This document shows, piece by piece, positions 1-50,815 of a stretch of 50,815 nt of DNA. The notes beneath the pieces were generated by a model. That model saw only the letters and a program-made list of their open reading frames with translations. It did not search any database and was not told the origin of the DNA. This DNA comes from Planctomycetaceae bacterium (GTDB taxonomy: Bacteria; Planctomycetota; Planctomycetia; Planctomycetales; Planctomycetaceae), in assembly GCA_020426325.1 (NCBI GenBank), contig JAGQQG010000043.1, positions 1-50,815 of the forward strand. Reading direction: 5' to 3'. Every line of letters begins with the position of its first letter. The stretch's first letter is position 1. Position numbers and translations under genes: made by a program.

Positions 1-629
1 TGGAGTTCAAGAACATTCTGCTCAAGCCGCTCAACACGACCGACCTGTTCAACGGGACCGACCTGACCGGCTGGCGGGTTGTGCCGGGGTCGCAGAGTGA
101 ATTCGTGGTCGAGGAAGAGACGATTCACGTCACGGCGGAGAAGCAGGGCTTCCTGGAGACCGAGGGCACGTATGGTGACTTCATCTTTCAAGCGGAGGCC
201 ATCTGCCATCACGACCCTGCTGACGGAGGGGATGCTCTGAACAGTGGCTACTTTTTCCGTGCCAAGCAGGGGACAGAGGAAGCCCCGTCGCACGGCTATG
301 AGGTGCAGATTCACAACGGCTGGGAAGGAGACGACCATACCAAACCAACGAACGCCGGCACCGGTGCCATCTTCCGCAGAACCGAGGCGCGCAGGGTCAT
401 CCCCTCGGACAACGAATGGTTCACCACCACGCTCGTCGCCTCCGGGCCTCACATCACAGTATGGGTGAACGGCTACCAGGTCACCGACTGGGAAGACACC
501 CGCGAACCCAACGACAACCCACGCCAAGGCCTCCGCCTCGAAGCGGGCCACATCAGTCTGCAAGGCCACGACCCCACAACGGACCTCTCATTTCGCAACC
601 TGCGCATCGCCGAGATCCCCGAGCACTGA
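1..629 (+). CDS. DUF1080 / 3-keto-disaccharide hydrolase domain protein (5' truncated by window)
   Basis: The reading frame is already open at base 3 and runs to TGA at 627-629, so the start lies outside the window. The visible part begins with EFKNILLKPL, which looks like the end of one DUF1080 domain. It is followed at once by LFNGTDLTGWRV, the classic start of a DUF1080 beta-sandwich, so the full protein probably carries two tandem domains. The rest has family features such as GYFFRAKQGT, GYEVQIHNGW and TGAIFRR, ending with FRNLRIAEIPEH. Family members are secreted or periplasmic proteins, abundant in Planctomycetota, acting on 3-keto-glycosides or binding glycans. The first ATG or GTG inside the window is internal. 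Family assignment is firm; the substrate is unknown. Confidence 0.85.
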   Translation, partial: EFKNILLKPLNTTDLFNGTDLTGWRVVPGSQSEFVVEEETIHVTAEKQGFLETEGTYGDFIFQAEAICHHDPADGGDALNSGYFFRAKQGTEEAPSHGYEVQIHNGWEGDDHTKPTNAGTGAIFRRTEARRVIPSDNEWFTTTLVASGPHITVWVNGYQVTDWEDTREPNDNPRQGLRLEAGHISLQGHDPTTDLSFRNLRIAEIPEH

Positions 630-706
630 AAGTCGCCGTCGCGCCACGCGTGACGAGCGGAACATGTGTAGTCTTTCAACACGTTCGCGAACGCACGAGC
701 GTCACT

Positions 707-730
707 GTCATCACGACGGAGCGTGATGAC
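707..730. terminator. Perfect 9-bp hairpin between convergent genes
   Basis: GTCATCACG (707-715) pairs perfectly with CGTGATGAC (722-730) around a 6-base loop. It sits between the end of the DUF1080 gene and the end of the ABC permease gene, which converge here. The + strand continues TAAAAT, so there is only a weak U-tract. I read it as a shared terminator structure. Confidence 0.5.
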
Positions 731-739
731 TAAAATGCG

Positions 740-2257
740 TCACACGCGAAAGTGCAGGTCCCGCTTGAGAGACACCGCAGCGGCGACGGTGACGATGACA
801 CTGACCGAGAATGCGATTGCTACGGCGACTGCCGCACCACGGAGAGCCTCATAAACCGGACGACCGAGTGGTCGATGTTCGACTTGCCAGAGTAGATCTC
901 CGATCGAGACGGGCCGCAACACGGGAAACACTTCGGGAATCAGGAGAATCATCATCGCGCCGCAGGCTGCAAGGATCACCGCATAGACAGGCTGTCTCAC
1001 AGTGCAGGCAGTAAGGACACCCCAGCTGTAGACCACGAGACTCATCAGTGGCAGGAATGCGAGCAGCCAGACTTCTCCATGCTGTTGAGCAGTGCCCGTG
1101 ATAAACATCGTGACTGGCATCAGATAGAACAAAGCGATCGCGGCATATCCTGCTCCATATCGAAGCCAGAACCACTGTGTAGGAGCGATCGGTCGTGACC
1201 GCCAGAACGCATACAACTTCGGTTGCAGATCATTCGTGAATCCAACCGCGCCGATCATGAGTGAGACGACTGCAGTGGTCAGCATCAGAAACAGCGGTAT
1301 TAGTCCTCTCCACAAACTCAGACCTTGAATTGAGGGGAAACTCGTCACAACGAACATGACGAAGCCAATTGCCACACCGCAGAAACAGACCGGAATCGAT
1401 TCCCGCCATTGAAGCCAGACGAGAGCAGTGTTTGAAGTTGTCCGCGGTGGACGAAGCTCTCCGACCTTGCGCATCTGTCGCCAGCGATCGACCCGCTGTC
1501 TGAATGTTTCGAGTTGGCCGTATCTCAGAGTCATGATCCCGCACAGCATCGTGAGCACGAGCATCTGCCAGATTACTGCCAAAGGGATAATGCTTTTTCT
1601 CATCTGGTCAGCAGAGTTCATCCATGCAAACCCGCTCAAAGGCGTGGTCATTACTCCCAGTACAGCAAATGGCGAAATAATGTCCCTGCTGGATCGAGAA
1701 TTCATCGGGCCATCATAATATGCAAGACACCAGATCGAGAATGGCAGCAAGACGAACGCGACGACCAGGCCAATCAAGGCTGCCCGAAGTTCCGTTCTTT
1801 GATTGACAGCGATAGCAACAATCCATGCGTACAGGTTGGCCGCCATCACGCCTCCGGAAATGATCGCGTGCCAACTGGAGATGCCAACTGATGAGCGGGA
1901 ATCCGGGTCGAAAAGTTCAACGAGCAATCCCGAAAACCCGACCAGCACAATCGGGATCAGGATGACACCCAAACCACACAACCATCGCACAAGTGCAGAC
2001 TGCCACAACGCCACTGGCTGTGAGGCGACGAAGGACATCGTCCCGTTCGAGGGCTCAGCCGCTGAAACTGCCATGCCCACGAAGATAGTGGCCACGAATG
2101 CGAAGCCTATACAGGTCATTAGCGTTGTCTGAGGCACTTCTTCCCACTCGCCATAGCCGAGGGCAAGAAACAACGTCATCGCGATCACGCACAAGGAAGT
2201 CAGCTTCCATCGGTGTTCGAGCCATTCTTTGCGGAAGAGATTGAACCAGATGTGCAT
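740..2257 (-). CDS. ABC-2 type transporter permease
   Basis: A 505-aa polytopic membrane protein with about 12 hydrophobic segments in two halves, separated by a soluble loop near residues 265-300 (RQRVDRWRQMRKVGELRPP). The N-terminus MHIWFNLFRKEWLEHRWK is typical of ABC-2 permeases, which start with a cytoplasmic helix before the first membrane span. I chose the ATG at 2257 because homology-like sequence begins there; a GTG or TTG start up to 2308 would add 17 unlikely residues. It is the third gene of a minus-strand operon with the ATPase (2345-3274) and GntR regulator (3271-3705). This arrangement matches YtrA/YhcF-type regulators next to ABC exporters that respond to cell-envelope stress or antibiotics. 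The substrate cannot be read from the sequence. Confidence 0.85.
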   Translation of the reverse strand: MHIWFNLFRKEWLEHRWKLTSLCVIAMTLFLALGYGEWEEVPQTTLMTCIGFAFVATIFVGMAVSAAEPSNGTMSFVASQPVALWQSALVRWLCGLGVILIPIVLVGFSGLLVELFDPDSRSSVGISSWHAIISGGVMAANLYAWIVAIAVNQRTELRAALIGLVVAFVLLPFSIWCLAYYDGPMNSRSSRDIISPFAVLGVMTTPLSGFAWMNSADQMRKSIIPLAVIWQMLVLTMLCGIMTLRYGQLETFRQRVDRWRQMRKVGELRPPRTTSNTALVWLQWRESIPVCFCGVAIGFVMFVVTSFPSIQGLSLWRGLIPLFLMLTTAVVSLMIGAVGFTNDLQPKLYAFWRSRPIAPTQWFWLRYGAGYAAIALFYLMPVTMFITGTAQQHGEVWLLAFLPLMSLVVYSWGVLTACTVRQPVYAVILAACGAMMILLIPEVFPVLRPVSIGDLLWQVEHRPLGRPVYEALRGAAVAVAIAFSVSVIVTVAAAVSLKRDLHFRV

Positions 2258-2344
2258 GGTTGCATCTTTAAGAGGAAGAGTCGTGCAGGCGTTGTTCCAC
2301 CCCCTCACTAGCAGGGATGGTGTGTGAGTGATTCGTTCGCGTGA

Positions 2345-3274
2345 TCATCGCGGTGTTGAAACGGGGTGCAGTTGACGCGATTGATTCAGGCCACTCTCGG
2401 GTCGGCCGACGACGAAGGCTTCGAAGATTTCGTCGAGGGACAGGTCCTCCAGTCGATACGTGAAGTCCGCTTCGCGTAGCAGGGGGATGGCCTGGGGGGC
2501 GTTGTCGATGACCAGGACCACTTCTCCTGACAGGGCGCGGCTGTCGAGGATCATCAGGTCGCCCGAGATGCGAGTGGCTGCGTCTGGTTCGAGAATTAGC
2601 CGTTTGACCTGGTCACGGAGTTCGTCGGTGCTGGATTGGCGGACGATCGAACCGTTATGCAGGATAGCGATTACGTCCGCAACCGGCTCGACTTCGTACA
2701 GCAGGTGTGAGCTGTATAGCACGGTCGTACCGGCTGATTGCAGGTGCTCGACGAGGTCGCGGTTGAACTCCTTCCGCATGATGGGGTCGAGGCCGAGAGC
2801 CGGGTCGTCGAGGATGACCAGTTCCGGACGGTGTGCAAGTGCCAACAGGAGGCCGAGTCGAACGTTCTGGCCTTTGGAAAGATGACGCACTTTGGTCTTG
2901 AGTGGCACCTCAAACTGTTCAACGAAGCGCCGTGCCAGGGAGTGCTCCCAGGTCGGATAAAAGGCAGCGACGAATCTGATGATCTCCTCGCAAGTCATCC
3001 AACCGAACATCGTCTGATCTTCCGCGAGATACCCGACCGTGCGTCGGACTTCGAGCGGCTCCTGCTGTGGGTTGCGACCGAGCACGCTGAGCGACCCTTC
3101 ATCGGGGGAGAGCAGGCCCATCAGCATTTGAATGGTCGTTGTTTTGCCCGCCCCGTTGGGACCCAGGAACGCGAACGTCTGTCCGCGTTCGACCGTGAGA
3201 TTGAGCCCGTTGAGGACCCGCTTGTCGCGGAAGCTCTTGTGGACGTCATGGATTTCAATCGCCGGTGTGGTCAT
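2345..3274 (-). CDS. ABC transporter ATP-binding protein
   Basis: A 309-aa nucleotide-binding domain. Walker A GPNGAGKTT is at about residues 38-46, the Q-loop near 84-87, the signature LSKGQ at 132-136 (K for the usual G, common in the CcmA/YxlF-type subfamily), Walker B LVILDDPALGLDP at 152-164, and the H-loop SSHLLYEVE near 190. A C-terminal extension of about 80 residues (RLILEPDAATRIS onward) is usual for ABC-2 exporters. Its ATG overlaps the stop of the upstream GntR gene by four bases (ATGA, 3271-3274), so the two are translationally coupled. It should energise the permease at 740-2257. One adenine-binding aromatic is visible in the N-terminal VHKSFRDKRVLNGL region. Confidence 0.93.
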   Translation of the reverse strand: MTTPAIEIHDVHKSFRDKRVLNGLNLTVERGQTFAFLGPNGAGKTTTIQMLMGLLSPDEGSLSVLGRNPQQEPLEVRRTVGYLAEDQTMFGWMTCEEIIRFVAAFYPTWEHSLARRFVEQFEVPLKTKVRHLSKGQNVRLGLLLALAHRPELVILDDPALGLDPIMRKEFNRDLVEHLQSAGTTVLYSSHLLYEVEPVADVIAILHNGSIVRQSSTDELRDQVKRLILEPDAATRISGDLMILDSRALSGEVVLVIDNAPQAIPLLREADFTYRLEDLSLDEIFEAFVVGRPESGLNQSRQLHPVSTPR

Positions 3275-3705
3275 GCCGGTTCTCCGGACTTGTGGGATGG
3301 ACTGACGTCGCCCGTAGAGAGGAAGCCGTCCTGCGTTTGGGTGAGGGCGTCGTCAAGCAGGCTGTGGAGATCATCAGCGGTCAGGCCGAGCAGGCCTCCC
3401 TGCTGAACGAGTTGGATCAGTTCGTCGAAGAACCGGATACGGAGCGCCTTGAGTTCATTGCGGGGAAGTCGATCGACGACGAACGTCCCTTCGCCGTGCC
3501 GCATATCGAGGAGTTTCTCGGCCGTCAGCTTCTCGTAGACCCGCAGGACCGTATTCTGGTTGACGGCCAAGTCCCGCGCGAGTTGCCGCACCGAGGGGAT
3601 CTGTGTGCCCGGCTTGATTCGTCCGGACAGACACTGGGCCCGAATTTGTTCAGCGATCTGTCGGGAGATGGGGGTCGACGACCCTTTTTCGATGCGAACG
3701 AACAT
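3271..3705 (-). CDS. GntR-family (YtrA-type) transcriptional regulator
   Basis: A 144-aa protein, the short YtrA-type length. It has a winged helix-turn-helix at about residues 10-75 (GSSTPISRQIAEQIRAQCLS, then IPSVRQLARDLAVNQNTVLR and GEGTFVVD) and only a short C-terminal dimerisation helix pair. There is no ligand-binding FCD or UTRA domain. I start it at ATG 3705 (MFVRIEKGS); a GTG at 3717 is possible, but it lies in the predicted ribosome-binding region. It leads the operon with an ABC ATPase and permease. The direct repeats and promoter just upstream (3739-3770) suggest autorepression released by an envelope signal, as known for B. subtilis YtrA. That regulation is inferred from layout. 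Confidence 0.9.
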   Translation of the reverse strand: MFVRIEKGSSTPISRQIAEQIRAQCLSGRIKPGTQIPSVRQLARDLAVNQNTVLRVYEKLTAEKLLDMRHGEGTFVVDRLPRNELKALRIRFFDELIQLVQQGGLLGLTADDLHSLLDDALTQTQDGFLSTGDVSPSHKSGEPA

Positions 3706-3738
3706 GCGTGATTCCACTCATTTCGCGGCCATGTGACT

Positions 3739-3770
3739 ACAGTTGTATAACAGTTGTGTTTCCTTGTCAA
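3739..3770 (-). promoter_or_regulatory. Promoter with overlapping direct-repeat operator for the GntR-ABC operon
   Basis: On the minus strand TTGACA (3765-3770) is followed after 15 bp by TATACA (3744-3749). Two copies of acagttgt on the + strand (3739-3746 and 3750-3757) repeat with an 11-bp period, about one helical turn, and cover the -10 region and spacer. The short spacer and in-phase repeats fit a repressed promoter with the GntR protein as the likely binder. Next to it lies gtcaac-N8-gttgac (3766-3785) with a third gtcaac at 3790-3795. Confidence 0.55.
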
Positions 3771-3921
3771 CTCATCCGTGTTGACTCCGGTCAACATCCG
3801 TGGGCGACTTCCTGAAATCACGTATCTCCCATCAAAATTCTGCCGACATCGCCGAAATGCGCAAGCTATTCCAGTAGTGAGGCTATCTTTGGCCAACTTG
3901 CCACCAGTGAGGTTACCCACC

Positions 3922-6204
3922 ATGTTCCGTCTGATGCGAAAACCCAAATCGAGTGCACCGTGCAAGCACGATGCACGACGCGGTGCCTTCGTGGTGCTCG
4001 CGTTCTTCTGCCTGATCGGGACGATCGCCTTCGTCTCGTTCTCAATCGATACGGGGCATATCGCCCTGAGTAAGACCATTCAGCAAAACGCGGTCGATGC
4101 TGCTGCACTGGCCGCGGCCATGGAGATCACCAACGCGGTCGAGAACGCGCCGCCCGACGAGGAAGATCCCACAGCCTATGCACGGGAACAGGCCAAAGTG
4201 ATGGCTGTGAATGTCGCTGACCTGAACGGCGTGTTTATCGATCCGGAAGTCGACGTCACATTCGGTCTGCGGTCGTACAACCCGGCAACCGAGAAGTTTG
4301 AGATTCAGTGGGGTGTCACTCCCGCAAATTCGGTCAAGGTTCGTGCCCGCCGTAGCAACCCGGACACATCCCAGCCGGACGGACAATTGCCGCTGATGTT
4401 CGCCCGCATCTTCGGGGACGACTCAGTCCGGATGGAATCCGAGGCCATTGCCTACATCGAATCACGAGACATCTCTGTCGTGCTCGACTTCTCCGGCTCG
4501 ATGGCCTACGACAGTTTGTTCCGTTCAGAATCAGTAAACCGATTTGGTGTCGATGCCATTCGCGACAATCTTCGCTCGATGTACACACAGATGGCGTTTA
4601 CCGATGGTCAACTGGGAACACTCGATCACGTTGATCCGGACGACTCTGCCTCTGATCGCGATGCGGAAACCAAATGGCTCGTGGTGCACAGTCCCGAAAC
4701 GGGTGATCCGAGTGATCCGGATGTTGATGTGACCTTCATGTACGACGAGATCGCTGTCGAATCGAGCAAGACGTATCATCAGATTAAACTCGTCTTCAGC
4801 AATGGGACCTCGCAGACCTTTGACGACAATGATTCTTCCGGAACCTACGCCGGAACCGGATCCCATAGCGGCAAAGAGATCGATACCGTCTGGGTCATGT
4901 TCGCTGGCGGCGACGTAACAGTCAGCGGAGACGATGCCAATCGCTGTAAGCCCCACATCGACGTGACATTCCACGGTGGGGGAACATCGGTCTATGTCGA
5001 ATCAACCAAAGATCTCTCCAACGTCGTGCTTGAGTTCGAGGACGGCACGCATTACAAGTTCGGCAATTTGAACCAGGGAAAGACCGGAACCTTTGAAGGC
5101 ATTGGTGCGAACACCGGCAAAGTGATCGCAGGCGTCTGGGTCAAGTCGGGATGCAACTCAAGCGGAGATGGACGGGGCTACGGCGAGCGTTTTGATTCTC
5201 CGGAGTCGGGACAGACCTCTGTCGCCATACGCTTTGACGACTCGGATGAGAATGTGAAAGCCTATTTCGGGTTGGACGATGTCGACTATCCGTTTCCGTC
5301 AGGGAGCTGGAACGACTACATCAATTACGTTCGGAACGACTCGGAGGTCAACCGAGGGAATCACCGGGAGACCTACGGCGGGATCACTTTCGTCCATTAT
5401 CTGCTGGAGCGACGGCCCAAGCACTCACAGACACCGGCGATCTCCAAGGCATCGCACTTCCCGTTCCATGCTGTGCGAGAAGGGAATGATCTGTTTGTTG
5501 ACTTCCTCGCAAACCTGGGCTTCGGCGATCATGTGGGCCTGGTCAGCTACGATCAGGAGCGGCGGATCGAATCGGTCCTCAACGAGGATGGCCAGTCGAT
5601 TGACATCTCTGCAGATCCGCTGGATGCGAACTACGACGCCATCAAGACCATCATGTCCTACAAGCAGGCGAACAACTACTACCCGTATACCAACATCGGT
5701 GGGGGAATTCGCCAGGCCATCGACATGATCGACGACTTCAGTCGTGACGGGTCGCGACCGACCATCCTGCTGATGACGGACGGAAACGCCAATACGTACG
5801 ATAACGAGGACGGAGATAACAGCCGTGACTACGGATTCGACGAGGACGATTACTGGGACGTGCCTGATGACTTCGATTGGGGCGTGTTCAACAACCTCGA
5901 CACGACCAGCACGGTGCCCTTCTATGTCAGCAGCAGCGGCTCCGATAACAAGGCTCGACGCTATGCACTCTCACAGGCGTTCAAGGCCGCCAAAGAGGGG
6001 TACACGTTACACACGCTCGCCGTGGGTGCGGGAGCCGATACCGACCTGATGAAAGCCATCGCCTTCCTGGGCGGGGGAGAGTACATCGAAGTCCAGGGGA
6101 CGCTGACTGTGGAAGACCTGCTGGAACAGGTGGAAGCCGGGTTCTACCGGATCGCCGCACTCGTGCCGCCTGCCAAGCTGGCTGATCCGGACGAAGCAGA
6201 GTAA
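3922..6204 (+). CDS. TadG-like pseudopilin/vWA domain protein with duplicated insert
   Basis: A 760-aa protein. Residues 1-20 are basic and 22-43 form one membrane helix (GAFVVLAFFCLIGTIAFVSF). VDAAALAAAMEI follows, the hallmark of TadG/TadE-like Flp proteins. A vWA domain starts near residue 186 with the MIDAS motif DFSGSM (about 189-194) and has a second metal-ligand region at LLMTDGNAN near 615. Between these, residues about 265-415 hold two copies of a 60-residue beta module, ending TVWVMFAG and GVWVKSG. Such modules are seen in metazoan-like secreted proteins and planctomycete surface proteins. I start at ATG 3922, preceded by gtgagg; the 56 upstream codons lack pilin character. Its role is probably extracellular adhesion or metal-dependent ligand binding. 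Confidence 0.85.
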   Translation: MFRLMRKPKSSAPCKHDARRGAFVVLAFFCLIGTIAFVSFSIDTGHIALSKTIQQNAVDAAALAAAMEITNAVENAPPDEEDPTAYAREQAKVMAVNVADLNGVFIDPEVDVTFGLRSYNPATEKFEIQWGVTPANSVKVRARRSNPDTSQPDGQLPLMFARIFGDDSVRMESEAIAYIESRDISVVLDFSGSMAYDSLFRSESVNRFGVDAIRDNLRSMYTQMAFTDGQLGTLDHVDPDDSASDRDAETKWLVVHSPETGDPSDPDVDVTFMYDEIAVESSKTYHQIKLVFSNGTSQTFDDNDSSGTYAGTGSHSGKEIDTVWVMFAGGDVTVSGDDANRCKPHIDVTFHGGGTSVYVESTKDLSNVVLEFEDGTHYKFGNLNQGKTGTFEGIGANTGKVIAGVWVKSGCNSSGDGRGYGERFDSPESGQTSVAIRFDDSDENVKAYFGLDDVDYPFPSGSWNDYINYVRNDSEVNRGNHRETYGGITFVHYLLERRPKHSQTPAISKASHFPFHAVREGNDLFVDFLANLGFGDHVGLVSYDQERRIESVLNEDGQSIDISADPLDANYDAIKTIMSYKQANNYYPYTNIGGGIRQAIDMIDDFSRDGSRPTILLMTDGNANTYDNEDGDNSRDYGFDEDDYWDVPDDFDWGVFNNLDTTSTVPFYVSSSGSDNKARRYALSQAFKAAKEGYTLHTLAVGAGADTDLMKAIAFLGGGEYIEVQGTLTVEDLLEQVEAGFYRIAALVPPAKLADPDEAE

Positions 6205-6228
6205 GCAGTTGCCAAACTGCCTCACCTG

Positions 6229-6271
6229 ACGACCACGCCCATGGGATGGCCCTTCCATGGGCGTTCGTCGT
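6229..6271. terminator. Bidirectional terminator hairpin
   Basis: CGCCCATGG (6236-6244) pairs with CCATGGGCG (6255-6263). An outer ACGAC/GTCGT pairing (6229-6233 with 6267-6271) extends the stem. It lies between the convergent vWA and DUF3500 genes and is followed by ttt on the + strand. Confidence 0.65.
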
Positions 6272-6294
6272 TTGGCTCAACCAATCATTGATAT

Positions 6295-7335
6295 CTACTC
6301 GATCGGAATCGCGAAGTCACCGTGCATGTCGCGCCAGACGCAGTGGATGTGATTGGCCGGGTTACCGGCAACGTCGGGCTGCGTGTTGACGAACTCGATG
6401 AGAAATGTCTCACCCTGAATGCGGTAGTAGTGGCCGATCCCCGGCTCTGTCGCACCGGCCCAGGCAAAGTGCACGCCGTCGAAACCGGCCTCCTCCATCG
6501 CAGCGAGGCGTTGTGCAGAGATCTTGGCCGGCACGGCAGTCGCATACTCGTCGATCAACTCGCGGAGTACCTTTTGTTGTTCTGAGGTGAGCTTGCCCGC
6601 AGGTATCCCGACGGGAGCATCCTTCGGCGGTTGAGTTTCGCCGGCTGCCCGAATCTCTTCAGGAGCTTTCTCCGCGATGACGGCCTGCTTCTGCTGTGCG
6701 TCATCCAGACTATTGACCAGATCAAAGCCCAACTGCTCTTCCTTGGCGAGAATGCGCGTCCCGACCTCGAAACCAGACTTGTTCTCGTTCTTGACGAGAG
6801 CCGGATTGGCTCCGAAGAACTGAGGCGTGACCGAGATGACCTTGTTGTCCTCGACGACAAAGTTCAGCGAAAGGTGATGCCCCTCGACGCTCAAACCCCA
6901 GCGGCCACCGAAGTTGGCACCAAAGATCGTGAAGTAGTAACGCTCCGGATCACGGATGAAACGACCTTTTCCCTCGAACTCAGCCAGCAGCGCCTCGATC
7001 TCCATGATCTGCTCGGCCTTGCTGTACCCGACCTGCGAAAGTGCCGATTTGAGCAGAGCATGTGCGGCTGCACGTTGCTCTTTCGTCATGTGTTTGATCT
7101 GCAGTCCCTTGCGATGATCCTTCGGGATGAAATGCCAGTTCACCCGCTGATCGGTGTCGTCCTCGTAAGAGAGCAGGGCGGTCTTGCGCTGCTCTGCATC
7201 GAGCAGATCGACGAACTCAGCAGCCGCTTCCGACATTTCGACGCCTGGCGCCGCTTCCCGGTAAAACGTCATTCCGACGACGGGGGTCAATCCAATCACG
7301 ACGAACAACAACAGCCAGCGAACACGACGGTGCAT
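6295..7335 (-). CDS. DUF3500 family protein, membrane anchored
   Basis: A 346-aa protein with an N-terminal signal anchor (RWLLLFVVIGLTPVVGMTF) followed by a DUF3500 domain. Recognisable stretches are LDAEQRKTALLSY, WHFIPKDHRKGLQIKHM, ERYYFTIFG, GRWGLSVEGHHLSLNF and TPQFFGANPA. I start at ATG 7335, which has a good ribosome-binding site (GAGGAAG) six bases upstream; the 30 longer codons have none. DUF3500 proteins are exported and of unknown biochemical role. The conserved His-rich GHHLSLNF segment suggests a ligand or metal site, which is inference. The gene converges with the vWA gene and shares its terminator. Confidence 0.85.
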   Translation of the reverse strand: MHRRVRWLLLFVVIGLTPVVGMTFYREAAPGVEMSEAAAEFVDLLDAEQRKTALLSYEDDTDQRVNWHFIPKDHRKGLQIKHMTKEQRAAAHALLKSALSQVGYSKAEQIMEIEALLAEFEGKGRFIRDPERYYFTIFGANFGGRWGLSVEGHHLSLNFVVEDNKVISVTPQFFGANPALVKNENKSGFEVGTRILAKEEQLGFDLVNSLDDAQQKQAVIAEKAPEEIRAAGETQPPKDAPVGIPAGKLTSEQQKVLRELIDEYATAVPAKISAQRLAAMEEAGFDGVHFAWAGATEPGIGHYYRIQGETFLIEFVNTQPDVAGNPANHIHCVWRDMHGDFAIPIE

Positions 7336-7463
7336 CTCGATCTTCCTCAAGCAGGACGCGGGGAGTAGTTCCACATCTGGATGGTACCCGGTTTCGCCAA
7401 ACATTTGAAATGAACGGCTGATCAACCAATGATCAATCGCCGCGAGGCTCTTTTATTGAGCAT

Positions 7464-7515
7464 TGTGGCACGACGCTCCGCGTCGTGAACGCACGGCACG
7501 GAGTGCCGTGCCACA
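7464..7515. repeat. Compound palindromic element (REP-like)
   Basis: Two adjacent hairpins, CACGACGC-tcc-GCGTCGTG (7469-7487) and GCACGGCAC-gga-GTGCCGTGC (7491-7511), are enclosed by TGTGGCA (7464-7470) and TGCCACA (7509-7515). The element abuts the stop codon of the YdjM-like gene. Such GC-rich double palindromes are commonly dispersed repeats in planctomycete intergenic DNA (general knowledge, not searched). It could also act as a terminator for the gene at 7516. Confidence 0.6.
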
Positions 7516-8433
7516 CTAGCGCCGCACGGGATTGAAAGCGTTCGGATCGACGTCCGGCGGAAGCAGTTCACCAACAGTCGAGCGTTCGAGTGGTATCGCG
7601 GAATCAGGGATCGGAACCAGTTTCGGCTGTTGAAACTCGGGTTCTCCCAAGGCAGTCTCAGTCAGAGAGGGCTCGGCCTGAAAGGACTCGCCCAAATGAA
7701 CCTCGTCGAATGGCAACGTCACGTCGCCTGCGTTTGTGCCGTCTTCCGTTGGCCCCGCCTGAGGGAAGATCGACGTCGCGGGCTTCGGCTGGATGATGCC
7801 CGCATCAACGAGCATCGCATATGAGAGCACCGCAAGGATCGAGTACGTCACCACGTTGGGAACGAATGCTGTCCCGAACATCTTCAGCGCGGTGCCGGCT
7901 GACTTCTTCAACTTGATGCGTACTCCTGCCCATTGCACGCTGTACAACTCATCGAGCATCAGATGCGAGAAGAACCCTGTGGCCGTGCCGCTCGCCATGA
8001 GCAACTTGACCGTCGTGAGACTGCTCGGGTAGCAGAGATAAGTCAGTTCCGCAGCGATGGCCATCGCGGGCAGACTATGGAACATCCCGCGATGAACGGA
8101 GACGGCCCCGATGAGACTCGCGCCGCCGTACTTGATCACGAGATACATGACCACGATCAGTAACATCGTGATCTCAATGTCGCTGGGCAGGCCGAGCCAG
8201 CCGACGATCCGTCCGACGAGCGCCAGCGGAGCAATCGCCGCGACAAGTCCAAACATTTCCCGTACGGGGCGACCGGATTCCGAGTCAAGATCGGGGAGCA
8301 TGCCGCCGAGAGCCGTGAGCCACGCCGCCAGCGCCCCCTGAGCGGGCGTGAATCCAAGAGCGAATGTCGCCCCCAATCCATAGCCGACGCCGAGCATCGT
8401 GCTGACTGTGATGTGTTCCCGATAAGCCGCCAT
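7516..8433 (-). CDS. YdjM/DUF457-type membrane metal-dependent hydrolase
   Basis: A 305-aa membrane protein with about six hydrophobic segments in its first 215 residues. Motifs of the YdjM (LexA-regulated, PF04307) family are present: REH near the N-terminus, GGMLPDLDSESG at about 43-54, HRGMFHS near 114-120 and SHLMLDELYSV near 156. These His/Asp residues are the expected metal ligands. The last 90 residues are a Pro/Glu-rich, low-complexity cytoplasmic tail (FPQAGPTEDGTNAGD onward) not found in typical members. The ATG at 8433 is unambiguous. The physiological substrate of the family is not established; membrane phospholipid turnover is one suggestion. Confidence 0.82.
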   Translation of the reverse strand: MAAYREHITVSTMLGVGYGLGATFALGFTPAQGALAAWLTALGGMLPDLDSESGRPVREMFGLVAAIAPLALVGRIVGWLGLPSDIEITMLLIVVMYLVIKYGGASLIGAVSVHRGMFHSLPAMAIAAELTYLCYPSSLTTVKLLMASGTATGFFSHLMLDELYSVQWAGVRIKLKKSAGTALKMFGTAFVPNVVTYSILAVLSYAMLVDAGIIQPKPATSIFPQAGPTEDGTNAGDVTLPFDEVHLGESFQAEPSLTETALGEPEFQQPKLVPIPDSAIPLERSTVGELLPPDVDPNAFNPVRR

Positions 8434-8705
8434 GCGTCCATCCGTGGAGTGGCGAAGAGTGTTTTACTGACCCGGAGACGCGGCAATGTATCAGGAGTCC
8501 CCAATTTACGGCAACGCCGGATTACGTGTCACAGAGATCCGATTCGACTGTTGCTCCAAACCACTTCGCGACAGTGACTTTCAGAAAACTGGCCATTCGA
8601 TAAGCTGCGGAATCGACCTGAGCTGATCAGTCGCGAAAGAGAACTCTCCGGTGTAGGATGATCCGATTCCAAGCCCAGAGCCTGCATCATTCTCACGAGG
8701 ACCGT

Positions 8706-9152
8706 ATGCGTTACGGTGAGCCGGCCAAGCCCGATGGGATCTCGGTCAAATCAATGACGATTGGCGTCATGATTCTCGTTGCCTGGCTTTGCTGGGCGAT
8801 TGCTGCCGCCAAGTATCTCGACCCCATCATCGCGATGCAGGGTCACAGCGTCGGCAACATGGGCGGAGGGCGCATCGAATTTCTGGTCCGAGGGATCTTT
8901 GGCAATTTTGTCAACTTCATCGGCAACTCTCTCATGCTTCATCGTGCGCCTGGAATCATCACGAATACGTTGCGTCATGAACGATGGATCATCCTGATGC
9001 TGTTTGTGCTGGAGGGCTTGGCGTTCGGTTTCGGCATGTTTACCCGGAACCTGGAAGATCGCCTTCAGCCCCCCAGGAAGCGTAAGCGCAAACGCCGACC
9101 AATCACCGGACCGCGTGATGAGCCTCGCAAACGAAAACGCGAGGGAGTCTGA
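8706..9152 (+). CDS. Small membrane protein, paralogue A of a tandem pair
   Basis: A 148-aa protein with three or four hydrophobic segments: IGVMILVAWLCWAIAAA near 18-34, GIFGNFVNFIGNSLMLH near 65-80 and IILMLFVLEGLAFGFGMF near 97-114. It ends in a strongly basic tail (RKRKRKRRPITGPRDEPRKR). I use ATG 8706 with cgagga upstream rather than 8658. It is clearly related to the next gene: both share DGISV-S/R-MTIGVM, IGN/ANSL, APGII-N-LR-ERWI and the ITGP/LTGP-KREG tail. I do not recognise a named family. The twin basic tails could bind nucleic acid or anionic lipid on the cytoplasmic face. Confidence 0.75.
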   Translation: MRYGEPAKPDGISVKSMTIGVMILVAWLCWAIAAAKYLDPIIAMQGHSVGNMGGGRIEFLVRGIFGNFVNFIGNSLMLHRAPGIITNTLRHERWIILMLFVLEGLAFGFGMFTRNLEDRLQPPRKRKRKRRPITGPRDEPRKRKREGV

Positions 9153-9210
9153 ACCTGCGACACATCACCCGAGAAACCTAGTCCCACTTCCCGCGCTCTA
9201 TGAGGTTACG

Positions 9211-9642
9211 ATGACAGACGATCAGAAGAACGACGGCATCTCTGTCCGCACCATGACCATCGGCGTGATGTTGGTCATTGCATACATCTGTTGGGGAATG
9301 GCCGCATCGGATTACCTGAATCTCGAGCCGCCATCGCCCGATGACGGGATCGTGATCGGACGAGGGCGCCGATTTGGTTTGATTGCCATCGTCTACGTGA
9401 TTGGAACTTTCATCGCCAATTCCCTGCACGTACACGAAGCACCTGGGATCATCTCCAATGTGCTCCGGAACGAACGATGGATCCTTTGGGCCTTCGTGGT
9501 GCTGGAAGTCCTGGCAGTCGGATTCGGCATCTGGGTGAAATCAATGGACACCAAACTCAACCAACCCAAAAGGAGACGGAAACGCCCGCTCACAGGTCCC
9601 AAAGTGGAGAAACCTCAGCGCCGAAAACGCGAGGGGATTTGA
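9211..9642 (+). CDS. Small membrane protein, paralogue B of a tandem pair
   Basis: A 143-aa protein, start ATG 9211 with gagg seven bases upstream. Hydrophobic segments are TIGVMLVIAYICWGMAAS, LIAIVYVIGTFIANSL and WAFVVLEVLAVGFGIWV. The tail KRRRKRPLTGPKVEKPQRRK is again highly basic. It lies 58 bp after its paralogue on the same strand, so the two are probably co-transcribed after a tandem duplication. The loop after the first helix differs: B has a Pro/Asp-rich EPPSPDDGIVIGRGRR where A has a Gly-rich loop. No function can be assigned from recognised motifs. Confidence 0.75.
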   Translation: MTDDQKNDGISVRTMTIGVMLVIAYICWGMAASDYLNLEPPSPDDGIVIGRGRRFGLIAIVYVIGTFIANSLHVHEAPGIISNVLRNERWILWAFVVLEVLAVGFGIWVKSMDTKLNQPKRRRKRPLTGPKVEKPQRRKREGI

Positions 9643-9671
9643 GCCAATACCGTGAGGACGCGTCAGGTGTC

Positions 9672-10580
9672 CTACGAGTCATTCACGACGGTGCAGGGGG
9701 TCTTGCGGGAGATGCGTTTCAGCAAACCGGTCAGGACTTTGCCGGGGCCGATCTCATAGAACTCGTCGATCCCCGCATCGAGCATGGCACGAATGGAGTC
9801 TTCCCAGCGAACAGGACTGATGACCTGCCGCACCAGAATATCCTTCAACGCAGCGGGATCGCTGTGCGTCTGAGCATCGACATTCGAGTAGACGGGAATC
9901 TCTGGCGACTTCATTTCCACTGAAGCAAGTGCTTCGGCGAGGCGTTGATCGGCAGGCTCCATGATCGATGTATGGAAAGCACCTGCCACCGCCAGTGGGA
10001 CGGCTCGTCCGCCTGCTGCGTCCGCCAGTTCGGCTGCTTGTTCACAGGCAGCGTTCACCCCGGAGACAACCGTATTGCCGGGACACAGGTAATTCGCTAT
10101 CTGCAGGATTCCAGCACTGCTCGCCTGCTGACAGATCTCCTCGACTTTGGGGATGTCAAGCAGGAGCATGCTGACCATCCCCGAGGGTGTCGCGTCGGCC
10201 GCGTCCTGCATGGCCTGCCCGCGTTGCTGGACAACCCGCAATCCTTCCTCGAACGACATCGCTCCTGAGAAGACGAGTGCGGTGTACTCTCCCAGGCTGA
10301 GCCCCGCTGCCATCTCACAGGCCAGCACGACATCCGGTGAGTCTGTCCTCAGTTTTTCCAGAGCGGCCAGACTCGCGACAAAGATCGCCGGCTGGCTGAT
10401 GACGGTTGAATCCAATTCCTCGGCCGGTCCCTCGAAGCACAACTTCGCGAGGTCGTAACCGAGGATTTCGTTTGCCTGCTCGAAGAGACGTGCGGCTGCC
10501 GGGTATCGTTCGGCAATCGCCTTGCCCATGCCAACATGCTGGGCTCCCTGACCGGGGAAGAGAAACGCAATACGGCTCAT
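9672..10580 (-). CDS. fabD: Malonyl-CoA:ACP transacylase
   Basis: A 302-aa cytoplasmic enzyme, normal length for FabD, which transfers malonyl from CoA to acyl carrier protein for fatty acid elongation. Visible motifs are FPGQGAQHVGMGK at 8-20, the nucleophile motif GLSLGEYTAL with Ser near 95, a conserved Arg region after QQRGQAM, and the catalytic His in AGAFHTSIMEPA near 200. GLS replaces the commoner GHS at the nucleophile elbow, a known natural variant. It follows plsX with only two bases between (10581-10582) and belongs to the rpmF-plsX-fabD operon, the classical lipid-synthesis arrangement of bacteria. Confidence 0.95.
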   Translation of the reverse strand: MSRIAFLFPGQGAQHVGMGKAIAERYPAAARLFEQANEILGYDLAKLCFEGPAEELDSTVISQPAIFVASLAALEKLRTDSPDVVLACEMAAGLSLGEYTALVFSGAMSFEEGLRVVQQRGQAMQDAADATPSGMVSMLLLDIPKVEEICQQASSAGILQIANYLCPGNTVVSGVNAACEQAAELADAAGGRAVPLAVAGAFHTSIMEPADQRLAEALASVEMKSPEIPVYSNVDAQTHSDPAALKDILVRQVISPVRWEDSIRAMLDAGIDEFYEIGPGKVLTGLLKRISRKTPCTVVNDS

Positions 10581-10582
10581 GC

Positions 10583-11584
10583 TCAGCCTCCTGCGTGGGC
10601 TGCCAGTTGCTCAACAATTCGGTCGTTCACGTGGCGATCCTTCAAACGCATGGCACCGCTCAATGCGTTCGTCATCGAACGGGCATCACTGGACCCGTGA
10701 CAGATGAGACAGATGCCGTCGATTCCCAACAATGGAGCCCCGCCGACTTCGTTGTATTCGAACTTCTTACTAACTTCGACGAACGCGGCTTTGGCGAGTT
10801 GCTGCTCCTCTTTCAGCGCACCGATGACAGCCCCGGCGAGCATTTTCATCATCATGGAGGCGATGCCTTCGCTCACCTTGAGAACGACATTCCCGACAAA
10901 GCCTTCACAGATCAGGACATCAGCCTCACCCTCATACAGGCCGCGTCCCTCGACGTTGCCCACATAAACATCTTTGAGACTGCTGTTCATCAGGAACTGA
11001 TGCGTTTCCCGGGCAAGTTCATTGCCTTTGCCCTCTTCAGTGCCGATGTTCATCAGGCCGACGCGGGGCTTCTCGATCCCCAGCATCTTCTGTGCATAAA
11101 TCGAGCCCATCACCCCGTACTGATAGAGGTGCTCGGTTCTCGCCCCCGGATTGGCGCCGACATCCATCAGGACTGAACCACCAGTCAGGGTCGGCAGCAC
11201 CACCGCAATCCCAGGACGCTTAACCCCTTTGAGGAACAGTCTCGTCCTCAGACCGGCAGCGACCACGGCGCCCGTGTTACCAGCGGAGACGACGGCATCG
11301 ACTTCCTTCGTAGCCATCAGCTTCCAACAGACAGCGATCGAACAGTTCGGTTTCTGGCGGAGAGCATCCGTCGGCTTTTCGTGCATGCCGACTGCTCCGT
11401 CCGCAGGAGTTACGATCAGACGATCGCCTGCATAACCACGATTGCTAAGCAGTTCCTTGAGGACGGGCTCGTCACCCACCAGCAGAACTTCCAGCTCCGG
11501 AAACGCTTGAACAGCAGCGATCGCACCGTCGATGTTGATCTCCGGAGCGTCGTCACCTCCCATCGCGTCGAGCGCGATTCGCAT
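10583..11584 (-). CDS. plsX: Phosphate acyltransferase PlsX
   Basis: A 333-aa protein of normal PlsX length. It makes acyl-phosphate from acyl-ACP for phospholipid synthesis. The N-terminus MRIALDAMGGDDAPEINIDG is diagnostic. Further on are DALRQKPNCSIAV, VSAGNTGAVVAAGL, KRPGIAVVLPT, LMNIGTEEGKGNELARETH and CEGFVGNVVLKVSEG, all family signatures. The enzyme is a soluble, peripherally membrane-associated dimer. The gene sits between rpmF and fabD on the minus strand, six bases after the rpmF stop. The ATG at 11584 is unambiguous. Confidence 0.96.
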   Translation of the reverse strand: MRIALDAMGGDDAPEINIDGAIAAVQAFPELEVLLVGDEPVLKELLSNRGYAGDRLIVTPADGAVGMHEKPTDALRQKPNCSIAVCWKLMATKEVDAVVSAGNTGAVVAAGLRTRLFLKGVKRPGIAVVLPTLTGGSVLMDVGANPGARTEHLYQYGVMGSIYAQKMLGIEKPRVGLMNIGTEEGKGNELARETHQFLMNSSLKDVYVGNVEGRGLYEGEADVLICEGFVGNVVLKVSEGIASMMMKMLAGAVIGALKEEQQLAKAAFVEVSKKFEYNEVGGAPLLGIDGICLICHGSSDARSMTNALSGAMRLKDRHVNDRIVEQLAAHAGG

Positions 11585-11590
11585 GTGCGG

Positions 11591-11770
11591 TTAGTCCTCA
11601 GTTTCAACCATGGTGCGCCCGTGGTAATAGCCGCAATTCGGGCAGACCACGTGCGAGGGAACTGGAGTGCTGCACTGAGCGCAATACTGCAACTTAGGAG
11701 CTGAGACAGAGTTGTGACTCCGTCGCTTGCGAGACCGTGTCTTGGACATACGGCGTTTGGGTACCGCCAT
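11591..11770 (-). CDS. rpmF: 50S ribosomal protein L32
   Basis: A 59-aa ribosomal protein of the large subunit. MAVPKRRMSKTRSRKRRSHN is the classic L32 N-terminus, followed by a zinc ribbon CAQC near 33-36 and CPNC near 46-49, so this is the zinc-binding form. I start at ATG 11770 with AGAAGGTGA upstream; the three longer codons are rejected because L32 begins MAVPK. First gene of the rpmF-plsX-fabD operon, driven by the promoter at 11905-11933. Confidence 0.96.
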   Translation of the reverse strand: MAVPKRRMSKTRSRKRRSHNSVSAPKLQYCAQCSTPVPSHVVCPNCGYYHGRTMVETED

Positions 11771-11904
11771 GACGTTCACCTTCTGGTGGGATAATTGTTC
11801 GAATCGGAGAGCTGATGATCACCCCTGGTGAGATGGGCGACACACTCATCGAGATATCACGCATCCTGATAAACAAACTTCGATTCAGGATCGCGAAGAA
11901 GATC

Positions 11905-11933
11905 ATCCTACGCGAATCACCACAGTCCGTCAA
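11905..11933 (-). promoter_or_regulatory. Sigma70-type promoter of rpmF-plsX-fabD
   Basis: Reading the minus strand, TTGACG (11928-11933) is followed after exactly 17 bp by TAGGAT (11905-11910). This predicts a transcript starting near 11898 with a leader of about 128 nt before the rpmF ATG. It is one of the best housekeeping-type promoter matches in the window. Confidence 0.6.
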
Positions 11934-11972
11934 ATGCACCGAGGATTGCCAAAACCCAATGCCCAGATGAGA

Positions 11973-12380
11973 TTAGGCCTTTGACCGGACAGTCGTGGTT
12001 TTGGGTTCCGCGTCCCCAGACTTCAAGGCCGTCAGCGCCTCTTCCTCACTGGCGTAATACGGCCAGAGCTTGAACAGGCTCATGTTTTGAAGCACCTCCA
12101 CCATCTGCGGATCGGCCGCACACAGGGCAACCCGACCGTTTTGATTCTTCACCTCACGAGCCATCGACACTAATGAGCCAATAAACTCGGAACCAAAATA
12201 CTGCAATTTGCTGAGGTTGATGACCAGATGCGAGATCTCCGGCTTCATGACCGCATCACGGACCGTGTTCGCCTCCCGATGCAGATCGTTGTAGAGGAAC
12301 GAACCCGCTTGTCCCTTCGGGGTGACAACCAGGATGTCATCCAGCTGCTTTGTCGTGAAGATATTGAGATGCTTCAACAT
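11973..12380 (-). CDS. STAS-domain protein (anti-sigma factor antagonist-like)
   Basis: A 135-aa soluble protein with a single STAS fold. DILVVTPKGQAGSFLYND is the first strand-helix unit, SHLVINLSKLQYFGSEFIGSL the central strand and switch helix, and GRVALCAADPQMVEVLQNM the third strand and helix. At the switch position, where SpoIIAA-type antagonists have DSSG, this protein has FGSEF; the Ser after FG could be the phosphorylation site. The C-terminal 20 residues are Ala/Thr-rich and disordered. Partner-switching needs an RsbW-like kinase; one is encoded at 21890-22534 in this window but not adjacent. A pairing is only inference. Confidence 0.82.
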   Translation of the reverse strand: MLKHLNIFTTKQLDDILVVTPKGQAGSFLYNDLHREANTVRDAVMKPEISHLVINLSKLQYFGSEFIGSLVSMAREVKNQNGRVALCAADPQMVEVLQNMSLFKLWPYYASEEEALTALKSGDAEPKTTTVRSKA

Positions 12381-12479
12381 GGTGGCCCGATTCTAACAGA
12401 CTTATCTGGCAAGTGAAGGATTTTGCCACAGTAATTGACCGACGCTGAAAGTCTGTTCGAACCAACAACGTCGCGGAAT

Positions 12480-13451
12480 TCATGGATTTTTACGCTGTCC
12501 AAGTACATTGACACCACTTCCCACGAGCAGGTTCTGATCGTAGGTCCAGCGGTAGAATGTCCCCGTCTTCTCCGGCGGAAGCACCCTGAGATTCGTAAAC
12601 CCCGCCTCTTCAAACCATTCCGTCAATTCCCGAACCGTATGATGATGCTGAAACTCGGGTGCGTACCAGTCGAACGTGTCGCAGACTCGATTCTCGTAGT
12701 TCGGATGATTGCTGAAGCTGATCACCTTATTCAGGGTGGAGTTCAGGAGAGGGATGCCCCCCAGACGAGCTCCCCAGACACAGAAACCTTCGAGACGATC
12801 CGGTTGCATGGCTGTCGTGCGACGCCTGAGCCAGTCGTTCAATCTCTCCTGCCACCACTGGTTGCGACGATACAGCCAGACCGCCATCCGCCCACCAGGT
12901 TTGACCATTTTGGCTACTGCATCAAACACTTCGCGAGTGTTCGCATCGTGATGCATGACACCGATCGAGAACACGACATCAAACGAGGCCGGCTCCAGTG
13001 GCAGCTTCTTGAGGTCCGCCTGAGCGAATGAGACGTTTGGCAGATGGTCGCACAGCGATGCAGCCTTCTCGACTGCTTCAGTGTGATCGACGCCAATGAC
13101 GGTTGCTCCTGCTTCGCCGGCAACCTTGGAGTAACGACCGCCTCCACAACCAGCGTCGAGAACTCGCAGCCCTTTGAGTTCGTCTAGCGACAGTCCGGTT
13201 TTGGCCTGAAAGGTGGCCCGATCCTCGTCATCGTGAGCCACTTCGTAGCGAGTCCATTGCCGCCCGAAGCTCGCGAGATGTTGCGACTGAGTGAAACGGG
13301 GAATCCCGTTGATGATGGGATAAGTGGTCGCGCCTCCATCACAAATCAACGACGTTCCATCGTCACTCATACGAAGCGGCAGACCCGTCTCCGGACAACG
13401 CAGCAGGGCCAGCAGGGCATCATTCACAGCGGAACCCGGAGCATCAATCAA
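12480..13451 (-). CDS. Class I SAM-dependent methyltransferase with Trm112-like N-terminal domain
   Basis: A 323-aa protein. Residues 10-55 (ALLALLRCPETGLPLRMS then TTYPIINGIPRF) resemble a Trm112-like domain; one Cys of the usual pairs is visible in LRCPETG, another in LICDGG. The methyltransferase core follows with motif I VLDAGCGGGRYS at 97-108, GVDHTEAVE near 120, FAQADLKKLPL near 141 and FDVVFSIGVMHH near 158. The C-terminus may bind substrate. The frame opens with TTG at 13451; GTG at 13427 (VNDALLALL) is an equally plausible start. Substrate unknown: methylation of lipids, quinones or small metabolites are all possible. Confidence 0.82.
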   Translation of the reverse strand: MIDAPGSAVNDALLALLRCPETGLPLRMSDDGTSLICDGGATTYPIINGIPRFTQSQHLASFGRQWTRYEVAHDDEDRATFQAKTGLSLDELKGLRVLDAGCGGGRYSKVAGEAGATVIGVDHTEAVEKAASLCDHLPNVSFAQADLKKLPLEPASFDVVFSIGVMHHDANTREVFDAVAKMVKPGGRMAVWLYRRNQWWQERLNDWLRRRTTAMQPDRLEGFCVWGARLGGIPLLNSTLNKVISFSNHPNYENRVCDTFDWYAPEFQHHHTVRELTEWFEEAGFTNLRVLPPEKTGTFYRWTYDQNLLVGSGVNVLGQRKNP

Positions 13452-13499
13452 AGCTAAGGGATAACAATCAGGAAAGCCCTGAGGCCAACGAAGCAGACA

Positions 13500-14810
13500 T
13501 CATTTCGACTTCTTGATGAGAAAGACAACCCTCGCGGTCGACGGCGAGGCATAGATCTCAGAAAAGCGATCAACTTCAGCAGACTGTGCTGGCTCCGCAG
13601 AATCTGATTCCTGCTCCTCGTTTGCAGCCAGTTCACGGGCGGATTCGGCCGCCTCTGGTGTTTGCGTAAAGATGGACCGACCCCGCAATTCAAACTCATG
13701 GACATCCTTGTCGGAGACTCTCGCTGTCAGATGGGCATGCAGCGGATGAGAACGAGTTTGTGACGGAGCTGGTGGTTCATCAGCGGGAGCAATTGCAGGC
13801 TCCGATCGGTTCAACTCTGCCTTCTCGTCCGGAGCAGCCAGGCTTTCAGTCGCCTGCTGTTGTCTCATCACAGGTGCCAGGAGTTTCTGCTCGATCTGAA
13901 CCTTCTGCATCGCGAGAGACGTCGTCGCGTCCTCGGGCTGTCCGTACCCGTGAGAATCCAGTTCCGCGACGACTTCTGCAACTTTTTCCCAATCAGACTC
14001 GACCAGAATCACCACGTTGGGATCGCTCGCGGACGTTTCGATCGTCTCCCCCTCAACAGGCGAGACAATGCCGTGATTTGACAGCAGCACACGGATGTCT
14101 CCCGCTGCCATCTGCACGTCGACTACAGTCAAGGTAATCCAGACGGTCTCGTCTGCAACTTCCGTCAGATATTTCACAACATCACCGGGCTGTGGCACAT
14201 GCCGATCTTTGGCCACCTGCTCCAGCAGCGATTCAACGGGCAGGGATGCCGTGCGAACGAGGGGCTCTTCTGCCGACCCATCCTCGTGCAGGGCAGGGGA
14301 GTCGTCTGCAACAAGTCCATCAGTCACAAGGCCGTTGGTCGCCAGTTCAGGTTCACTCATGGCAAGTGCCGACGCAGGCGGTTCGTCATTGTCGGCCAAC
14401 AGGATGTCCGTGGTTGCTGCAGATTCGATCGCTGGCGACATTCCGACATCGGCTATCTTGTTCACTTGCGGAACGGCAGGCCAGATCATGATGAGTAATC
14501 CGGCCGCAGCTGCCGTCATGACTCCGCCAGCAATCATCCAGGAGTGTCGAGAAGCGGATTTTTCGGACGATGATGCTGTTGACACAACCTCCGAGCAAAT
14601 CTCCGCCATCACCGCGTCTCTCAATCCGGGAGATGGAACGTCCTCACGCAATGCCCGAAGGCTTAAGGACAGTTGCCGGTAGTCCTCCAGCACCTGATTG
14701 ATTGCTGGCGACTGCTCAATGGCACGACCGACTTGCGCACGTTCTTCGGCTGAGACTTCGTCATCGAAGTACGCAGACAACAGTTCGCGGGGGAGTGATT
14801 TCTTGGACAT
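13500..14810 (-). CDS. Anti-sigma factor, membrane anchored
   Basis: A 436-aa protein. Residues 1-75 form an anti-sigma-type cytoplasmic domain (LLSAYFDDEVSAEERAQVGR, then YRQLSLSLRALREDVPSPGL) without the His-x3-Cys-x2-Cys zinc motif of ZAS proteins. One membrane helix follows at about 91-112 (MIAGGVMTAAAAGLLIMIW). The remaining 320 residues are extracytoplasmic, acidic and low in complexity, with a folded-looking section around TLTVVDVQMAAGDIRVLLSN. It starts five bases after the stop of the ECF sigma factor gene, which makes it the likely cognate inhibitor. The large outer domain suggests it senses an envelope signal. Confidence 0.85.
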   Translation of the reverse strand: MSKKSLPRELLSAYFDDEVSAEERAQVGRAIEQSPAINQVLEDYRQLSLSLRALREDVPSPGLRDAVMAEICSEVVSTASSSEKSASRHSWMIAGGVMTAAAAGLLIMIWPAVPQVNKIADVGMSPAIESAATTDILLADNDEPPASALAMSEPELATNGLVTDGLVADDSPALHEDGSAEEPLVRTASLPVESLLEQVAKDRHVPQPGDVVKYLTEVADETVWITLTVVDVQMAAGDIRVLLSNHGIVSPVEGETIETSASDPNVVILVESDWEKVAEVVAELDSHGYGQPEDATTSLAMQKVQIEQKLLAPVMRQQQATESLAAPDEKAELNRSEPAIAPADEPPAPSQTRSHPLHAHLTARVSDKDVHEFELRGRSIFTQTPEAAESARELAANEEQESDSAEPAQSAEVDRFSEIYASPSTARVVFLIKKSK

Positions 14811-14815
14811 CGTTC

Positions 14816-15400
14816 TTACGATCGTTCGTTTGCCAGGGCTCGGGTCAGCTTTTCTCGCAGTTCACTGCGAGCCCGATGGATACGGCTGCGGACGGTTCCC
14901 ACAGGGACGTCAACCATCTCGGCAATTTGTTCGTAACTCAAACCTTCCATTTCTCGGAGGACGATGACAGTACGAAATTCTTCGGCGAGTTCATTCAGGG
15001 CATTTTGAACAAGGGCTTGGCGTTCGCTTGCTTGCAGGTGGTAGGCGGGGTCCGACTCCGGACGATCATCGGTGGGCTCTGTCCCAGTGGTCTCCCGAAT
15101 CGCATCCACTGATGCGGTCGCTCCACGACGCCGGCGGTGCCGACTGATGGCCGCATTGTAGGCAATTCGAAACAGCCATGAGTAAAACGACGACTCCTGG
15201 CGGAACGATTTCAGTTTACGGAAGGCTAGGACGAACGCCTCCTGCGAGACGTCTCGGGCCTCATGGACCGAGCCGACCATGTGCACCAGGGTTCCATAAA
15301 GCCTCTTCTCGTAACGCGTTACCAGTTTCCCAAACGCATCACTCTGGCCTGACAGACACTGGTCGATCAGTTGTTGATCGGATGTGCTCACGTCGTCCAC
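14816..15400 (-). CDS. RNA polymerase ECF sigma factor
   Basis: A 194-aa RpoE-like sigma factor. Region 2 spans LIDQCLSGQSDAFGKLVTRY to YSWLFRIAYNAAISRHRRRR, with the conserved DVSQEAFVLAFRKL core. Region 4 spans ALNELAEEFRTVIVLREMEG, then LSYEQIAEMVDVPVGTVRSR, a clear helix-turn-helix. The frame is open to a TTG at 15466, but I prefer GTG 15400 (VDDVSTSDQQ), which has AAGGAAGGG 11 bases upstream and lies just after the promoter at 15449-15477. It is followed by the anti-sigma gene at 14810. It probably drives its own operon and an envelope regulon. Confidence 0.93.
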   Translation of the reverse strand: MDDVSTSDQQLIDQCLSGQSDAFGKLVTRYEKRLYGTLVHMVGSVHEARDVSQEAFVLAFRKLKSFRQESSFYSWLFRIAYNAAISRHRRRRGATASVDAIRETTGTEPTDDRPESDPAYHLQASERQALVQNALNELAEEFRTVIVLREMEGLSYEQIAEMVDVPVGTVRSRIHRARSELREKLTRALANERS

Positions 15401-15448
15401 AGAAATCGACGCCCTTCCTTTTGCACAAGTTCCCGAAAAGTTCTCTGC

Positions 15449-15477
15449 ATCCTCATTCTCTGACAATCAATTGTCAA
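15449..15477 (-). promoter_or_regulatory. Candidate promoter and dyad upstream of the ECF sigma gene
   Basis: On the minus strand TTGACA (15472-15477) and GAGGAT (15449-15454) are separated by 17 bp. The -35 element is part of a perfect dyad tgacaa-tcaa-ttgtca (15461-15476), which could be an operator. The promoter falls inside the longer TTG-started reading frame, which supports the GTG 15400 start. Confidence 0.45.
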
Positions 15478-15504
15478 TCAGCCGCGCGCCCTCTGCAGTT
15501 GTAA

Positions 15505-16830
15505 TCATTCTTCCGGTTTATTCGATTCCGAGGGCTGCTCGGAGATGTCAGACACCTTGAAATCGATCGGGACACTGATCACCAGCGTGGGAGCAGTATA
15601 GACAAATTCCAGCTCAGAAGGTTGTGCAGTGACGTCACGAAATCGGTACGAAAGCCTCACCGCCGCTTCCGCCTCAGCGACCGTGTCAAAACGGTCGGGA
15701 AACCATCGACGATCGCTTTTCCCTGATCTCAACAGAGCCTCATTGTGGTAAACCCAGGTACGGTGCGATTCAAACGCTGGCCCAGTCGTGTCGTAGGCCA
15801 CGCGAAGGTCGACCCAGCACGAAACGGGCAGTGACTCGTCGGTGGAAGCAAACCTCGTTTGATCCATCGTGACCGTCACGCCTCCACGTCGACGGGTGAC
15901 CTGCTTCGAGGTATCGAGATTGCGGAAGACAAAGGGCTCTTCGCCCGCTGCCAGTTCGATCGTCAGCTGACCGACCAGGTCGACCACATTGACCTCGCTC
16001 CCCTTGGACGTCACAAAGTCGATCGCCAGGGAAGTGGCCTCTCCACGTTCCGCCGGACGTTCGAGCTTTGCTTCGGCATTCAGGGGGTGTAACGAATGGT
16101 CAGCTGCGGAAAGTTCAAAATCCGCGTGAGTCATCCGAATGAAGAGTGGCCGGAGTCGAGGTTCTGCAAGGACGTCGAACTTCACCCTCAGAATCTCGCG
16201 ACTCTCGTTCGTGAAATCACGTCGACGTGAGAACGATCGGGCCACGATTCGGAAGGCACCTGCATCCGCAATTCGACGGGACACGTCATCGGGACGCTTG
16301 GGCAGAAATTTGAGGTGCTTTCCCTTGGCCTCGGGGCGAGCGATGAAACCTGTCTCGACTTCAAGTCGATGAATCGATTCCCAGAATGTGATGTCTGACC
16401 AGTCGACATCCAGCTGCCTTTGCAGAACCTCACCGGGTATGTTGGACGTGTCGAGTGCGTTCCCTGTCTGCTCCGAAATCGATTGCACAATTTCAAGCAG
16501 CGATAACTGCCCGGAAAGCGTGACACGACTCGCGTCCGCTGTCGCTTCGGCCTGCTGACGTTCGAGGACATCTCGTACCCGAAGGACCGCGTCACGGGCG
16601 GCGGGCGAAGAGATACGGTCCGGAGCAGGGAGGTGCGAGAGGACTTGCGGTCCGAATTCTCGCAGGGTCCGTTCGGCCTCGCCTCTGATGGAAAGCGAGG
16701 AGTCCCCCAATTGCTGAATGAGTTGCTGCACCCGCTCCACAGTAACGTCATCCGCAATGGCTGCCCGCTCTACGCTGGCGAGCATGAGCAACACCACGAG
16801 GATGCATCGACGATTCCAGAGCTGACACAT
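15505..16830 (-). CDS. Secreted planctomycete protein with HEAT-like N-terminus
   Basis: A 441-aa exported protein. A signal peptide is visible (CILVVLLMLASVERAAIA, about residues 9-26). Residues 30-75 resemble a single HEAT repeat (VQQLIQQLGDSSLSIRGEA followed by RTLREFGPQVL). Residues 100-170 have a secretin/STN-like look (VTLSGQLSLLEIVQSISEQT then WSDITFWESIHRLE). The rest is beta-rich with no motif I recognise. It lies directly upstream of the ECF sigma and anti-sigma genes on the same strand and might be part of their envelope-stress circuit. ATG 16830 has no strong ribosome-binding site. Confidence 0.72.
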   Translation of the reverse strand: MCQLWNRRCILVVLLMLASVERAAIADDVTVERVQQLIQQLGDSSLSIRGEAERTLREFGPQVLSHLPAPDRISSPAARDAVLRVRDVLERQQAEATADASRVTLSGQLSLLEIVQSISEQTGNALDTSNIPGEVLQRQLDVDWSDITFWESIHRLEVETGFIARPEAKGKHLKFLPKRPDDVSRRIADAGAFRIVARSFSRRRDFTNESREILRVKFDVLAEPRLRPLFIRMTHADFELSAADHSLHPLNAEAKLERPAERGEATSLAIDFVTSKGSEVNVVDLVGQLTIELAAGEEPFVFRNLDTSKQVTRRRGGVTVTMDQTRFASTDESLPVSCWVDLRVAYDTTGPAFESHRTWVYHNEALLRSGKSDRRWFPDRFDTVAEAEAAVRLSYRFRDVTAQPSELEFVYTAPTLVISVPIDFKVSDISEQPSESNKPEE

Positions 16831-16888
16831 CTTCCGGGTCTCATCTTTAAGTGGATCGCAGGGAACGAATACCTGCCCCGACCGAGCG

Positions 16889-16906
16889 TGTTGCCAAAAC
16901 GCAACA
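16889..16906. promoter_or_regulatory. Dyad TGTTGC-N6-GCAACA
   Basis: A perfect 6-bp inverted repeat with a 6-bp spacer about 60 bp upstream of the secreted protein gene at 16830. A very similar dyad, TGTTGT-N6-ACAACA, lies at 38400-38417. A shared regulator is possible but unproven. Confidence 0.35.
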
Positions 16907-17078
16907 TCAAGCCCGCATTGTCAGTTTAGACCGGCCAGACGTCACCGAGAACCTCGAATGACCGGAAAGGGATTGGGGCTTGTCCGAGTTTTCGTCCTAA
17001 GTTTCTGTCAAACACTGCTCAAAGTTCGTTTGCAAGCCAGGGCGGGCGACACTCCAAAGGCGCCGTGAGATACGTTGC

Positions 17079-17104
17079 GGCTCGGCAGGAGCCTCGCCCT
17101 CCCG
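17079..17104 (+). repeat. 26-bp dispersed repeat, copy 1
   Basis: This copy begins ggctcggcagga and ends ccctcccg. Its reverse complement occurs at 48322-48347 with two mismatches. It contains an internal near-palindrome (ggctcggcaggagcc). Confidence 0.7.
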
Positions 17105-17169
17105 GCGAAGACTTATCTCTGTTTTCTACCACAGGATCACATTCCAAGTCACCGATGAGGCAGTTGACC

Positions 17170-18387
17170 ATGACGCATCTGATCCACCGGTTCTTAACAA
17201 CTCGATTGTTCAGTTCGCTGTCCGCACTCGTTGTGGGAGCAAACTGCATGGCAGGGTCTCCGCTGCTCGAGTTGACGACCAAAGAGCAGGTCTTCGTGGG
17301 CAAGTCATTGGCCCACGACCAACAGGTCTGTTGGCTGGCCCGCGAAGATGGACAGATTTCTGAAATCTCACTCAGGGACGTCACTTCTTTTCGCAAAGTG
17401 AACGACGAGTTCCGTGGACTGAGTGCCGTTGAGATTCGCAATCAGTTGCGGCATGAGTTCGGGCATTCCTGGGAGATCGTGAGCACGAGCCACTACCTCG
17501 TCTGTACTCCCAAGGGACGGGCCAAACCCTTTGCGGATTTGTTCGAGGGTGTCTATCGCTCACTGCGAGGTTACGTTTCTGTCAGAGGATTCGAGTTGCC
17601 GCCACCGGACTTTCCGCTGATTGCAGTCGTCTATCCCACTGAGAAAGATTTTGCTTTGAACTGTCGGAACGACGGCGTTCCCTACATGCCCGGACTTCGA
17701 GGTTACTATCACCGTCGGACCAACCGCGTCTGTCTTTTTGAGGATGATTCCGACCATCTGGCGATCATGCGGCCTTCGTGTCCCTCGACTTTCAATACAG
17801 CGGCGGTGTTCCCCAACGTGCTGCGATATCAGACGGATTGGGCCGCCAATCTCTCGTCCTCATTCTCCAATGATCGATCGGATGCCAACATCCAATCGAC
17901 GCTGCGAGACACGATCGTGCATGAAGCCACTCATCAAGCCGCCTACAACCTGGGGCTGCACACTCGGATTGGATTCAATCCCAAATGGGTCACTGAAGGC
18001 CTCGCGACATTGCTTGAGCCCGACGGCATGCGGGAAAACCGACGTGGACAGACTCCTCAAAAGCGTCTCAATCAGGAACGATTCGAGTGGTTTGTTGAGT
18101 TCGCTCAGCAAGAACGGCAACCGAAGTCCCTCGCCGACTTCATTGCCGACGATCGGATGTTTCAGACGGCCCCGCTGAATGGATATGCACAGGCCTGGGC
18201 ACTTTCCTTCTATCTGGCGGAAACCCGGTCATCGCAGTACTGGCAATACCTGCAGACCATTTCAAAACGAGATCCACTCGACTCTTACCGGGCCGAAGAC
18301 AGATTGGCAGACTTTCAGAATGCATTCGGAGAAGACATCGACCGACTGGAGGTTGCCTTCCTGCGATTCATCGACGATCTGCAATGA
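17170..18387 (+). CDS. DUF1570 (gluzincin-like) secreted protein
   Basis: A 405-aa protein with an N-terminal signal segment (TTRLFSSLSALVVGANCMAG, about residues 10-30; the Cys in GANC-MAG could be a lipobox but the fit is poor). The conserved core carries HEATHQAAYN at about 251-260 and WVTEGLAT at 273-280. These are the two His zinc ligands plus catalytic Glu and the third Glu ligand of a gluzincin peptidase, as in the planctomycete-rich DUF1570 family. I start at ATG 17170 with gagg upstream; ATG 17155 is also possible. It probably acts in the periplasm or outside the cell on unknown proteins. The neighbours are transcribed convergently. Confidence 0.87.
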   Translation: MTHLIHRFLTTRLFSSLSALVVGANCMAGSPLLELTTKEQVFVGKSLAHDQQVCWLAREDGQISEISLRDVTSFRKVNDEFRGLSAVEIRNQLRHEFGHSWEIVSTSHYLVCTPKGRAKPFADLFEGVYRSLRGYVSVRGFELPPPDFPLIAVVYPTEKDFALNCRNDGVPYMPGLRGYYHRRTNRVCLFEDDSDHLAIMRPSCPSTFNTAAVFPNVLRYQTDWAANLSSSFSNDRSDANIQSTLRDTIVHEATHQAAYNLGLHTRIGFNPKWVTEGLATLLEPDGMRENRRGQTPQKRLNQERFEWFVEFAQQERQPKSLADFIADDRMFQTAPLNGYAQAWALSFYLAETRSSQYWQYLQTISKRDPLDSYRAEDRLADFQNAFGEDIDRLEVAFLRFIDDLQ

Positions 18388-18392
18388 GGACT

Positions 18393-19427
18393 TCAGGCGA
18401 CGCGTGCCGGCGTGATGACCGTCTCTTCGAGTTCCGCGAGAATCAGACTGCCACGGGCAACCGTGTAGTCGGCTTCCGTCGCACAACGTACGTGCGAAAT
18501 CTCCAGAGGAAACATCGTATCGCGGAGCATTTCCTCGACGAGACCGGCAAAGCCTGATACTCGAGAGACTCCTCCGCTGCACACCAGCGGTAGCGGTTGC
18601 GGCAGCTGTGCGATCGATGTCTGTTTGACGACATCAGCACGTAACTGGGCTAGCATTTCTCCGATCAGTTCTTCGTACAGCAGTGACAGCCTCTGCTCGC
18701 GCTCGCTGAGTGGATTGAGCACGGAAACCAGCTTGGATTCCTTCCAGCGCGTGATCGCTGAGAAGTCGAGATATCGATTTCCCTGTGAGTCATAGAGCAC
18801 ACTGTCTTCGCTGTCGGCCAGACGCATGTCGATCCAATGACCTCCCTTGTTCAGCACGCTGCAGGCGATCTCTTCGCCGTGGTATGCCAGACTGGCCCGC
18901 GTCGCTCCTGCGCCGAAGTCAAAGCCCAGACCGGTAAAACCATTGGCTCCGAGTTCCGCCAGAATCACCGAGCGACCGCTGGACACGACCAGCGGCTCGA
19001 ACCCCTTCAGTCGCACCAATTGACTGAAAAAAATTCGCTCTGGAGACTCAGACTCTTCAAAAATCGCCCCCGGAATGGTCATCCAGCAGGGTTGTCCTTT
19101 TGAGCGGGCAGCCGGCATGACAGCATCAACCAGCGAAGCAAGCACCTGCCTCGCCAGAGGATCGTCAACCGGCAATCGGCCTTTGGGCATCAGCGGGATC
19201 GTGGGGAGTTGCAGCGTCTCCGCCAATTCGACAGACGCCTCACCGATCACCAGCAGACTGTCTTCACAACGACCGAAGGAAGAAGCTGCTCGCTCCAGCA
19301 GTCGACGATGGCCCGGCGTATCGGGCAGGGCAATGTACTCAGCCAGATTCGTCCGACCGAACAGGCGGCCCTCTTCGCGGCGCAGCGAGCGAATGTGACG
19401 CGTTCCAAGATCCAGTGCGATCGTCAT
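18393..19427 (-). CDS. Actin-fold ATPase, FtsA/PilM/Hsp70-like
   Basis: A 344-aa cytoplasmic protein with the actin-superfamily nucleotide pocket. Phosphate-1 is IALDLGTRHIRS at 3-14, phosphate-2 is GFDFGAGATRASL near 168-180 and the adenosine motif is VCSGGVSRVSGF near 289-300. The length resembles PilM, MamK or FtsA without a clear SHS2 insert; I see no amphipathic membrane-targeting helix at the C-terminus. It overlaps the upstream SLBB-like gene by four bases (ATGA at 19424-19427), so the two proteins are made together. A cytoskeletal or scaffold role beneath the envelope is likely, with ATP use inferred from motifs. Confidence 0.8.
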   Translation of the reverse strand: MTIALDLGTRHIRSLRREEGRLFGRTNLAEYIALPDTPGHRRLLERAASSFGRCEDSLLVIGEASVELAETLQLPTIPLMPKGRLPVDDPLARQVLASLVDAVMPAARSKGQPCWMTIPGAIFEESESPERIFFSQLVRLKGFEPLVVSSGRSVILAELGANGFTGLGFDFGAGATRASLAYHGEEIACSVLNKGGHWIDMRLADSEDSVLYDSQGNRYLDFSAITRWKESKLVSVLNPLSEREQRLSLLYEELIGEMLAQLRADVVKQTSIAQLPQPLPLVCSGGVSRVSGFAGLVEEMLRDTMFPLEISHVRCATEADYTVARGSLILAELEETVITPARVA

Positions 19428-21433
19428 CGGCGTCTCTCCCGTTCCATCGCAACCAACACACGATCCAGTAAGCCAGACTTAGAAGGAGATTCGACCTCTG
19501 TCGGCGGGACATCCGATGTCGTCACTTGTTCGCTGACAATTTCCTGACTGCTCCTCGGTTCATCCCGACGGAACATCCGCACGTGTTCCACAACGCGTTC
19601 CAGCCGTGATTCGACATCACCCGTCTCAGTATGCTCAGATCGACGTTTCACCTTGGAACGGCTCTCTGAGGTTTTCTGTTCCTTTGAGGCATTCAATGCA
19701 AAGTGTGGGCCGGCCAACGCGTGAGGTTCATCGATCATCAGCCGGCGTTTGCCGACTTCCTTTCCATGAAAATCGGACGGCTTCAGGAAGGGGCCTCGTT
19801 CCTCGATGATGGGGAGATTGTTCTCAATCAGGCGGTCCAATGTGCGCCGCTGACTCACCTCATTCGATTTCTCGACTGAGGGAGCCCGCTGTTGAAGCGA
19901 CTGGGCTGTCCGATCAATTCGAGACCAGACCACAGAGACAGCGAAACACATCGCTGCCAAGACCAGGACCGCGAGAGCAATCGAAGCTGTATTCAGAGAC
20001 TTCACCTGTGAAAGCGTGTCTTTGCCTTGAAAGCCCGAGGTGGGGTCTCTCGGTTCGGGCACAAATTCTTTCTCCTGGGCCGCTAACACTGCATCGTGAT
20101 CGGACTCGAAATGTGCAGCCGCCTCAATCTCCGAATCTGCCATGTTGGGAAGCGAGACCGGTTCAAACAAGTCAGTGACTGGGGCTGGCTGACTCGATGA
20201 CGTTAACTCCGGAACCTCGATTTGTGGAGCGGGAGTCATCCCGGCAGAGATTCTCTCTTGCGATGCAATCTCAAAATCGTGGCTGGTCTGATGCACAGAA
20301 GCCGCGTGCGTGATCTGCTCATCCACCGTTCCCAACATGGGAGCGAAAGGAATTGCAGATTCTGTCGACTCCGCTTCCGCTGAGGGGAAATCGGGAGCGG
20401 GCAGGGGAGTGTCGTCGAATGCGCGAACAGGTTCGGTGATGGGCCCCTCTGTCAGCGTCGCTTCAGGAGCGAATTGCAAACCATTCCCAGGTGACGTGAC
20501 TGCCGGGAGAAACGATTCCAGGTCAGCCGTATGTTCGTGTGTCTCCTGATAGAACCCCGTCGGTTGACCGGCTGACATGGGAATCGCAGCCGGGAACTCC
20601 TGAGCTTGCGATAATCCAGCCCGGTTCAGGTACTGCGGATCGAAAACCAGCACATCGCCGTCGACCAGACGTTCAGGCAGTTGCCCCGGCTCGATCAATC
20701 CGAGTCGGGTATCCGTCCGAATGACCCTCAACGTCTTCGCAAGATCCCGGTCCTGTTTCATGGCACTTAAAACATCAGCCACCGTTGGAAATTCTGGATC
20801 GAGTGGGACGATGATCGGTCGGCGATCGAGGATCCCCACAAAGGCGACCTCAACGAAATCCTGCGTCCCTGCCTGCACATTCATGACGGTTCCCGAGGCC
20901 GTTCGCACGCCATTCGCATGATCCGGTGGAACCTGTTCCTGCTTCAGGTCGCGTTGGAAAACAACAAGGTCTCCCGGAAGCAGTTGATGATCGATGTTGG
21001 CATCGAGAAAGACCTGCATGACAACTCGGCCATTCCGAATAATCTGTGCCATCCCCGTCGCGTCCTCGCTGAGACCTTGTGCAGAGGACAACAGTTTTGA
21101 GAGAGAAACAGCACCGTGAGCTGTCGAGTACGTCGCTCCGTAACCCTGGGAAACCGCTCCCATGATGCCATAATACGCCAATCCGGATTGAGGTCTCGCA
21201 TCGCCAAGTTCGCGAACTCCGGGGGCTGTCTGTCGGACTCCCGGTGAATTCCCGTCGAACTGCCGAACTCCGCCTCGTTGAGCCTGATGCAGCGGAGTCG
21301 GCTGATAGGGCCTCACCCCCTGTGCATGAACCATTGAAGACAGACAAATCAACAGCAGGCAACTGAGCATTGCCGGGGAGAATTGTCTGAGGATCGACAC
21401 AACAAACTCACCAATCACAGGTTGTCCCCTCAT
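19424..21433 (-). CDS. Exported/membrane protein with SLBB-like repeats and cytoplasmic-side tail
   Basis: A 669-aa protein. A signal segment lies at about 20-38 (PAMLSCLLLICLSSMVHAQG). Residues 120-165 and 205-268 look like two beta-grasp SLBB-type units, each ending in a turn (LLPGDLVVFQRD and LVDGDVLVFDP), as in polysaccharide export proteins. A Pro/Glu-rich linker follows. One membrane helix lies near 475-500 (IALAVLVLAAMCFAVSVVW). The last 170 residues are charged and coiled-coil prone. I start at ATG 21433; the frame could extend to 21604, but that part has no export signal. It is co-translated with the actin-like ATPase at 18393-19427, suggesting that the two work together. Confidence 0.75.
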   Translation of the reverse strand: MRGQPVIGEFVVSILRQFSPAMLSCLLLICLSSMVHAQGVRPYQPTPLHQAQRGGVRQFDGNSPGVRQTAPGVRELGDARPQSGLAYYGIMGAVSQGYGATYSTAHGAVSLSKLLSSAQGLSEDATGMAQIIRNGRVVMQVFLDANIDHQLLPGDLVVFQRDLKQEQVPPDHANGVRTASGTVMNVQAGTQDFVEVAFVGILDRRPIIVPLDPEFPTVADVLSAMKQDRDLAKTLRVIRTDTRLGLIEPGQLPERLVDGDVLVFDPQYLNRAGLSQAQEFPAAIPMSAGQPTGFYQETHEHTADLESFLPAVTSPGNGLQFAPEATLTEGPITEPVRAFDDTPLPAPDFPSAEAESTESAIPFAPMLGTVDEQITHAASVHQTSHDFEIASQERISAGMTPAPQIEVPELTSSSQPAPVTDLFEPVSLPNMADSEIEAAAHFESDHDAVLAAQEKEFVPEPRDPTSGFQGKDTLSQVKSLNTASIALAVLVLAAMCFAVSVVWSRIDRTAQSLQQRAPSVEKSNEVSQRRTLDRLIENNLPIIEERGPFLKPSDFHGKEVGKRRLMIDEPHALAGPHFALNASKEQKTSESRSKVKRRSEHTETGDVESRLERVVEHVRMFRRDEPRSSQEIVSEQVTTSDVPPTEVESPSKSGLLDRVLVAMERERRR

Positions 21434-21889
21434 CACTCCACAGTTGAGGGGAGTTTGGACCGATCCTCGCAGACTTGTCTCACAAGCAAATGCCCGGAAG
21501 TGATCGTGCAACACCCGATCGACAGACATCGGCAATTCCCTCGCCACGACTAATGACCACCTTGCGCACGAACCTCCGTGGTGCCGCGCGAGCCCGGCGT
21601 ACAATTGGGATAATCGGCCTAAAGGTCACAGTCGCATCAGCGAAAGTGGCAGGATCTGATAGCGAGTCTGAAAGTCCCACAGGCCATAAATCATTATACT
21701 GTGGAGCGATATGAGATTTCCTCGTGATTCGGGTGCACTCCGCCCCTACAATTCGTCGATTGATGATTATCCAACTAGGAATTGTGGTACTCACAATTTG
21801 CATGCTATCCTTACCATGCTGTGCATTCGTCCCAACCCCCTGGTAAACAGTTCATCTCCCATTTGAGTTGATCATCCGTTCATCGCTGC
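21434..21889. other. Divergent intergenic region with operator-like dyad
   Basis: This 456-bp region separates the SLBB-like gene (minus) from the RsbW-like gene (plus). It has lower GC in its middle (around 21685-21800). It holds the dyad at 21780-21798 with an overlapping possible promoter TTGTGG-N18-TATCCT (21782-21811). I see no credible gene in it. Confidence 0.55.
21780..21798. promoter_or_regulatory. Perfect 7-bp dyad AATTGTG-N5-CACAATT
   Basis: AATTGTG (21780-21786) and CACAATT (21792-21798) flank GTACT. The arms match the core of LacI-family operators by eye. It overlaps the candidate -35 of the RsbW-like gene, which would fit repression. No LacI-type gene lies in this window. Confidence 0.45.
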
Positions 21890-22534
21890 ATGCTTCCACC
21901 TCTCCGACAGAATCAGGTTCTGGAACAGATTGAAGAGTTGCGACTTCCGCAACTCGATCTGAGCGTCTGTCCAGCGGAACAGCGAGAAGCACGTCTTAAC
22001 GAACTTGTTGCAGCAGATTTCATGCTCATTCTCGGAAACGATCTGCGGGTCGTCCCGGTTGTCATCGATGCCCTGGCCGGCAGATTCCGCCACAGTGGCA
22101 TCTGCGACGAGAAAACCGCTGACCGATTGGCGGTCGCCATTGAGGAAGCACTGGTCAACGCCATCGTCCACGGGAATCTCGAAATCTCTTCTCTCGTTCG
22201 TGAGCAACCCGGAAACATCTACGAGAAGATGATTCAGGCCCGACGACTCGACCCGCGATTTCGCAAGCGTCGTGTCCGTGTGATCTGTCGCTACGGACTT
22301 CGAGAAGGCTCGATTGTCGTCCGCGATGAAGGGAAGGGCTTTGACGTCGCTGCGTTGCCGGATCCGACGAATGAAGAAAACCTCAGCCGGGCCTACGGAA
22401 GGGGCATTCTGCTGATGCGGGCCTTCTTTGACGATGTCAATTACAGCCCACGGGGGAATGCCGTCACGCTCGTGAAACAGAAGCCTTCTCCCTCCTCAGT
22501 CGGGGAAAAGATCTCATCTCTGGTCGCCAATTGA
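21890..22534 (+). CDS. RsbW/SpoIIAB-like HATPase (anti-sigma kinase-like)
   Basis: A 214-aa soluble protein with a GHKL ATPase domain. The N-box is AIEEALVNAIVHGN at about 83-96 (Glu, Asn and His present), the G1 box is VRDEGKGFD near 148-156 and the G2 box is YGRGILLMRAFFDDV near 174-188. The family includes RsbW/SpoIIAB serine kinases that phosphorylate STAS antagonists and bind sigma factors. The N-terminal 60 residues are an extra domain of unknown type. ATG 21890 has no clear ribosome-binding site. The insert IYEKMIQARRLDPRFRKRRVR between N-box and G1 is longer than in B. subtilis RsbW and basic. No adjacent partner is seen. Confidence 0.88.
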   Translation: MLPPLRQNQVLEQIEELRLPQLDLSVCPAEQREARLNELVAADFMLILGNDLRVVPVVIDALAGRFRHSGICDEKTADRLAVAIEEALVNAIVHGNLEISSLVREQPGNIYEKMIQARRLDPRFRKRRVRVICRYGLREGSIVVRDEGKGFDVAALPDPTNEENLSRAYGRGILLMRAFFDDVNYSPRGNAVTLVKQKPSPSSVGEKISSLVAN

Positions 22535-22540
22535 CTTTCC

Positions 22541-22562
22541 GGTTGACCTCACAAGGTCGACC
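22541..22562 (+). terminator. Hairpin after the RsbW-like gene
   Basis: GGTTGACCT (22541-22549) and AGGTCGACC (22554-22562) form a nine-pair stem including one G-U pair, loop CACA, beginning seven bases after the stop codon. There is no strong U-tract. Confidence 0.4.
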
Positions 22563-22776
22563 GCGAGTTGTTAATGTACGCGGTGCGACGATTGACCAAT
22601 CGAGGACGTTTTCTTCTGCCGCTGACGGTTGCAAAAACGGGATCGGTTCTCCATCGTGATAGAGGAAATCTCCACCCGCTTCGGGAAACGGAAGGATGTC
22701 TTCGAGTCCACAGGGTTTCGTTCCGATTGAGAGTTCCTGCAGACGTCGGGCTGAAAATTAACAAGGAAGAAAGTCC

Positions 22777-24210
22777 ATGACACGTGTGACTGCTGGATGC
22801 ATCGCCCTGACTGCTCTGTTCATCACATTCGTCGCACAGCTTTCGGCTCAACCAGCCAGCGGTGCAGCCGATCGACATGCAGAACTGAGAAGGCAGGCAG
22901 ACACCGCTTACCGCCAGCGAGATTTCGCACGCACGGTCGAATTAACGTCGAACGTGCTCACGGAGAATCCACAGGACGCAGTCGCTCTGTACCTGCGCGG
23001 GAGTGCTCGGGTTGAAATGGGGATCACCCAAAACAACTCCAACTTCATCCGTGAGGGGATCGAGGATGCCCGGAAGGCGATCTCAGCCGACGGAGCCAAG
23101 CGACCCGACTTTTATCTGCCGTACCTTTATGGCATGTCTCATCTGACCGCCATGGAAGGAGACCGATCACACGCGGAAATGGCAGTCAAAGTCGCGACCG
23201 ACATCGCCAATCGCGATGACATTCTGAACAAGGCAAAGAGTAATCTTCTGTATCAGAAAGCCTTAGCTTACTCAAAACTCGAAGACTACCCGCAGGCTGT
23301 CGAGGCGCTGCGCGAGACACTCAGGCTGGATGCAAACCACCTCGCAGGACACCTCGCTCTTGCCGATGTCCTGGCTCGCAAAGGCGATATCAAAGACGCC
23401 GATGCGGCCTTCACCAAGGCTGTGGAGCTGTTTCCGGAGAATGCGCTCGTCTTCAACAATCGGGGTATGTTCTATCAGACACAAAGCCGAAACGCAGATG
23501 CCATCGCAGACTTTTCGAAGGCCATCGAACTGGATGGTAATCAGCTTCAGTCGTACCTCAACCGCGGATTCACTCGTCTGAATACGGGTGATCATGCGGG
23601 AGCAGAAGCGGATTTCAACCGAGCGATCGAGCTTAGTCCTGACAATGCTCCGGCTTACGCACTTCGTGCAACGGCTGAGCTCTTGCAGCACAAAACCAAC
23701 GAGGCCTTACATGACTATCTGAAGGTGATTGAACTCCGCCCTTCTTATCCACCTGCACGGGCGGACATCGCCTTTGCCTACTTCTTTGCCGGACATTATG
23801 AGACAGCCGGACAGGCATTTGAACAGGCACTTATCCTCGCACCGGAATCGAAGTATCTGGTCCCCTGGCGATACGCAGCCATGTCGCTGGCCGGCCAGCA
23901 GGCTGCTGCCAATCAGGCCTATGCCGAGATCGCAAACAAGGCTCCCGAAATGCGGGACTGGTTCGACACTTTGACATTGTTCTTCATGGAGAAGATCGAC
24001 GAACGTGAGCTTCTCACCTCGATCGATTCCAAAGATGCAGCCTTACGGGACGCCCAGCTCTGCGAGGCCTACTACTTCGTCGGTCTCAAACTTCAACAGC
24101 AGGGACAGGGAGACCCGTCTCGCTACTTCCGCAGAGCGCTCCAGGCACAAGCCAAACAACTGTCGGCCTATCGGGCAGCTCAACTCGCACTGGAAAGCAT
24201 GCCGCAGTAA
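22777..24210 (+). CDS. Secreted tetratricopeptide-repeat protein
   Basis: A 477-aa protein with a signal peptide (IALTALFITFVAQLSAQPASG, about residues 8-28 in total). It then has about eight TPR units, clear around AVALYLRGSARVEMG, LVFNNRGMFYQTQSR, AIADFSKAIELDGNQ, LNRGFTRLNTGDHAGAEADF and APAYALRATAELLQHK. The start ATG has an excellent AAGGAAG site upstream. TPR proteins are scaffolds for protein assemblies in the periplasm; no catalytic motif is present. It ends 16 bp from the stop of the convergent ketosynthase gene. Some C-terminal repeats (from LTLFFMEKID) are degenerate. Confidence 0.88.
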   Translation: MTRVTAGCIALTALFITFVAQLSAQPASGAADRHAELRRQADTAYRQRDFARTVELTSNVLTENPQDAVALYLRGSARVEMGITQNNSNFIREGIEDARKAISADGAKRPDFYLPYLYGMSHLTAMEGDRSHAEMAVKVATDIANRDDILNKAKSNLLYQKALAYSKLEDYPQAVEALRETLRLDANHLAGHLALADVLARKGDIKDADAAFTKAVELFPENALVFNNRGMFYQTQSRNADAIADFSKAIELDGNQLQSYLNRGFTRLNTGDHAGAEADFNRAIELSPDNAPAYALRATAELLQHKTNEALHDYLKVIELRPSYPPARADIAFAYFFAGHYETAGQAFEQALILAPESKYLVPWRYAAMSLAGQQAAANQAYAEIANKAPEMRDWFDTLTLFFMEKIDERELLTSIDSKDAALRDAQLCEAYYFVGLKLQQQGQGDPSRYFRRALQAQAKQLSAYRAAQLALESMPQ

Positions 24211-24226
24211 CGATGTTGAACCCTCG

Positions 24227-25531
24227 CTAATCGCACTGCACCACGATCGCACTCGCCTGACCGAGGCGAGTAAAACTCAAATTCAACACGTTGCGAAGCG
24301 TCGTGGCTTGAGGTTGGCCTCGCACAATGTTGAGATTGCAGGCCGGGTCAGGATTGTCGCAGTGGATTGTGGGAGGGATCAGCCCTTCCTGAAGTGCGAG
24401 CAGCGAACCTGCCAACTCCAGGTTCCCCCCTGCAGCTGCGGAATTCCCCATCGCCCCCTTGAGAGCCGTCACCGGAATTTCGGCCCCTCGTGAGCCGAAC
24501 ACGTCATGGATCGCCTGTGCTTCTGCAAGGTCAGCGTCCACAGCTCCAAGCCCGTGTGCATTGATATGGCCGATGTCTTCAGGTGTCAGTTCGGATGTAC
24601 GCAGAGCGGCTCGGATCGCATTGGCGATCGCCCCCCTTTGATTCCCCTTCACGCTTGAAGAGCCACCCCCCGTAAGGTATCCGAGAATCTTCGCGCCCCG
24701 TGCCTTGGCATGTTCTTCCGTTTCCAGAATGAACGTGCATGAGCCTTCTGCGACCACTTCGCCGTTGCGTTCGATATCGAACGGACGACTGCTCGCAGCT
24801 GGGTCTTCAGGCCGATATCCCAACTCCTCCCAGATGGCTGCATGAATAACCTTGAATTCGTGAAGCCGAGCACCGGTGGCTCCTGCGACCATCATGTCCG
24901 CTGCACCACGATGAATCACGTTCAGGGCTTCAATCAAAGCGAGGTTGCTGGACGCTTCGTCCTGAGTGATCGAGTTGCTTGGCCCTCTTGCGTCAACAAA
25001 AATTGCAATATGACAGGCCGGCATGTTGGGAAGATACTTGAGCAACCACAGCGGCTCCATCTTGGTGATGCCGTTCTTGGCCCACTTGCTGAAGGTGAAG
25101 TTGCCAGCCTCGTCCAGACAGTTCCAGCAGGGATCGTTAAGCTGGGTCGGAGGGCTGAACATGAGGTTCGCACCAAAATCAATCCCCATGCGGTCGTGAT
25201 CAATCGCACCGAGATCAAGACCGGCATCCTCGACAGCCATCATCGCTGAGGAGGTCCCCATCTGAATATCGCGGCACATCACTTTGATATTCTTCCGCTG
25301 ATTCTTGGGGATCACCTCTTTTGCAAACTTCTCATCAAAGTCCGAAACCTCACCTCCGACGAATCCGGGAGACAATGCCCGTTCGCCATGAAACTGGTGT
25401 TCGACCGGACCAATGCCGTTCTTACCGGTAGAAAGGTTCGTCCAGAACACTTCCCGGCCGACTCCGATCGGACTGATGACCCCGACACCCGTGATGGCCA
25501 CGCGCGGTCGAGAAGATTGACGCTGACTCAT
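24227..25531 (-). CDS. Beta-ketoacyl synthase homologue lacking the catalytic cysteine
   Basis: A 434-aa thiolase-fold protein of FabF length. The fold signatures are present: VAITGVGVISPIG at the N-terminus, DARGPSNSI, PFDIERNGEVVAEG and the C-terminal TTLRNVLNLSFTRLGQASA. The active site differs. Where FabF has TACTSG, this protein has QDEASS, placing Glu (about 192) at the Cys position. The first His is kept (INAHGLGAVDAD, about 326). The Lys region is KGAMGNSAAAGG, with Asn (about 363) for the second His. Condensing activity is therefore unlikely; a chain-length-factor, decarboxylase or scaffold role is possible. ATG 25531 is preferred; TTG 25561 is possible. Confidence 0.85.
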   Translation of the reverse strand: MSQRQSSRPRVAITGVGVISPIGVGREVFWTNLSTGKNGIGPVEHQFHGERALSPGFVGGEVSDFDEKFAKEVIPKNQRKNIKVMCRDIQMGTSSAMMAVEDAGLDLGAIDHDRMGIDFGANLMFSPPTQLNDPCWNCLDEAGNFTFSKWAKNGITKMEPLWLLKYLPNMPACHIAIFVDARGPSNSITQDEASSNLALIEALNVIHRGAADMMVAGATGARLHEFKVIHAAIWEELGYRPEDPAASSRPFDIERNGEVVAEGSCTFILETEEHAKARGAKILGYLTGGGSSSVKGNQRGAIANAIRAALRTSELTPEDIGHINAHGLGAVDADLAEAQAIHDVFGSRGAEIPVTALKGAMGNSAAAGGNLELAGSLLALQEGLIPPTIHCDNPDPACNLNIVRGQPQATTLRNVLNLSFTRLGQASAIVVQCD

Positions 25532-25692
25532 ACTGCCCAGAGTGCCTCTATCATGGGACAACGTTCAACGTGCTTCGTCACGCTTCCTTGGGCAGTCTGC
25601 TGAATAAGCAGCCCGACATCAGAAGCCACACGAGCCGTCATTCCGACGTCCTGCGGTGTTCCCAGCCTGTTAACGCAAATTGATTCATCCAT
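25528..25692 (-). CDS. Possible small protein translationally coupled to the ketosynthase homologue
   Basis: A 54-aa frame from ATG 25692 whose TGA overlaps the ketosynthase ATG (ATGA at 25528-25531), the usual sign of coupling. The peptide runs MDESICVNRLGTPQDVG to MIEALWAV. Its middle (GMTARVASDVGLLIQQTAQG) faintly resembles an HPr-type helix, but the His of HPr (G-L-H-A-R) is Thr here and the protein is too short. No ribosome-binding site is visible. It could be chance, or the remnant of a small carrier gene. Confidence 0.35.
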   Translation of the reverse strand: MDESICVNRLGTPQDVGMTARVASDVGLLIQQTAQGSVTKHVERCPMIEALWAV

Positions 25693-25758
25693 GGTAGTTT
25701 TGATGCAAGACGACAGATTTGACCCCCTGTCGGCTGCATTCACACACGCATGGTATGA

Positions 25759-26841
25759 CTAGGGATACCTGTTGTGAACCGCACCGTCAACGGCACCACG
25801 AAGTTCGGCGACAACCTCTGCCATGATGTCGACTGCCCGAATCACATCATCACGTCCCAAATTGAGGTGCGTACAAGCACGTAACCTCTGCCGTCCCAGA
25901 GTGTACAGACGAACCCTCCGTTCGTGCAGACGGTCCTGAAGCACTTGGGATCTTCCATATTCCGGGTCAAGCTCAAAGAAGACCAGATTTGTCTCGACAC
26001 CTTCGAGATCAACGGATAGTCCGTCGATTTGGGCGATTCCTTCCGCGAGCTGCCGAGCGTGAGTATGGTCCTCTGCCAGCCGTTCGATGTGATGGTCGAG
26101 TGCGAACAGGGCAGCCCCGGCAATGATGCCCGACTGTCTTAACGCTCCACCAAACAGCTTTCGCGCCCGCCGGGCCCGGTGAATCGTCTCATGATCCCCG
26201 ACCAGGACGGACCCCATCGGGCATCCCAGTCCCTTCGAGAAGCAGATCGAAACTGTATCCACACAACGTCCAACGTCTGCGGGAGAGTAACCACGCACGA
26301 CACAGGCATTGAACAACCGCGCTCCGTCGAGATGGACCTTCAGTCCGTGCTTGTGTGCCCAGGTTCCCACCCGTTCCAACTGGTCGAGCGGGTACGTCCG
26401 TCCGCCTCCCACGTTTGTCGAATTCTCCAACGAGAGCAGACGGGTCGGACTAAAGTGTTCGTCCGGCTCGCGGAGGGCTTCTTCCAGCTGTTCAAGGTCA
26501 AGCCGCCCGCTGTCCCCCTGAATCGTCCTCACACTGACTCCGGATAGCGCGGCTGGAGCACCAGCCTCAAAGCTACCGATGTGCGATGTCGACTCGATCA
26601 GCAACTCGTCACCCGGAGTGCAGTGGGACCAGACCGCCATCTGATTCGATTGCGTCCCGGAACACCCCAGGACAGCAGCCTCCTTGCCGAACATCTCCGC
26701 CATTCGGGCTTCGAGCCGGTTGACGGTTGGGTCTTCGCCCATCACATCATCGCCCAACTCAGCTGACATCATGGCTTCCAGCATGGCCGGCGTCGGCAGA
26801 GTGACGGTGTCACTGCGGAGATCGATATAGCTTTGTGTCAT
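25759..26841 (-). CDS. ltaE: Low-specificity L-threonine aldolase
   Basis: A 360-aa PLP enzyme of the aspartate aminotransferase fold type I. It splits L-threonine and allo-threonine to glycine and acetaldehyde. Signatures are IDLRSDTVTLPTPAMLEAM at the N-terminus, GDDVMGEDPTVNRLEARMAE, GCSGTQSNQMAV, LSLENSTNVGGGRTYPL, GLKVHLDGARLFNA and the PLP-lysine motif CFSKGLGCPMGSVL near residue 200. Length is normal. The gene stands alone on the minus strand. The C-terminal HLNLGRDDVIRAVDIM is also typical. Related phenylserine aldolases cannot be excluded, so the symbol is by family similarity. Confidence 0.92.
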   Translation of the reverse strand: MTQSYIDLRSDTVTLPTPAMLEAMMSAELGDDVMGEDPTVNRLEARMAEMFGKEAAVLGCSGTQSNQMAVWSHCTPGDELLIESTSHIGSFEAGAPAALSGVSVRTIQGDSGRLDLEQLEEALREPDEHFSPTRLLSLENSTNVGGGRTYPLDQLERVGTWAHKHGLKVHLDGARLFNACVVRGYSPADVGRCVDTVSICFSKGLGCPMGSVLVGDHETIHRARRARKLFGGALRQSGIIAGAALFALDHHIERLAEDHTHARQLAEGIAQIDGLSVDLEGVETNLVFFELDPEYGRSQVLQDRLHERRVRLYTLGRQRLRACTHLNLGRDDVIRAVDIMAEVVAELRGAVDGAVHNRYP

Positions 26842-26862
26842 GCAAAGAGGCTTCGGAATATA

Positions 26863-27126
26863 TCAGGATTGCTGCCACACTCGAACGGAGAGAACTCTGA
26901 CCAATTGCTCATCCTCGACCACACGGAACACGAAGGTTGCAGGTTCGATCATCAATATCCTACGGCCCTGGTCCCGAGACTCGCCTGCCACGTGGGGATC
27001 GGCACTGAGGATATTATGCGCCTTTCGCATTGAAGCCACGATCGACAGGTTCAAATTATCACTCGAACTTCTCCAGACAGACCAGAGATTCTCTCTGGCA
27101 TTGGAAGACCAGACGACCTTATACAT
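26863..27126 (-). CDS. RelE/ParE-family toxin
   Basis: An 87-aa basic protein starting MYKVVWSSNARENLWSVW. The pattern of an N-terminal strand, two helices and a C-terminal sheet (HVAGESRDQGRRILMIEP then TFVFRVVEDEQLVRVLSVRV) matches the RelE/ParE superfamily. The GESRDQGRRI and FRVVEDE stretches are the parts that best match. Its start overlaps the antitoxin stop by eight bases (27119-27126), the usual toxin-second order. Whether it cuts mRNA or targets gyrase cannot be told; the classic catalytic His/Tyr set of RelE is incomplete. The long upstream frame to 27291 is rejected because it covers the antitoxin gene. Confidence 0.78.
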   Translation of the reverse strand: MYKVVWSSNARENLWSVWRSSSDNLNLSIVASMRKAHNILSADPHVAGESRDQGRRILMIEPATFVFRVVEDEQLVRVLSVRVWQQS

Positions 27127-27361
27127 GACCCGATTCCAGTTTTCGGATGAGCTCCTCGGTCGTGAGGTCATTTCCGCGGTCTCTCTCGGCTTGATCGAGC
27201 TCTTCATCGGTGAAGGCGGTCGCTGCTTCCGCATAACGGCGAGCGATCTCATCAGACCGAAAGCGACCGAGAGGCACCCCCTGCGGATCACAGATCACCA
27301 CATCGCAGCCGGTGTCCTTGAGAAGTTCAGCGGTTGCTGCATCGACGAACACTTGTGTCAT
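27119..27361 (-). CDS. Antitoxin of a type II toxin-antitoxin pair
   Basis: An 80-aa acidic protein, MTQVFVDAATAELLKDTGCD, with a C-terminal helix-rich segment (FTDEELDQAERDRGNDLTTE) that could wrap the toxin. It has no visible ribbon-helix-helix or HTH DNA-binding motif at the N-terminus; instead a short beta region reads VVICDPQGVPLGRF. ATG 27361 is preceded by a good site (GGAGTTGAA). The gene overlaps the toxin start by eight bases. Small antitoxins of this shape are common in Planctomycetota and Cyanobacteria next to RelE-like genes (general knowledge). Function is inferred from position. Confidence 0.7.
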   Translation of the reverse strand: MTQVFVDAATAELLKDTGCDVVICDPQGVPLGRFRSDEIARRYAEAATAFTDEELDQAERDRGNDLTTEELIRKLESGHV

Positions 27362-27431
27362 TTCAACTCCTCCAAACGAAATTGACCTTACCGCTCAGTC
27401 TATCTGGACTTTTCAGAACCGTCGATCCACC

Positions 27432-29177
<1,746 letters not shown>

Positions 29178-29569
29178 GGTGTCGCTCCTTGTCACTGGGG
29201 TCGATCATCGTGAATAGAACACAGATGACGCTGAATTGGCAGATCAACACGGATTTCCTCCCACGGCAATCGCATGTTCAAGACGTCCAAATCTCCTCAG
29301 AAACGGTGATTGCGTTTCCGTAGCTGAACTCGCCAGAGTTCAGACTGTGGGCGGAGTAGCGACGAATTGTCTGAATTCTGGCGAATTCACCTACATCTGA
29401 CATGCGATTGCCGTGGATTTCCTCCGCGTCTCAGTGCCTCCGTGGTGAATTATACGCATTCGGCGAATTCGCGACAGAACCGAGTCCCTCGACCCTCAAC
29501 TCTCAACCCTCAACCCACTACAATCCCGGCAGAAGCGTCAAACCACATTCCCCGATCAACGACAGAGCG
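29178..29569. other. Repeat-rich divergent intergenic region between the decarboxylase and fumC
   Basis: This 392-bp region must contain both promoters but is dominated by repeats. A 16-bp perfect inverted repeat lies at 29262-29277 and 29400-29415, enclosing the 75-bp palindromic element at 29320-29394. Copies of ggatttcctcc occur at 29251-29261 and 29415-29425. A ctcaaccctcaac block lies at 29497-29516. The long frame in front of fumC that crosses it is not a real N-terminus. Confidence 0.7.
29320..29394. repeat. 75-bp MITE-like palindromic element
   Basis: The left arm (29320-29345, gtagctgaactcgcc...) and right arm (29369-29394) are inverted 26-bp repeats with three mismatches, around a 23-bp centre. 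The left arm itself holds TGAACTC-gcca-GAGTTCA (29325-29342). No open frame is inside, so any mobility would need a transposase elsewhere. Confidence 0.65.
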
Positions 29570-30994
29570 ATGACCGACTACCGAATTGAAAAAGACTCGA
29601 TGGGCGAAGTGCGAGTGCCGGCGGAAGCCTATTACGGGGCACAAACCCAGCGAGCGGTCGAGAATTTTCCCATCTCCGGATGGCCCTTGCATCCGGAGCT
29701 GATCCACGCCATGGGGCTGGTGAAACTCGCCTGTGCGACGGCCAATCGGGATCTGGGCAAGCTGACCGGCACCGGGAAGAACCCGCTCACGGATGCCCAG
29801 GTCACCGCTCTGATCGATGCCTGCCGCGAGGTCGCTGAGGGGAAATACGACGATCAGTTCCCCATCGACGTCTTCCAGACCGGCAGCGGCACGTCGAGCA
29901 ACATGAACGCCAACGAGGTCATCTCCAACCGGGCGATCGAGATCGACGGAGGAGACCGCTTCGAGGCGGCCAAGCCGATCCATCCGAACGATCACGTCAA
30001 CATGGGCCAGTCGACGAACGACACCTTCCCGACCGCGATCCATGTCGCTGTCGCTCGATCCATCAACCAGAAACTGATGCCGGCCCTGCAACGACTCGCA
30101 ACAGTCCTCAGCGACAAAGCACAGGAGTGGGACAAAATCATCAAGATCGGCAGAACCCATCTCGCTGATGCGACACCCCTGCGGCTTGGTCAGGAGTTTG
30201 GCGGGTTCGCACGGCAGCTCACACTCTCAGGCGAGCGGGCCGAACGGGCCATCAATGCGGTCCTCGAACTACCGGTCGGCGGGACAGCGGTCGGATCAGG
30301 GATTAACACGCATCCGGAGTTTGGTGACCGGGTGGCGAAGGTCCTCGCTGAGGAGTTGACGATCCCGTTTGTGGAAGCAGCCGATCACTTCGAGGCGAAC
30401 GCGCAGCGGGACGGACTGGTCGAGTGTCATGGCCAGCTCAAGGCGATTGCTACGACCCTGTTCAACGTGGCCAACAACATCCGCTGGCTCGGCTCCGGCC
30501 CCCGCTGCGGGTTTTACGAAGTGATGATCCCAGATCTGCAACCCGGTTCGTCCATCATGCCGGGCAAGGTCAACCCGGTGATGTGCGAGAGTCTGATGCA
30601 GGCGGCAGCACGCGTGATTGGCAACGATGGGTGCCTGACGATCAGCGGGGCAGGGGGGGGACAGTTCCAGCTGAATATCATGATGCCCGTGATGGGGCAG
30701 ACCACGCTGGAATCGATCGCACTCCTCACTGGTGCGACGAACGCGTTCGTCGACAAGTGTGCAGAAGGTCTTGAAGCCAATGTGGAAGCCTGCGAGGCGA
30801 GCGTCGAGAAGAGTCTGTCGATGGTGACCAGTCTCAATCCACACATCGGTTATGAGAAGGCTGCTGCTCTTGCCAAGGAAGCCTTCAAAACCGGTAAGAC
30901 GATACGCGAACTCTGTACCGAACAAAACATCCTGCCGGCGGATGTGCTCAAAGAGGCACTCGACCCTATGAGCATGACCGAACCCCACGCATAA
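29570..30994 (+). CDS. fumC: Fumarate hydratase class II
   Basis: A 474-aa enzyme, normal length for FumC, which interconverts fumarate and L-malate in the TCA cycle. Diagnostic parts are FQTGSGTSSNMNANEVISNR, HPNDHVNMGQSTNDTFPTA, GRTHLADATPLRLGQEF and the superfamily signature GSSIMPGKVNPVM. The catalytic Ser of the mobile loop is the one in GSSIMPG. I start at ATG 29570 (MTDYRIEKDSMGEVRVPAEA); the 56 upstream codons run through intergenic repeats and encode low-complexity sequence (SPSTLNSQPSTH). It is oxygen-stable and iron-free by family. There is no operon partner; the next element is a palindromic repeat. Confidence 0.96.
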   Translation: MTDYRIEKDSMGEVRVPAEAYYGAQTQRAVENFPISGWPLHPELIHAMGLVKLACATANRDLGKLTGTGKNPLTDAQVTALIDACREVAEGKYDDQFPIDVFQTGSGTSSNMNANEVISNRAIEIDGGDRFEAAKPIHPNDHVNMGQSTNDTFPTAIHVAVARSINQKLMPALQRLATVLSDKAQEWDKIIKIGRTHLADATPLRLGQEFGGFARQLTLSGERAERAINAVLELPVGGTAVGSGINTHPEFGDRVAKVLAEELTIPFVEAADHFEANAQRDGLVECHGQLKAIATTLFNVANNIRWLGSGPRCGFYEVMIPDLQPGSSIMPGKVNPVMCESLMQAAARVIGNDGCLTISGAGGGQFQLNIMMPVMGQTTLESIALLTGATNAFVDKCAEGLEANVEACEASVEKSLSMVTSLNPHIGYEKAAALAKEAFKTGKTIRELCTEQNILPADVLKEALDPMSMTEPHA

Positions 30995-31016
30995 CGGTTA
31001 TGCGGAAATTTGCGGA

Positions 31017-31111
31017 GGGTGGCATGCTCTCACGCCGACAGGCGGGTGTGCATGTTTAACGCTATCACTTGAACATGGCGAACCGGCGATCGCCGTGACG
31101 CCATGCCACCC
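31017..31111. repeat. 95-bp MITE-like element with 38-bp imperfect inverted ends
   Basis: The ends GGGTGGCATG (31017-31026) and CATGCCACCC (31102-31111) are perfect inverted repeats. Imperfect pairing continues inward to give two 38-bp arms, each ending in CATG or its complement, around a 19-bp centre. No coding sequence inside. Confidence 0.65.
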
Positions 31112-31191
31112 CGCGCGTTGCCTGCATGCAACGTCGTCTCGTTGAATGTGTTAATTCCGCTGCTTGCCGGGAAATCGGCGAAATCTTTTTC

Positions 31192-31226
31192 CGATTCGGC
31201 GGATTCTGCCCGCATGCGCCGAATCG
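31192..31226 (+). terminator. 10-bp dyad upstream of the second Tad-type locus
   Basis: CGATTCGGCG (31192-31201) and CGCCGAATCG (31217-31226) pair perfectly. There is no T-tract, so this may be an operator or an attenuating structure rather than a terminator. Confidence 0.35.
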
Positions 31227-31379
31227 TCAACCTAGGTTCTCATTACGACATGGCCGAGTCGAGAGCCGGGCTAGGTCCGCGAGGCCATCACCGATGGACT
31301 CCACACACCTCAAACAGACGTTTCGTCCTGATCCCGCCAAGGATCTTCCGTACACCTTATGATGCTCCAGGAGGCTTGA

Positions 31380-32099
31380 ATGCGCTCATTTGACAGCGTG
31401 TTGGCTCTGCGCGCGCGACTGGCTCTCATCCGCGCGACAAGTTGCTTAGGTTTGATCGTCGCCATCACAATCGCTTCTCCCTCGACCTGCTCCGCACAGG
31501 AGGATCCTCCGGACATCGTCCGCATCGAAGAGGACTGGGAACTGGCGATTGCTGCTCCAGATCCGGTCGCCGATGTGCCTCAGGTCGTCTGCGTGTTCGG
31601 TCCGTCCGACCCGAACGGATCGTTGTACGCGGTCTTCGAATTGAATCATGCCTCACTCCCGGACTTCGCTGCAGGCGGCATGCAGCTGCAATGCTGGTAC
31701 GACTCGTATGTGTTGGGTTACGACAATCACACCCACCACGGAGAGTTTGAAGCATCAGTGGACTATGTCACGTTCACCACAGTGACGCGGATGCATGACG
31801 ATCACATGCACCTGCAGATCATCAACGGCAACTCCATTACTTGGGGAGAGTTCGGCGGTGAGTCCAACCTGAACCTTCGAATCAACACCTGGCGGAACAA
31901 CTTCAACGACTATGATCCCGAATTCTCTATCGCGAATTCGCGAGTGACATTTGGGGCCAATCGAGTCAATCGATTCGTGCGACGTGAAGTCCGTTACTAC
32001 AGCGCGGACGGCTTGTACCAGACCGACGAGGAAGACAAGTACGTGCACCAGCTCGTCGTAGATGATCCCAGCGAGGGGCCGGAAGAGGCAACTGAGTAA
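31380..32099 (+). CDS. Secreted protein of the Tad-type locus
   Basis: A 239-aa exported protein. The signal peptide is about residues 14-40 (LALIRATSCLGLIVAITIAS then TCSAQED). The mature part is acidic and beta-rich, with a His-rich stretch (GYDNHTHHGEFEAS, MHDDHMHLQI), and I recognise no family. The ATG has the best ribosome-binding site in the window (AGGAGG, six bases away). It is followed after 122 bp by a TadG-like gene and then a TadE-like gene on the same strand, so it may be an assembly factor or component of that surface structure. The His clusters suggest metal binding, which is inference. Confidence 0.75.
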   Translation: MRSFDSVLALRARLALIRATSCLGLIVAITIASPSTCSAQEDPPDIVRIEEDWELAIAAPDPVADVPQVVCVFGPSDPNGSLYAVFELNHASLPDFAAGGMQLQCWYDSYVLGYDNHTHHGEFEASVDYVTFTTVTRMHDDHMHLQIINGNSITWGEFGGESNLNLRINTWRNNFNDYDPEFSIANSRVTFGANRVNRFVRREVRYYSADGLYQTDEEDKYVHQLVVDDPSEGPEEATE

Positions 32100-32221
32100 C
32101 GAATTTGAACAGGTGCAGGTCGGCACTGTCTGAACTGTGCCCACCGGCAAACAGGCACCAACAACGACGCGGGAATGTCATTGAACCAAAGTTTCGCCTG
32201 CCAGGGCGGAGGATGCGACCG

Positions 32222-33460
32222 ATGAAACACCATCAGAACCACAACCACTCGCTGAACAAATTCCATTCGCCTGAAGGCCAGCACAATCGACGCGGCAACA
32301 TCTTTGCCCTGTCGGCCGTGCTGATGGTCGTGATCCTGGGCTTCACGGCCTTTACGGTCGACACCGGCTATATCACGCTCACCAAAGCTCAGCTTCAGAA
32401 CACTTCTGATGCGGCTGCACTGGCTGCACTGATTGAGATTGCTGATGGGTATGGTCCAGGATCAGGACTGACGAGTTCTCAGGTGCTGACCAACGCCCAA
32501 CAGGCGGCGACCGACGTCGCGGCTGAGAACCGCGCGGGCGACGTGCACTCCGTCTACACCGACTCGGCACGAGATGTGCGACTTGGCCAGTACACCTGGA
32601 ATTCAGCAACCCAGAGTTGGGACAAGCTGTGGGGTGTTGCTCCTTACAATATGGTCGAGGTGACTCTGCACCGCGATCAGTCCGGCAGTGCTCTGGGTGA
32701 TCGACCGCTGGACCTGTTCTTCGCACCGGTGCTCGGTACGGATCAGGCCACGGTCTCTGTCTCTTCGACAGCCGTCATGCAACCCGGCTCCGGATTCTCG
32801 ACGACAGGAAGTGGCGGAGGCGGGGGTGACACGGAAGACGGTGAATGCCCGTGTGGGAACCCGCAGATTCTCCCCATTGCCCTCGATATCGAGACGTGGA
32901 CCGATCTGATGAACGGGATCGGCAGTGACAGCTACTCGTACAACGAAAGCACAGGGGCCGTGACCAGTGGTGCGGATGGAATCCTCGAATGCAGTCTGTA
33001 TCCCTACGGCAACCAGAGTCTGCCCCCCGGCAATCGGGGCACGGTCGACCTGGGGAGTAACAACAACAGCACGGCAGACATCAGCCGGCAGATCCTTTAC
33101 GGACTCAACGCCGACGATTTGTCTTACTTCGGCGGTGAAATCACCTTCGATGAGAATGGAGAGCTAGAGCTGAACGGCGACACGGGCTTGAGTGCCGGCA
33201 TCAAGGATGAACTGGAAGCGATCAAGGGGCAGCCGCGTGCCATCCCGATCTTCACGGCCGTCTCCGGTCCGGGCAACAACGCCAACTACACAATCGTCAA
33301 GTTCGTCGGAATTCGCATCATGTATGTCAAACTGACGGGTAAACCGGCTGACAAGAAGGTCATTATTCAACCGGCACCATTCGTGGATAACTGTGTGATC
33401 CCCGGCGATCTGCCAGTGACGCAGGACAGCATTTTTGCCCCTTCGTCAATCATCAATTGA
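32222..33460 (+). CDS. TadG-like Flp pseudopilin-type protein
   Basis: A 412-aa protein. The N-terminus is His/Asn-rich, then RRGNIFALSAVLMVVILGFT forms the membrane-insertion/pilin-like segment, followed by VDTGYITLTKAQLQNTSDAA and ALAALIEIADG, the TadG signature. These match the related gene at 3922-6204 closely (VDTGYITLTK versus IDTGHIALSK). The Gly-rich linker GSGGGGGDTEDGECPCG introduces a C-terminal domain with a Cys pair (CPCG). It lacks the vWA domain of the first copy. I start at ATG 32222 with GGAGG nine bases upstream. It is likely anchored in the inner membrane with the domain outside. Confidence 0.85.
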   Translation: MKHHQNHNHSLNKFHSPEGQHNRRGNIFALSAVLMVVILGFTAFTVDTGYITLTKAQLQNTSDAAALAALIEIADGYGPGSGLTSSQVLTNAQQAATDVAAENRAGDVHSVYTDSARDVRLGQYTWNSATQSWDKLWGVAPYNMVEVTLHRDQSGSALGDRPLDLFFAPVLGTDQATVSVSSTAVMQPGSGFSTTGSGGGGGDTEDGECPCGNPQILPIALDIETWTDLMNGIGSDSYSYNESTGAVTSGADGILECSLYPYGNQSLPPGNRGTVDLGSNNNSTADISRQILYGLNADDLSYFGGEITFDENGELELNGDTGLSAGIKDELEAIKGQPRAIPIFTAVSGPGNNANYTIVKFVGIRIMYVKLTGKPADKKVIIQPAPFVDNCVIPGDLPVTQDSIFAPSSIIN

Positions 33461-33562
33461 TCGATTCACGGCCACATTCTCGGCGTGGCCGTAATTCATT
33501 CTGCTGCATTTCTTCTCCCTGACCACTCGGTCGTGCAGACTGCGTTTTAGAAAGCCAGACTG

Positions 33563-34006
33563 ATGACACGCATTCAAAAGCATTCTTCTGATAATCGCCG
33601 TGGTGCCGCGATGGTCGAAATGGCCGTCGTGCTCCCCTTGTTCGTGACACTCGTGTTCGGGATCATTGAGTTCGGCCAGGCCTTCATGGTGCTGCAGATT
33701 CTGAGCAACGCCGCGCGTGAAGGGGGACGGGCCGCGATCGTGAACGGGTCCAGCAATGCAGAGGTCACGCAGATCATCCAGGATGCATTAACCGTCACGA
33801 AGGTTGACCCGAGTGACGTGACGATCACGATTACAGTGACCCCCGAGACAGGCAATCCTGATCCCGGAAATGAAGTTGGTAACGCCAGCAAACGGGATCT
33901 GTGCACGGTCGAGATTAGTATTCCGTTCTCCGACATTTCTTACGTGACCGGACGCTACCTCGAAGGACTGCCGCTCCGCGGCCAGGTCTCGATGCGTCAC
34001 GAGTAA
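33563..34006 (+). CDS. TadE-like pseudopilin
   Basis: A 147-aa protein typical of TadE: a short basic leader (NRRGAAMVEMAVVLPLFV) with Glu at the +5-like position of the processing region, one membrane helix (LVFGIIEFGQAFMVLQI), then LSNAAREGGRAAIVNG. The remaining 90 residues form a small exported domain (VTITVTPETGNPDPGNEV, then CTVEISIPF). TadE proteins are minor pseudopilins processed by TadV-like prepilin peptidases. It follows the TadG-like gene by 102 bp. No TadA ATPase, CpaB, RcpA secretin or peptidase gene is in this window, so the machinery must be encoded elsewhere or be missing. Confidence 0.9.
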   Translation: MTRIQKHSSDNRRGAAMVEMAVVLPLFVTLVFGIIEFGQAFMVLQILSNAAREGGRAAIVNGSSNAEVTQIIQDALTVTKVDPSDVTITITVTPETGNPDPGNEVGNASKRDLCTVEISIPFSDISYVTGRYLEGLPLRGQVSMRHE

Positions 34007-34011
34007 TCAGA

Positions 34012-34037
34012 GCGGACCGTCAGGAAAGACGCTCCGC
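34012..34037 (+). terminator. Hairpin after the TadE-like gene
   Basis: GCGGA-cc-GTC (34012-34021) pairs with GAC-gc-TCCGC (34028-34037) around a 6-base loop, six bases after the stop codon. No U-tract follows; a second hairpin lies at 34090-34121. Confidence 0.4.
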
Positions 34038-34089
34038 AGAATAAGCTCCCCGGCGACGAACACAACTCACCCATGTGTTGCTTCGCAGG

Positions 34090-34121
34090 GGAGTGTTTGC
34101 GACTTCATGAGTCGCCACTCC
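34090..34121 (+). terminator. Long bulged hairpin
   Basis: GGAGTG-ttt-GCGACT (34090-34104) pairs with AGTCGC-CACTCC (34110-34121), loop TCATG, bulge ttt. It is a strong structure downstream of the Tad-type genes and may be the real operon terminator or an mRNA-stabilising end. Confidence 0.4.
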
Positions 34122-34453
34122 TCCACGTCACCCACCACGTACTCCTCCCATCGCGCTCAGCCCCGCGACGAAGTCCTTCCTGCCGTCTGACCCCAGCTGA
34201 CCAACCTGAATTCTTCCCGCCACGATCCATCCTCCGCTCCGTCGAGTCGTTCACACCGTCAGATCCACAGCACTTGTACACCCCGCACATTCCTCAACCT
34301 TTCAGCAACTTCCGAGGGGATTGACTGCAATCTGTTGACGAAATCCATCACGAAGCAAACCCCGAGATAACGTTTTGCAACGTGCGATGTTGCAGGTCCG
34401 CAACATGTGGTCTTACGACATCTCTATCGAAACAGTCGAGTCACTTCATCCGA

Positions 34454-35377
34454 ATGAATCTCAACGTCATGCTGTCTGCCAATCTTCCGCGATCGCTTTG
34501 CCTCATATTTGTTGTCCTGGTGACCCACTTCCTGTCGACTGGTCGACAGGCCGAGTGCGCCATGGTGGATGACCCCATCAGCAACTGGACTGCCATCAGC
34601 TATTCGAGCGGCAATCAGACCGACTACTTCGACGACCAGCAGACGGGCAACACAACATCGTCCTCCGACATCGTCGGACTTGGCTCAGATGATGCGTTCT
34701 ACACGCAGTTCGACAACGGCGGAGACGACACGTCACTCACCGACGGCACACTCTTCTTCCGGGTGCGTCTTGGTGCCCCGGGAGGCAACTCGACTCCGGA
34801 GTTCGACAGGAACCTGTTTATCGGTGTTGATGCGGACGGAGACGGCGCTCTGGACCTCTATCTCGGCGTGCACCACCAGGGAAGCAGCGACGAACTGGCA
34901 ATCTACGGTCCGGGGACTGATCTCAACATCTCTCCGAACACCACATCGATTACCGGCCCGGTCCAGACGATCACCGAAGTCGACGGCGTCAATTACGATT
35001 ACTCGGCTGTGACCCTGGGAGACACCGATCTGGATGATGACGGAGAGACTGACTACTACCTGAGCTTCGCGTATGATCTTCAGACCATCGTGGATGCCAT
35101 GTTCGCCCAGGCAGGCATCACGATGGACGAGAACACGATGCTCAGTTACGTGCTGGCCACCGCCACACAGGACAACTCGTTCAATCAGGACCTCAACGGG
35201 GTCGGCAAGACCTACAGCGTCAGCGACGATTGGTCAACTTTGGGGGCACTCGCTGATCCCATCTCCGCAAGCGGCAATGTCTCAGCCGTCCCGGAACCCG
35301 GAGCGCTGGCACTGCTGGGGCTGGCTTCGTTCTTCGGATTCGGTTTCTCCCGCCGCAGCCGTCGGGAAGGCAACTGA
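34454..35377 (+). CDS. PEP-CTERM sorting-domain secreted protein
   Basis: A 307-aa secreted protein. The N-terminal signal segment is LPRSLCLIFVVLVTHFLSTG. The C-terminus is a textbook PEP-CTERM tail: AVPEPGALALLGLASFFGFG followed by SRRSRR, the signal cut by exosortase. Between them is an acidic, Asp/Thr/Ser-rich beta domain with FIGVDADGDGALDLYLGVH, an EF-hand-like calcium loop, and a second DTDLDDDGETDYY. These suggest calcium-dependent folding. I start at ATG 34454; ATG 34469 is possible and longer starts lack sense. Exosortase genes are not in this window. A matrix or surface role is typical for such proteins. Confidence 0.9.
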   Translation: MNLNVMLSANLPRSLCLIFVVLVTHFLSTGRQAECAMVDDPISNWTAISYSSGNQTDYFDDQQTGNTTSSSDIVGLGSDDAFYTQFDNGGDDTSLTDGTLFFRVRLGAPGGNSTPEFDRNLFIGVDADGDGALDLYLGVHHQGSSDELAIYGPGTDLNISPNTTSITGPVQTITEVDGVNYDYSAVTLGDTDLDDDGETDYYLSFAYDLQTIVDAMFAQAGITMDENTMLSYVLATATQDNSFNQDLNGVGKTYSVSDDWSTLGALADPISASGNVSAVPEPGALALLGLASFFGFGFSRRSRREGN

Positions 35378-35499
35378 GGAGCTTTGTCCGTGTCAGTTCG
35401 CAGCAATCGTGAGCGATTTCGACTGCGAATGCTTCCCATTGACCGATCGACGTGAGATGATACTTCCATGTGAAGTCTGCGGTCGTCTGGGAGCAAACA

Positions 35500-36810
35500 A
35501 TGGTCTTTGGGTTTGGGAAGTCGAAGAGCGGGGGCAGCCGTCGCGATTACGACTCGTCGGAAGAGTTCGAGATTGAGTCGATCCTGTTTCAGGGGGCGCT
35601 CAACGGCAAAGAGGTTGACCTTCGCGCAAACGCGAAGCTGGCTCAGGCCGGGCTGGTGCCGGCCAAGGAACTGATCAGCGACGCTCTGGCTCGCCGGGCA
35701 GACATGATCCGTCTGGACCCGAAGGGACGCGTGGCAGCCGTGACGCTGTACGTCGATGGCGTCCCGTTTCCGGGAAGCCGGATGCCGGCTCAGCAGGCGC
35801 TCGCCATCACGCAGATGCTGAAGCTCCTCGCCGGCCTGGATATTCGCGACCGGCAGAATGCGCAAGCCGGCGGGATCGTCACGGACTACAAGGAAACTCC
35901 GTATCATCTGCTCATCAACACCTCCCCCCTGAAGGCCGGCGGCGAGCGACTCGTCGTGCGTCCCCGAAATCAACAGGTCCAACTCGAAACGCCCGATGAT
36001 CTGGGCTTCAGCGAGGATCTGCGCGTCCGCATTCGCGAGTTGACGTCTCACAGAAGGGGAGTGGTGCTGGTCTGCGGGCCACCCAACTCCGGGGTAACAA
36101 CCCTCTCGTTCGCGGTCATTCGCAGCATCGATGCTTATCTGTATTCGATCTACTCGCTGGCCGATTTCGGTGGCCGCTCGATCACTCATATCTCGCAGGC
36201 GGAACGTGTCGAAGGGGAGACCTTTGACCGACAGCTCGCACGAGCCATTCGGTCCGATGCGGATGTGATCATCGTTGAGCCGCTTCATGAAGAGGATCGC
36301 TTAAAGATCGTGTTCGACGATGCGACGAAAGTGTGCATCGTGGCTGAGTACAAAGCCCCCGACGCGGGAAACTGCATCACACAGTTGCGTGATACACTCG
36401 GTGCAGAGATCGTGAGTGATCGTCTGGCGATGGTGCTCAGTCAGAAGCTAATCCGACTGCTCTGCGATGAGTGCAAGCAGGCTTACCGACCGAATCCCCG
36501 ACTTCTGCAGAAGGTCGGACTCCCGCCGGAAACCAAGGTGCTCTACCGGCCTCCGCAACCAATTGAGGGGGAGGAACCGGACGAATGCTACAAATGCGGA
36601 TCGATCGGCTACTTCGGTCGGACGGGCGTGATCCAGGCGATTGAAGTGAACGACTCCATCAAGGAACTGATCAAGTCGGGGGCCGATGCCAGTGCTCTGA
36701 AGAACCAGGCCCGGCGCGAGGGGATGCAGTCGTTTCAGTCGGACGGGCTGCGTCTGGTGGCGGAGGGGAAGACCTCTCTGGAAGAACTCCAGCGGGCCTT
36801 CAAGGCGTAA
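35500..36810 (+). CDS. GspE/PilB-like protein with degenerate ATPase motifs
   Basis: A 436-aa protein resembling the C-terminal half of type II secretion/type IV pilus ATPases. The Walker A position reads VCGPPNSGVTTL (about 191-202), with Val for the essential Lys. The Walker B region reads DADVIIVEPLHEED instead of the usual hydrophobic-x-GE-I-R-D. The tetra-Cys zinc site remains (LLCDECKQAY, then DECYKCGSIGYFGRTGV). The C-terminal domain after it (IKSGADASALKNQARREGMQ) is well conserved. I start at ATG 35500 with GGAG eight bases upstream. It is probably not a normal ATPase; a scaffold or regulatory subunit is more likely. The preceding gene is PEP-CTERM. Confidence 0.85.
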   Translation: MVFGFGKSKSGGSRRDYDSSEEFEIESILFQGALNGKEVDLRANAKLAQAGLVPAKELISDALARRADMIRLDPKGRVAAVTLYVDGVPFPGSRMPAQQALAITQMLKLLAGLDIRDRQNAQAGGIVTDYKETPYHLLINTSPLKAGGERLVVRPRNQQVQLETPDDLGFSEDLRVRIRELTSHRRGVVLVCGPPNSGVTTLSFAVIRSIDAYLYSIYSLADFGGRSITHISQAERVEGETFDRQLARAIRSDADVIIVEPLHEEDRLKIVFDDATKVCIVAEYKAPDAGNCITQLRDTLGAEIVSDRLAMVLSQKLIRLLCDECKQAYRPNPRLLQKVGLPPETKVLYRPPQPIEGEEPDECYKCGSIGYFGRTGVIQAIEVNDSIKELIKSGADASALKNQARREGMQSFQSDGLRLVAEGKTSLEELQRAFKA

Positions 36811-37053
36811 AATAGGGACACTGGAATCCATAGAGAGCTTTGGGAGCCTACGATTCACTTCCTGCCGCAAAAGACTTCGACACACGCATCATAAAACTCA
36901 ATAACGACTTACAGGCACACCCAAGATCGCCTGTGTAAAAAGTCTGCGGGTTAGGCAAAAATAATCAAGGTTGACGATCGTAGGGGTCGATATCAGGCAT
37001 ACGGCGCGGATTTTCGCGCAGCGGAGTGTCGGGCGGAGACCGGCTTCGCAACT

Positions 37054-37078
37054 TTCACTGAGTACACCTTCACTGAGT
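37054..37078. repeat. Direct repeat ttcactgagt, 15-bp period
   Basis: Exact copies at 37054-37063 and 37069-37078 lie 18 bp upstream of the lipoprotein start codon. They may be a slipped duplication or two regulator half-sites. Confidence 0.4.
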
Positions 37079-37095
37079 CAGGGACGACTTCAATC

Positions 37096-37344
37096 ATGTC
37101 ACTTCGCCTGATGTCACCGTCAACGCTTGCTCTGGCCTGTGGAGGCCTGTTTGTCCTCGGGAGTCTCACCGGCTGTCAGGCAACCATGAACGGCCAGACG
37201 CTGCCTTCTCCCACGTATCTCACCGACGACGTCCAGTACTTCCCGGCTGGTGAGGAATTCCTGCTGCCGAATCAGGTCCGAGCATTGGAAGAATACAAGG
37301 CCGCCCAGGAATCCTTTGAAAGCGATCTCGACGTGATTCGTTGA
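37096..37344 (+). CDS. Small lipoprotein
   Basis: An 82-aa protein with a signal peptide and lipobox: LALACGGLFVLGSLTGC, the Cys at about residue 27 being the lipidation site. The mature 55 residues are hydrophilic (PTYLTDDVQYFPAGEEF) with a C-terminal acidic helix (ALEEYKAAQESFESDL). The ATG has AGGGACG upstream. No family is recognised. It is followed after 27 bp by the EEP-family gene on the same strand, so the two may be co-transcribed. It is too small for enzymatic function and is probably an envelope structural or adaptor lipoprotein. Confidence 0.78.
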   Translation: MSLRLMSPSTLALACGGLFVLGSLTGCQATMNGQTLPSPTYLTDDVQYFPAGEEFLLPNQVRALEEYKAAQESFESDLDVIR

Positions 37345-37371
37345 GCGAGTTCAGTACGTTCATCTGTCTGA

Positions 37372-38346
37372 GTGGCTGAGTCTGAATCATCTCGCGACCA
37401 ATTTGATACTCCGTCCAGACATTTCTGCTGGAACTGGACCGGACGCTTGCTGACATTCGCGGTTCTGACCGGAACCGTGCTGCATCTAACAGTAAAAGAC
37501 AGTGTCCCATTGCTGGCGACAGTCTTCTACGCACTTCCGCTGCCGGTCATTCTCCTGCTGGCAATCGCTCGCCTCGTCTGTGCTCGAATCCTGCGTGACT
37601 CCCGTTCCACCGTGATTTGGGCAGTCGTCGTATTCTCAGTCGTGGGGTGGACGACGACTTCTCTTTTTGAGTGGCATTCTGTCGTGGCCTCACAGGACTC
37701 GATTCGGGTCGTGTGCTGGAACACCGGGCAGGGCAAAGGGAGATGGCGACCCTCTTATACAGAGACCATCAATCGCCTTCAGCCCGACATCGTGGGTCTC
37801 ATCGAAGCCGGCGGCGATTTGCAGGCGACACGACAGTTCTTTGAATCACAATGCCCTGGCTACCAGGTATCTGCCCTGAGAGGCGGCCTGATCTGCCTGT
37901 CCCGTGGAACAGCAGGGGAGGGGAGTGTGAGCACACTTGCCGGCGGAGGCAAGTGTGGACAGGTGTCGCTCAACATCCATGGGCAGTCGGTGGAACTCCT
38001 GCTGGTCGATGTGCACAGTTCACCTCTCAAGTTTCGTGCGGATCCTCTCAAAGCGCTCGCTGAGAAGGCCGCGCAACTTCAGGATCGACCCGTCATCATT
38101 CTCGGTGACTTCAATACACCCAACAACTCGGTCCATCTGGACCTACTCAGGACCCATCACACCCATGCGTTCGAATCAGCGGGACAGGGGTATGCCTGCA
38201 CATGGCCGATTCCGCTGCCGGTGCTCAACTTGGATCAGATCTGGACCAATGCTCATTGTGTCCCCGTGTCCTGTCACCACGAATGGACAGTCCTGTCAGA
38301 CCATCGTCTGGTTGTAGCAGACATTTCGATCCTGCCGGTTGAATAA
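37372..38346 (+). CDS. Membrane endonuclease/exonuclease/phosphatase-family protein
   Basis: A 324-aa protein with two or three N-terminal membrane segments (LLTFAVLTGTVLHLTV; PLPVILLLAIARLVCARIL; VIWAVVVFSVVGWTTTSLF), then an EEP domain outside or facing the periplasm. Motifs: VVCWNTGQG near 117, VGLIEAGGD (catalytic Glu) near 142, VDVHSSPL near 217, ILGDFNTPNNS near 244, DQIWTN and SDHRLVVADI at the end. All metal-binding and catalytic positions of the EEP fold look present. It starts at GTG 37372. Family members act as nucleases or phosphodiesterases on lipids or nucleotides; the substrate is unknown. Confidence 0.87.
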   Translation: MAESESSRDQFDTPSRHFCWNWTGRLLTFAVLTGTVLHLTVKDSVPLLATVFYALPLPVILLLAIARLVCARILRDSRSTVIWAVVVFSVVGWTTTSLFEWHSVVASQDSIRVVCWNTGQGKGRWRPSYTETINRLQPDIVGLIEAGGDLQATRQFFESQCPGYQVSALRGGLICLSRGTAGEGSVSTLAGGGKCGQVSLNIHGQSVELLLVDVHSSPLKFRADPLKALAEKAAQLQDRPVIILGDFNTPNNSVHLDLLRTHHTHAFESAGQGYACTWPIPLPVLNLDQIWTNAHCVPVSCHHEWTVLSDHRLVVADISILPVE

Positions 38347-38399
38347 CACGACACGCCTCATGGTCTCGATGATCCCGAACCGGTTTCGCGGGGGATTTC

Positions 38400-38417
38400 T
38401 GTTGTGAATTGACAACA
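38400..38417. promoter_or_regulatory. Dyad TGTTGT-N6-ACAACA
   Basis: A perfect 6-bp inverted repeat with a 6-bp spacer (gaattg) 111 bp upstream of the HEPN gene. It overlaps a TTGACA (38409-38414) that could be a -35 element. Compare the dyad at 16889-16906. Confidence 0.4.
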
Positions 38418-38528
38418 AGTCAATCACGGATGCTGAAATTGAGCTAGTCTTTCCACAGACAGCGTTGCTCCCCGGCATCGAAGCGAGGAGTCGCTGATCC
38501 GTCGTTCAGAACTCACGAGGATGTGGGC

Positions 38529-39269
38529 ATGCCCACAAATCACGAACATATCGGCAAAGCTCTCGATGAACTGACGATCGGATTGCGCCCGTACGCTGAG
38601 CAAAAGCTGAAGGCGACATTCAAGGACAAATGGCAGGAAACCGTTCTCGCGAGCTTCCGTGATGGACGGTCCCGGCTCACCGAAGACGGGCAGGGGATCG
38701 ATTGGGATGCGCATTCCCTGCTGACGGTGATGTGGGATCAGTGGAATTCCTGTTTCCGCGAACACCTGGGACACCAAGAGCGAAGCCTGGTTAGCGAGTT
38801 GCGTGCGTTCCGTAATCGATGGGCCCATCAACAGTCGTTCGACTTCGACGACTCCTATCGGGTCCTGGACAGCGTTCGACGTCTTCTCGAAGCCATCCAG
38901 GCTACCAATCTTGAGGCAGTGAATCTCCAGAAAGAAGAGTTGCTTGAATCGTACGTCGCAGAGCAGGTGAACTCACAGGTCCAGCGGACTGCATTCAATC
39001 GCGGCAAGTGGTGGGTCATCGGAATCTACAGCCTGTGCTGTGCTGCGATCAGTTACCATGCTGCGATGTCGGGGCACAACGGTTCATCGGCACTGATCTC
39101 GTTTGTGATTCTGGTGTTCGTCTATCTGATCTATCAGCAGTTCAAGATGGAACCGCCGTTGCTGTATGGTCCGCGTGAATGCCATCGGTGCAAGCGAATC
39201 ATCTACCGCCGGCAGTGCCCCTACTGCGAACCGCAGCACGCCGCTCCCCCTATGCCCGCTGCAACTTAA
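38529..39269 (+). CDS. Membrane-bound Swt1-type HEPN domain protein with zinc ribbon
   Basis: A 246-aa protein. Residues 5-125 form an all-helical domain resembling the Swt1/DUF-type HEPN family (LDELTIGLRPYAEQKLKATF, VMWDQWNSCFREHLGH). It carries the HEPN RNase-type motif RNRWAH (about residues 95-100, R-x4-H with Asn). Two membrane helices follow near 160-205 (WWVIGIYSLCCAAISYH; ALISFVILVFVYLIYQQF). A C-terminal zinc ribbon ends the protein: CHRC then QCPYC. Start ATG 38529 has gagg eight bases upstream. HEPN proteins are often RNA-cleaving toxins or defence effectors. Here the membrane anchor suggests a sensing role; activity is inferred, not shown. Confidence 0.75.
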   Translation: MPTNHEHIGKALDELTIGLRPYAEQKLKATFKDKWQETVLASFRDGRSRLTEDGQGIDWDAHSLLTVMWDQWNSCFREHLGHQERSLVSELRAFRNRWAHQQSFDFDDSYRVLDSVRRLLEAIQATNLEAVNLQKEELLESYVAEQVNSQVQRTAFNRGKWWVIGIYSLCCAAISYHAAMSGHNGSSALISFVILVFVYLIYQQFKMEPPLLYGPRECHRCKRIIYRRQCPYCEPQHAAPPMPAAT

Positions 39270-39353
39270 CGCTTGACCGAGCCGTGTTGCCGCTGTTCAA
39301 CCGGTTTCGACCGTCGTTGCACACATTGTCACGGGGAAGGGGACCCTGCTAGA

Positions 39354-39842
39354 ATGCGTGTCATGACTGACGCCGACCCAACCATCACCGGTCGCATCCT
39401 GATTGCGGATGACAACCAACAGAATCGTGAACTGCTCGAGGCCTACCTGGCTGACGGGGAATTCGAGATTGAAATGGCTGCTGATGGAGAAGAGACATTG
39501 CAGAAAGTCCGGGACACCGATCCGGATCTCGTGCTTCTCGACATCATGATGCCGAAGCTGAGCGGCTATGAAGTCTGTCATCGAATGAAGCACGATGATC
39601 AGACCAGCAAGATCCCGGTGCTGATGGTGACGGCCCTCAAGGACATGGGGGACATCGAAAAAGCGGTCGCTGCCGGTGCGGATGACTTTCTGACGAAACC
39701 GGTCCATCGTCTCGAACTGCTGACCCGTGTCCGCTCATTGCTTCGCGTGCGTCACCTCACCAACGAGCGTGACCGGCTGCTGGCTTACTTGGCAGAAGTG
39801 GAACGGGCCTCCGCACAACCGTCTTCTTCGACGGCGGAGTGA
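39354..39842 (+). CDS. Stand-alone response regulator (receiver domain)
   Basis: A 162-aa protein with a single receiver domain. Acidic pocket ILIADDNQQNRELL at the start, phosphoacceptor Asp in LVLLDIMMPKLSGYE near 60-ish, Thr in MVTALKD and Lys in FLTKPVHRLEL. A C-terminal helix (LLAYLAEVERASAQPSSS) could mediate dimerisation; no output domain is present. I start at ATG 39354 with aagggga upstream; ATG 39363 is also possible. The frame continues upstream to a TTG at 39273 through a Cys-rich stretch (CCRCSTGF, CTHCHGEG) that is probably not translated. No histidine kinase lies nearby. It ends three bases before the rlmI-like gene. Confidence 0.88.
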   Translation: MRVMTDADPTITGRILIADDNQQNRELLEAYLADGEFEIEMAADGEETLQKVRDTDPDLVLLDIMMPKLSGYEVCHRMKHDDQTSKIPVLMVTALKDMGDIEKAVAAGADDFLTKPVHRLELLTRVRSLLRVRHLTNERDRLLAYLAEVERASAQPSSSTAE

Positions 39843-39845
39843 GTC

Positions 39846-41060
39846 ATGTCTGATACGATTCAAGATGGGCTCCCACGAGTCACACTCAAGCCTCGCCGGG
39901 CGTTACCCTTCTTCAGTCGGCATCCCTGGGTCTTCGCAGGAGCTGTCGAACGGGTCGATGATCACGCCACAGCAGGGAGCGAGGTTACTGTCTTTTCACA
40001 CGACGGTGAATTCATCGCACGTGGGTTGTACAACCCGGACAGCAACCTGCAGGTGAGGCTCTATTCCTGGGATGCCGAGCGTGCATTGGATGAAAGCTTC
40101 TGGTCCCAGCGTCTGGATGAGGCGATCGACCTCAGGTCACGACTCTTCACAGAAGCAGGGAAACAGCCGGCGTGCCGACTGGTCTTCAGCGAAGGGGACG
40201 GGATTTCCGGCCTGACGGTCGACCGGTATGACGACTGGCTGTTGATGCAGATCACCAGTCGGGCGTTGTACGAACGACGAGAGACGTTCATCGACTTGCT
40301 GCAATCGAAACTTCAGCCACGCGGCATCTGGCTGCGGACTGAGAAGGGGATTCGCGAGGCGGAAGGACTCGTGCAGGATGACGGCCTCGTCGCCGGCAAA
40401 GAACCACCGCGTCCGTTGTTCATCGAAGAGAACGGTCTGAGATTCGGGGTCGATGTCGTCGAGGGACAGAAGACTGGTTACTACTTCGATCAACGGGACA
40501 ACCGACGAGCGGTCGCCCAGTACGTTCGGGGTCGTCGTGTGCTGGACCTGCACTGTTACACCGGCGGCTTCAGCATCGCGGCCGCCAGGTTGGGCGGGGC
40601 TCATGAAGTCATCGGCGTCGATTCGTCGGCCCCCGCCATCACGATGGCCACTGAGAATGCGGTGATGAACGAGGTCGCTGACCGCGTTCACTTCGAGAAG
40701 GCCGACTCAGCCAGGAAACTCGCTGAGTTGAACGGGGCAGGGGAGACGTTCGATGTCATCATTCTCGACCCGCCCAAAATGGCCCGGCACCGTAAGGGAG
40801 TCGAGTCCGCACTGAAGGCCTATACCGCCATGAATCGGGAAGCGATGAAGGCGTTGACCCCCGGAGGAATTCTGGTTTCCTGCAGTTGCTCAGGACTGGT
40901 CAGCCGCGAACAATTCAAGGAAGCAATCGCCAAAGCCGCCTTGCAGACTGGGAAGAATGTCCAGATTCTCGAATCCCGCGGTCAGGCGACCGACCATCCT
41001 GTCTCAATCTTCTGTCCCGAGAGTGACTATCTGACCTGTCTGATTTGCCGGGTGGTGTGA
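39846..41060 (+). CDS. rlmI: Class I rRNA methyltransferase, RlmI-like
   Basis: A 404-aa protein. An N-terminal PUA domain (LKPRRALPFFSRHPWVFAGA, then YNPDSNLQVRLYSW) is followed by an RFM/SAM-dependent methyltransferase core. Motif I is VLDLHCYTGGFSIAAARLG and the binding Asp region reads VIGVDSSAPAI. The catalytic-loop motif is VIILDPPKMARHRKGV, and the Cys-containing motif is LVSCSCSGLVSREQF. This is the layout of RlmI, which methylates C1962 of 23S rRNA. The gene follows the receiver gene by three bases and overlaps the next small gene (41060) by one base. The symbol is by family similarity. Confidence 0.9.
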   Translation: MSDTIQDGLPRVTLKPRRALPFFSRHPWVFAGAVERVDDHATAGSEVTVFSHDGEFIARGLYNPDSNLQVRLYSWDAERALDESFWSQRLDEAIDLRSRLFTEAGKQPACRLVFSEGDGISGLTVDRYDDWLLMQITSRALYERRETFIDLLQSKLQPRGIWLRTEKGIREAEGLVQDDGLVAGKEPPRPLFIEENGLRFGVDVVEGQKTGYYFDQRDNRRAVAQYVRGRRVLDLHCYTGGFSIAAARLGGAHEVIGVDSSAPAITMATENAVMNEVADRVHFEKADSARKLAELNGAGETFDVIILDPPKMARHRKGVESALKAYTAMNREAMKALTPGGILVSCSCSGLVSREQFKEAIAKAALQTGKNVQILESRGQATDHPVSIFCPESDYLTCLICRVV

Positions 41061-41242
41061 TGAATCGAATTGGAATTGCTGGTGGGATCGTCGGAACACT
41101 CGGTGCAACGTTGTCTGCAATCAGTCACCTTGACAACCAGGAGTGGACTTGGGGCATTATCGCAGCATGTTCTGCGGTCACACTCGCACTTGCCATGGTC
41201 TCTCTGATTCGAAGGGAAAGATCGGAGAAGAATTCAACTTGA
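41060..41242 (+). CDS. Small two-helix membrane protein
   Basis: A 60-aa protein with two membrane helices: IGIAGGIVGTLGATLSAIS, then WGIIAACSAVTLALAMVSLI. A short charged tail follows (RRERSEKNST). ATG 41060 overlaps the stop of the rlmI-like gene (TGATG), so it is co-translated. Gly/Ala-rich helix faces suggest tight packing or oligomerisation. No family recognised. Such one-turn hairpin proteins are often missed by annotation. Confidence 0.6.
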   Translation: MNRIGIAGGIVGTLGATLSAISHLDNQEWTWGIIAACSAVTLALAMVSLIRRERSEKNST

Positions 41243-41353
41243 TCGTCTCCAGAACAAAAATTGGCAAATCGGATTTCATGGTGATCTGCGGTCAGTCAAT
41301 TTTTTGTTTCCATATGGTCTGAGTACAGCCGAGCACCCATTCGGAGATCAATC

Positions 41354-42064
41354 TTGCATTCACTACTGATGCTGACCGCGTTTACAATTCCCACAGGTGT
41401 TGATGTCGCCTCAACGGAAACGCTCTCGACGGCGGCAGTTGTCTCGCTGCGACAGACTGCTGACGAACTGTCACCCCAATTGCAGACGGGATCTCTACTC
41501 TTCAGCGAGGGGGATTGCCTCGCCATCCGGGTCTACACGGCGAGCTCTTACACACACGTCGCGATTGTCGTCATCGAACACGGACAACCGTTTGTCTACG
41601 ACAGCATGAACGGAGCAGGCGTTCGTAAACAATCACTCACAAGCTATCTGATCGGTCAGTGTCCCGACGAACTGCACGTCTATCATCCTGCGCGGCCATT
41701 CACTGAGGAGCAGGGCAGGGGACTGGCCCGATATCTCGACAGCCAATTGGGCAGGTCCTATTCCGTCCATCATCACTTAACCGGCCAGCGAGCCGAGGGA
41801 GTACATTGTGCGGAGTACGTCACCGAGGCCCTGATGTCGATCGAACTCCTCCATGCGGACCGCCCGTGGAAGGTCTCGCCGGCAAGTCTGCAAACCGGCA
41901 TCACGACCGCAGGCATCTACGAATCAACCTGTATCGCGAATCTGGAACCAACGCCGACTCCCACTCTCCAGGGGAGCGGTCGATGTCATCAGATGTGGCT
42001 CGACACAAAACAATGCCTTGGCCAGTGTTGCCATCAGCTGTCCGGTTGGTTCCTGTGCCGTTGA
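41354..42064 (+). CDS. YiiX/YebB-like permuted papain-fold hydrolase
   Basis: A 236-aa protein. TTG 41354 has GGAG seven bases upstream; ATG 41369 is the alternative. The N-terminal signal segment is weak. The catalytic His motif is SSYTHVAIVVIEHGQPFVYD near 67-85 and the Cys motif is VHCAEYVTEAL near 150. This permuted His-then-Cys order is characteristic of the YiiX/NlpC-P60 superfamily, whose members act on lipid or peptidoglycan amides. The C-terminus (CHQMWLDTKQCLGQCCHQL then CR) is unusually Cys-rich, five or six Cys in 35 residues, possibly a metal site or disulphide patch. It is unrelated to neighbours by operon. Confidence 0.8.
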   Translation: MHSLLMLTAFTIPTGVDVASTETLSTAAVVSLRQTADELSPQLQTGSLLFSEGDCLAIRVYTASSYTHVAIVVIEHGQPFVYDSMNGAGVRKQSLTSYLIGQCPDELHVYHPARPFTEEQGRGLARYLDSQLGRSYSVHHHLTGQRAEGVHCAEYVTEALMSIELLHADRPWKVSPASLQTGITTAGIYESTCIANLEPTPTPTLQGSGRCHQMWLDTKQCLGQCCHQLSGWFLCR

Positions 42065-42163
42065 CGATCGATTTCGTCCCCCTTACGCTGACGGGCTGGG
42101 ACGGCAGGGTCCAGAGGGGAACCGCCGTTGTGATCGGTCGCTCTACGCCTCAGCAGGTGGTTC

Positions 42164-43318
42164 ATGCGTCAGTCCGGGAAGATCCGCGTCGTTAGCCGAC
42201 TGCTCATCGTCGCCTGCAGCTTGAGTGTGCTCGCTGTCGCCGTTTTAGCCCAGCAACCGCCAGGGGCGACACAGCCACGCACATCGACAACTCCCAGTGC
42301 AGCGGCCAACGAACCGCAACAGGTGGTGATCGAACGCGAGCCTTTGCTGTTGAAGCCCGCTGAAACGTATCACGTCCCGCTCAAGCTCGTCCCTGCCAAG
42401 TCCGTCGACATGGCTGCCCGCTTTAATGGGGTCGTCAACGCCATTCTCATTAAAAGGGGAGAGGTCGCCCGATCACAGGCGGAGGTGATCCGGCTCGATG
42501 CTCAGGAACGTCAGCTTGAAATGGACCGCGCCAAGGCAGCCTATCAAGCTGCGAAGCTGGAACAGGAATCGGCAGAGCAGGGGACCGCCCGGGAGATTGC
42601 CACTGCAAAACTCGATGTCGCCAAGGCGGATCTCGATCTCGCGGAATTCCGGCTGAACCAATGCAATCTGCGAGCCCCCTTTGATGGAGTGATTCAAGAA
42701 GTGCATGCCGTCGAAGGGGAGTTCATCCAGACCGGTCAACCGCTGGCCACGCTGGTGGACAAGTCGACGATGATGGTGCAGGTCCCGATTGATCGTTTGA
42801 AGACGAAGGAGGGAGACACCATTCAACTGCAGATCGAAGGAAAGGTGGCTACTGCAAAGATCGAAGGGATTCTGCCTCTGACGGAACCCTTTGAACCGCT
42901 GCGCGAGTTGTTTCAGTCGATTGCGACCGGCATTGCAGTTCTCGACAACGGGGCAGGGCAGTGGGAGAGCGGACAGACCGTGCAGACGTCGCTGATCCCC
43001 AGATCGCCTGTCACGGAGATCCCCAACATTGCCCTGGTGAACGGAGCGGACGGCACGCGGCGTGTCCGCGTGATCCGTGACGGCTTTGTCCGTGAAGTGC
43101 CTGTTGAATTGTTGGGGGCTGTCGGCGAGGAGCGAACCATCGTCACCGGTGCCTTCGGAACCAGCGATGAACTCATCGTGCGTTCTTCGGAAGAACTCAA
43201 GGACGGCACACAGGTGGTCCCACGCACCGAACTGGCCGCTGACGGGCCGGCCTCTTCGAATTCCACATCGCCCCGACCTGCCACTCTTCCACGGGTGACG
43301 CCTCCTCCACCCAAGTGA
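42164..43318 (+). CDS. HlyD/RND-type periplasmic membrane-fusion protein
   Basis: A 384-aa exported protein with a signal segment (SRLLIVACSLSVLAVAVLAQ). A lipoyl/barrel-sandwich domain begins at KSVDMAARFNGVVNAILIKR and closes with CNLRAPFDGVIQEVHAVEGE. Between them is a helical hairpin (LEMDRAKAAYQAAKLEQESA, then ATAKLDVAKADLDLAEFRLN) and, afterwards, a beta-barrel (MVQVPIDRLKTKEGDTIQLQ) and membrane-proximal domain. The tail is Pro/Ser-rich. No inner-membrane pump or outer-membrane channel gene is adjacent, so its partner is unknown; a MacA-type, RND or metal pump are all possible. ATG 42164 follows AGGTGG. Confidence 0.85.
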   Translation: MRQSGKIRVVSRLLIVACSLSVLAVAVLAQQPPGATQPRTSTTPSAAANEPQQVVIEREPLLLKPAETYHVPLKLVPAKSVDMAARFNGVVNAILIKRGEVARSQAEVIRLDAQERQLEMDRAKAAYQAAKLEQESAEQGTAREIATAKLDVAKADLDLAEFRLNQCNLRAPFDGVIQEVHAVEGEFIQTGQPLATLVDKSTMMVQVPIDRLKTKEGDTIQLQIEGKVATAKIEGILPLTEPFEPLRELFQSIATGIAVLDNGAGQWESGQTVQTSLIPRSPVTEIPNIALVNGADGTRRVRVIRDGFVREVPVELLGAVGEERTIVTGAFGTSDELIVRSSEELKDGTQVVPRTELAADGPASSNSTSPRPATLPRVTPPPPK

Positions 43319-43357
43319 CAGGTTGCCACCGGAGACGCGGCACGATCCCGTTCTCAT

Positions 43358-43387
43358 CACAGGCCAGAATGTCTGTGCCACTTTTTT
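43358..43387 (+). terminator. Weak intrinsic terminator after the membrane-fusion gene
   Basis: CACAG (43358-43362) and CTGTG (43373-43377) form a short stem followed by ccac and six T residues (43382-43387). The stem is only five pairs. A much stronger hairpin (GGACTGTTTGA / TCAAACGGTCC) lies directly downstream at 43391-43415. Confidence 0.4.
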
Positions 43388-43390
43388 GAC

Positions 43391-43415
43391 GGACTGTTTG
43401 AAGCTCAAACGGTCC
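43391..43415. repeat. 11-bp hairpin between the membrane-fusion and kinase genes
   Basis: GGACTGTTTGA (43391-43401) pairs with TCAAACGGTCC (43405-43415), one T-G pair, three-base loop. It has no T-tract on either side in the right place for termination, so a regulatory or transcript-end role is uncertain. Confidence 0.45.
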
Positions 43416-43547
43416 AGCAATCAGAACGCACTCGGCAAACGTCGGGGCAGGGCGTTATACTGACAATCTGGCGGACACGCCGCTTAACTCCCCGCCCGTC
43501 GCATTCACGCCGGGTCCACTAACACTCGCAGATGAGGGGCCTCAGCC

Positions 43548-44969
43548 ATGTCTGAAGCCGAACTGGTTGTTGACGGTCATGAACTGACCAATTGCATCGC
43601 CACAGGGAACGTGTCTCAAGTCTGGGAGGCGACGAACACCGCGACGGGGCAGTCTGTCGCGATGAAGCTGCTGCTCCCCGAGGCGCTCACAGATGCTGAT
43701 CACAAGAGGATGTTCAAGCACGAAGTCAGCGTGATCAAACAACTCGAACACCCCAACATCATCCGCTACATCGATTCGACGCTCAACAAGAAACAACACT
43801 ACTACACAATGGAGTTGTTTCGCTCATCGAACCTCAAATCGCTGATCCGAGCAGACCTGCACTCAGTCCATCTCCGCCTGAGAAAGCTGATGGAGTGCTG
43901 TGCGCAGGCGTTCGGCTATATGCATGAGAAGGGTTGGATTCACAAGGACATCAAGCCGGACAACATCCTGATGACGAAGGGCAGCGAAGTCCGCGTGATC
44001 GATTTCTCGCTCGCCTCGAAAGGCTCGTCCTCGATGGGTCATATGATGACTCGCAAGAAAAACATCGTCATTCAGGGAACGCGCACGTACATTGCTCCTG
44101 AGTTGATTCGACGTGAAAAACTGACGCCGGCTGCGGACATCTACAGTCTGGGGATTCTGTTCTACGAGACACTGACCGGTCGCCCCCCGTTCATGGCGGG
44201 CAATCCCAACGAACTGCTGATGATGCACGTCCGTGACCAGCCCGACTTGCCGTCATCGTACCATCCAAACATCCATCCCGAGGCTGATGCGCTCGTGATG
44301 AAAATGTTGAGCAAGAAGGTGAAGGATCGCCACGAGTCGATGCAGCAGGTCTTCTCGGAAGTACGATCCGTGAAACTCTTTCGACAGGAGCCGGAAGAGT
44401 TCAAGAAAGCCAAAATGGCCAAAACCGCGGAAGAGCAGGCCACCACGGTAGACCAGCGTCTGGACTCTCGTGCAGACCATCAGCGAACTTCATCCGGCGC
44501 ACCCGCGCCGCCCAAGCCCGCACCAGCGAAACCGAAACCGGCGACGCCGGCTGCAGAGAAACCGGCAGCGGCCACTCCTCCTTCGAGGGCTCCTCAAGCG
44601 GCTCCGCCAGTACCGGCAGCGCAGCATCAGCCCATGATGCCGCAGCAGCCGATGCAGTACCCTCCAATGCAGCAGCCATACATGCCTCAGTACCCGGGTG
44701 CTCAGTATCCCATGCAGCCCGGGATGATGCCACCCGGCCAATATCCCCAGATGCCTGCCGGTCAATTCCCACCCGGCATGCCGGGGCAATACCCACAGAT
44801 GCCGCCTCAACCCGGAGGACAGTATCCCGGTCAACCAATCTCACCTCCACAGCAGGCACCAGCACAGCAGCCCCCCTCTTCTGCCCCGCAGAAACCAGCG
44901 GCACCTCCTCCCTCTCCCAAAGAGGATCATGACAAGCCGGACGGCATCGACTGGATCAACATCAGCTGA
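43548..44969 (+). CDS. Ser/Thr protein kinase with Pro/Gln/Met-rich tail
   Basis: A 473-aa protein with a kinase domain at about 10-280. The Gly-rich loop region is IATGNVSQVWEATN, Lys in SVAMKLLLPE (near 40), the catalytic loop reads IHKDIKPDNIL (HKD for HRD), and the DFG position reads VIDFSLASKG (DFS for DFG). The activation segment runs to APELIRREKLTPAADIYSLG. All residues for ATP binding are present, although the DFS change may affect regulation. Residues 300-460 are low-complexity, with repeated QYP, MPP and GQYPQMP motifs, ending DGIDWINIS. There is no membrane helix. The ATG has GAGGGG upstream. Confidence 0.9.
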   Translation: MSEAELVVDGHELTNCIATGNVSQVWEATNTATGQSVAMKLLLPEALTDADHKRMFKHEVSVIKQLEHPNIIRYIDSTLNKKQHYYTMELFRSSNLKSLIRADLHSVHLRLRKLMECCAQAFGYMHEKGWIHKDIKPDNILMTKGSEVRVIDFSLASKGSSSMGHMMTRKKNIVIQGTRTYIAPELIRREKLTPAADIYSLGILFYETLTGRPPFMAGNPNELLMMHVRDQPDLPSSYHPNIHPEADALVMKMLSKKVKDRHESMQQVFSEVRSVKLFRQEPEEFKKAKMAKTAEEQATTVDQRLDSRADHQRTSSGAPAPPKPAPAKPKPATPAAEKPAAATPPSRAPQAAPPVPAAQHQPMMPQQPMQYPPMQQPYMPQYPGAQYPMQPGMMPPGQYPQMPAGQFPPGMPGQYPQMPPQPGGQYPGQPISPPQQAPAQQPPSSAPQKPAAPPPSPKEDHDKPDGIDWINIS

Positions 44970-44999
44970 AAATCTCTGGTCAGATTAGAAAAGGTGAAT

Positions 45000-45425
45000 G
45001 TGGAACTTCGACAGATTTGGCGACGATTCGCACAGTGGCTGAGAAACCCGATCGACACGGTTCGATCTCCGCCATTGAAACACATTGACTGGTTCAACGT
45101 GACCTTTGATGACGACCGAGTGACGATCCATGCCTCTCCCCCCGGGCGGGAGAATTGGGCAGCTGAATTTCCCTGGTCGACGATCGTTGGAGTCTGTTTC
45201 AAAGCAGAAGATTTCCTACTCTCCGATGGGATCTACATCTTTACTACAGAGAGGCCGGAGAGCTACGTGATTCCGACAGAAGCGATCGGTGGGAGTGAAC
45301 TCTGGGGAGAGATCCTTCGTCGCGGACTCTTCGATGCTGAATTGGCCATCACGGCTGCATGCTCATCAGAAGGGTTGTTCTGTTGGCCACAGGAAATGAC
45401 CTACCTACAAGTGAGAGCGAGTTGA
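45000..45425 (+). CDS. Small cytoplasmic protein of unknown function
   Basis: A 141-aa protein following the kinase gene by 30 bp on the same strand. GTG 45000 has AAGG six bases upstream; GTG 44994 is an alternative. The sequence begins ELRQIWRRFAQWLRNPIDTV and continues HIDWFNVTFDDDRVTIHASP, FPWSTIVGVCFKAEDFLLSD and YIFTTERPESYVIPTEAIGG. The pattern of strands (WFNVTFDDDRVTI; VGVCFKAE; GIYIFTT; YVIPTEA) suggests a PH-like or similar small beta fold. I recognise no named family. Proximity to the kinase suggests a substrate or adaptor, which is only inference. Confidence 0.7.
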   Translation: MELRQIWRRFAQWLRNPIDTVRSPPLKHIDWFNVTFDDDRVTIHASPPGRENWAAEFPWSTIVGVCFKAEDFLLSDGIYIFTTERPESYVIPTEAIGGSELWGEILRRGLFDAELAITAACSSEGLFCWPQEMTYLQVRAS

Positions 45426-45517
45426 CCAAATCCGAGTCCACTCGCTTTCGCGTTTCTTGGAAGTCTTGGGTATACTCAGTCTCCACCAGATTAATCAGAT
45501 GTCTGTTGTAAACTGCC

Positions 45518-46516
45518 ATGTCCAAACTCATCACTCTCCCCTTCGAGCGACCGATCGCTGAGTTGGAAGACCAGCTCGAGAAGCTCGAAGCACAACCCAA
45601 TCCCACGCCGGCGACCAAGGACGCCATCCGTCAGATGCGCACTCAGGTCAACCGTATGAAGCGGGAGATCTACGAGAATCTCAACCCGTGGGAGATTGTG
45701 CAGGTCGCCCGCCATCAGCAGCGACCACAGACACTCGACTATCTCGAACTCGTGTTCGATGAGTTCGTGGAACTTCACGGAGACAAAGCGTACGGCGATG
45801 ACCGAGCCATCCTCACCGGGTTCGCCAAGATCGATGACCGGAAAGTGATGTTCGTCGGCCATCAGAAGGGAAGGAACCTTCAGGAGCGGACTGAACACAA
45901 TTACGGCATGGCTCATCCGGAAGGATACCGCAAAGCACTCGCCAAAATGCAGATTGCGGCCAAGTTCAACCTGCCCATCATCTGCTTCATCGACACAGCC
46001 GGCGCGTTCCCCGGCATTGAAGCCGAGGAGCGGGGACAGGCATATCAGATCGCATACAACCTTCGCGAGATGTCACGCATCCGCACGCCGATCATCTGTG
46101 TCATCATCGGGGAAGGGGGGTCCGGCGGGGCACTGGGCATCGGCATCGGCGATCACGTCGCCATGCTCCAGTTCTCGTACTACTCCGTCATCAGCCCGGA
46201 GGGTTGTGCCGGCATCCTCTGGAAACATCAGAAGTTCGCAGACAAAGCGGCTCAGGCCCTCCGCTTCACCGCGAAGGATCTGCTGGAGTTCGGCATCATC
46301 GACGAGGTCATTCCGGAACCGCTGGGGGGAGCACACCGCAACCATCACCACATGGCGATGGGGCTCAAAGGGTATCTCACGCAAACACTTCGCGAACTCT
46401 CGAAGCTGCCGGCCGACCAGTTGCTCGACCACCGCTACGATCGCTTTCGGAGGATCGGCGTCCTGGAAGACCTGGCCACCACTGGGGGAGAGGAAGGCCA
46501 GCCACTCGCCGGCTGA
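45518..46516 (+). CDS. accA: Acetyl-CoA carboxylase carboxyltransferase subunit alpha
   Basis: A 332-aa enzyme subunit, normal AccA length. With AccD it transfers the carboxyl from carboxybiotin to acetyl-CoA, making malonyl-CoA for fatty acids. Signatures are LPFERPIAELEDQLEKLE, VQVARHQQRPQTLDYLELVF, GDRAILTGFAKID-like DDRAILTGFAKI, GHQKGRNLQERTEHNYGMAH, ICFIDTAGAFPGIEAEERGQ, GEGGSGGALGIGIGD and YSVISPEGCAGILW. ATG 45518 is the only sensible start. It stands without accD nearby; fabD and plsX are on the opposite strand 34 kb away. All catalytic segments are intact. Confidence 0.97.
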   Translation: MSKLITLPFERPIAELEDQLEKLEAQPNPTPATKDAIRQMRTQVNRMKREIYENLNPWEIVQVARHQQRPQTLDYLELVFDEFVELHGDKAYGDDRAILTGFAKIDDRKVMFVGHQKGRNLQERTEHNYGMAHPEGYRKALAKMQIAAKFNLPIICFIDTAGAFPGIEAEERGQAYQIAYNLREMSRIRTPIICVIIGEGGSGGALGIGIGDHVAMLQFSYYSVISPEGCAGILWKHQKFADKAAQALRFTAKDLLEFGIIDEVIPEPLGGAHRNHHHMAMGLKGYLTQTLRELSKLPADQLLDHRYDRFRRIGVLEDLATTGGEEGQPLAG

Positions 46517-46539
46517 CCGTCTCAGAAAGGATCGCTCAC

Positions 46540-46716
46540 ATGAATCTCGGCGCGAACTTCCCGGCGGTCGATCTCACGGTTCCAACGACCGAAAAAAAGG
46601 GGCACTGTGTGCCCCTCTGGAACGCTTCCACTCGTCAGCGTGACCTGCAACCCATCTCGAGGCGACCGAGGCCGTTACAGCCCCTCTCAGAAGAGAGCGA
46701 TGTTGACCCCTCCTGA
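46540..46716 (+). pseudogene. Possible truncated redoxin-like ORF after accA
   Basis: A 58-aa frame from ATG 46540 with AGAAAGGATCG upstream. MNLGANFPAVDLTVPTTEKKG resembles the N-terminus of AhpC/TSA peroxiredoxins (LG-x2-FP-x3-L), but the catalytic Cys region is missing and the remainder (HCVPLWNASTRQRDLQPIS) is unlike any redoxin. The codons for KK lie on the A-tract of the minus-strand terminator. It could be a truncated gene or a fortuitous frame. Confidence 0.3.
46592..46616 (-). terminator. Intrinsic terminator on the minus strand
   Basis: Read on the minus strand, AGGGGCAC (46616-46609 complement) pairs with GTGCCCCT (46605-46598), loop ACA, followed by seven T residues (46598-46592). 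It is the clearest intrinsic terminator in the window. The nearest minus-strand gene ends 382 bp upstream at 46998, so it ends either a long 3' tail or a small RNA. Confidence 0.75.
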
Positions 46717-46818
46717 AATCGCTGAAAAATCCTCAACGAATCGAACATAACGGACATTATCGGACGTTGGTGGTTTGTCGGTTTTTCAGACTCATCCTCC
46801 GCTTCCCAACTCAATGTC

Positions 46819-46867
46819 ATTCCCGCGAAGGCGGGAATCCAGACAGCGCTGAATCTTATAGCTGTCT
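46819..46867. repeat. Double-hairpin palindromic element
   Basis: ATTCCCGC-gaag-GCGGGAAT (46819-46838) is a perfect palindromic hairpin and AGACAGC/GCTGTCT (46841-46847, 46861-46867) a second one. The first sequence is the widely dispersed 'ttcccgcgaaggcgggaat' repeat known from many bacterial genomes (general knowledge). Confidence 0.6.
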
Positions 46868-46997
46868 CGAGAGCGCCAGATCTCAGCACACGGATCGCGG
46901 GCCGGATTCCCTGCTCCGTTGAGAGAGTCGCTCAAGCTCCTCGTGACCAGTAGCATGGTCCAGGAGTACCCCGGACAAATCGGGCACTCTCCCTGAC

Positions 46998-48188
46998 TCA
47001 CTGCCGGGCGGCTCGTAACCGCTGCTGCATCGAATCGCTCAGCTGAGCGACCGGCACGCGTTGAATGGTCAGCTGACGGATGATCCGCTGCTCAATACTC
47101 GTGCTCTTGTTCGTCTGAGGATCCGGGTCGGCCTGATCACCCACGAGGTCCGCCCGCCAGTCCTGAAGGAATCCGAGAGCGATCGAATCAGGCAGACCGC
47201 GGATCGTCCCCTCGACCTGACTGGCGACTGATGGCTGGCCGGGCGGTGCCGGCGAGTACTGCGAAGCGATGTCACGGATCAACGTCGACACATCCTGCGG
47301 AACCGCCTGTTGGACGGATGACGACTGCGATCCCTGTTTGAGATATTGACTGGCAACGGTCAGGATCATCCCGGGAGCGGCTGCTTTCAATTCATCCAGC
47401 ATCCGGGTCTTTTGCTCCGGCGGCACGTTCTGCATCGCTTGCTCGACGACGGTCCGTGCCGTGGCCTGATTGAAAGATGGCAGCCGACTGATGATTTCAT
47501 CAATCGGGTCCAAGGCGGGCGCGTTCGTAGACGGAGTCGTCGGAGTCGATTGCCCCCAGAGATCGCCCCACGTGGATGATGGCTCCGACGACTGACCACT
47601 GGTTGGCTGGATCGGATCCCCGAAGATGTCAATCTCTCCGTCGTGGCCGTCAGCAATCTCATGATCGTGATTGTGCTTGAGCGGCAAGTCGGGCGTATCA
47701 AGTTGGTGGATGTATTTGTCCAGCGAGTTCCGGATCTTTTCCGGCATGATCGGATGCAGGCGATCCATGATGATGGCAGCCGCCATTCCGCTCTTCGAAG
47801 TCTTCAGCATGGCCCGGGCATCATCGGACAAAGTCACAATGAAAAAAGTCAGCACCAGACAAAACGCGATCCCCTTGAGCAAACCGAAGACAGAGCCCAG
47901 GTGACGATCAAATTCCGTCATCTTCGCCTGCTCCAACCAGCCGTGAATCATGCGGGCGAACCCGAATGACAGAAACGAGAAGAACAGGTAAGAGCCAAAC
48001 ATCACCACCCAATGGTTGAGCGGCTCAGCCAGAGCAACGTGTGGGCCGACTGTCGCAGAGATCGTCTCCGCAAACACGAGGCAGAGCACGAGACCGACGA
48101 TCCCGGCGAGTTGCCAGATCACCCCGCGTATGGCACCGCGAACCATGGACACAATCAACACCGCGACCACAAATACGTCGTACCACAT
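46998..48188 (-). CDS. CvpA family membrane protein with extended C-terminus
   Basis: A 396-aa protein. The first 160 residues are a CvpA-type membrane domain with four or five helices: DVFVVAVLIVSMVRGAIRGV, WQLAGIVGLVLCLVFAETIS, WVVMFGSYLFFSFLSFGFA and LLKGIAFCLVLTFFIVTLSD. The CvpA family relates to colicin V production and membrane stress. Residues 165-396 are a soluble tail with Pro/Ser-rich segments and repeated helix pairs (SFNQATARTVVEQAMQNVPP; RMLDELKAAAPGMILTVASQ) not found in E. coli CvpA. I start at ATG 48188 with GGAGAGG upstream; the extra 14 residues of the longer frame are unlikely. Confidence 0.85.
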   Translation of the reverse strand: MWYDVFVVAVLIVSMVRGAIRGVIWQLAGIVGLVLCLVFAETISATVGPHVALAEPLNHWVVMFGSYLFFSFLSFGFARMIHGWLEQAKMTEFDRHLGSVFGLLKGIAFCLVLTFFIVTLSDDARAMLKTSKSGMAAAIIMDRLHPIMPEKIRNSLDKYIHQLDTPDLPLKHNHDHEIADGHDGEIDIFGDPIQPTSGQSSEPSSTWGDLWGQSTPTTPSTNAPALDPIDEIISRLPSFNQATARTVVEQAMQNVPPEQKTRMLDELKAAAPGMILTVASQYLKQGSQSSSVQQAVPQDVSTLIRDIASQYSPAPPGQPSVASQVEGTIRGLPDSIALGFLQDWRADLVGDQADPDPQTNKSTSIEQRIIRQLTIQRVPVAQLSDSMQQRLRAARQ

Positions 48189-48321
48189 AAGCGTTCGCCT
48201 CTCCGTAGGCTCCAGCGGGAATCCATTCAATCAATGGGGCAGGAGTCTAGCCCAGACTGCCATTGGGGGGAATGGGAATTTTGGAGCCGACAAGCTGGGC
48301 AATTCAGTGATGTGATGGGAA

Positions 48322-48347
48322 CGGGAGGGCGAGGCTTCTGCCGAGCT
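48322..48347 (-). repeat. 26-bp dispersed repeat, copy 2
   Basis: The + strand sequence starting cgggagggcgagg is the reverse complement of 17079-17104 with two mismatches (positions reading ctt for ctc and a terminal t). It lies nine bases before the MITE-like element. Confidence 0.7.
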
Positions 48348-48355
48348 CTGAGAAT

Positions 48356-48496
48356 TGGGTAGCACGGGTTGTCCCAACCCGTGTCGCGAAGCGACAGGAA
48401 GCATCCCAGAAGTCGTACGATTTGTGATGACAGGTCGTCTTTGCAAAGGCTTCTGTCCGCTGACGCGGCACCGGTTGGGACAAACGGTGCTACCCA
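48356..48496. repeat. 141-bp MITE-like element with about 46-bp imperfect inverted ends
   Basis: TGGGTAGCAC (48356-48365) and GTGCTACCCA (48487-48496) are perfect inverted ends. Pairing continues inward with few mismatches for about 46 bp per arm. Each arm itself contains a small hairpin around ttgtcccaa. There is no open frame inside, so movement would need a transposase supplied elsewhere. Confidence 0.7.
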
Positions 48497-48586
48497 TAGC
48501 GTTGAACCCAGGCTTCCAATGGTGTGTGCAGATCCCAAAGATGTGCAAATCAGTGGACTCACACTCCCAGCAGAATCCCTGCGACT

Positions 48587-49036
48587 TCAAAACAACTTCT
48601 GACTGTCCACCAGCAACGTCACCGGTCCGTCGTTCACAAGGGCGACGTCCATCATGGCCCGGAAACGGCCCGTCTCGACCATGATCCCCTGCTCTCGCAC
48701 GGCTGCGACGAATTTCTCGTACAACTCATTCCCCTGCTCCGGTCCCGCCGCCGCGACAAAACTCGGCCGGCGCCCCTTCCGGCAGTCGCCATACAGCGTG
48801 AACTGACTCACCACCAGCATCGCTCCACCAATCTCCGCCAGCGAGCGGTTCATCTTCCCCTCGTCATCCTCGAAAATCCGCAGCCCGACGATCTTGTTCG
48901 CCATGTACGCGACGTCGTTAGCCGTATCATCGGTCGCGACGCCGAGCAATACACACAACCCCTGCCCAATCCGCCCGACGACCTCACCGTCAACGGTCAC
49001 ACTCGCGGTGGACACTCTCTGAACAACGGCTCGCAT
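48587..49036 (-). CDS. dtd: D-aminoacyl-tRNA deacylase
   Basis: A 149-aa enzyme, normal Dtd length, which hydrolyses D-amino acids from mischarged tRNA. Signatures: [20 protein letters not shown] at the start, [20 protein letters not shown], the catalytic/binding motifs [19 protein letters not shown] and [13 protein letters not shown] (Gly-cisPro loop). All are intact. The ATG 49036 has GAGGAGTG upstream, inside the end of the preceding gene. It follows a small gene (49040-49285) by three bases on the minus strand, so the two are co-transcribed. The C-terminus SQKLF is short, as in most bacterial Dtd. Confidence 0.95.
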
Positions 49037-49039
49037 TCG

Positions 49040-49285
49040 TCACTCCTCGTCCATGTCTTCCGAATCCGTGTGCGCTTCCATCGCTCTCAGCCACAACTCG
49101 GCGAAGACGTCGACAGCCTCGCCTCGCTCGCCAACCGGATGACCATCGCCTGCGATGTGCCCTTCCTTGTCCGTCACATAAAAGTTGCCATGCTCGTCCG
49201 GGTAGACGTACAGCCGCAGATCGAGGCGGACCCCTTTTTTCGTTTGGCGAAAGGGAATCTGCGCGAGCCATTCGTCATAGGTCAT
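49040..49285 (-). CDS. Small protein of unknown function upstream of dtd
   Basis: An 81-aa protein, MTYDEWLAQIPFRQTKKGVR, continuing LDLRLYVYPDEHGNFYVTDK and ending in an acidic tail (EAHTDSEDMDEE). Two short strands and a C-terminal helix (AVDVFAELWLRAMEA) are predicted by pattern. ATG 49285 follows AGGAGTGATC. It is translationally close to dtd, three bases upstream of its start. No family recognised; it may be a tRNA-quality factor or an unrelated cargo. The N-terminal helix-strand form is common in small planctomycete proteins of unknown role. Confidence 0.7.
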   Translation of the reverse strand: MTYDEWLAQIPFRQTKKGVRLDLRLYVYPDEHGNFYVTDKEGHIAGDGHPVGERGEAVDVFAELWLRAMEAHTDSEDMDEE

Positions 49286-49321
49286 GATCACTCCTGTGTG
49301 GTTGATTGTCCATGTGAGCTC

Positions 49322-50815
49322 TCATCCCACCCACACCGGACTCGTCCAGGCCATGTGGCCGTTGTGTTGAGTGATGCGGGCGTAGTACCAGTCGGTCCCC
49401 TGCCCTGATGGTTTGTCTTTCCATTGGACCTGTGCCGCATACTCACTGGGGCCGACGAGACGGTTGATAATGTAGCTCTCCGTGGTAAAACCGCCGGTGA
49501 AAGTCACGACGTTGTCCTCCAGCAGATCTCGCAGCGGTGCGGTGATCCGTTGTTCAACTGGTTGCGTCAGCTCGACGATGAGTTCAGCACTGGCTGGGGC
49601 TTCAAGGTCCAGGATGACCGCTTTGGTCGGGTCCTCGCCGTAGCACTGCACGCGAGTCGTGGGCGATTGCAGATGCACCTCACTTTCGGAGATGACTTGC
49701 AGTCGATCACGCAGTTCCTCGCCGAAGGGTGCCGCTTGAAAACAGCCGGCGGCGCGGCGGATCTTGCCTTCCGAGAGACGAATCCGCATGTCCCAGTGAC
49801 ACGTCCTGCCCAGATCGAGCGCAGCCCACGGTCCCCAACCATACTGCAAACGGCATTTGACTCGTTCTGGCAAACTGGTCGACGAGGCGATCTCATCCTC
49901 CGGGAAGTGACGCTCGATGACGCGGCCGTTCTTGACCAGTTCGATTGACTTGAGCGCGTCCTGCCCTTCCACGCTGACGTTGATCTGTCGCTCGCCCGCC
50001 GCCGGCAGTTCGCTGCCCATCGGGTGTCCGTTGATCTGGAAGTCGACTGCAATGCGATCACCGGTCGCTGCATAGGTGCGACGCGCTCGCAACGCCTCGA
50101 ACAGGCCAGCTGACGACAGTTCTCGTGCCCACACGCCGAGCACTCCCTCGCCGTAAGCACCCGGATAGCCTCGATGGTCGTCACTCGATGCAACGAAGCC
50201 GAACCGCAGCCCCTTCGCCAACTGCGGCTGAATCGTGTTGGCCGTCGCGCGGCCGCTCATTGAGTGCCGCAGATAGGGAATCGGTGCGACGTCTGTTTCG
50301 GAGCAGCCATGTTCGGAGAACACCTCGACGACCGGCGTCACTGCCCCGCCCCGGAAGTGCTTCCAGTTCGCCCCCCGCCAACCCTGCTTGTACGCCACAT
50401 GATGCGGGATCGCGAACGCCCCCTTCGCCTGCGCAAAATCGAGCAGCTTGTCCGCATGTTCGGGCAGATACAACTCCGGCTGATCGTCCGGGAAGATCAT
50501 GCAGTAGTCACCGAAATGACTCGAATGCCACTCATACCCCAGCAGCGCGACGAAATCCTCGGTGTTCGCTTCCTGAATCATCCGCCGCGTCTTCGGCCAA
50601 TGGTCCGCATGCACCTTGAACCCATCGACCCACTTCATGTGTCGATCGCCCGGCATCTTCGGCATGTCATGCCACGACGCATGCCCGGTGAAGGCGAAGA
50701 AATCCAGATGCCCCTGCGCCAAATCGATCGACCGCTCCAGCGACCCCTTCGCATACCCCACCGCATTGTGATTATGCAGCTCCCCCCAAAACAGCTGGTA
50801 CACCCCCTCCCCCCC
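49322..50815 (-). CDS. DUF3604/PHP-like metal-dependent hydrolase (5' end beyond window)
   Basis: The frame is open from 49322 to the window edge at 50815, so the true start may lie outside. The nearest in-window start is GTG 50803, giving 493 aa. The N-terminal metal motif is FWGELHNHNAVGYAKGS and others follow: FFAFTGHASW, LLGYEWHSSHFGDY, IPHHVAYKQGWRG and FGFVASSDDHRGYPGAYGEG. These His/Asp clusters match PHP-like phosphoesterases of the DUF3604 family. The C-terminal half (from INGHPMGSELPAAGERQINV) is beta-rich and probably binds carbohydrate or protein. There is no signal peptide in the visible part. It runs in the same direction as the dtd pair. Confidence 0.85.
   Translation of the reverse strand, partial: GGEGVYQLFWGELHNHNAVGYAKGSLERSIDLAQGHLDFFAFTGHASWHDMPKMPGDRHMKWVDGFKVHADHWPKTRRMIQEANTEDFVALLGYEWHSSHFGDYCMIFPDDQPELYLPEHADKLLDFAQAKGAFAIPHHVAYKQGWRGANWKHFRGGAVTPVVEVFSEHGCSETDVAPIPYLRHSMSGRATANTIQPQLAKGLRFGFVASSDDHRGYPGAYGEGVLGVWARELSSAGLFEALRARRTYAATGDRIAVDFQINGHPMGSELPAAGERQINVSVEGQDALKSIELVKNGRVIERHFPEDEIASSTSLPERVKCRLQYGWGPWAALDLGRTCHWDMRIRLSEGKIRRAAGCFQAAPFGEELRDRLQVISESEVHLQSPTTRVQCYGEDPTKAVILDLEAPASAELIVELTQPVEQRITAPLRDLLEDNVVTFTGGFTTESYIINRLVGPSEYAAQVQWKDKPSGQGTDWYYARITQHNGHMAWTSPVWVG

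Follow-up and report, generated by a model that had tools for sequence, protein, structure and literature searches.

The window analyzed here, a stretch of 50,815 nucleotides from Planctomycetaceae bacterium (assembly GCA_020426325.1, contig JAGQQG010000043.1), carries on its (-) strand, at 24227..25531, a gene for a 434-residue protein of FabF fold that lacks the catalytic Cys, and that we call KSE. These coordinates count the open reading frame from an ATG; the mechanical call starts further out, at an in-frame TTG at 25561. A preliminary description of this DNA had recognized the FabF fold from the letters, and three kinds of evidence bear this out: Pfam ketosynthase (KS) domains are found (ketoacyl-synt, 112.2 bits; Ketoacyl-synt_C, 79.5 bits), the AlphaFold2 model, built with 59 aligned sequences, has a mean pLDDT of 91.5 and a pTM of 0.91, and the top ten PDB matches of this model are all FabFs, with TM-scores of 0.86 to 0.87 on the query, as expected of a KS fold. 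By score, nevertheless, KSE is not a FabF: the NCBIfam fabF model (TIGR03150, cut-off 493.75) gives it 260.9 bits, compared with 624.5 bits for the FabF encoded on contig C329 of the same genome.

The Cys-His-His site of FabF reads Glu-His-Asn in KSE, which is not the active site of a FabF. All codons concerned lie on the (-) strand. Glu192 (GAA, 24956..24958) is aligned with FabF Cys163 and Asn363 (AAT, 24443..24445) with His340, both codons having also been read by eye; His326 (24554..24556) corresponds to His303 and Lys358 (24458..24460) to Lys335, both kept. The replacement of the catalytic Cys by Glu and of the second His by Asn, with retention of the first His, had been noticed in the preliminary description, and the alignment to FabF confirms it. 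That description also envisaged a conserved Cys one or two positions away that would reconstitute the site. The nearest Cys is Cys173, 19 residues from Glu192; none lies within two positions, and since the conserved Cys86 and Cys173 sit elsewhere, we reject the idea of a site rebuilt around a displaced Cys.

Convergent with KSE is a gene for a TPR-repeat protein (22777..24210, (+) strand), which is found near KSE in many relatives too. Upstream, on the same strand as KSE, lies a gene for a GntG-family PLP-dependent aldolase (25759-26841, (-) strand; NCBIfam 407 bits, cut-off 230), and no sign of a function shared by these two proteins was seen. The absence of an adjacent KS, ACP or FabG gene had been pointed out beforehand; indeed there is no other KS on the contig, but fatty acid synthesis is represented in the window, by fabD (9672..10580, (-) strand; TIGR00128, 309.6 bits, cut-off 260.9) and plsX (10583..11584, (-) strand; TIGR00182, 308 bits, cut-off 243.4), at 13.6 and 12.6 kb from KSE, respectively, and, further off, by accA (45518..46516, (+) strand; TIGR00513, 433.2 bits, cut-off 319.3). 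The gene order plsX-fabD-acpP-fabF is split in this genome, acpP-fabF being on contig C329, and it is there, next to acpP, that the suggested search for a KS elsewhere in the genome located the FabF mentioned above. The fabH of this genome is ordinary (TIGR00747, 360.2 bits, cut-off 292.1), and KSE as a substitute for a missing FabH can therefore be dismissed.

A search of 40 relatives detected orthologues at 72 to 86% identity in four same-genus genomes, and at 48 to 56% in 17 of 20 other genera of the family; no full-length match at 48 to 56% was found in G009, G014 and G023, the last of which has fragments at 53 to 55%. A wider scan, which covered one genome for each GTDB species and was made with the alignment of the KSE family and with the patterns LPNMPACH and [ML][ED]PLW[LM]L[KR]Y, matched 474 stretches, of which 466 are relatives; the best 80 of these were used. 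To judge by their titles, which give Planctomycetota, a group within it or a planctomycete genus, 79 of the 80 belong to this phylum, and the other is named only 'bacterium'. The active-site columns played no part in this retrieval. Among the 81 sequences formed by the best 80 of 466 relatives and the window, the Cys163 column holds 65 Glu, 16 Asp and no Cys (64 Glu and 16 Asp in the best 80 alone), the Lys335 column is Lys throughout (81/81), and the His340 column is Asn in 79 and Ser in 2. The His303 column is looser, with 64 His, 7 Phe, 6 Asn, 2 Gln and 2 Leu.

The question arises as to whether a protein deprived of its catalytic residues is simply the product of a decaying gene, or of a sequencing error. 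No internal stop is present over the matched span in any of the best 80 of 466 relatives, all of which have Glu or Asp at the site, so that the frameshift evoked in the preliminary description does not apply. When a longer span is counted, G001, G020 and G028 show one TGA each; that of G001 falls at residue 4 of this longer span and precedes the start adopted here; both G001 (L084) and G020 (L124) belong to the best-80 set, in which they are stop-free over the matched span. Within the genus, dN/dS values (NG86) range from 0.035 to 0.122 for 10 pairs, at saturated dS (1.3 to 5.0), and the YN00 method gives 0.046 for one same-genus pair. To judge from these sequences, purifying selection acts on the gene within its genus. 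Given the open, acidic relatives and the low dN/dS, we reject the frameshift or pseudogene explanation, which appears extremely improbable.

Other regions of the protein were compared between the 81 KSEs (best 80 of 466 relatives and window) and 30 full-length FabFs encoded at the same loci. Gaps counted, 26 positions are conserved to 95% or more in each of the two sets but with different letters: nine of these fall in 162-177, another four in 181-189, and an insertion at 124-131 contains three. Part of this signal stems from the circular segment used for retrieval, and the conservation of the PLWLL/PLWLLKYLPNMPACHI segment (residues 160-175 of KSE, placed by the alignments at 25007..25054, (-) strand) is circular within the best-80 set because the scan patterns contained parts of that motif. 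Beyond this set, however, Trp162 is Trp in 67 and Cys173 is Cys in 63 of 68 Cys-less KS sequences. Counted along the alignment, Trp162 falls on Phe133 of E. coli FabF, which we take to lie along the acyl tunnel, close to the dimer interface. Against an argument built on this correspondence, all 30 same-locus FabFs have Met, not Phe, in the Trp162 column. The Ala162 column of FabF holds 47 Asp, 22 Ala, 8 Asn, 3 Glu and 1 Ser in the 81 KSEs.

The GFGG loop is invariant in the same-locus FabFs (30/30). According to PMC7138838, this loop carries the gating residue Phe400 in E. coli FabF, and the backbone amides of Phe400 and Cys163 form the oxyanion hole. It is replaced in KSE by TRLG (residues 421-424; 24260..24271, (-) strand), and in the 81 KSEs (best 80 and window) by Thr at G399 (78/81), most often Arg at F400 (47/81), a variable residue, and Gly at G402 (79/81). 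The same source describes Lys65, Arg68 and Lys69 of E. coli FabF as contacting ACP. A basic stretch of KSE, KNQRK (residues 76-80; 25292..25306, (-) strand), is aligned with these residues of ACP-docking region 1, and Lys or Arg occupies the three columns in 72, 81 and 81 of the 81 KSEs. An ACP docking face on KSE is therefore plausible from the alignment. The same-locus FabFs have a gap (30/30), mixed residues, and Lys or Arg (30/30) in these columns, so that the basic patch is not common to the two sets site by site.

Gene order in the relatives provides a clue to the function. Counting fabF at 60% identity or above and on the same strand, and considering the 71 loci (from the best 80 of 466 relatives) with at least 1.5 kb upstream, we found fabF under 600 bp upstream of KSE at 23 loci and under 3 kb upstream at 31; it was absent within 3 kb upstream in 40 of the 71, some contigs ending sooner. 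Anywhere in the locus, fabF is present in 36 of the 80. KSE directly follows fabF in several genera; the full order plsX-fabD-acpP-fabF-KSE occurs in G006, G013, G024, G017 and G011, the KSE of G011 having Gly at the Cys163 site, and the TPR gene, nusA and infB lie downstream at some loci. No fabF was seen in the stretches of 4 to 20 kb read around KSE in the four same-genus genomes; for this reason, and because of the 40 loci just mentioned, the pairing with fabF is not obligate in gene order. More generally, all 23 KS pairs counted within 5 kb consist of a Cys-less and a Cys-bearing KS on one strand, with gaps of at most 727 bp in 22 of them; this count omits one pair of the present genome, on C388, and three Cys-Cys tandems (G052, G080, G101). 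Other Cys-less members lie 38 to 727 bp from Cys-bearing KSs of different KS branches. In G029, such a pair adjoins FabG, which scores 304.1 bits (cut-off 297.75), and a FabZ-like protein that reaches 96.6 bits, below the cut-off of 113. That KSE is often encoded right after a working FabF, and that its acidic site is conserved, indicates that it is probably a helper subunit, not a broken gene.

The present genome (G000) encodes further KSs with an altered site. An acidic-site paralogue on C380 (L061:9314-10588) has Glu and no KS within 5 kb. Another, on C25 (L060:12874-14118), has Asp and lies 38 bp from a Cys-bearing KS; no solved structure close to it was found at E 1e-40. On C388 (L064:13909-16463), a Cys-bearing KS accompanies a Cys-less one that has Gly at the site, Phe for His340 and a very long branch.

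How the Cys-less proteins relate to one another was examined with 107 KS sequences from stretches of 40 genomes, of which three shorter than 330 residues were dropped (fragments of a FabF, of a KSE and of the C388 protein) and 104 aligned. Ordinary KSs are under-sampled in this set because the regions were centered on the better KSE matches. Cys is missing from 68 of the 104 rows, which have Glu (43), Asp (22), Gly, Ser or Ala (one each) instead, that is, 65 acidic residues. In a quick unrooted tree, a branch with SH-aLRT 100 separates the 68 Cys-less sequences from the 36 Cys-bearing ones. Within the 68, Lys335 is Lys in 61, His303 is His in 56, and His340 is Asn in 47 and His in 12. A co-variation between the Glu and the Lys was not seen: the seven rows without Lys335 stay acidic, and three non-acidic rows keep the Lys. 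A second tree of 75 rows, including three annotated polyketide KS/chain-length factor (CLF) pairs, again grouped the Cys-less rows (36 in this set; bootstrap 90, SH-aLRT 99). The CLFs lie off the KSE branch in the best tree, yet a constraint uniting KSE rows and CLFs in one clade is not rejected (p-AU 0.166).

A phylum-wide search of 119 genomes led to 30 loci that were read, 19 of them with a PLWLL-type KS. The site residue in these 19 is Glu in 11 (window included), Asp in 2, Cys in 3, Asn in 2 and Ser in 1. Each of the three Cys-bearing ones (G052, G080, G101) is in tandem with another Cys-bearing KS. PLWLL-type KSs with Cys-His-His intact, in tandem with a second Cys-bearing KS, were observed at L210, L211, L212 and L246. 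Proteins of this kind possibly represent the state that preceded the loss of the Cys. The simplest reading of the sequences, from trees that are unrooted, would be that the Cys was lost from a Cys-bearing PLWLL-type ancestor.

The change from Cys to Glu or Asp is itself already in print. Rattray et al. (2009; PMC2649909, Table 2) list Rhodopirellula baltica NP_866153 with Glu163, His298, Lys328 and Asn333, and NP_865682 with Asp163, and they proposed a different substrate and function for these FabF paralogues. As printed, the four residues of NP_866153 are the same as in KSE. Unlike our reading of KSE, the passages of PMC2649909 that we examined draw no operon link and no subunit role for these paralogues. 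The statement of the preliminary description that a Glu is different holds against the three annotated CLFs, which have Gln, Gln and Gly, but Glu is not unique, in view of R. baltica.

Among known systems, FabF (KAS II) shares fold and length with KSE, and differs by Cys163, His340 and GFGG, all replaced in KSE. KSQ decarboxylases have Gln at the Cys site and both His, neither of which is the case in KSE. A functional parallel may be the CLF. Like the three annotated CLFs, KSE is a Cys-less KS homologue in which the second His is replaced and the Lys kept, and in some relatives, though not in the window, the gene of a family member adjoins that of a Cys-bearing KS. However, KSE has Glu or Asp where two CLFs have Gln and one Gly, it usually retains the first His, which is Asp in the three CLFs, and its family is found in fatty acid synthesis operons and off the CLF branch in the best tree (with the p-AU of 0.166 given above). 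In KS-CLF heterodimers, a shared channel helps to set product length (PMC7949117), and in Iga11-Iga12 the contacts with ACP are mainly made by the CLF (PMC8358021). AmcF-AmcG (KS-CYF) of cispentacin biosynthesis also combines a KS and a non-catalytic partner as a heterodimer (PMC10698177); AmcG is described there as devoid of functional motifs and of some secondary structures of a CLF, whereas KSE has a full-length KS fold.

A further parallel comes from anammox bacteria. The non-canonical FabF Kuste3606 has Val, Asn, Lys and Glu at the four sites (PMC2649909, Table 2), and PMC4790861 names kuste3605 as FabF and, together with it, 3606 as non-canonical FabF. As printed, it resembles KSE in being a Cys-less KS numbered beside a canonical FabF. 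At L237-L240 (G126, G144, G108, G087) we observed, behind a Cys-bearing KS, a Cys-less one with V/I-N-K-E, as in the pattern given for Kuste3606; these proteins have no PLWLL motif, and we therefore regard them as a parallel to the KSE family, not as a part of it. Two metagenome bins titled Candidatus Kuenenia stuttgartiensis (L156, L160) hold a KSE relative at 48% identity, and these titles may be misassigned, since the anammox-pattern proteins are V-N-K-E.

What could a conserved, Cys-less KS do? Having lost the Cys, the GFGG oxyanion and gating loop and His340, KSE would not be expected to condense or to decarboxylate in the way usual for KSs. The fold, Lys335, the basic stretch and a heavily rebuilt segment in the presumed dimer and tunnel region are left. 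Because catalytic residues are lost and family members are repeatedly placed beside Cys-bearing KSs, we consider a partner subunit as the most likely function, at about even chances. Several points temper this. Weighing most against it are the absence of fabF from the stretches read around KSE in its own genus and from the 3 kb upstream at 40 of the 71 loci, together with the retention of His303 in most members. The PLWLL motif is no proof of a beta-type role, as 8 of the 36 Cys-bearing KSs have it; the tandem is independent of the loss of the Cys, as three genomes show a Cys-bearing PLWLL-type KS in tandem with a Cys-bearing KS; the His303 kept in 64 of 81 sequences (best 80 and window) would exceed what a pure scaffold needs; and the gene neighborhood also fits a separate pathway enzyme. 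Such an enzyme, a stand-alone homodimer in which Glu192, His326 and Lys358 would perform another acid-base reaction on acyl-ACP (hydrolysis, isomerization or similar), is a serious if unlikely alternative. The strictness of Glu/Asp and of Lys (each 81/81, best 80 and window), beyond what a dead pocket seems to need, the frequent His303 and the lack of a fabF in the stretches read around KSE in its own genus all argue for it; yet His303 is replaced in 17 of the 81, the oxyanion loop is gone, and repeated pairing with Cys-bearing KSs is not something it predicts.

Glu is nearly isosteric with Gln, and KSs with a Cys-to-Gln change decarboxylate malonyl-ACP, so that KSE might also be a KSQ-like decarboxylase making acetyl-ACP starters, all the more as His is found at position 340 in 12 of the 68 members of the wider Cys-less clade (for example EHKH or DHKH in G005, G017 and G024). 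In the KSE subfamily, however, that residue is Asn or Ser in 81 of 81 (best 80 and window), and both active-site His are indispensable for decarboxylation (PMC2649909). Moreover, with an ordinary fabH in the genome, no starter supply is missing. With His340 gone and fabH present, this function is less likely than a partner subunit, and we regard it as improbable; the decarboxylase offered among the possibilities of the preliminary description is disfavored, for the KSE subfamily and the KSQ type, by the loss of His340 and GFGG. The chances are slimmer still that KSE has no KS partner at all and binds acyl-ACP in a regulatory or storage role: the basic stretch at the ACP-docking positions of E. 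coli FabF, the lost catalytic loop and the same fabF-free stretches in the genus would suit such a protein, but it leaves the repeated tandem with Cys-bearing KSs unexplained, and likewise the very conserved Lys. The dimer partner that the preliminary description had also offered, next to a scaffold for acyl groups, is favored by the gene order in relatives, which is not a proof.

We thus propose, with a confidence that does not go beyond one in two, that KSE, conserved and non-condensing, serves in fatty acid synthesis as the partner (beta-type) subunit of a Cys-bearing FabF-type KS, and by analogy we hold it a balanced possibility that it works like a polyketide CLF. KSE and FabF would form a heterodimer, as KS and CLF do, in which the FabF subunit would carry out acyl-enzyme formation and condensation and KSE would offer an ACP docking face. 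The rebuilt PLWLLKYLPNMPACHI segment with Trp162 might shape the tunnel, and with it the chain length or the choice of substrate. Glu192, which may form a salt bridge with Lys358 and is joined in this protein by Asp191, would keep acyl chains out of the dead pocket. Extended to the phylum, the proposal is more tentative, and we would rather bet against it than for it: in Planctomycetota, part of primary fatty acid synthesis may be performed by heterodimeric KSs, composed of a Cys-bearing FabF-type subunit and a dead Glu/Asp twin that would determine chain length or which substrate is used.

Type II polyketide synthases offer well-known examples of partner subunits that are dead enzymes; to our knowledge, none is known in ordinary bacterial fatty acid synthesis. 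In the open-access literature, in which subscription papers are mostly not included, we found no mention of the operon position behind fabF, of a single Cys-less clade or of a subunit role, and recognized no report of a Glu-type CLF or of a planctomycete KS heterodimer, the anammox work being closest. Nor did the literature examined contain a tested function for the non-canonical FabF paralogues of Rhodopirellula or anammox bacteria. Planctomycetes are among the 14 phyla with KS-CLF hits in a 2023 catalogue (PMC10132072).

If the phylum-wide reading is true, primary metabolism would have a chain-length factor of its own, with an origin perhaps separate from that of its polyketide counterparts. 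A role as partner subunits would then be suggested for the non-canonical FabFs of anammox (ladderane) clusters as well. A conserved dead partner in a major phylum would change the view of how fatty acid chain length is set there, and the non-canonical FabF paralogues described in 2009 from Rhodopirellula and from anammox bacteria could be put to a concrete test.
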